Shown: piece by piece, positions 1 through 41,295 of the stretch
Numbering within the stretch: the first letter of the stretch is position 1
How the letters are laid out: each line of letters begins with the position of its first letter
Assembly (NCBI GenBank): GCA_009602725.1
Contig: WELB01000159.1
Coordinates: 1 to 41,295 of the forward strand
Source of the DNA: Spirogloea muscicola
Lineage: Eukaryota; Streptophyta; Zygnematophyceae; Spirogloeales; Spirogloeaceae
Length of the DNA stretch: 41,295 nt
Direction: 5' to 3'
Position numbers and translations under genes: made by a program
Notes under the pieces: generated by a model
What the model saw: the letters and a program-made list of their open reading frames with translations, nothing else
The model's database searches: none
What the model was told of the DNA's origin: nothing

Positions 1-103
1 CGGCGCGAGCGGGGGGCGCGGGCGCCTAACGGTCGGAAGCGGGGGGGGCGGGGTGGGATCCGGCAAGCTCGCCCGCCTGGCCCCCTTCTCGTACTTTGTT
101 CCT

Positions 104-180
104 TCTTTTCTGGGCTGGCTTTTCCAGCCCCTATCCTCAATGGGCGAGCCCTTTCTTCGAGCGGGACGAGTTCGCATTGG
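104..180 (+). repeat. Dispersed stem-loop repeat, isolated copy
   Basis: The segment has GGGCTGG at 112-118 and CCAGCCC at 124-130, a perfect 7-bp stem with a 5-nt loop. It is preceded by a T/C-rich stretch and followed by CCTCAATGGGCGAGCCC. The same arrangement recurs over thirty times in this window. Bases 1-103 and 181-384 hold nothing I can assign. Confidence 0.75.
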
Positions 181-384
181 GGTCTCGGTCGGCTAACGGG
201 TATTACGCGGACACAACCATGTAGCTACGGACACAACCAGGTAGCTACCAGCTATCTGAGCTGCAATAGCCCACATAACTCTTACTGCGTTCTGCTGGTC
301 ATTTCCTCGCTCTTCCCCCTTCCTTCTGTCTCTTACAACACCAGCCCCTTTTTAGATTCATCCTACCGAGCGCCCATTGGATCT

Positions 385-2624
385 CCACCCTGACTGGATG
401 GTCCTGGCTGTCGATTGTCCAAAACTCCTTCAACAGCGTAGAGAGCAGCGCCATCGCCGATGAGCTGCGAGCGGCCTTCCCTTCCCTCCTTCCCATCGTC
501 CGCCTTGCCTACGGCCAGCCCAGCGACCTTCTCTGGCGGACAGGGAGTGGCGAGGTGGAGACGCTGCAGTCGAGGACGGGCACACGCCATGGGGATCCTC
601 TGGCAGGGTTCTTCTTTGCGCTGGCTCACAACCGCGCCCTCAAGGCCACTGCGGCAGCGCACCCCCGCGTCCACCTGCCGTCCTACGCCGACGACACCAC
701 ACTGGTCGGCAGCCCAGGGGATGTGTCAGCAGCCACCGCCACCTTCCAGCAGCAGCTGGCCGCCCTCGGCATGTCCATCCGGCCCGAGAAGTGCATCGCG
801 TGGTCCCGGCGTGGCCTCCCTGCCCCCTTGCCCCTGCCGCCCGGGTGCCAGACTCCCCCAGGCGGCCTCACCATCCTGGGGGTCCCATCGGCACGCCGTC
901 GTTCGTCGACGGGCAACTGCGCGACCGGCTCCAGGAGCACCTCCACCCGGTGGCCCGCCTCCCCGAGCTGCAGGATATGCAGCTGGCGCTTGCTATGCTC
1001 ACCAGATGCATTGTGCAGCGTCCCCACTACCTGGCTTGGACGACCCCTCCCTGCCCCGCGGTGCTGGAGGCCTACACCAAGTTCGACGCGGGCGTCATGG
1101 AGAGCGTGGCGGCCCTCATCCGTCACCCGGGCTTCCTCAACTCGCCCGCTGCGGCGCACCAGGCCACTCTGCCCCCCGGCCATGGCGGCCTCGGCTGCCG
1201 CTCGCTCACTCGCATCTGCAGGCCAGCGTTCCTAAAGCAGTTGGGCTTAGGTCGCCACGTCGGTGGCACAGCGCTTTCTCCAGGATGGGCGGCCCATGCT
1301 GCAGCAGGCTGTGGCGGAGGTGGCGACCGGCTCGTTGCCTGTTCAGGTGGCGCTCCGCTCAGCTCAAGACGAGTTACTTGCGGAGTACCCTGCCCTCGCA
1401 GAGAGCGTGGTCCCGTTTGCCCACCTTGCCCACTCCACCGACTCGCAAGCGCAGGCGCGGTACATGGCGGCAGTCGACACGGCGTCCTTCACGGCCACGC
1501 TGCAGCTCCTAACAGACGTGCGCGGCCATGCTCAGCTGCTGTCGGCCGCCTCCCCTGGCGCGGCAGCCTGGCTCTGCGCGCTCTCCCTGTACGATGCCCT
1601 CGGGATGCCGGATTAACTCTTCCGTACGGCCACCCATTGCCTGTTGGGTCTCCCCCCGCCCTGTCTGCTTGGCGTGCTGCAGTGTGAGTGTGGGGAGCGG
1701 TCGGCGGACCCGGCTGAGCTGGCGGCGCATATCCTCCGCTGCACCACAGGAGGCGAACGTACAGCTGCTCACGACCTCCTCCGAGACGCAATGTTCGGCA
1801 TTTTCCAGGAGGCTTGATACACAGTTGCGATAGAGAATACGTCTGTCATGCCAATCCTCCAGAGGGCCGACGGACTCCACACGCGCCGCGTCGACCTGGT
1901 GGCGTCCACGCCAGGCGGCGGCGCGCGCATCATTGCTGATGTGGTCATTACTGATGTTGTCGACCGCTCCAACCCGGGGCTCTCTGCCTCGCGGGCTGGC
2001 CACGCTGCGGCGAAGGCCGCTCGCAGCAAGGCGGCCAAACACGCCGACCACCCGGCTGCAGATGAGTTCGTCCCCCTGGCTGTGGACGTGCACGGGGCTC
2101 TCGAATACCAGTGGCTCGACCTGCTGGCCAGGCTTGCACGGCGCGCTGTGTCTCGCAGGCGCGGTGAGCCGGCTGACTTCAACGGCGCTGGCTCGTGGGC
2201 CCAGGTATGCCGCATGCGATTGTCAGTCTCCCTTCAGCGGTCCAGGGTCTGCCTCGAAGGCTGGCCATGCTGCGGCAAACGCCGCTCGCAGCAAGGCGGC
2301 AAACCACGCAGACCACCCGGCTGGGGACGACTTCGTAATACTGCCGTGGATGTGCACGGGGCTCTCGGGTACCAGTGGCTCGACCTGCTAACCAGGCGTG
2401 CGCAGCACGCTGTGTCCTGCAGGCGAGGTGAGCAGGTTGACTACAACGCCGCTGGCTCGTTAGCCCAAGTCTTCCGCATGCGAATTTCCATTTCCCGTCA
2501 GCGGTCCATGGCCCACGCCTTGCACCTGCGTGCTGACCGTGCTCTCATTGCAGCCTGTGGCTTTCGACAGGGGGATTGTACTCCAGCAGCTTGTCTTCCG
2601 GATTTGCGGCTCCTCACTCGTTGA
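385..2624 (+). mobile_element. Decayed LINE: reverse transcriptase, zinc motif and restriction-like endonuclease
   Basis: This is a 5'-truncated, broken non-LTR retrotransposon. Reverse transcriptase motif A remnants (VDC..NSFNS) lie near 400-450, motif B (GTRHGDPLAG) near 575-605, and the catalytic YADD box is encoded at 684-695. The frame shifts near 420, near 885 and near 1255. From 1263 one frame runs to the TGA just after the Arg codon at the end of the element (2624), interrupted by TAA at 1614-1616 and TGA near 1815. That stretch encodes a zinc motif C-X1-C-X12-H-X3-C (1683-1742), then a (R)VD-X14-D motif near 1885-1940 followed by a conserved Lys and a downstream FVPL stretch. The order zinc motif then D...D...K is that of the C-terminal restriction-like endonuclease of R2-type LINEs. 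I infer an RLE-type LINE, not an apurinic-endonuclease type. It is not functional as it stands. Confidence 0.85.
1979..2507 (+). repeat. 265-bp direct tandem duplication of the endonuclease end
   Basis: The segment from about 1979 to 2243 is repeated from about 2244 to 2507 with a period of about 265 bp and many scattered substitutions. Shared blocks include GCTCGCAGCAAGGCGGC, GTGGCTCGACCTGCT and CATGCGA near each end. The second copy is in a different frame for part of its length. The divergence shows the duplication is not recent. Confidence 0.85.
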
Positions 2625-3045
2625 GTATTGAGTAATTCATCCTACCCCAGTTCTGAGATAGCACTTTTGGCCCCTTCGTATTTTGGCCCCTTCGAAGCTT
2701 GTCAATGCTTCGGTCAGGCTAACTTATCATAGCCCTTGCCCCCATTAGGAGAGCTACTTCTTTCTATTTCTGCACAAGCACCTAGGACCCAAGCACCACC
2801 AATCAACTCAATCAACTCAAAATGAAGTTGCTAACACCTTGGGCTGGCCTTTCCCAGCCCCTAAGTTCCATAGGAAAGCTCTTTCTTTATCACCCACCTG
2901 TTGAGTGCATCCGTCGACATGCCTCTATGTGCAACAAAGGGGCCCTTTCATTCTTCATATGGACTGGCCTCTTTAAGCCACCGCCCTCTCTCGGAAGCGT
3001 CTTCCTTCTTCTTTCAGAGGGGCCGAGGGCTGTGAAGAGCCAGAA
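2625..3045 (+). repeat. LINE 3' flank with stem-loop repeat modules
   Basis: This directly follows the LINE stop. It contains GTTGAGTATTGAGTAATTC, then GGCCCCTTCGAAGCTTGTC (2690s), a degraded copy of the stem-loop with CATTAGGAGAGC, and a clear copy with GGGCTGG at 2841-2847 and CCAGCCC at 2854-2860. The same ordered modules recur at 11462-11720 and 34600-34720, so this is the 3' untranslated part or the associated tail of the LINE family. Confidence 0.65.
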
Positions 3046-3229
3046 CTAATTGGACAAGGTCCAAAACCCGATCCGTCGAAATGTGCACGATAGCACCTGC
3101 ATCACAACGGTCCCAAAATTGGGATACGGGTTCACTATCTCTGACGGCGCCGTTAGCTTCACGTGTCAGCTGACCTGCCTCGGCGTTTCGCCTCGCCGCC
3201 TCCTCAGAACCCTAGGCCACCGCGCGCGC

Positions 3230-3355
3230 CCCACCCGCTGCCGCCCCGCCGCCGCCGTCGCCGGGGCCGCCGCCGNCGCCGCCGCCGTCGCCGCCTCCGC
3301 CGCCGCCACCGCCTTCCCCCGTCGTCGCTGCTGCTGTCGACGCGGCTGCGCCGCC
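3230..3355 (+). promoter_or_regulatory. GCC-repeat-rich 5' leader of SLU7
   Basis: A run of GCC/CCG triplets lies just upstream of the SLU7 ATG and contains one undetermined base at 3276. It would form the 5' untranslated region. No clear TATA box is visible. Confidence 0.4.
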
Positions 3356-6300
3356 ATGGCGACCGCCTCTGGTACGCAGCTCGCCTCCTGCCTCGCAGCC
3401 TTCGTGCTCGTATGGCAGGGCCATGCCTGCTGCCATCGCAATTTGCGACTAAATGCTCCGTCTCTGCGGCATGCGCTACGTGAGCGCACCGCGTGTCTCC
3501 GGGACACTTGCGCAGTTGCGCTAACGCTCCTCTTGCTCCTATTGCAACGACGCCCCGTGCAGCGTCATTCAAGTCGCGAGAGGACCATCGCAAGCAGATT
3601 GAACTCGAAGAGGCCCGGAAGGCCGGCCTCGCTCCTGCGGAGCTCGACGAAGATGGAAAGGAGATCAATCCACATATCCCACAGTATATGTCCTCGGCAC
3701 CCTGGTACCTCAACGCCGAGCGACCAGTAAGTCCACCATGCCAGAGCTTTAGGTTGCTAGGTCGGAAAGGACCAGGGTGCCAGTCATGATGTACTCTGTA
3801 GTATAGCAAGCTGTCATAGTCGGCTCAGCAATTGTCAATCCCATCCTTTGTGCAACAGAGTTTGAAGCATCAGAGGAACTGGAAGCAAGACCCCAACTAC
3901 ACCAAAGAGTGGTACGACCGAGGCGCCAAGACTTTTCAGGCCAACAAGTACCGAAAGGGCGCCTGTGAGAAGTAAGGATCTTCTTTGTCCTAGTGCAGGG
4001 CAGCAATCACAAGACCTCTCAATTTTTCCTTCTCGTAGCTTCGTCATGCTACATATTGACAGTAAATATCGTAAGGTCTCTCCATGGCAGGTGCCAAGTA
4101 GGAGTCACGTTCTAAGGCTCTCGCATGTCACCTTACTCTTGTCTTTCTTGGCGCATACCAGCTGCGGCGCCATGACACACGATGTGAAGGGTTGCATGGA
4201 GAGGCCACGGAAGTTGGGTGCCAAGCACACCAACAAGCATATTGCCCCTGATGAGAAGGTTGAGCAATTTGAGCTCAACTTTGAGGGAAAGAGGGATAGA
4301 TGGAATGGGTACGACGCAGCAGCATATTCCAGAGTCATTGACTCGTATGAACTGCGTGATGAGGCCCGGCAGAAGTATCAAAAGGAACAGCAGCTGAAGA
4401 AGCTCACTGAGAAGGTGAGTCTGGCTATACGAGACTGGCTATGTACTTCTGGACAGCTCTGTTATTTGGCTCGTGTTGCCAAGTACCTTGTCTTCTCTTC
4501 ACTTGCTCCTGTCGAGCATGCACGTGCAAGGGTACTTGCTTCGTACAGGGCCTGAATCAGTTGATTGCTGTCGATCCAAATATTGCTGTATAATATACAA
4601 ATTCTTAAGATGGGTGATGTTTTGCTGTAATTTGGCATCTTGAGACTTGCAACAGGCTTTGCTTCAGCCGCCTCAGAAGGTGTTCTATATCCTACCTATT
4701 TGGTGACAGGATGTACTATATTCAGCTGCTGAAGCTGTCCAGCTTTGTTAAGTACTACACCTTGCACCTTCTGACTTGTAGGGTGCAGCAAAGGAAGGCG
4801 AGGAAGGCGACGATGAAGGACTTGGGGAGATCACTGAGGAGGATGAGGCAAAGGTGGATGAAAGTGAGCAGATGGATTTTGCCAAGGTAGAGAAGCGTGT
4901 GCGTACTACAGGTGGTGGAAGCACAGGAACTGTGAGGTGAGCTAGTTTGGTACGTCCTAAAGGGCTCAGTTGAGGGAAAGAAGTCTGCTGCTTGATGTCG
5001 AGGACAAGGTCTTGTCTATATGACTGTCACATGTTCTTTGTAATGATAGTTTGGCAAAGACGTGTGCAAATTCACAGAGTCCCAAGTCATGTGCACGAGA
5101 TGTCTGCAAGATGCTCAACTCACACACTGCTGCACTACCTTGTGCTTCAGAAACCTGCGTATTCGCGAGGACACAGCCAAATATCTCCTCAATCTGGATG
5201 TCAATTCAGCTTACTATGACCCCAAAACTCGGTCAATGCGGGAGGATCCCAATCCTGGCAGCGATGCCAATGATCGTTTTTACATGGTATGCACGGCTCC
5301 TTATGTCATGATGCTTTGTAGTCCGAAGGGAATGGGGGGCTAGGAAAACTTCCAGATCACAATTCGATAAAGGTCATTTGGTCAATGGCTGAAGTGCCTA
5401 TTGTGTCATTTCAAACACTGACAATGCTTTTGGAGCAGCTATTGACCAACATCTTTCCGCTCTGAGCGTTTAAGTTGAGTTCTTCCCTTATGTGTACAGG
5501 GTGACAATCAGAATAGGCTGAATGGACAAGCCAGCGAACACCGGCAGCTTAACATCCACGCTTGGGAAGCCTTTGAAAAGGGGCAAGATGTACACCTGCA
5601 GGCAGCTCCCTCGCAGGTGGGTTTTGCTAATTCTTTCAGCATTGCTGTTTGAAGCCAAGCCCAAAGGATCAAAGTGGTGATGTGTCAGGCCTTGAAGCTG
5701 TATTATCTTTATAATTGTGATTTTCAGGCCTTGAGAGGTTGTTTAGGTCTTGAAGGGGTGATGATTTTCTCCCTGGTGACTCTCCAGGGACAGCTGCACT
5801 CAATGTAAGCACTGAGCTGAACCACTAATATCGTTGGCAGGCGGAGCTCCTGCACCGCGAGTTCAAGATCAAGAAAGAGTCGCTGAAACACAATATCAAG
5901 GACAGCATCATGGATAAATATGGGAATGCTGCCTCCACGGAGAAATTGCCAGAAGAACTTCTCCTGGGCCAAACCGAAAGGATTGTGGAGTACGACCGTG
6001 CTGGTCGCGTTATCAAGGGGCAGGTGCATGATCCTTTCTTCCCTGAGGCTTCATTGTTGTCATCACCACGCTGTATGACAGCAAATGCAGTCGCAGTTGG
6101 TTGTGTCTACATGCAAATATGATGCATCCCACTTCTCAACAGCTATGTAGAAGCAAGGGGACTTGACATGATGTGGCAAGGAGCTGTTGAATGAACAACC
6201 ATGGATCTTCTGGCTTTCGGATGGCAGGACAAGGCTATTGCAAGGAGCAAGTATGAGGAGGATGTATACATCAATAATCACACCACGGTGTGGGGTTCAT

Positions 6301-7542
6301 GGTGGAAGGATGGTCAGTGGGGCTTTCGATGCTGCAGACAGGTAGCCCGCAATAGCTACTGTACAGGCCAGGCTGGCATTGATGCTGCTGAAGCATCTGC
6401 AGACCTCCTGCGCTCCAATATTGAGCGCAAGGAGGCGATTGGAGGTAAGCACTGTATGCTCACATGTCTTTTCTGATGTCGTATCTTGCCTAAGTCCAGC
6501 CACTGCGCTCGTGGGGTTTCCCGTCTTGAGCTGGCAGCAACTTGTCGTCTGCCTCTTGTGATGCAAAGTGCCCTTTGATACTTTATTGCAACACAGAGCC
6601 ATCATATAATGCCTTTGATATCTGTCCATCCTATTTGATGGATTTGATTACTATCTATGCATTGCGGTGAACTTCTGACAATACACATGTGCCAGGAATT
6701 CCTGCGCTTGTGAGGCACATGCACACAGTAATATATCTAACTACAGGACTGAGATTGCCTTTTCAAATGTCATCAGAAGTAAAATTCGTGAATGAAGAAA
6801 GGAATCCTGCCAGCTGGGGGACTGATACTCCCGACAACATTGTGCTTGACAAGAAGAAGCTGAAGGAGGCCCTCAAGAAGGTCAGTATGAGGCAGCAAGT
6901 CAAGTATGATGCTTTTGCACTGTTAGATTGTTGGCCACATCTTGTGCTCCGATTAGGGTTCTTTCTACTTTGCATGTCCTTGAATTGCATGGCGTTGTGA
7001 GAAGCCATTGCTGTGATATCTTGACTCCTGGCTTCACTGTGTATGGATTACGCAGCAACTTCAGCAACGGGTGGTTCTGTTAGGACCAATAGGGAAATGA
7101 CCATGTTGCTAAGGATAGGCCTGCTGACTATGGTCCTCCTTTTGTACAGGAAGCGGAGAGGTCCAATGAGGAGAAGGATGAGAGAAAACGAAAATACAAT
7201 GTGACATATAGTAATGAGGTTCGTAGTGAAGCACCTGCTGCCAGTTGGATTGTCTTTGTTTGCATTCACAAGTTTTCCAGCCATCTCTGTCATAAAGGAT
7301 CGAGCACCGGGTGTTAGAGTGTATCAATCTCTTCATCTTACAGTCAGGTTCAAGTATATCATACATCAGAGGAATTGCAGATGTGGTTCATTTTGCACAT
7401 GTCTTGGGAATGAGGGTGAGCTGGGGTCTATGCTTGCTGGTGATTGCAGGTTACTGCCGAGGAGATGGAGGCATACCGGCTGAAGAAATCTCATTTTGAC
7501 GATCCGATGCGGGAGTTCCTTGGCGCGGATCACCTTGACTAG
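3356..7542 (+). CDS. SLU7: Pre-mRNA-splicing factor SLU7, 12 exons, 539 aa
   Basis: SLU7 acts in the second catalytic step of splicing, in the spliceosome, and helps choose the 3' splice site. By reading splice sites and family similarity I place coding exons at 3356-3371, 3563-3726, 3859-3971, 4162-4414, 4782-4936, 5151-5286, 5500-5616, 5841-6023, 6228-6444, 6777-6880, 7150-7218 and 7450-7542. All borders are GT..AG, all phases agree, and they sum to 1620 nt. The zinc knuckle C-X2-C-X4-H-X4-C falls at residues 96-109 ([14 protein letters not shown]). Other hallmarks are [41 protein letters not shown] and [12 protein letters not shown]. Length matches plant SLU7 (about 535 aa). The start ATG is followed by only 16 coding bases before intron 1; it was chosen because it gives [13 protein letters not shown], like plant homologues. 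An alternative acceptor at 6746 is also in frame. Family assignment is certain; exon borders are very likely. Confidence 0.95.
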
Positions 7543-7711
7543 GAGTCCATTCTGCCAAATCTTGTGATTGGCCAATTCTAGGCACAGCACTTGCAGAGCC
7601 ACTCTGTACAGCTGCTGTTTCCTGAGTTGATCGAGCCAAGGTGGGCAACGCTGTCAGTCAAGGGCTAGCCATTACCGCACTAGTTCAAGTCTGATAGCAT
7701 ACACGTTGTGG

Positions 7712-7716
7712 TGTAA
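7712..7716 (+). terminator. Candidate poly(A) signal TGTAA of SLU7
   Basis: TGTAA, the usual green-algal polyadenylation signal, occurs 170 bp after the SLU7 stop; another copy is at 8164-8168. Either could direct cleavage. The rest of 7543-8680 holds 3' untranslated or intergenic sequence with no gene that I can support. Confidence 0.45.
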
Positions 7717-8680
7717 GGACTGGGGCAGGCCACTGCTTACGTACTTTAAGAAGGCCTCCACTGCCTTGCATTTGATTTCTGTGCTGCCCAGGCACACGTC
7801 TGGGCCTGGTCTCAATGGCCAGCAGCTCTCCTTCCTGACTGCCCAGCAGGCATCCGACGGGGTAGCCTGCCATATGTCAACTGCCAGCACTTAATGCGGC
7901 TATACAAGCTCTGTGATTAATAGAGGCGAGCAACATTGAGCTGTCCCATTGGCAAGAGCATATATAATTGTTAGACGTGTGGAGCAAGAGAAGACCTGAC
8001 TGTAGACAGACTATTGTACATGCTTTTGCCAACTCTTACTTCACACCAAGTTGCACTGCAAACTTGAGGAGCAGTATGAATCTTTTCCTCGAAGGGAGTA
8101 TGGGCTAAGTAAGCAGCAAGATTTTTATTTGTTGCACTAGCATGTTGTGTGGACACATGCTTGTGTAACTGTTAAGGCACTGGACTGCTGCTTTCAAGGA
8201 GATGTTGATAATTTTGTGGTATGCTGAAAGTGATCAGATGGACTTGCGAAGGCTGTCACCAAGCTTGCATTCTTGAGACCATGTAAGTGATGCGATCCAG
8301 GTGGGGGGTGCTCAGTCAGGCCTCACAAGCTCGTCATTTTGCAGCTGACGTTGGTCGGGAGTAGCCTAGGACAATGCCCGGCGATGATCAACCTCGCCAG
8401 GCATGTGAATCTGCAATGGAAGCTGCCATGGCAAATTACAATGGACTCTGCCAAGTGTCATCAGGCGGGGAATCCATGCAACCGTGAGAATGATAATCAA
8501 TAACAATATTGAAAATGCTGAATGTACTAATTTGGTGAATCAGCGGGCTGGGTTGGGTGACCATCTAAGTGGTCCTTGGGCCGTGAGAGCCTCCTGGATA
8601 AGACAGGCCCCGGCACATCGGTCAGGGAGCTGGGCTGCTTTGTGCGCCCTAGCTATGGCTGCCACCCACAAAGGGTGCGG

Positions 8681-8828
8681 CTCTGTGTGCGGCCTGGAGG
8701 CGCTTTGTGCCCGCTCACTCTGTGTGCGGCTAGGCGGAGCTTTGTGCTCGTCGGCTCTGTGTGCGGCCTGGAGGAGCTTTGTGCTCGCCGCCTCTGTGTG
8801 CGGCCAGGAAGAGCTTTGTGCTACTCTG
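8681..8828 (+). repeat. 37-bp minisatellite, four units
   Basis: Units begin at 8681, 8718, 8755 and 8792, an exact 37-bp spacing. Each starts CTCTGTGTGCGGC and contains (G)AGCTTTGTGC. The units differ by a few substitutions. The period is not a multiple of three, so each frame reads through a cycle of three peptides; I do not regard it as coding. Confidence 0.9.
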
Positions 8829-8949
8829 GACTTTATTGCTACCAGACTAAATTCGGTGTCTTCCTATGAGCGGATCTGCGTCTGTACCGCCGAGACGAGG
8901 GTGGTCTGCTCGTCCTCCAGATGAGGGGCAATAGTGCAGCGGCATCCTT

Positions 8950-9370
8950 CCCACCCCTCATCTACCGACAGGGTGCCAGACCCCCCCACCAGGCATGGTG
9001 GTGCTTGGAGTCCTCCTGGGTCGGCCAGCACAGGTGGCGCAGGTTGTGCAGTCCACCCTCGAGTGGCAGTTTCAGACCCTCTCAGCCCTCCCTACACTGC
9101 ATGACTCCCAGCTGGCCGTTGCAATGCTAACCCGGTGCGTGGCCCAACGCCCAACCTACCTGCAGCGGGCCGATCCACGCACCACTGCACTGGACAACTT
9201 CTGTACAGCTGCGGACGTCCACTTCCTGTGGTTCCTGCACGGCCTGCTGGACCGCCCGGCACTCCCTCCACCGCCGGCCGCCCTACTCCAGCTGACGCTC
9301 CCCACAAAAGCGGCCTTGAATGCCGCCCGCTGGCTCGCCTGGCCGGCGCGGCACACCTGGGGTGTTGGGC
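8950..9370 (+). mobile_element. LINE fragment, region just after the reverse transcriptase catalytic domain
   Basis: The frame beginning at 8995 reads VVLGVLLG, then LHDSQLAVAMLTRCVAQRPTYL, matching the element at 860-1040 (ILGVP, LQDMQLALAMLTRCIVQRPHYL). The match covers the thumb-like region downstream of YADD. Both ends are truncated. Confidence 0.8.
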
Positions 9371-9384
9371 TTAAGAAGGAAGGG

Positions 9385-9950
9385 CTCGCCCACTGAGGCT
9401 AGGGGCTGGAAAAGCCAGCCCGAAAAAGAAGGAACATAGTACGAGGAGGGGGCCAGGGGAAGCGCTAAGAAAAACAAGCACAACAAGAAAGCAGCTACGT
9501 ACTTCTCAAGCTCAAGAGGCCTCCACAGTGTCCAAACGCTTCATCAGGAGGGGTTTAGTACCTTGCTTTCTGCACCATCCGGCTCCTTCAGACCTTGTCC
9601 ATTCCTTTGGGCTGGCCTCTCACAGCCACCAGTCAATTTGGCCGCGCTTTCTCTCTTCCATCAGGAGGTGCCAAACAGTATCAGCTCCGGTAATAGCTTG
9701 GAGTGACAAATGGGACCCTGCCTTGCCCTTCCTCGCGCCATCCGGCCCCTCCAGACCTTGTCCATTTTTTGGGGCTGGCCTCTCACTGGCCACCAGTCAA
9801 TTTGGAAGCGCTGTTCTCTTCCAAATATCGCTCTCCGACGTGCGCAGACCTCCTACGCTTTTCCCATCACTAGCGACAGATCAGGTCGTTTCGCGGCGTG
9901 GGCGGAAGCTCTCTGACCCTTCTGACCTGAAGGGACAAGCCCGTTTCACA
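9385..9950. repeat. Stem-loop repeat cluster
   Basis: A minus-oriented copy has GGGCTGG 9403-9409 and CCAGCCC 9415-9421. Two plus-oriented copies start near 9609 and 9771, each preceded by CCTTGTCCATT and reading GGGCTGGCCTCTCAC. The two plus copies are also a short direct duplication with the shared CACCAGTCAATTTGG. Confidence 0.75.
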
Positions 9951-9957
9951 AGCGCCT

Positions 9958-10985
9958 CCAATGAGCATGCCATGAGCTTCTTCAAAGCACTGCTCAAGGA
10001 GAATGGGCGTGGGCTTCTCGTCTTCACTCAATACTCAATCCGGGGCCATTGAGTGGCTCAACGCTCTGCCGGTTTACGAGTCCCATCGACTCTCCGACGA
10101 CCTCTTCCGCACGGCCGTCCACTATCACTCCCTTCCCCGCCCAAGTGCTCGGCTGGCATCCGACAGTGTGAAGTGGCCGTCGTTCGGAGGACGAGATCTC
10201 CTTGGCGGGTCACAAGCTTGGATGTGTTGAGGGAGGTGAACGCAATGCCTTCCACAAACTTCTAAGAGACGCTATATATGGCTTCTGCGCGAGGCAGGTT
10301 TCCATCCGGCCATGGAGGTGCCACCCTGGGCATTATGCCGGGCCTTTAGGCGCGCGGCAAAGCTTACATCAGGCGTCTGGATGTGATTGCCACCCCACAG
10401 TGCGGTGGGCCTCGTCTCCTCTCAACGTCGTCCTTACTGACGCGTTCCAACCAGTCACCTCCCACCTCGACTGCGCCAGATTGGGCGACTAATGACGCGG
10501 AGAAGAGGCAGGAGCGCACATCATAAGGATCACCCCGGAGCGACCACTTCTTCCCGTGCGCGATGGACATTTATGGCGGTTATAGTATGCAGCGGTCTTT
10601 TCTCCCCCATCGCCTGGCACAGCTTGTCAATGTCCGCCGACGTGGTCGGGCGGGTAGTTTAGGCCATACTAGCGTCCCGCAAGCAATAGTTGCTTGCTAC
10701 TGAATGCAGCTTACGTTGAGTCTGCAGTGCGCCCAGGCACTTGCGATACACTAGTGTTGGGCGCGCACTAGGCCAGGCTACTGGCTTGCGGAGTGGTACT
10801 CTGGCTCCCTCAGTGCAGCTTGTGGAATATGTATGTGCACACTCTTGGGTACAAGGGACTCCCGTATTACCCCGTTACCAGGACTTCTCCCCACTTGTCC
10901 AATCTTTGCACTATCTTTTGCCTGAACACTGTATTGGCTTGAGTTGGCCACCCTTTCAATTCATGTGCACCGCAGCCTTCTCTCC
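9958..10985 (+). mobile_element. LINE 3' copy: degraded zinc/endonuclease region plus 3' UTR
   Basis: The segment aligns with 33297-34320. It keeps the sequence of the zinc/endonuclease region (10050-10480) but with multiple frame shifts; the (R)LD...D motif is recognisable near 10370-10445. It is followed by a 3' flank with CTGAACACTGTATTGGCTTG and TTCAATTCATGTGCACCGC. It encodes no intact protein. Confidence 0.8.
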
Positions 10986-11039
10986 TAGCTCTCACGCCCT
11001 CTTCCTGCTCTCTGCCGGAGACTAATTTCTGTGACCTGC

Positions 11040-11329
11040 GGTTGCTCAACAGAGGTTATTGAGTGCCTAGTAGCCACTTGAGCTCCTGTGGCTTCAGCGC
11101 TTTTCTAGCCCAAGGGTGTGTGCAAACGAAGCAAGACACTTTCAGAAGAGAAAGACGCTTCCAGGAGAGGGCGGTGGCTGGGAGAGGCCAGCCCAGACAA
11201 AAGAATGAACAAAGTTCTGTTTTAAGCCCTACTACAAAGCTCTAAGGGGCCAGAAAAGCGCTGAAGCGTTAAGCGACTCAAGCGACCACTAGGCACTCAA
11301 TGATACCTGTTGAGCAGCCGCAGGTCAGT

Positions 11330-11330
<1 letters not shown>
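11040..11330. repeat. Inverted pair of LINE-tail ends around a stem-loop copy
   Basis: GCTCAACAGAGGTTATTGAG near 11043 and its inverted partner CTCAATGATACCTGTTGAGC near 11303-11322 flank a minus-oriented stem-loop copy at about 11160-11205. The arms match over roughly 40 bp with mismatches. This could be a small foldback element, or two LINE tails that landed head to head; shared sequence with other LINE tails favours the latter. Confidence 0.6.
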
Positions 11331-12228
<898 letters not shown>

Positions 12229-12640
12229 TGTCTGGGCTGGCTTCTTACAGCCTCGCCCCCGAAGATCTCCACTCACATTGGTCTCGCAAATCTCCCCATG
12301 TCTTTTTCGTGCGTACGCTAGCCAATCACAGCCATTATCCTCGCCTGGAAGAGTCCTCGCTCCTTCTCACAGCCACTGCCTTTCATCAGAGGAGCTGTGC
12401 GTTGGCTTCCGTCTTCGTAGAATCTTGTCTTTTGTACCAGGGCTGGCCAATCACAGCCATCGTTCCTTCTCTCTCGTCCGTTCCTTTTGGCTGGCCTCTC
12501 ACAGCCATCATTGCCCTGCATTGTTGGGGAGCTGTGTGCCTTCCCTCCCGTTTCGGCACCCCGTTGGACCTTGTCATTTGCTTTTCGGGCCTTCTGTTTC
12601 ACAGCCCACGCACCTTTTCTTTCGAAAGAGCCACTTCCTT
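12229..12640 (+). repeat. Stem-loop repeat cluster
   Basis: Copies lie near 12234 (GGGCTGGCTTCTTACAGCC), 12443, 12489 and 12585, some with only one half of the stem intact. Bases 12650-13100 that follow are very GC-rich with poly-G runs (12690-12745) and hold no gene that I can support. Confidence 0.7.
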
Positions 12641-13104
12641 TTTGTCTCCCTTTTCGCTTCTGCGGTGCGTACCCCCCGCCGGCGGGGGGAGGCGCGGGGG
12701 GGGGCGGTACTTTCGGGGGAGGAGGGAGGGAAGGGAGGGGGGTGGACCCCACTTGAAGCTCGCCGCCACCCCGGCCAGCTGGCGCCGCGTCGCGACATTG
12801 CGCTCGCGTATCGACACGTGGCGATTCCGGAGAGGAGAGGCCTGCCCCTCACACCCCGGGCGGGCCCCACCGGTGCCCCCCACGGCCGGCTCTGACGCCC
12901 GCCAGCTTTCGTTCCTCCAGCAAGAGCCGCTGCGAATGCGGGCAGGCGTTTCTCAGACCTCAGCACTGCACAAAATATCGGGCGCCTGCGCCTGGCCCCC
13001 ACCCGCCGGCCTCGCTGCCGCCTCTGACATGCACCCGCCAGCACCAGCTGCGCTCTCCCCTTCCCCCGCAGCACGCGCTCTGCCGCCCCTGCTGGCTTTC
13101 CGAG

Positions 13105-13290
13105 CGAAAGCACTCTTCCAGTAGAGGGCGATGGCTGTGATTAGCCTGCCCAGAAAGACTGTTAAACAACTGATTACCAGTTGTTTACCTTGTTTCGGAC
13201 TGGCTCTTCAGCTGGGCTGGTCTCTCCAGCCACTGCCCTCTCCTGGAAGAGCTCACTTTCTTCTGCTGGCCTTCTCAGGCCCTCCACCAC
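13105..13290. repeat. Stem-loop repeat cluster
   Basis: A minus-oriented copy lies near 13120-13155 (GAGGGCGATGGCTGTGATTA) and a plus-oriented copy near 13213-13250. Bases 13290-14160 contain no gene or further repeat that I can define. Confidence 0.65.
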
Positions 13291-14164
13291 TCGATACACG
13301 CTCCATCCCTCTGCTGCTCTGCCCGTCATCGCTGCGATTGAGGATGCGCGCTCCCGCCACGACCTCTCGTTACCCCCCCCCCACTGCCCCTGCACGTGCT
13401 CCTTAAGCCTCACACCTTCGGCAGGTGCCAGACTTGCTGAGCAGGCGTCGACACAAGTGCATGCGTTACTCCCGGACGCTGCAGCGCTGGGCCTTGAGGG
13501 CACGCCAGTGAGCACACGATACTCCAGAAGGCGAGCAGCTGCTCTGAAACTCTTCTGTTATCGGTGGACCACTCTTTGTATCGTGTGCCTTGCTAATGAT
13601 TACCTTTTCTCTTGCTCCATCTAGACTCGACGCATCGCACACTCTTTTGTGCTCAACATTGACTGCCTCTGACCCCTTCCTTAAAGTGAGCACCTTCTGA
13701 TGCATCCACCAGCATGATTGGTGAGCAGTCATACAATATAGTCTTGCTCAGATAAGTTTGTATAGATGAAGCACTTCTAAAGTTGGTGATGCATGCAGCA
13801 GCTTCTTTGACATGCTGAGTAGCATCTTTCAGATCACGTGCTCAAAAGAACACTGCATCTAGATACACACATATGTATGATCAGTCTAGCATCGATGTTG
13901 GTTTTTGATGGGCGCGTGTGCTGCCCTCCTTTAAGGGTGCCCGACATGTGTAGCTACCGGAGGGGTACTGTGACCAACTTGCCAGCAGCCAGACCTCCTC
14001 AAGCAAGCGTTTATTGAGTGTCTATTCTGACCGGCAACTCTGGCTCTCACCTCTTGTTGTGCAGTGATATCCGCCTGGCTCGCAGTCACTCCTCTCGCGA
14101 GAGGGATGGAGGCCCAGCCCATCGGGGCACTGTTCGCTTCTCCTTGCACAACACGCCCTCGGTG

Positions 14165-14400
14165 CCTTACTTCTCTTTAAGAGAAGTGGCTCTCCCAATG
14201 GGGACAAAGCCTGTGAGAAGCCAGCCCGAAAAGAATTGACAAGGTTCAAAGGGGCCAAAATACGAAGGGGCCAAAAGCGCTAGCTCTTCGAGAGGGATCC
14301 TGCACGGCCTTCTTTTTTGGGCTGGCTTGGCCAGCCCCTCTTTTCTATGGGCGCGCTTTCCTCACTTCGAGAGGGATCCTGCACGGCCTTGTGCCTTTGT
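14165..14400. repeat. Stem-loop repeat copies in both orientations
   Basis: A minus-oriented copy at about 14180-14280 carries AAGTGGCTCTCCCAATGGGG, the stem and then AATTGACAAGGTTCAAAGGG. A plus copy has GGGCTGG and CCAGCCC near 14319-14337. The 19-nt GAGAGGGATCCTGCACGGC occurs twice, near 14289 and 14369, flanking the plus copy as a direct repeat. Confidence 0.75.
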
Positions 14401-15035
14401 CGTTGGCCTCGTGTCGTCATGCGAGCGCGATGGGCGGTCATAAACCAGCTCTTCCAACTTAAGGCGACAATGGTTGGTGAAAGACGATGAAGTGTGAGCG
14501 CCCTTCCACGCTCGGGGATGCGTGGCAAGTCGCCAAGAAGCCACGGCAATGTTCGCGGAAGTAGGGTGGAATGAAGCTGCAAAGAATTTGGCGCGACTTA
14601 CTCTGAGGCAGCCTGCGGGCCGCCGCTTCAGGGGGTGCGTCACATGACGGCTGACGACGCCAGGCTCGGTGCGCGACGGCGCGTGAGGCGGTGTGCTTCG
14701 TGACGTGAGCGAGGCTCGGGACGCGCCACGCGCCGTCGCTACGCGACAAGAGGCATGCTGGGCCGCGCGCCGACGGGCGCCTGCTGCGGTTACCTGGCGG
14801 CGGCCGGGCGCACGACGCCCGGCGTCGCGTCGCGACACGGGGCCGGGACCGGGTCGCGACACTCCCTTGGTGGCGGCAAGCGGGGTGGCCAGGGACCACT
14901 GCGCGCCGAGGGCCAGGCTGTCGCGCCGGAGTAGGGGGGCGCGTGGCGGCCAGCGCCCGGGCAGCTGGCCGCTGCCCGCGCCACAAACGTTTCCTGACGG
15001 GCAGGAGGGTGGGAGAGGCCGAAAGGGGGCCGGGG

Positions 15036-15718
15036 NNNNNNNNNNNNNNNNNNNNNNNNNNNNNNNNNNNNNNNNNNNNNNNNNNNNNNNNNNNNNNNNN
15101 NNNNNNNNNNNNNNNNNNNNNNNNNNNNNNNNNNNNNNNNNNNNNNNNNNNNNNNNNNNNNNNNNNNNNNNNNNNNNNNNNNNNNNNNNNNNNNNNNNNN
15201 NNNNNNNNNNNNNNNNNNNNNNNNNNNNNNNNNNNNNNNNNNNNNNNNNNNNNNNNNNNNNNNNNNNNNNNNNNNNNNNNNNNNNNNNNNNNNNNNNNNN
15301 NNNNNNNNNNNNNNNNNNNNNNNNNNNNNNNNNNNNNNNNNNNNNNNNNNNNNNNNNNNNNNNNNNNNNNNNNNNNNNNNNNNNNNNNNNNNNNNNNNNN
15401 NNNNNNNNNNNNNNNNNNNNNNNNNNNNNNNNNNNNNNNNNNNNNNNNNNNNNNNNNNNNNNNNNNNNNNNNNNNNNNNNNNNNNNNNNNNNNNNNNNNN
15501 NNNNNNNNNNNNNNNNNNNNNNNNNNNNNNNNNNNNNNNNNNNNNNNNNNNNNNNNNNNNNNNNNNNNNNNNNNNNNNNNNNNNNNNNNNNNNNNNNNNN
15601 NNNNNNNNNNNNNNNNNNNNNNNNNNNNNNNNNNNNNNNNNNNNNNNNNNNNNNNNNNNNNNNNNNNNNNNNNNNNNNNNNNNNNNNNNNNNNNNNNNNN
15701 NNNNNNNNNNNNNNNNNN
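15036..15718. other. Assembly gap, 683 undetermined bases
   Basis: The bases are N. The gap is flanked by very GC-rich sequence (14640-15035 upstream, GGC triplets downstream), which probably caused the sequencing failure. The 5' part of the gene at 15719-18132 is lost here. Confidence 0.99.
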
Positions 15719-18132
15719 CGGCGGCGGCGGACGAGGCGGCGGTGGCGGCGGCGGCGACGGCGATGGCGGCGGCGCAGCCAGCGACCTGATGGCCACTTTG
15801 GACGCATCGTTCCTGGCCCGGGCTGCCGCTGCCGCCTGCGCTGCCGGCAACGACTCCGCCGCTGCGGCGGCAACGCATGCTGTCCCTGCCACCTTCCAGC
15901 AGCAGCTGCCGCTGGCGCTGCCGGAGGCCGACGGCGCTGCAGCGGCAGCGGCTAGGGAGGAGAGCATGGACTGGCAGCCGACGAGCGGCGGCGAGGAGGG
16001 GGGAAAAGTGGGGACAAGCCAGGCCATGGCCGCCGATGGCGACCTCTACGCCTTGTCTGGCGCACTGCTTGGCGAGCGGGCGCTGCCGCTGGCGGCCTTC
16101 GCTGCCAGAGGCCTGGACGGCGACACCGCCGTGCCTGCGCCTGCGGTGGCAATGAGCCCCGACAGCTCGGGCTCCTTGTACTGGGCGCCGCGAGGCTTGC
16201 TGGACGGCGGCTCCGCGATGCCGCTCGGGCAGTACTTGCAGGAGGCTGCCGCAGCGTCGCCACTGGCCTTCGGTGCCGGCGAGCTCGTGGACATGGGCGG
16301 CTTGGACGACCCTGGCCACAATCACGGCAGCAGCTTTGGGCTCGGCACAGCGGCCGAGCTCGGGGACTTTGCGCTGCTCGGCGGCGGCAGCGTGCGTGCC
16401 GCCGATGTGCTGAGCATGGCTGACCTCGCCAGCTTGGGCCTGGACTTTGGATGCGGCGGGGATGGCGCCAATGGTGGCGGCAGCCTGGGCGCTGGCTTTG
16501 GCTGCAGCATTCAAGCGCTGGCATCGGAGTCGGCGCTGGCAGACGACTCCATGCCATCCATGGCGCACCTGTGGCGGAGCGCCTCCATGCCCGCGACCTT
16601 GCTTGGCGGCAACAGCAGCGAATATCACGACCCTGCTGGCAAGCTCCTCCTGGCAGGCCTGCGCACAGCCGGCGGTGGCAGCGAGGGCCTGAGCGGCGAC
16701 CTCAATGGCGAACTCGCCAGCCAAATGTTCAGCCAGATGGCGATTGCTGCCAGCGGCGGCGCTGGTCAGGGCGAAGCCGCTGCTGCCGCTGTCGTCGCTG
16801 CTGCCGCCACCGCGGCGGCGGATCCCCTGCGCATGCTGGAGCTGGGCGGCAGCTATGCTGCACGCGACGCGATGGACGACCAATTGGGAAGCAGCGCTGC
16901 GGCGGTCGTCACGGCAGCTGCCAAGCTGCAGGCGCAGCTCGGGTTTGCGCCGGGCACCCCAGAGCAGCAGCTACACCAAGCCATGGGCGGCGGCGGCGGC
17001 GGCGGCCCGCTGATGCGCCCTGCGCAGCTGCTTATTCCGGACAACACTGAGCCGGCAGCGCTCCCCTTGGCACCAGGTGCGGTGGCTGCCTCCCCCGCCT
17101 CCCTCCTCTCGGCCCTCCTTCCCTCCCTCCTCCCTTGCCCTCGACTACCAGCATTGGGCATGCTTGATCTGAGCGCTGGCCAGGCCAATCCAACTGACTG
17201 CGCCGCTCGCGCCCTCGAAGCAGGCCTGCTGCAACGTGCGTCGAGCTGCACGGCGCTGGACCGGGCGCTGGATATTCTCGGCGGAGCATCGCCGTCGATG
17301 GCCAGTGGCAGCCACTGCGACCTTCGCTTCTTCTCACCGCACCCGGCCGAGGCCCGCCTGGGTCCTGACTCTGCCGACGTCCGGTTCTACTCGCCGCAGG
17401 CCGACTCGTCGCGCAAGCGTCGAGCCGAGAAGCAGTGGCCTGCTGGTAGCGAAGCCCCTGGTGGCACTAGCGCGTTGCCACCGCCCGGCGCTCGGTCGCC
17501 CGCGCACCTGCGCACCATGTCGTCCGCAGACCGGGCCATGGTGCTGGCCGATGCCCTTGTGCTGCCGAGCAGTGGGCGGCTGCCCAGCCTCCCCCCTCCG
17601 GCGCCCGTCTGGCGGTCCCCCGGCGCGCCAACGACAGGCACTGCAGATGGCGTGGTGCCCTCGCCTGCTGTCAGTGCTGGCGGCATGTCGCCTCAATCTT
17701 CCCCGCCGTTACAGCCTGGGAGCAAGCCGGCAGGAGTTTCGGCACCATCCCCTCGCCGTAGTCGCAACAGGTCAGCGCAGCGCTCACCGCACTGTCTAAT
17801 TTGGTCATCCACCCCGTTGGTTGATTACCAAAAAGTGTCTCGTCCTCTTATCATGTGTTGCTGTAGCTCGTCAAGCATGCACATTAGCTCAGATATGAGG
17901 AGATGCAGCCTAGCAGTTTGGTGTCAAGGAGTGTGTGTAGTGGTGCACAGTCTGACCCCGTCCCCTTTCCTCTGCTTCCGCTTGCCTTTGCAGCCGCTCG
18001 CGCTCCACCTCGCAGCAGCGCACCGGCTATGTGAAGCTCTTACCGAAGCCACCCGAGCCAGCGGCTGCTGCCGCTGCTGCCGTCGCTACCCGCACGGGGT
18101 TATGTGGCAGCCCTGATAGCCCTGCATCATGA
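15719..18132 (+). CDS. Unrecognised Ala/Gly-rich protein, partial (N-terminus in gap)
   Basis: I do not recognise the family. One frame leaves the gap and stays open for about 683 codons to a donor at 17770. An intron at 17771-17993 then joins exactly in phase to a final exon 17994-18132, which ends in TGA and adds about 45 residues. The visible part is about 729 aa. It is rich in Ala and Gly with alternating short hydrophobic segments, a Gly run near 16987, the paired motifs DLRFFSPHP and DVRFYSPQAD near 17320-17405, and a basic patch SSRKRRAEKQ near 17407-17436. A second basic patch SRNSRSRS spans the splice. The basic patches suggest a nuclear protein, perhaps a transcriptional regulator whose DNA-binding domain lies in the gap; that is inference. 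A 75-nt stretch at 17077-17151 looks like an optional intron. The long opposite-strand frame is taken as a shadow of the GC bias. Confidence 0.65.
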
Positions 18133-18764
18133 GACATTATCGCACACCCGGCGACGCACTCTGTGCAGACACTGAAAGCGACTGGCGACACAATGTACTC
18201 TACCACCGCCCCGCTGCAGCACTGTACTGGAGCAGCTACTGGCAGGCCACAGACTCATAAAGAGGGCAGCAGAGTTCTTAGGAATTAGTGGCATATGCAC
18301 ACTCAAGGCATGGCGACAAGATACAGCCTTCACTGCCACTCTGCCTCTAACCCTGCCTAAACCTGGGTCGCACGTTTGCCAAGGTCGATGCTATCACTGC
18401 CTTCAAACACTAGCCTGGCCAGAGCAGGCAAGCAAGGTGGATGCAGACCTTGCACGCGGCAGCCAAGTGCCCCCAGCTGCGAGGGGCCTGAGAATAACCC
18501 TTGCAAATAAGGTCGCATTGGTGCGACAGGTTGTTGCCCGTGTTGATACAATCTCAGCATCTGCTACTGCAATGCTCAGTATTGATGATCAGCTCCTTGA
18601 CAATTTGCCGCTCCGTGACAAAGTACCCATGCAAGTCCATGTGATAAAGGCTTGTGTCAAACGGCTGTAGTTCTAGCGGCATAGGCTGTTGATTCATATT
18701 TGCAAAGACGTTGCAATCATTGTGTACAATAAACACGGGTTCATAGGAGGTAAGCCAAATTGGT

Positions 18765-18769
18765 TGTAA
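18765..18769 (+). terminator. Candidate poly(A) signal TGTAA of the upstream plus-strand gene
   Basis: TGTAA lies about 635 bp after the stop at 18132. Just downstream, the opposite-strand signal of the convergent gene is at 18802-18806. Confidence 0.4.
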
Positions 18770-18801
18770 CAAAAAAGTGCCCTCCCAACATGTGCTACAG
18801 C

Positions 18802-18806
18802 TTACA
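18802..18806 (-). terminator. Poly(A) signal TGTAA of the acyl-activating enzyme gene
   Basis: TGTAA on the minus strand lies 74 bp after the stop codon at 18880-18882, a usual distance for green-algal messages. Confidence 0.6.
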
Positions 18807-18879
18807 AGTATGCATGTTTGCATGCTGTCTCCTGCGCCTGCATCCAGCCCAAGTGGCAGGCAGCCGGACCGCTAGGCAG

Positions 18880-21800
18880 TCACAGCCTGCTCTGGGTTGG
18901 CAATTTGCCAAGGTGCCTGACTGGGTCTCTCAGAATAAATTTTTGTATCTTGCCTGTGGAAGTCTTCGGCAGCTCTCCAAACATGACTGACTTGGGAACC
19001 TTGTAATGAGCCATGTGGGCACGGCAAAAGTTAATCAGCTCCGTAGCTAAAGCCTCTTGAAAAACGGCAGGAGACATTGGGCTCCTACTTTCGGCATTAT
19101 GGCAGTCTTTGAGGGCGATAAATGCGCAGGGGGTCTCGCCCCAGATGTCATCTGGCCTGGCGACAACGGCAACCTCCAGGACTGCAGGGTGCTTATACAA
19201 CACGCTCTCCACCTGAAAGAGCATGGGATGCTGATTAAAGTGGCAAAGCTTGAGTTATTGCGCGCTATCCTTGCCAGTGACTGGCTTGAGTTCAATGGCA
19301 GCCTGCATCATGAGATCATCAGTCTGCTGAATGGAGTAGGTCTTGTGGACAACCTCCAAGCTGCTGATGTTCTCCCCTCCTGAGATTATGATGTCTTTGC
19401 TCCTGTCCATAATCTCCACGTAACCGTCGGGGTGCATGACAGCCAGGTCACCAGAGTGTAACCACCCTCCCTGGCAGTCATCAATGCAGTACGGAAATGA
19501 GATATAGCATTCAATCACTATCATAATCACCTCGCCTGAGCAGGATTGCTAGCTGACAGATTTTGACAATTTTGTTAATGGTTGAGCTTCGAAAGTTACA
19601 AAAACCATTAATTTAATTTTCGCCGCTGCAGCAGACCTATCTCAACCGGGCCAGGCTGCTAACAACAAGTGTGGCATCACTAGAGTCAGCAGTGCAGTGA
19701 CTGATAGTAAGTTAGTCAATGTGGTCATGGGCTTCAACCTTCATGGCCTCCCTAGTAGCACTCTCGTTCTTGAGGTAGCCCTTCATGGTCACGTTGCCCC
19801 GCAGCATTATTTCCCCAATAGACTCACCATCGGCTGGCACGGGCTGCATAGTCTCTGCATCCATCACCTCCATACGAAACTGGCCAAGATGGCACACGCC
19901 CTGCAGCATGAACGAGGTCAAAGATACAGCAGACAGATCAGCAGACCGCCCTCGAATCGAGTTCTTGGATGAATAAGCCAACTGTCATCTCCGTCTAAAG
20001 TGCTTGCAAGTTGGTACTCTTGACTTAGATAGCTGAATCAGGACAAGCTTAAATGTCCAGGGGAAGACCAGATGTGTCCCACATTGAGGAAAGGAGGCAC
20101 TCGAAGATGATGCCGCAACTAAGATGCCTCAAGGAAAGAGCATGGAAGCCATTAGCCAAGGACCTGGCGAGCCTTGAGTCTTCCTCGCTCCCCTGCAGGG
20201 AGGGGGTCCCACTCATCTTTCCAGACGCACATGACGCAAGGCCCGTATGTCTCTGTCAAGCCATACGCGTGCAGAATATGGAATCCTATCTCTTCAACTC
20301 TGCGGATGACTTCCGAGGGAGGAGCTGCCCCCGCTGTCATGACCTCCACTGCACCGTGCATCCGCCCCCGATCCACAACCCTCGCATTTGCGAGCATGTT
20401 GAGCACAACTGCCGAACAAAAAGGATGCGGACAAGGTTACTGGCGCGTGAGGGCGAGCAGTCGTGGCTCCTGCAGCTGACCTGACGAGCTTTCAGCTGCG
20501 CTTGCCGATCAGGCGGCAAGGCATCCCACTCTGGCTTCCAGACGCAGACGCTGGCCGGCCCCAAAGTTTCCGTCAGGCCATACGCATGCGTGACGCAGAA
20601 GTCGGCAGCTTCCATCCTGGTGAGTATGGCGGGTGACGGAGGAGCCCCCCCAATGAGGACATCCACTTGCTTGCACAGTTTGCCAGAGCCCGAAAGGGCG
20701 CTGGCCAGCATGTTGAGCACAACTGTTCACAAGCCACCACTACTCTGTATCACCACCCGCCACCCCATCCTGCTGTTTGTTGCTTACTCTCAATTGCCTG
20801 GTCTCTCCAGACTGACTATATGTACTCTACACGGTCACTCCAGATGTGTCGCAAATGAAGCTGATGCTCAACGGCTGTACTACAAGATGAGAAGCCTTCT
20901 CATCTGAGTCCTGTAATATAGCTTTTCAAGTTCTTGCACAAGGACGCCAGGTTACCAACTTCAAAGAAGCATCATACTTGGGGTGAATGCAATGAAAGCA
21001 TCGAAATATCATACCTACCTGGAGCTCCGCAGAAGTGCGTAACTCTGTGCTGTGCAATGGCTGCAAGACGTACAGAACGGACACGTGGGAGTGCTTTGTC
21101 AGATGTGATGAGGTGCAATGCTACGGTCTCTGTGAAAGTCACCGCCTGTGGCAACTTACAGGCCACGGGCCACTGCTAGCTTGACAAAATGCTGCCTCTT
21201 CCAAGACCCAACTTGTACACAATGCTCAGGCACATGTCAGCTAAGACCCATATGGCAAAATATGACCAACAACAATGGAGGCCCTTTACCTGCGTATACG
21301 TTTTCGGCAGTGACATTGCGGAGGCAGATGTTGGTGCCAGCCAGCGCCGCGAGGGTCCATGGGAAGCACCATCCATTGCAGTGGAACATGGGCAGCGTCC
21401 ACAAGTACACAGCGCCAACCCTCATCTCCCAGCTGAGGGCGTTGGCCAGAGCGTTCAGGTAAGCCCCCCGGTGGTGGTACACAACGCCCTTTGGGGTTGA
21501 CGTTGTACCTGACGTGTAATTCAAAGCAATTGCCTGCCACTCGTCATCCGGGAGTTTCCAGGCATACTCCTGATCCCCTTCTTCAAGGAAGGCCTCATAC
21601 TCCGTGTGTGATGCGCTTAACTGGTCGTCCTCTTGACAACCACCGGCGACATCCTTGTCCTGGATGACCACAATCGGAGGCCATCGTTGGCAGTCCTGTT
21701 TTGTCAGTCATAGGCAGGACCCTGTCAGCAAGCCACTTACCCAGCGCATTCACCCTACTGGTCCATGTGCATGCCAAGATTGTATAAGAACCTCCTCTCT

Positions 21801-22952
21801 TTTTCTGGGCTAGAGGATGCGTGCAGAATTGCATAATGCTTGAAGACTTCTTAAGCCTCAGACAATCCCCAGCAGCACGTTGCCAGGCTTAGACAGGACT
21901 ACTCAGTCAGCAAGATGTGCAGGCTCATACATAAAGACGCCCAAAGCATAGAGGTGATAGCGATTGGTAAGTGGTTCGACAAGCACGTGTCAACTAATGT
22001 ATCAAAGTATGCATTGCTGGCGAGCATTTCTGCCACCCTGGGCCGTCATCAACCTTGGAGAGCAATTGCAGCGCATCCGCGACGAGCTTGAGGAAGCAGG
22101 AGTCTACAAATATCAGCTTCGCTTCTCCGTGGTCCAGGATGTGGGCAATGGTGGGAGAGTCAAGACGGAGGTTGATGGCGTTAAGCACCGCCCCCGCCAT
22201 TGGCACTCCAAAGTGCGCCTCGTACAGAGCTGGGATGTTAGGAGCAATTAAAGCCACCTGTCACTTGCGGCAACTCTGTCAGATATGCATCTCTTGTGCT
22301 GAATATGAGCAACTTCAAGCAGGCAAGTGGGAAGGGCCAGCAAGCAGACACAATCTATCAACAAGCCTGGCTACCTAAATGAGCGAGCAACTGGCTGCGC
22401 CGCCCCATCGAGTGCTGGGTGCGGAAGGCAGCGCAGGCTCGACGTCACATGCAGTAAGCGCGTCCTTCCCTTCTACATCTGCTGCTGCCTGAACTCCTCA
22501 AACCGTCTGCTCCGCTGGGTGCTCGAGACGCGTTGTCCTCAAAGTGGGGCCAGTGCAGACCCCGAGCAGCAGCAACTGAGCTTGCTGATGCACACTGGCG
22601 GACCAGCTTCGATACCCTTAGTGCGAGCGCCTGGGCATGGTGGGGAACAAGAGAGGACCCGACAAGGGCAGCAAGGCGGCTAGGAGGTCACCGTGTGCCC
22701 GTCGCCGACGCCGCGGCGGCGCAGCGCGGAGGCCATGCGGCGGGCGCGCGCGAGCTCGTCGGCCCAGGTGAGGACGCGCGAGCCGTGGACGACTGCCGGC
22801 CGCGTCGGGAAGACGCGCGCCGCTCGCTCCAGGAAGGCCAGCGGCGACAGCGCGACGTGGTTGGCGGCCGACCTCGCCAGCCCGGCCTCGTACATGCCGC
22901 CGCCCGCCGCCGCTGCCTCTGCCGTCGCCTGAGGCTGACGAGCTTCCGCCAT
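18880..22952 (-). CDS. Peroxisomal AMP-forming acyl-activating enzyme (AAE7-like), with duplicated exon 5
   Basis: This is a member of the ANL/AMP-binding superfamily that activates a carboxylic acid with ATP and CoA. Closest by motif to plant AAE7/ACN1, a peroxisomal acetate-type acyl-CoA synthetase. Exons in transcript order: 22952-22692, 22257-22054, 21695-21290, 21060-21019, then either 20722-20481 (5a) or 20408-20164 (5b), then 19900-19739, 19470-19354 and 19212-18880. All borders are GT..AG and phases agree, giving 588 aa (5a) or 589 aa (5b). Motifs: P-loop [10 protein letters not shown] (216-225), [17 protein letters not shown] in exon 5, [25 protein letters not shown], and the C-terminal [11 protein letters not shown] with the catalytic Lys. 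The last three residues are SRL, a type 1 peroxisomal signal, as in AAE7. The start is the Met at 22952; a downstream Met at 22895 is possible. True substrate is not known from sequence. Confidence 0.93.
20164..20408 (-). other. Alternative exon 5b of the acyl-activating enzyme
   Basis: This 245-nt exon has the same start and end phases as 5a and lies 72 nt downstream of it. It encodes [15 protein letters not shown], then [29 protein letters not shown] and DEWDPLPA, ending LKARQ before a GTCCTT donor. About half of the aligned residues match 5a by eye. TAGAAPP and TETYGP are the plant-like forms. It is intact with no stop. Confidence 0.9.
20481..20722 (-). other. Alternative exon 5a of the acyl-activating enzyme
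   Basis: This 242-nt exon completes a codon with its first two bases and ends on a full codon (LKARQ then GT). It encodes [14 protein letters not shown], then [28 protein letters not shown] and PEWDALPP. Acceptor is GTGAACAG and donor GTCAGC. Compared with 5b it has IGGAPP for TAGAAPP and Leu for Tyr after TET. It is intact with no stop. Confidence 0.9.
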
Positions 22953-23039
22953 CGCTGCGCAGGCGGCGGCGAGCTGCAGGCGGGCCTGGCAACGTCGAGC
23001 TGAGGGACCGCGTGTGCGCGCGCCACGGCTGCTGTTTGT

Positions 23040-23470
23040 CAGGAGGCGGCAATAGAAGCCACCCAAGTGCACACATCAGGGAATGTAAATTGCGTCTAGC
23101 CACACTGAAGGAATGGGGTGTGTATTGAGTGCTGGTGGGCCTGAGGGGCCCAGTACAAAGGCAAGCACATTGACATAGATACACCAGCTGCTACTAAGCT
23201 AGACCCGCTCAGAAACCACGAGCCATATATCAGTGTGCTGGGAGCGCACTAGGCTCCCTGTCAACCGACTTGCGGCGCGGTGCTCCAGCACCCCAGATCA
23301 GACCGGCAGACACGTTTGTGCTCACTTGTGGATACCAGAGTCCCACTTGAGTTGTATCTATCATATTGTTACCTTAGCCCGTCTTAGATTCTTTGTTCTC
23401 GTGCCAAAGAGCGGACTGGCTTGCTTTGACCTCCCTCTCAATTCATGCACGCCGCGCGCATCTACCATAT
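23040..23470 (+). repeat. LINE 3'-tail remnants
   Basis: Stretches match the LINE 3' flank: GCTCACTTGTGGATACCAG near 23318, TTACCTTAGCCC near 23370 and TCAATTCATGCACGCCGCGC near 23440. No protein-coding part remains. 22953-23040 is the likely 5' leader of the minus-strand gene. Confidence 0.6.
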
Positions 23471-23629
23471 GCAGAGCCGCAGGCACGCAGTCAGGGCCGA
23501 TTCAGTATACCCGTGTCAGCTACTTGGGAAACAGATGAGCTGGGGGGAGCAGAGGAACCCCGCTGTGCAAGCAAGAGGCTGCTGCAAGGGCGCGACCGGC
23601 ATAGTGTTGCATATCAAGCAATTGGGACC

Positions 23630-24400
23630 TGTGTTCAACTTTTGTGGGCTGGCTTTATCACAGCCCGCGCTCCCTCTGAAAAGCTGCTTCTTCTGGAAGG
23701 CTTCGAAGCCCTTGGCCCCTCTGCAAGAGCCACTTCCTTTCTGGAGGACCATGGAGGGCCTGCCTCGGTATGACTATAGACCCGAGGTTATGGAGCCTCC
23801 AGGCAATTCTATTCCCTGCCCGCTTTGCCGCTGGTCAGCTTGACAGGCCATCAGCAAAAGTAGCAAGGACACCGACACCTGTTACATCTGTGGCTGTCCA
23901 TAACCCAGCAGGTAGGACTTACGGCCAGCATCGTATTCTCTGTAACTTTACGACTTTGTTTTTGCTTGACCACCTTCACATGTAAGAAGAGCTTCGCCTT
24001 GCAGGGGGCGCTAGGGGCACAGAGAGCCCCGGCATGAGCGAGGAGAAGCCTCAACAAGACGAAGGAACTCTTTGAAAGGGAGCGATGGTTGTGAAAGGCC
24101 AGCCCAAAAAGAAGAAGTGGCTCTCCCAATGGGGGCAAGGGCTGTGAGAAGCCAGCCCGAAAAGAATTGACAAGGTTCGAAGGGGCCAAACTACGAGCTA
24201 AGCAACGACTGCGGGGCCTGAAGAGGCTAAAAAGAAGGGCACGAAGACAAGACGAGCTGCATGAGCAAGGGGGGCGCCTCGCAGCCTGCCCAATCTTTCT
24301 GAGCCCACTCACAGCGACACAGCCTTCCGTGGAAGCTCAGATAATTTTGATCTTGTTTTATCAAGTCTCGGGCCAGTCCCTCCAGCCCCTTCGCTTTTGC
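23630..24400. repeat. Stem-loop repeat cluster
   Basis: A plus copy lies near 23647-23670 (GGGCTGGCTTTATCACAGCC). Minus copies lie near 24085-24105 and 24120-24240; the latter is long and runs through AATTGACAAGGTTCGAAGGG to GCGGGGCCTGAAGAGGC, almost the mirror of 11620-11760. Bases 24400-25350 contain no gene that I can support; 24890-24920 has a short AGCAGATAGC tandem. Confidence 0.75.
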
Positions 24401-25351
24401 CTTCCCCTTCGGACCACACTCCCTTTCTCTTTGGAAAGAAGCAGCGTGTCCAACCTCTGCGCGACTCTGGATCTTGTTGTCTCTTCTCTGCCCCTGTAGA
24501 TAGAAGGCTGCCCATTGGTGACCAGCGTGCGAGATGTTTGTACCCAGGGCTTGTTACTGCTGTCTGGATATATGATATCACATGCGCAAGACTTCCATAG
24601 CCACCACTGTCTTAAGGTCCGGTCGGCAGGCATCTTATGGTCAGCAGTGACAATTGCCTAAGCTCTGCAAGCTGCCCCAGGCAAGGTCTGCCTGGCTACC
24701 TATGGCAAGTGTCATCACCCATCGACGTCGGCTACACAGCCTGGCTGTGAAGGGGCCCAGTACATGCACGCTAGACCCCGCCTAGACCACAAAAGTGCAG
24801 TCTTTGAGCTGAGTACGAGAATACTGGTCAGAGCTGCATCAATTCGGACCAGCTTGCACACAAAAAAAGGTAACGACAGGACTGCAAAGCGGCATAGCAG
24901 CAGATAGCAGCAGATAGCAGGTAGTCCTTCAGCATACTACCAGCGTAAAATCATGCATATTTCTGTGGCTCAACCATGGAAGTACACACCACAGACAGGA
25001 GCACAGATTAACTGCTTTGGCGTATGCTGTTCCAAGTTCAATTACCATACTGCATCCCTGATTTGCAGGCGTTTTATACCAAGCATGATCAACTCCCGGG
25101 TCATTGAGTCTCAAAAGGCAGCGAAATTTCATCACCATGCACTGATTGATTGATTAATGTATAACATGGGTTGACCATCACCTTAGGGATAGCAACACCA
25201 TGCGTATCTATTGTAGCACAATATGGCTGACTATTTGCTCCAGCCAGGTATCAAGCACTACTTTTGAGCACTGGTTGATTCTAGTAGCCACCAGGTAGCC
25301 GTTGTACACTGAGGTGCTTTAGAGGACCTCATGAAAGCTCAACACTACACA

Positions 25352-25356
25352 TTACA
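25352..25356 (-). terminator. Poly(A) signal TGTAA of the GARP transcription factor gene
   Basis: TGTAA on the minus strand lies about 131 bp after the stop of the gene ending at 25487. Confidence 0.55.
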
Positions 25357-25486
25357 AAATTAGGCACTGACCTGCAGTAGAGTGGTCGAGTGCTTTGTAT
25401 ACTGTATGCAGATCCAACGATGCACAGACTTTGCAGCATGCATGCACGGACAAAGCATACAAATCAAACACTCTAGATAGCTAGCT

Positions 25487-28400
25487 CTACAACAGGCTTG
25501 CCCAATTGTTGCTTGCCCTTGGATCAGGCTCCATGTCATTGAACAGCATCTGCTCCATGTGGACAAGACTCAGCTGCTCATTCCTGCCTACCCTCTGCGG
25601 GCCTGCTGAATTAGCAAGGAGCTGACCCTGGACGTCCTCAATACCCACATCAATGACCATGAGTTCATCGGAACCGCCAGCATCCGCATGATGCTGCTGT
25701 TGCTGAGGTGCCTCCGACGCACTCAGCCCGATATCAAGGCCTCTCCATGAGTCTCCCAGCTGATGCGGATATAGCTGGAGCTGTTGCTGTTGGTGTGCAT
25801 GAGCAACGGTCATGCTGGGGTTTGACAGGTGCTGTTGGGTGGGGGAGGATGAAGAAAAGTTGATCAGGTTGGGAAGTGGTGGTTGCCGCCGCTCAAAGTC
25901 CGGGAAAAGAGCCAACGGAGGTGGTGGAGGAGCTGACAAAGGTCGCTGCAGCTGGTCGAGGCACACAGCCTGCGCTCGGTCCAGGCTGCGAGCGGTCTGC
26001 AGGGTCGAAGAAAGGGAGCTTGCTCTATGCAGCGGCGGAAGCTTGGTGGGGTCCCAGGTTGCCGGAGGCGGATGGGAGAATTTCGGAAGGGGAAGAGGGG
26101 GGAGGCAGATGGGCCCAGGAGCAGTCAAGGTCGCACTGCTGGCCTGCTCCTGCACAGTGACAGGCCCGCGATGAGAGCTGGTGAAAGCTCTGGTAGAGAA
26201 GGGTGCAGGCATACTTGGGGCCGCAGTTGACGATGCAAGTGCAAGTGTGGGTGCCGGTGCGTATAATGAGGCCGACTCTGTGACAGAGAGGGCACGAGGA
26301 CTGTATAGTGTTGTCTGACTCTGCAGAGAATCTGCAGAAGGGCTCTTGAATGAGGAATCTGCAAGGCAGAAAGAAACGGAGGACCTTAAGCTGTAGGTCC
26401 AGTTTCATTGCCACATGTATATCTATTTCTTTCTAACCCGCCGGACGCATACTATACAAATGTTGCTTGCAGGAGCTCTACAAAGACCTTGGCTCATGAT
26501 ACTCACTATTTGGCGAAGTGAGTTGGCGGAGCGGCTCAGCTGCCTGTGCATTGGCCGTTTGTGCCCACAACTCTTCCAATTTCCGCCGATTTATTTCAAT
26601 ACGTGACTGCAAGACCCACGAGGACCGGAAGCTGCTCAGTACATCTGGTCTCAGCCAAAAGGTTGGGACTATATGGAGATGCTAGGTGGTAGAAGTGATG
26701 CGAATCAAAGACAGGTAATATTTGCGATATCAAATCTGGGCAACAACAACTCGCGTTGCATTCCACACTAGAAATACTGGGCCAGCAACACCAGATGGCA
26801 CAATACCTGCATTTGCACTTGCTGCTGCAAGAGTTGTTGAATCTGCCCGACCATTTTGTCAGCTGTCGATGCAATAGGAATGGCTGGCTGATAGTCACAG
26901 GGGTCTTCTGAAGAATGCGGAGCTGATTCACTTATTGAGCAGAGCGGCAGCTGACAGGCCTCTGCAGCAGGTGGCAAGCAAGGCCCTGCCTGCAAGATTG
27001 TCTGCGGAGGCTGCATTTGATGCACTTGCGCCTGTTGCCGCAAAAGCTGGTGCATTGGCTGTAGGTGCTGTTGCTGCTCCTGCTGCTGTGGCTGCAGACT
27101 GTGGTACTGGGGTTGCATGTGCTGGTGCGGCTGCATGTGCAATTGGCTCTGCGAATGCAGATGTTGCTGCTGCTGCTGCTGCTGCTGCTGCAGCAAGAAG
27201 GGTAGTTGCTGCTTTGTTGCCGGCTGCTGCAATGGTAGCGGCTGTTGTGGAGGTGGCAGTGACTGTGGCAGCACTGGTGGAGGACTCAACGGATGCGACG
27301 GCAGCAGCTCCTGCAGCGGCAGCACCTGCGACTGCTCGTGATCCTGATGCAGTTGCACCTGCGTCGGCGGCGAGGGCAGAGCATGGCGTGGCGAGCTGTT
27401 GAGGTCCACGCTGCAGGCGCTGCTGCCTATGTCCTGGTTGTCTGCTGAGCTGCTGGCCCCAGGGCACCTGCTGTGTGAGGCGCGGTACTTTTGGAGGAAG
27501 CTCTTGATTTGCGAAATTGTCAAGTTTGGGACAGTCTTCACGAGCACGCTGTGGATCATCCTAGGCGTGGCGCTTGCGCCGCCCACCTGTGCCATGGCGG
27601 CCTTGAATTGCATGCGCATCTCGTCCGTCCACTTGGCCCGCTTCTTCTGGCGCTGCTGCCAGAAGGCTGGAGGGAGCGCAGCCGCCTGACCGATGAGCTC
27701 CTGCACCATGGAGTGCTGCGCAACCGCCGCCGTGGCCTGAGGGGAATCCAATGGCTGTCGGTGACCCACGCTGCCGCTGTGGTTGCAGGCTGCCGTCACT
27801 GTGGCGTCCAAGGAGCCTGGCGGGTGCAAAGCCCTGCTCTCGTACCACCCACAGCCTGCTGGCCGCGATGAGTCCTCATGAGAGCTGTGCTCCTCAGCTG
27901 CTGCCGACGCCGCCGCCGATGCCGGGATGCACGCCCGCTTGCAGCGGGAGCAGGCGTTGGGCACCGGCAGCAATCGATGATGTGGGTGGCCAGTAGGTGG
28001 GCCAAGCGGCAATGCATGCTCAGCAACAGTGGACTGCGACAGTGACAGCGGCCTGCTGCCATGGCTCGCCGACGCCGCCGGCAGCGCAACCTTGCCCCGA
28101 GCGGGCCGGCCGTCGCGGACGGCGCCGCTGCAGGCCATCCTGCAGCTGGGGCCCAGAGAAAATGCTCGCTCGTCCAGGTCCATGCCAGGGGACGGCCAAC
28201 CGAAGGTAGCCGCGCTCTTCCCGCCGCCAATGACCAACTTGCCCTTCGCATGACGCCGTTGCTGTGCTGTCGTCAGGTTCTTGCCCTTGTCCTTAGGCCT
28301 CGCCCTCCTCCGAGGGGCTGACGACTCTGCAGCCTCCTCACAGCTGCCGCTCACTTCGCCTGCGCCTGGTCTGCATGACACAAGCAGCGGCCAGCTGCCG

Positions 28401-29154
28401 GGAGCAGACCCCTGGGCGAAGCTGGTCTGGCAGCAGCTGCTAGTGGACGCTGCAGGCTCCGCCGCACCGGCTGACAGCCTCATGCAGGCATTGTCAAGCA
28501 TGGTGACGGAGCTCCGCGGCGCGTGCTGCATTTCCAGTTGCCTCGCCGCCGACGATGCCGGTGCGCCGAGGTGCTGGCAGTCTAGGTGGCCCTTCTTCTC
28601 AGGTGCGGACCCCCTCCTCACAGTGCGGTGTGGCCATCCCTGGTCGCCTGCTTCCAGCGGCGAGTGGAACCGCTGCTGGCTGGGGCTGCTGGCTCCATGC
28701 TCGGTGGCAATCTGGCAAGAGTTGGGCAAGACAGCCGGAGAGTGAGAGATAGAGACAAGCGTTCCACTCCACTCAAGCCGTGGCTCAACAAGTAAGTCCC
28801 CATCTGAAGCCTAACTGGTGGCGACAGTACATGCCACTGCACCTATAGGCAAGGCTGAGAGGATAACGATCCCGGTAAGAACAGCGACCGTCCAGGCTGA
28901 GGGGCAAGCCGGACAAGCCGGCGAGTCCGAGCTTCAGCGGCTCGCACCAGAGCGGTCTCGGACTCGGCCTCGCTGTCGCTGTCGCTATAGTGCACCGTCT
29001 CCGGCGTGCTGTGCCCAGTCTCCGGCGTGCTCGGCTGGGACGGGTGATCGTCGTCCGGCCCTGCCGCGTCGGCGACGCGGGGGCCGTCCCTGCGCGGCGA
29101 GCCTTCTTCGGGCTGCAGCAGCGGGCGCCCGGCCTGGCGCCCGACGCGGCCCAT
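25487..29154 (-). CDS. GARP/MYB-like transcription factor with poly-Gln
   Basis: Exons, transcript order: 29154-28948 (proposed first), 28711-26807, 26606-26507, 26358-25487; phases agree and give about 1027 aa. The DNA-binding GARP (Myb-like) domain lies near residues 420-480 (27650-27481): KKRAKWTDEMRMQFKAAM, then VGGASATPRMI and LTISQIKSFLQKYR. This matches the KPRLRWTPELH..ATPK..SHLQKYR pattern of the G2-like/type-B response-regulator family, which binds short motifs in plant promoters. No receiver domain is visible. After the domain comes a Gln-rich activation-like region including nine consecutive Gln, then a Pro/Ser/Gln-rich tail. The 100-nt exon 3 (RIEINRRKLEELWAQTANAQ) was found by phase matching. 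The first exon, Ser/Asp/Glu-rich (HYSDSDSEAESE), is linked by a phase-0 GTGCGA donor; this link and the start Met are uncertain because the second gap begins 18 bases upstream. Confidence 0.85.
27165..27191 (-). repeat. Trinucleotide CAG tract coding for poly-Gln
   Basis: A GCT run on the plus strand encodes nine Gln residues in the GARP factor. Nearby codons are also Gln-rich but mixed. Length variation among strains would be expected. Confidence 0.9.
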
Positions 29155-29172
29155 GCCCCGGCCGCCGCCGGC

Positions 29173-29506
29173 NNNNNNNNNNNNNNNNNNNNNNNNNNNN
29201 NNNNNNNNNNNNNNNNNNNNNNNNNNNNNNNNNNNNNNNNNNNNNNNNNNNNNNNNNNNNNNNNNNNNNNNNNNNNNNNNNNNNNNNNNNNNNNNNNNNN
29301 NNNNNNNNNNNNNNNNNNNNNNNNNNNNNNNNNNNNNNNNNNNNNNNNNNNNNNNNNNNNNNNNNNNNNNNNNNNNNNNNNNNNNNNNNNNNNNNNNNNN
29401 NNNNNNNNNNNNNNNNNNNNNNNNNNNNNNNNNNNNNNNNNNNNNNNNNNNNNNNNNNNNNNNNNNNNNNNNNNNNNNNNNNNNNNNNNNNNNNNNNNNN
29501 NNNNNN
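29173..29506. other. Assembly gap, 334 undetermined bases
   Basis: The bases are N, followed by 15 consecutive G at 29507-29521. The gap lies immediately upstream of the proposed first exon of the GARP gene and may hide more of its 5' coding region or promoter. Confidence 0.99.
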
Positions 29507-30290
29507 GGGGGGGGGGGGGGGCACCGCCTGTGCGGGGCCACTGATGGGCCGCCAGCACCTTCCCATCGTCGGGGGCGGCGCCCCCTGCTCCTTTGCGGGG
29601 ACGCCAGGGCCGCCCCCAAATGTGCATTCCTTTTATTCGGTTGCGTAAATGCGAGGCGGGCGGGGGGAGGCGGGGCACTGTAGAGCAGAAGGGCGCGCGG
29701 GGAGAGGGGGAGCGCCCCCCCCCTCCTGCCGTACGGCCCCGTGCACCGCAGCCCAGCGCCCGCCGCCGCCGCCGCCTGCTCGCCAAGCCGGAATATGCCC
29801 TTTCCGCTAATTGGCTGCCCGCCCGGCCCCGCCGGATCTTACTTTGCGGCGTCAGCGCGGAGATGCCCGCCCGGCCCGCGCCGCCACGCTGGCGCCGGCT
29901 CAAGGCCGTGGGAACGCGCCCGCGGGGCGACCTGCGCACCAAGCCGTGCGCGCGGACGCCGTGGCCGCGTTCCCACGGCAGCCAGGGGCCGCTGCGGCAT
30001 GCCGCGCTGGCGGTTCGAGAGGCCACGCGTCAGCCACGCGGCGCGCTCGCGCCTTGGCGGCAGGCGGCCCGCGTGGACTCGACAAGAGGGGCTGCCAGGG
30101 AGAGAGCCCAGGTCCCCGCTTGGCGCGACGCGGGGGCCCGCTGCCGTGCGGGGCCCCACACGAGGTGCACCTCCACCGTCTGCCCGGCCGCACGACGGGC
30201 TCCTCCAGCTTTGCGCCAGCGCCAGCGAGACGCCGTTCGCAAGTGGCGGCCCGCTCTGCCGTGGCCACCTCCCCTGGTGACCTGAACACG
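29507..30290. other. GC-rich stretch without assignable gene
   Basis: Several reading frames are open on both strands because of the base composition, but none shows a family signature. An inverted CCAAT-type element (CTAATTGGCTG near 29808) could belong to the promoter of the minus-strand GARP gene; this is only a suggestion. Confidence 0.3.
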
Positions 30291-30900
30291 TATCGGCTTG
30301 GAGCTGGCCTTCACTTCATGCGCACCGCGTGCCTTGCTTCTCTCCTCAGCACGCCGCCCCGGCGCTCGGCCGGCACCTCCCGCCCCCGCGCGCCGGCCCC
30401 AGCTGGGCCACCGTTCCGGCGGCCCCGTCCTTGTCCTGGGCTGGCCTTTCACAGCCCTCGCCCCCTTTTCCTGGGACGAACTTTCGCCTCACGAACAACC
30501 CCAGATGCCGACGTCCTCACCTCGCACTTCTGGCCTCTCACAGCATTCACACCTTGACACCGGCTCATCCTTGCCCACTTTCAGATAAGAAGCAGCTCTT
30601 TAATACCTGCGGACCTTGTCCGTTCTTTTGGGGCTGGCTGTTCACAGCCCTCGCCCCCTTGAGAAGAATGAAGAAGAAAGACTCTTTCATGCGCATCGCG
30701 CGCCTTCTCTTTCCAGTAGAGGGCAATGGCTGTGATTGGCCAGCCCAGAAGAAAGAATGAGTAAAGATCGAAGGGGCCAGAAAAGGGTTACAGCACACAG
30801 CGACTCAAGTTGCCACTGGGTGCTCAATATCCCTTGTTGAGCTATTCATAGCGGGAAAGATGCTTCCAGTAGAGGGCGATGGCTGGCTGTAGCTGTCTAT
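30290..30900. repeat. LINE-tail and stem-loop repeat cluster
   Basis: Contains TTCATGCGCACCGCGTGCCTT near 30315, plus-oriented stem-loops near 30438 and 30632, TTCATGCGCATCGCGCGCCTT near 30687, and minus-oriented stem-loops near 30715-30760 and 30865. Confidence 0.7.
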
Positions 30901-30978
30901 AGTCAGCCCCGTTCGGATGAGCTTACTTCGCTGCAGAGGTCCATGGCCCGCGCGCTGCACCTGCACCGCGTGCCGGCA

Positions 30979-31098
30979 GAGCCCTCGCTGCTGCCTCTGG
31001 CTCTGGCCAGGGGACCCGCTTCCAGGAACCCAGTCTCTCTGAATTGAGGCTGCTCAGCAGGGGTTACTGAGTGCTCTGTAGCTGCTTAGTTTCTCTTT
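30979..31098 (+). repeat. Inverted-repeat partner of 35008-35123 (LINE tail)
   Basis: About 110 bp here, including GCTCTGGCCAGGGGACCCGC and TTCCAGGAACCCAGTCTCTC, is nearly identical to the reverse complement of 35008-35123. The spacing is about 4 kb. Confidence 0.85.
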
Positions 31099-31129
31099 GT
31101 GCTTTCTTAGTGCTTCCCCCGGCCCCTTC

Positions 31130-31470
31130 TCGTCCTTTATTCCTTCTTTGTTGGGCTGGCTTTTTCCAGCCCCTATCCTCAATGGGCGAGCCCTTCTTCT
31201 TACTTCCAAAGGGACGAGGGCTGGAAAAAGCTAGCCCACAGAAGACTGAACAGTTCGGGGAGAGCATCTCTCTCTCTCGAACTTTCTTCATTTTTCCTGT
31301 GGGCTGGTCAATAACAGCCATCGCCATCTACAGGAAGAGTCTATCTCTCTCTCCCTTGCTCGGAGAGGGAGAAAGATATGTTTTGTCTGGGATGGCCATA
31401 TTACAGCCATCGCCCTCTGGTGAAAGAGTGTCTTTCCTCTCCCTCTCTTCTTCTCTCCCTCTCCCCACCT
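31130..31470. repeat. Stem-loop repeat cluster
   Basis: Copies lie near 31154 (GGGCTGGCTTTTTCCAGCCC), 31208 (opposite orientation), 31302 and 31393. The first resembles the isolated copy at 104-180, including CCTATCCTCAATGGGCGAGC. Confidence 0.75.
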
Positions 31471-33095
31471 TTTCCGGCTCACTCGTGGGTACTAGAGTCC
31501 CCCTTCACTTGTGTTTTCCGTTAGTTTCATTGCCCCTCTTCGTATTTTCTTTGTTCTTCTTTGTTCTTTGGCTCCCCAAGTTAGCCTGTCGGATTTGTAG
31601 TGCTCACCCCTGGGTACTAACGTCGCACGGTAACTTAGTCAACTTAGAATTGGCTTCGATTTATGTAGCCCCACGTTTTGCACTAGCTTTGCCTGAACAG
31701 TGGATTGGCTAAAGTTAGCCACCCCTTTCGCTTCATGCGCACCGTGCGCCTTCTCTCTCTTTCGAACAGTGTTGGCCTCCTTGTTCCATGCGTAGCGCGC
31801 CTCCTCCTTCGGCTCGTGGATCTTGTTCACTCTTTGTGGGCTGGCTTTTCACAAGAAAATGGCTCATCCAAAGCGTGTGAGGGCTGTGAAAGACCAGCCC
31901 AGAAACTTCGAACAAGGTCCACAGGGCCGAAAGGCGCTAAGACCACACAGCTTCCGAAGTGGCTACAGCGACAGCCCTCGCCCCCTTTGTAAGAGCTGCT
32001 TCTCCACCTTGTCCATTCTTTCCGGGCTGGCCTTTCACAGCCCTCGCCCCCATTGGGATGACTTATTTCCTTTGGGGATCAGAGATCCCTCTTGGCATGC
32101 GCGCGGTGCGCATTGATGGGAGGGCGGCCAAACTTGAGCCAATTACACTGGTCAGGCAAAAGCTAGTGCGAAGAACTGGGCTTAAGAAAGCGAGCGCCTA
32201 TGTTGAGGGGGGCTAACAATGTGAAAGCCGGCTATGAAGGGACTTCACTCACAACTGAGCTTCTGTAGAGCTTCGTCTTGGGCTGGCTCTGGCAGCCACC
32301 GCCACCTTCGGGACCCTTCCGACACCTACCCAAGTATGCTTTACTTGGTACTGTACGTGAGGCTGGAAATTATCCGGCACGGGTTCGTCAGGCATCATGC
32401 CCGTCATTGAAGTGCTGCATTTTGCTGACTTTGCAGCGCTCTTAAGCTTTGGCGAAGCATCAGCGAGCCGGGCACATTCTCAGCCAGGCCACTGGCTTCC
32501 GTGGCAGCGCTTTGGTCTTCAAGCTAACCTGTCGGATCTGTATGTGCTCACTTGGTGGGTACCGAAGATCCGCTTCAGACGGCTTTTGTACTCTTGTTTC
32601 TTTAGCCGCCCTAGGCGTAGGGCTTCGCTTGATGTGGCCTCATCCCCTTCAGAAGTATACTGTTAATGGCGTATTGGCTTGATTTGGCCTCCCTTCCATT
32701 TCATGCGCACCGCGCGCCCTCACTCATCTGAAGGAATATTTCTTTCATGCTGCCTATATCTTTGATGCTTTTGATCCAATTTGCAGTTTGTAAGTAGGGA
32801 CTAGTGCTATGCATGTTAGGCATGAATTTCTCATTGGTTTGCGGTCGCGTGTGAGGGCTTTCTCCTGGCCCTTGTCTACTCTTTGGGCTGGCCTTGCACA
32901 GCACTGGTTCCATCCTGGGCCTTGTCATTCTTTTGTGGGATGGCCCTTCACAATTCCTCGGCCCTTTTGGAAGAGTTGCCTTTCTCCTCTCTCATGGACT
33001 GTCTCCAGCTCCTTCAGATTTGTTAGTTTTTTGCGGGCTGCATTTCACAGCCCTTGCCCCTATTGAAGAGATGCTCTTTCTATACAATGTCCACT
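31470..33095. repeat. Mixed LINE-tail and stem-loop repeat cluster
   Basis: LINE-tail pieces: CTCACTCGTGGGTACTAG (31481), TGCTCACCCCTGGGTACTAA (31600), TTGCCTGAACAGTGGATTGG (31689), TTCATGCGCACCGTGCGCCT (31733), a copy near 32480-32700 ending in TTCATGCGCACCGCGCGCCC. Stem-loops: about 31838-31905 (both orientations), 32022, 32280, 32886, 32938 and 33036. No intact coding sequence. Confidence 0.7.
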
Positions 33096-33219
33096 TCCCT
33101 CCCACGCGCCACCACCTTCTACCAGAGTCCTTCGCAAGACATCAGATCTACCTCTTACAAGAGTAGCCACTTGCCAGCCTTCCCACCTCCTGCAGCGGCT
33201 TGCTCGGCAGGCCATTATA

Positions 33220-33300
33220 TCGGCGGGCGGGTCCGCACTTCAATGCTGCCGGCTCGCCTGCTCAGGTCTTTCGCATGCGGCTCTCTGTCTCTCTCTCCAA
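33220..33300 (+). mobile_element. Short LINE fragment, end of endonuclease region
   Basis: The segment containing CAGGTCTTTCGCATGCGGCT matches 2205-2235 and 2468-2495 of the first LINE, the stretch downstream of the endonuclease. It abuts the start of the next LINE copy, head to tail. Confidence 0.6.
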
Positions 33301-34320
33301 GCCATGAGCAAGCCATGAGCCACCGCTAAGCTCTGCTCAAGGAGGATGGGCGTGGGCTCTCTCGTCTTACATCCATCAGCTCTCCGGGGGACGTCGGAGT
33401 GGCTCAACGCTTTGCCGATTTACGAATCCCTCCGACTCTGCGACGACATCTTCTGGACGGCTGTCCACCACCATCTCGGCCTCCCTCCACTTTGTTTGGC
33501 TGTAAGTCGACAGTGTGAATGTGGTCATTGTTCGGAGGATGAGATCTCTGGGGCAGCTCACATGCTTCGATGTGTTGGGGGAAGTGAACGTAATGCCTCC
33601 CACAATGCTCTCGGAGACGCTATGTATGGCTTGGTGCGCGAGGCAGGTTACCATGCGGCCATGGAGGTGCCGGGCATCATGCCGGTACTCCAGAAGCGCG
33701 GCAGACCCTACATCAGGCGTCTGGATGTGGTTGCGACCCCCCGGAGCGGTGGGCCGCGTCTCCTCCTTGATGTCGTTCTCATCGACGCATCCCAACCAGG
33801 GGCACACACACCGTCTGTGCCAGGTTGGGCGACACATCATGCGGAGAGGAAGAAGGAGAGGCACTACAATGACCAACCCCGGGGCGACCACTTCTTCCCA
33901 TGCGCCATGGGAGGAATTGCTGCGGCTACGGAACGAAGTGGTCTTCCCTCCTCCATCGCCTGGCTCTGCATGTCGATGCCCGCCGACGTAGTCGGGCAGG
34001 TAGCTTAGGGCATTCTTGCGTCCCGCAAGCCATCATTGCATGATCAACGATGATCAACGACTATAGAATGCGGCTATCAGTGAGTCTACAGCGCTCCCAG
34101 GCAGTTGCGATACACCAGCGTGCTGGGCGTGCATTAGCCCAGGCTAATGGCTTCCGTGGTGGTGGTTTGGCTCCTCAGCTTAGCTTGTCAGATATGCATG
34201 TGCTCACTTGGGGATATTAGCGTCCCCCTTAGCTAGCTCATGACCCTGTAACAGGACATTTGTAAGGCTAGAATTGGCCTCACTTCAATGTCATGCGCAC
34301 CGCGCGCCTTCTCTCCAGCG
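33297..34320 (+). mobile_element. LINE 3' copy with best-preserved zinc/endonuclease reading frame
   Basis: Two frames cover the element. Zinc motif C-X1-C-X12-H-X3-C (QCECGHCSEDEISGAAHMLRC region) lies at about 33513-33575 in the frame from 33346, followed by GRPYIRRLDVV and, 14 residues after the LD, LDVVLIDA near 33770. Conserved downstream His/Lys and DHFFPCAM follow, ending at the stop at 34008. 34080-34320 is the 3' tail: CAGCGCTCCCAGGCAGTTGC, GCATGTGCTCACTTGGGG, TCATGCGCACCGCGCGCCTT. About 220 residues are open from 33346 without a stop, but reverse transcriptase is absent, so it is a non-autonomous remnant. Confidence 0.85.
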
Positions 34321-34489
34321 CTCTCTGGCTCACGCAGTCCACATCCGTGCCGGTCGCCCTATGGCTGCTGCCTCAGGGTCTCGCCTGAGTGCTTCCTTTC
34401 CTGCAGCTAGTTACTCAGACCTGATGTTGCTCACTCACGGGTACGGAGCTTCCACATGCATCGTGTCTAGTTGTGTAGCTTTTATTTTC

Positions 34490-34990
34490 GGCACCTTTTT
34501 TGGCATTGGATACTGTCTATTCTTTTTGGGCTGGCGTGGCCAGTCCCTCTTCTCCAAGGGCCTTGTCCATCCCTTTGGGCTGGCCACTCACAGCTGCTCG
34601 TAGCTGCTTAGCGCTTTTTAGGCCCCTCCATCATTTGGCCCCTTCAAACCTTTCAATGATTTTTCGGGCTGGCTTTTCACAGCCCTTGCCCCCACTGGAA
34701 GTGCCACTTCTTCTCACAGCCACCAGTCAATCTGGCCGCGCTTTTCTGTGCTTCTCCAAGGGCGCGCCATCCTCTTTCGTTCCCCACCCCCGCTCCCATC
34801 AGAGCAAGCGCGGCCAGATTGATTGGCTGGGAGAAGCCAGTCCCGCTCCCAGCTCCTTCCGGCCCTCTCGGACCTGGGTCATTCCTTCTGAGATGGCCTC
34901 TCACAGCGGGAGAAGTGCGCGCCCATAGAGAAGAGGGGCTGGCAAAACCAGCCCAAAAAAGAATGGACAATGTCCAAAGCCAAAGAAAGA
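34490..34990. repeat. Stem-loop repeat cluster
   Basis: Plus copies near 34528, 34577 and 34665; a minus copy near 34936-34975 (GGGCTGGCAAAACCAGCCC). GCTGCTTAGCGCTTTTTAGG near 34602 is shared exactly with 11530, showing recent relatedness. Confidence 0.75.
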
Positions 34991-35007
34991 GGAGCCTTCT
35001 AAGCACA

Positions 35008-35123
35008 GAAAAGAAACGAAGCAGCTACGAAGCACTCAGTAACCTCTGCTAAGCAGCCTCAGGTCAGAGAGACTGGGTTCCTGGAAGCGGGTCCCCTGGC
35101 CAGAGCCAGAGGCTGCAGCGAGG
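35008..35123 (-). repeat. Inverted-repeat partner of 30979-31098 (LINE tail)
   Basis: The reverse complement reads GCTCTGGCCAGGGGACCCGC and TTCCAGGAACCCAGTCTCTC, as at 30979-31098. Orientation opposes the LINE copies on either side. Confidence 0.85.
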
Positions 35124-35156
35124 GCCACAGCCATCGCCCCTAATGAGCTTTTCTTT

Positions 35157-35890
35157 TCACAATCTTTGGCACTATGCGTGATGCGGGGACTATCTTACAA
35201 TGGAGTTGTTGGGCTTGCCGCGCTCCGACAAGCGCGGCAAGCCATACGTGCGGCGTCTGGACGTGGTCGCCCCTCCCCCAAGCGGTGGGCCTCGTCTGCT
35301 CCTGGACATTATACTGATTGACGCTTTCAAAGCTGGAGCACCACCTCCACTGTGCCTGGCTGGGCAACGACCAGCGCGGAGCGCTAAAAGAAGAGGTATT
35401 TCCAGGACCACCCTCAAGGAGACCACTTCTATCCGTGCTTCATGGATGTCAACAATGGCTACGGCAAGGAATGGTCCGTCCTCCTCAGCATCTGGCCCAG
35501 CTGGTTGCCGCGAATCGCCGCAGTAGGGGCTGCATCTTGGGGCCCACTAGCATTCCGCAGGCGTTAGTTGCATGTCACAGAAATGCGGCTTTTGCTTAGC
35601 TGCAGCGCTCCCAAGCTCTGGCTAATTATCAGCGTGGTGGGCGCCCTCTAAGTCAGGCCACTGGCTTCCGTCGCGGTGCTCCGGCTCCCCACATTAGCCT
35701 GTCTGATTATTTTGTGCTCACTCGTGGGTATTAACGTCTTTTTCAGCCTGTATACACACTGTTACCTTAGCCCCCTTCAGCATAGGGCTTCGCATATGTA
35801 GCCCTACATTTTGCACTAGCTTTTGCCTGAGCACTGTACTGACTTATGGCCTGCCTTTCAATTCATGCGCACCGTGCGAATTCTCCTTTT
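35157..35890 (+). mobile_element. LINE 3' copy: endonuclease end plus 3' tail
   Basis: The frame from 35200 reads KPYVRRLDVVAPPPSGG, then LLLDIILIDAFKAG, matching the (R)LD-X14-D motif of 33715-33790. The zinc motif is missing, so truncation is closer to the 3' end than in the other copies. The 3' tail (35600-35890) carries CAGCGCTCCCAAGC, TGTGCTCACTCGTGGGTATT, TTGCACTAGCTTTTGCCTGA and TTCATGCGCACCGTGCG. Confidence 0.85.
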
Positions 35891-35899
35891 CGCATTCAT

Positions 35900-37024
35900 C
35901 ATCCCCAGAACGTCCTATGATGTGCGACTCGGGCTACTGGCAAGAGGGCTGGTTCCAGAGAGTGCCACCACTTTTAATGCGGCTCTCCATTTGCAGCGTT
36001 CCCAGGCCCTAGCCACACATCGGGGAGTGAATAAGGTCAAATGGGCCGAGGAGATGAGTAAGAGGACTTACTGATGCTTCTCCATAGCCAGGCAAGATAG
36101 TGTATATGAGTGCAAGAAGAGTACAAGTAGTCCTTAACGAGGAGCTGGATTTCGTAGTTACTTATGTAAGGCAAGGATGTCAAATCAAGGCCAGGTCTGC
36201 TAACTCGAGGCGAAGGTCTACAGTACATATAGCTGAACCAAACAGATGAAGCGATTAAGTGGGTTGAGGATTGACTTAAGCTTACAAGTGGAAGCCAGGC
36301 TGCTCGCCTTGCTACTCACGCCTTAAAGAGCTGTCGTGCCATGTGTGTAGGATAAGTGGGTAGGTCCAACCACTCTACGTAAGAAGTCAAGTATGTTGAC
36401 AGTCACTATCTTATTCTCACGGCAGACGCCACTACTCAAGACATTCTTCTAGTGCAAATTGGTCACCTGAAGCGTGCTTAATCAGGTGGTAGGCAGGAGT
36501 GGCCGTCAGCAATTGCAGCCACCACGAGGTAGCCGCTGCTGTTGCATTCAGCACACTTCCTCTACATGCATGTAAGCAGGCAACCGGTCACATTATGTTA
36601 ATCGGCCATCTTCGGCAACCCAATTTCTGGCCTCAGCAATCTCTGACCTACCTCACTAACGCCAATGCTGGAGCTTGTGCTCTGCTGATACACAGCTCTC
36701 ACCACAGCATACTGCATGACTCACTTGACCCATGCATAGAGGTATGTGACGGAACAAGAGTCTCAAGTTGAGAGCCATGTGCTATGAATGAGATTCAGAT
36801 GGGTTAAGGAACCCAACCGCATTTGGTACATCACGTGATTGAGGCAGTGGGAATGCTCTTCATTAACAGGCTGCCCTATATAAATATTTGTGCCCTTCTG
36901 CTTGAGGTGCTACCTGCAGGGGGCTAAGTCGTAAAGGAATGCCTGACTATCTGAGGACCTCCCATCCCATCTGCGAATGGCCACAACTGGCATTGACATC
37001 ATAAGTTACGCCACCAGGGCTCTG
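35900..37024. other. Intergenic stretch, nothing assignable
   Basis: No coding pattern, clear repeat or RNA gene is seen. It lies downstream of the minus-strand GT47 gene and may include its 3' untranslated region. A minus-strand TGTAA is at about 36286-36282, rather far (740 bp) from that stop. Confidence 0.4.
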
Positions 37025-40000
37025 CTAAGTGGGAATAACAGGGACAGTAGACGAGCGCCGAGCTCTTCGCCCATGGGTATCCCCAACCGGTCTCCTCATC
37101 CTTTGCCGCCATGAGACTCCCTGCAAAGCGGCATCTTCGTCCTCAAGCAGTTCGTCAAGCTTACCAATGCTGCCGGTACCTTCTTCCCGCACCTCATCCG
37201 CCTTTGTTGGCACTTCTGTCCTGTGATCTTGGTCATCAGCAACCTCCACCGACAACCTCTCCACACTGGCAGCAGCCTGAGAGGGCTTGTGGCTGGACGT
37301 TGAGTCGAAGTGATTGTCCCCATTGGCAGCCACCACATCCTGCTCAGCAGGTCTTTGGTCTGCTGCCACCGGCCCTAGGTCTCTCAACAGGCCCTCCGCC
37401 TCACCTGGACGGACCTCCTCCTGAGGTGCTGGTTCAGAGGCAGGCGTCGAAGCCAGCTGTCCTGCATGATCTGTCCCAGCCACGAGCACAGCCCCTTGTT
37501 CTGCAGGTGCTGAAGCAGGTACTTCTTTGGGGTACTGCATGATGACCTCCTCTGACTTGCGGTACCGCAGCTGCTTGTGCAACGACAGCTTGAGTGCAGG
37601 TATTTTATTGGCAATTGCTCGCCATGTCATCTGCGTGGCATCCCCGGGCCAGCTGGGAAAGCGGTACTCAAAGTGATGCTCCACCTGCAGCAGCACGTGC
37701 ATCATTGAAAAGCCAGGCCTTAAAGTCACTACCCCGGATCACCAATCACAACACAATCCAACAGCTGTTCTTCGGACTTCTCAAACACAAGTCACAGAAG
37801 AGCAAGCCAAGAATCTTTCATCCATGGCCTTACAACTCTCCCCTTAGCTAATGATTTTCATCCTATACAGCTTGAAGGGCGCAGGTAGCACACACACTGC
37901 ATGCCCCTTGTGCCTCTGTTGTTGCCTGGTAGTGAAGGCAGCTGTTAGCACCTACTAAGATATCGTGAAACCCTGAACCCTAGATCCTAGATTCAATGAG
38001 GGCATGGCCGGGCTGGGGTGTCTGTCACCTGCTTCAGGCGATTCCAGAAAGTGGTCCATTCCTCCCCGTCAACGCCCCGCAAAAGTTGCACCAGGTGCCC
38101 TGGCCGCACAGCATCCTCTGCTCGTACAAAGACGCAAAATTCGCTGCAAATGGAAACATGGCCAAATATGAGGAGGACGCAAAGCCCTGATCTGCTGGCC
38201 ACAGCGCATACAGTGACAATATGTGACAGAGCTGATTCGAAGGGGATTGCAAAAGGTCACAAATGACCAGATCAACATTTTTGGAAGCAATACTGCTCTA
38301 AGAGCACTAGGCCTGCAACTTGCACCTGTAGTCCAGGAAGTCTTCGAAAGGAAGCTCAATATCGTCAGATATGATCACAGGAACGCAATGGCTGACGATG
38401 GCGTCGAACAACCGGTTGGAAGAAGGTGTGTCGCCAGCAAGATGCAGACAGAACTTGGATGACCGCATGCCGCTGGTCGCACTACGGATGCCGGTGCGCT
38501 GCGCAGCGCAATGAGTAGGTGAGCATGACTGGCAAGACATAGCCAAGCATGCAGTTGGGCAGTGCATCGCGCAAGCTTCTGATGTGATAGCCGGCTGAAG
38601 CTTGCTCAGCTGTCCAATGCTGCCAATCAAATACATGTACACGCCAAAAGCCCAGTGTTTTTTGACTCGTCCCAACTCGAAAGGCCCAGCTGACTAAGCT
38701 TGTCATAAGTGTCTTCTGCAACTGTGCTATGTGCCAGGACGACGCTGGGCCCCAGCGTCAACAGCAGACCTGGGTGTTTCCGGTGGAGAACTGGACGCCT
38801 GTCTCGTTCTTGAGCAAGTCATACAACCTTTGGCGTATGACACCTCCCTGCCAAGTTGCAAAACCAGCAGATGGTATTGACTGTCACAAAGGCAACTTGC
38901 ATGCAAACCAAGGTTTTGATGCAAGCTGGTCATGAATCAGAGCTGACGCAAAGGGGTTGTGTTATTGCCCTGCTCCACTGCAACAACCTGTAGCCTTGTC
39001 ACTAGCTTGCTGACTTTGACTGCAACATTGCGTACAGTACATGACCAAGAGCAGAGCCCGGCACCAGCTAAAAGTGCCTTAGTTGTAGCAGAACCGTGAT
39101 GGACAAGTGAGTCTCGAAAGCAGTTGGTATTGGCTTCTACCTCCTTGCGGACAATTGCGCCCTGGAAGAACAGCAACAGGTGCCGATCCTGGTAGCCATT
39201 ATAGTCCTCTTTGAAGGTGCCAATGACGTGCTTGTAGGGAGCGACAACGTCCTTCTCCATGTTAGCCACCGACTCATTGTAGCGGCCAAAATCAGCGACG
39301 ACAAACATAGCTGCACCCAGCTGTATAAGCAGAACTTCATTCAGTGTACTGATTATCGTGATTGTCCATTGCACTGCAGATCTGCCCATGACTATGCAAG
39401 GTCATCACTGGACCAGCCAAGCGCAAGCACACCTGTTCGCGAACAATGTGCATGCTGTTCGGGTGGTGGATGACCAGGAGGTGGTCCTGCCCCTCATACA
39501 GGTGCCACGTTGCGGTGGAGTTCAGGTACTTGACCAGCTTCAGCTGCAGCTCCTCATTCCTGTCCTGGAGGAGTGGAGAGGGCAACCTGTCAGCGCGAGC
39601 CTGTCAGCTGGACAGCAGGGAGACAAGTTCACCTGCAGCGGGCAGTGCCAACGTTCCCATATGACCTGGACCTTATCCTGGCTATTGTCCACCAGGACTG
39701 TAGCCTGCCCTCCGTCTGAAGACTCCAAGAATGTTGACAGGAAGACGCAATTGGGGCCTGCAAAGGACCAAAGGTCAGAGCGCTACTCCTGGTACCAGAA
39801 GCAGGCTTTCCAGCTAAGGAGTTGCTCACGAGAGGAACAATCTCAGTGGTGCCTCCCAAGGTAATGTTGGTGGGCTGGGCCATGGTCGTCCGATTCCCTG
39901 GCGCCGTGGTGTACCGGTTGTACGCCAGCGATGCGAAGAAGGGCACAAGCAGGATGTCAGCTTGCTCGGGATCCGGCACGCGCACAGCCACACACGGGTT

Positions 40001-41106
40001 GCGGCGCTCCTCCATGTCCGACGTCAGGACGTCCACGGTCAGCCAGTACTCGGGGCTGTGCTGCTGGTACATGGCCCCGGGGTACCTGCACCGCGTGTTG
40101 CCACCGCATGTTATGGAGATCGAGGTCGTCATACTAGCACCGCTGCCGGCAGCAACGGCAGCAGCAGCGGAGCCACTCATGACAACCTCTCATGCACACC
40201 TTGGGATGTCGGAGGCGTTGACAGGAAGGCGGTACATGTACTCCTTCTGCAGCATCCCGAAGTTGAACTCCCCTGGCAGGTCATACATGTACACCTTGAG
40301 CGCCGCGCTGGCCACCTCGCAGGACGCCGGCTTGGTCAGCACGCCGGCGAAGGGGTCCAGCTCCTCCTTGCGCTGCCGCCGGCTCTTTGACGTCATCGCT
40401 TCTCCGACCGCTTCCAGTGGCCGCCGCACACCAAACGTCCATGAGCGCGTTGGCCTGCCAGCAATTCGGGCGGGTCAATCCCAGCACCCAGGCACTCAGC
40501 CTCAGCATCGCTTGCCCGTGAGACTAAGTTGCGACTTAAGCTGGGCTCAAGCACAGAGCTGTCCCATCAAAGCCAGCACTATTGGCAGACTTGGCACACG
40601 ATGACATAGGTCACTCTCGAGCATGCCGAGTGCAACAAAGCGCAAGAGCTGCCAGACAGGTGTGTGCTCTTGACCACAAGGCCGAGCTGCCACATCGCCA
40701 TGACTCAGTGACGGTGTTGAGAAGCCTCTGCCAGTGCTGCCGAGCGAGCTCCTCGGCGTTGTCACCTGGTGGTGGCCCGCGTCCTGCCCGTTGCAAAGAG
40801 CGCCGAGTCGCGGTCCTGGGCGATGACGTCCTCGCGGCGGCTCTGGGCGAAGATGAGGCCGCTGCCCAGGAGGCCCAGCGCCACGGCGGCCAGCAGCCAC
40901 ATGCGGCGGGAGCGGCGGTCCGGGAGGTCGTGCGCCTTGGGCGAGCTGCGGTAGTGCGCGCCGTCGCCGCCGCCCTTCGCGTGGCGGCCGCTCTTGGCCA
41001 CCGCCATGGCGCCGGAGAAGGTCAGGAGGGTGCGCTTCACGAGGCCGCCGCCGCCGCCGCCACCGCCGTCGCCAGGGCCGGTGTCAGCGCCCCGGACGAC
41101 GGCCAT
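37025..41106 (-). CDS. Exostosin-family (GT47) glycosyltransferase, 9 exons, 748 aa
   Basis: Type II membrane glycosyltransferase, expected in the Golgi, adding sugars to cell-wall or matrix glycans; plant relatives include the ARAD/probable arabinosyltransferase group. Exons in transcript order: 41106-40766, 40454-40200, 40142-39830, 39564-39433, 39320-39141, 38847-38770, 38498-38326, 38143-38029, 37684-37025; all GT..AG and in phase. The N-terminal Gly-rich cytosolic part is followed by a membrane anchor at about residues 69-87 ([19 protein letters not shown]). The exostosin domain starts at LKVYMYDLP (166-174) and includes [72 protein letters not shown] (447-466) and [19 protein letters not shown], ending near [19 protein letters not shown]. 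Beyond residue about 575 comes a 170-residue acidic, Ala/Pro/Glu-rich tail not typical of the family. Donor sugar and acceptor cannot be told from sequence. Confidence 0.93.
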
Positions 41107-41295
41107 CACCGCTGCCCACAGTGCACGTCACAGCAAGCGACGGCCCGCCGGTGGCAACGACACCGCCACAGCCGCCGCGTCCCAGGCCCGAGCTTTGCTC
41201 CGCCTCCGCGCCTGGCTCAGCGCCGCCGGCAGCCCCGCCGGCGGGGCCGGCCGCAACAGCTGGCACGTCGTGCAACTGCAGCACTGCGCGCCGCG
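41107..41295. promoter_or_regulatory. GC-rich 5' leader and promoter-proximal region of the GT47 gene
   Basis: Directly upstream of the minus-strand start codon. It is strongly GC-rich with an inverted repeat around CCCCGCCGGCGGGG near 41233-41246. No TATA box is visible. Confidence 0.35.

Follow-up and report, generated by a model that had tools for sequence, protein, structure and literature searches.

Two alternative versions of a pocket-region exon in a probably peroxisomal acyl-activating enzyme gene of Spirogloea muscicola

The gene, its exon 5 pair and the encoded enzyme

In the window analysed here, a stretch of 41,295 nucleotides of Spirogloea muscicola contig WELB01000159.1, the minus strand carries a gene of nine exons, two of which are alternative versions of exon 5. 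These versions, termed 5a and 5b, are adjacent homologous exons with matching phases, and every other exon of the gene is single. Their coordinates, the lengths of 242 and 245 nt, the 72-nt spacer, the phases and the single state of the other exons had been given in an original prediction from this DNA, and all agreed when recomputed. The features of the gene are:

22692..22952, minus strand: exon 1, 261 nt, with the start codon; spliced reading frame open in three copies of the gene
22054..22257, minus strand: exon 2, 204 nt; from the spliced reading frame and the three-copy comparison
21290..21695, minus strand: exon 3, 406 nt, encoding what we take to be the P-loop, and LPMFHCNGW
21019..21060, minus strand: exon 4, 42 nt, ending in THFCGAP
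20481..20722, minus strand: alternative exon 5a, 242 nt; pN/pS 0.32, intact in three copies
20649..20651, minus strand: Gly codon of IGGAPP in 5a; Ala in 5b and in 63/65 bacterial relatives
20562..20564, minus strand: Leu codon after YGLTET in 5a; Phe in the C1 copy, Leu in the C70 copy
20409..20480, minus strand: spacer between 5a and 5b, 72 nt; no indels in three copies, 5/72 columns variable
20447..20451, minus strand: branch-point-like CTCAC in the spacer, A at spacer nucleotide 33 (20448); in three copies
20436..20439, minus strand: branch-point-like TAAC in the spacer, A at spacer nucleotide 44 (20437); in three copies
20164..20408, minus strand: alternative exon 5b, 245 nt; pN/pS 0.235, intact in three copies
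20337..20339, minus strand: TGA in frame when 5a and 5b are joined, from translation of the double-inclusion product
20332..20334, minus strand: Ala codon of TAGAAPP in 5b, at the same position as the Gly of IGGAPP in 5a
20245..20247, minus strand: Tyr codon after YGLTET in 5b; Tyr also in 65/65 bacterial relatives
19739..19900, minus strand: exon 6, 162 nt; from the spliced reading frame and the three-copy comparison
19354..19470, minus strand: exon 7, 117 nt; from the spliced reading frame and the three-copy comparison
18880..19212, minus strand: exon 8, 333 nt, with SRL codons at 18891-18883 and then the stop; SRL in all three copies

Use of 5a alone gives isoform A of 588 amino acids and use of 5b alone gives isoform B of 589, each with one terminal stop and ending in SRL. 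When both exons are spliced in, translation stops at the TGA at 20339-20337, and when both are skipped the frame shifts to an early stop, which bears out the earlier claim that only one-of-two gives protein. The two versions share 41/81 aligned residues. In a genome search the 81-residue 5a peptide matched 5b of the window at E 3e-19, far above chance, and singly the 5a and 5b peptides matched PF00501 with 30.8 and 33.2 bits against a cut-off of 29.9. Although their synonymous divergence is near saturation, 5a (20707-20722) and 5b (20393-20408) begin with the same 16 nt; the run reaches 17 nt when the exon 4 base common to both is included (P 0.02 by codon permutation), possibly a shared splicing element or a gene-conversion patch.

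Both isoforms lie far above the family cut-off of NF006020 (PRK08162 acyl-CoA synthetase), with 834.5 bits for A and 848.9 for B against 677. The closest kinds are presumably plant peroxisomal acyl-activating enzymes of the BZO1/CNL kind. The P-loop and the terminal TGK, which we take to be a signature motif of the family, are encoded by constant exons, and LPMFHCNGW of exon 3 aligned with VPMFHVNAW of the Thermus synthetase 1ULT, which we assume to be its gate segment. An SKL-like C-terminal tripeptide is present in the form of SRL in all three copies, presumably a PTS1-like signal, and from this ending the enzyme is very likely peroxisomal. Box II reads GEIMLRG, compared with the GEICIRG reported for 4-coumarate:CoA ligase (4CL) in the cited part of PMC5239791; judged by box II, the enzyme is not a typical 4CL. 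Bacterial and archaeal genomes gave 595 reported relatives, of which the best 80 were kept. Two relatives lay in viral contigs and are of bacterial type, because their matches run unbroken over at least 541 residues. The bacterial comparison used 65/82 loci, the other 17 being dropped for short matches or stops.

Three genomic copies and the age of the pair

In the 153-Mb genome the locus is present in three syntenic copies, on contigs C159 (the contig of the window), C1 and C70. The compared regions (window 14001-23900, C1:793001-802900 and C70:467001-476900, all from one assembly) were colinear for most of their 10 kb, with about 89% identity in the main blocks, and pairwise identity in introns and 3' flank was 81-96%. 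In all three copies both exons are free of stops and indels, every intron starts with GT and ends in AG, and the spacer measures exactly 72 nt. A search of the whole genome with the 5a peptide matched exactly six places, namely 5a and 5b of each copy, and found no third exon version and no separate gene copy of 5a; the next genome matches to the protein stood at 25-49% identity, with only the best candidates scored. Several chaperonin genes likewise occur in sets of two or three by our reading of profile matches, and together with the triplicated locus we read this as a triploid, a hybrid or a mixed assembly.

Other observations were made around the locus and in the genome. Over the 700 bases that precede the start codon (22953-23652), the C70 copy aligned at only about 60%, compared with 84% between C159 and C1, possibly reflecting promoter replacement in one copy. 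Genes for the RuBisCO small subunit gave two-part matches in the genome, and their contigs include ones of 0.8 and 1.5 Mb; intron-bearing nuclear genes would look like this, which would agree with the green lineage. The window also holds an open frame of 1057 codons on the plus strand (14943-18116) in a GC-rich stretch, without a Pfam match, which may be a chance frame; a Pfam scan of 10 of the 67 long open reading frames in the window gave no match.

Pooled across the three copies, pN/pS was 0.32 for 5a, the highest in the gene, 0.235 for 5b, 0.175 for exons 1-4 and 0.203 for exons 6-8. Replacement changes were fewer than in neutral simulations for both 5a (P 0.025, one-sided) and 5b (P 0.009), a modest effect, and single-pair values ranged from 0.13 to 0.66, a scatter due to small counts. 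The original prediction had named stops, or a dN/dS near 1, as what would speak against the pair; in the three diverged copies there were no stops and pN/pS was well below 1. Both exons thus appear to be kept by purifying selection. Synonymous divergence between 5a and 5b is near saturation (dS 1.4-1.8), as against 0.03-0.14 for the same exons between copies, which makes the exon pair far older than the three gene copies. In a tree of exon 5, one bacterial tip grouped with 5a and 5b (support 0.56); with that support, and a bacterial tip inside the group, it dates the duplication only loosely.

Fourfold-degenerate sites varied less in 5a and 5b together (9/87) than elsewhere in the gene (50/243; one-sided P 0.021). 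The spacer likewise had 5/72 variable columns, compared with 314/1888 in the other introns of the gene (one-sided P 0.015), where 43 of 1530 windows of 72 columns were as conserved. This low variation hints at splicing signals. The Leu/Phe variation of 5a at a position that is Tyr in 65/65 bacterial relatives could be relaxed constraint. Overall, judged by these sequence tests, the one-of-two exon pair is real and selected.

A spacer shorter than other introns

The 72-nt spacer is shorter than all 68 introns that we resolved in other genes, 33 of them in chaperonin (PF00118) genes, the shortest 90 nt, and 35 in kinesin (PF00225) genes, the shortest 93 nt. This sample represents two gene families, and homeologous copies are counted apart, so that its introns are not independent. 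It drew on 80/104 chaperonin and 64/95 kinesin matches, leaving out matches with stops, isolated matches and most matches on contigs not taken in; with more than one fitting GT-AG solution, we chose that closest to the profile estimate. A further 15 exon pairs (9 chaperonin, 6 kinesin) had no clean GT-AG solution, and their estimated intron lengths were 96 to 361 nt. Eleven matches with extra internal sequence were inspected separately, outside the 68. Two of them are homeologous chaperonin genes with 84 nt extra, L127 (C63:50878-51177) and L128 (C267:150350-150676), whose in-frame intron reads best as a GC-AG intron of 93 nt; GT-AG solutions of 72 and 81 nt also keep the frame open, but retain foreign residues. 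The 57-69 nt extra in kinesin matches are presumably coding loop insertions, not introns. In the acyl-activating enzyme gene itself, the other introns measure 140 nt or more.

In every copy the spacer has only two TNAY motifs, and their branch A would stand 33 and 44 nt from the donor, respectively. The human OGDH exons 4a and 4b likewise have a length-limited spacer; according to the cited part of the source, their branch points sit 25-41 nt from the donor, under a threshold of about 50 nt, and so enforce exclusion (PMC7969005). Those branch points were mapped by experiment, whereas the algal ones are motif-predicted. By these predicted positions, the 5a/5b layout is that of sterically enforced mutually exclusive exons. 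With a steric threshold borrowed from animals, it is moderately probable that the exclusion of 5a and 5b is enforced in this way.

The original prediction had described good splice sites. The 5a donor, GTCAGC, is indeed ordinary, at the 65th percentile among the 68 donors of other genes, but the sites are uneven: the 5b donor, GTCCTT, scored below all 68, as did the donors of introns 2, 6 and 7 of the same gene. The 20 nt at the acceptor contain 7-8 pyrimidines for 5a, 14-15 for 5b and 7-8 for intron 1 of the same gene. In the last nine positions before the AG triplet there are 4 for 5a and 6 for 5b, both within the range of the 68 other acceptors (mean 5.0). The pairing that looks most attractive is that of the 5a donor with the 5b acceptor, because the donor of 5a is stronger and the acceptor of 5b is richer in pyrimidines, and it is this pairing that the short spacer should block, as a matter of degree. 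In intron 4, the donor (21013-21018) reads GTAGGT in the window copy versus GTGATG in the other two, with a 6-nt length difference, and a 55-nt stretch upstream of 5a (20794-20848) is nearly invariant across the three copies, a candidate regulatory element.

A firm RNA-structure basis for exclusion did not emerge. Folding of the spacer was on a par with that of shuffled sequences (z +0.47), and its consensus fold held no covarying pairs. Of 10 duplex tests among five segments, only that of intron 4 against the spacer stood out, and only in the window copy, where the energy was -62.0 kcal/mol against a mean of -50.9 for shuffles (P 0.01); the other two copies came near that mean (-52.2 and -55.1), and the remaining nine tests gave P 0.30 or more. 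A helix between intron 4 and the spacer would loop out exon 5a, and we treat this pairing as a weak lead only.

Pocket differences, rival readings and known parallels

Mean identity to the 65 bacterial relatives was 43% for 5a, 51% for 5b and 60% for the rest of the protein. In columns with one residue in at least 80% of these relatives, 5a alone departed at 6, 5b alone at 2 and both at 3. The departures of 5a include Gly for Ala (63/65), Ser for Pro (65/65) and, in the three copies, Leu/Phe/Leu for the Tyr that all 65 bacterial members of NF006020/PRK08162 compared here carry; those of 5b are Leu for Thr (60/65) and Gly for Ala (62/65). YGLTET is kept in both exons. The pocket difference proposed earlier, TAGAAPP in 5b versus IGGAPP in 5a, was seen, and its sites match known acyl-pocket positions; the proposed Tyr versus Leu after TET stood in two copies, the C1 copy having Phe in 5a.

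By motif alignment, the Gly/Ala site of the two exons corresponds to Gly308 of Pp4CL1, and the Leu/Met two residues before it to Met306. The cited part of PMC5239791 lists Gly308 among the pocket residues of Pp4CL1 and reports that the M306A mutant was inactive on two of four substrates and less active on the others, and that A309G gave more activity on p-coumarate and less on the other substrates. At the site matching A309, Gly is present in both algal exons. For the superfamily, position 301 in 1AMU numbering (Gly315 of firefly luciferase) is described as important for substrate choice (PMC3098103, in the part cited), and by motif alignment we read this position as the Gly/Ala site of 5a and 5b. 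In a model of a bacterial relative (mean pLDDT 75.7, residues 326-334 in the loop after YGL under 50), which shows only the fold elements spanned, the exon-equivalent residues, about 276-357, comprise a helix, a short helix, a strand (296-301), a helix, a strand (318-324), a loop and a helix. From the residue differences, it is likely that isoforms A and B have a different acyl preference or rate.

These data suggest a model in which tandem duplication of exon 5 would have created two alternative pocket cassettes in one acyl-activating enzyme gene, probably peroxisomal. Splicing would run from exon 4 through 5a to exon 6, or from exon 4 through 5b to exon 6, and 5a-5b joining would be hindered, the 72-nt spacer leaving too little room for simultaneous use of its donor and branch point. 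Since double inclusion and double skipping give premature stops and 5a-5b joining would be hindered, only one-of-two mRNAs would make protein. The pocket strand (GAAP region) and the YGLTET loop would lie in the portion of the fold that each cassette supplies. Isoform B would have the more ancestral pocket and isoform A an altered one, so that the two would most probably act on different acids or differ in their rates on the same ones. As a whole, one-of-two pocket cassettes with short-spacer exclusion in a probably peroxisomal enzyme is, on balance, the best explanation and a fairly probable one, and we consider it highly probable that both the 5a and the 5b junctions are used.

An unlikely alternative accepts the switch and holds that A is weakly active or a regulatory subunit, for example in mixed dimers, with splicing setting activity, not substrate choice. 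It would fit the greater frequency with which 5a alone leaves conserved bacterial columns (6 versus 2, including Tyr to Leu/Phe and Pro to Ser) and the ACSL6 gate isoforms, reported to differ about tenfold in oleate activity and to form mixed complexes (PMC2868784, in the part cited). However, 5a keeps YGLTET, the other signature motifs lie in constant exons, and 5a is under purifying selection. That selection on both exons also argues against the pair mainly tuning expression, with common double inclusion or skipping leading to nonsense-mediated decay and one exon as the default coding form; a poison exon need not hold the coding frame, and the short spacer should disfavour double inclusion. 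Although both wrong combinations end in premature stops and the splice sites are uneven, we regard this reading as improbable.

It is still less probable that 5a (or 5b) is a decaying duplicate that is seldom spliced in. The lower bacterial identity of 5a (43%, versus 51% for 5b and 60% for the rest) and its pyrimidine-poor acceptor would agree with decay, but 5a is intact in three copies with GT and AG kept, has a pN/pS of 0.32 and is of near-saturated age. An assembly or gene-model artefact has next to no likelihood: the same structure stands on C159, C1 and C70, and we found no point in its support.

The segment of the algal enzyme equivalent to the gate, a label that we assume from alignment to 1ULT, sits in constant exon 3, unlike in the mammalian ACSL enzymes, which are also of a different subfamily and lineage. 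According to the cited parts of the sources, human ACSL1 and ACSL6 swap a 26-residue gate motif through a mutually exclusive exon pair (PMC1543647), and the F-gate form of ACSL6 produces oleoyl-CoA at about ten times the rate of the Y-gate form (PMC2868784). The likeness is that of an acyl-CoA synthetase with a segment of the substrate pocket or its entry exchanged by one-of-two exon splicing (PMC1543647, PMC2868784). In contrast to the 26-residue gate, the algal swap covers 81-82 residues further downstream, with the GAAP strand and the YGLTET loop, and whereas ACSL forms without both exons are reported as products in the parts cited (PMC1543647, PMC2868784), double skipping in the alga shifts the frame. 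The algal pair looks independent of the mammalian switch and uses another part of the pocket.

In a green alga, the cited part of PMC4378016 describes two neighbouring 106-nt mutually exclusive exons in Volvox carteri cyn23, verified by RT-PCR; like 5a and 5b these are neighbouring one-of-two exons, but cyn23 encodes a cyclophilin-related protein, not a metabolic enzyme, with isoforms differing at 13 positions. The earlier statement that such exons are rare in green organisms was uncontradicted, but has this verified green-algal pair beside it (PMC4378016, in the part cited). Two further algal splicing papers name the mutually exclusive class in the parts cited (PMC12702839, PMC7534427). Among the open-literature matches listed, which represent their sources in part, none described a comparable exon pair in an acyl-activating enzyme of a plant or alga.

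In its most specific form, our reading is that one peroxisomal gene may give two enzymes with different acyl pockets through a one-of-two cassette of 81/82 residues, enforced by a spacer below the size of a usable intron, which keeps the better 5a donor from joining the better 5b acceptor; it would be an independent counterpart of the ACSL gate switch, exchanging the GAAP/YGxTE half, and older than the split of the copies. For this full statement we see the case as evenly poised. If true, it would be a non-animal case of splicing that chooses the properties of an enzyme rather than its abundance. Size-enforced mutual exclusion would then work in green algae, where intron retention predominates over exon skipping: in Volvox, retention is the commonest form of alternative splicing at 46.5%, compared with 9.5% for exon skipping, in the cited part of PMC4378016. 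A natural pair of pocket cassettes in an otherwise identical enzyme would also be a convenient test of which GAAP/YGxTE residues set acyl choice in adenylate-forming enzymes.
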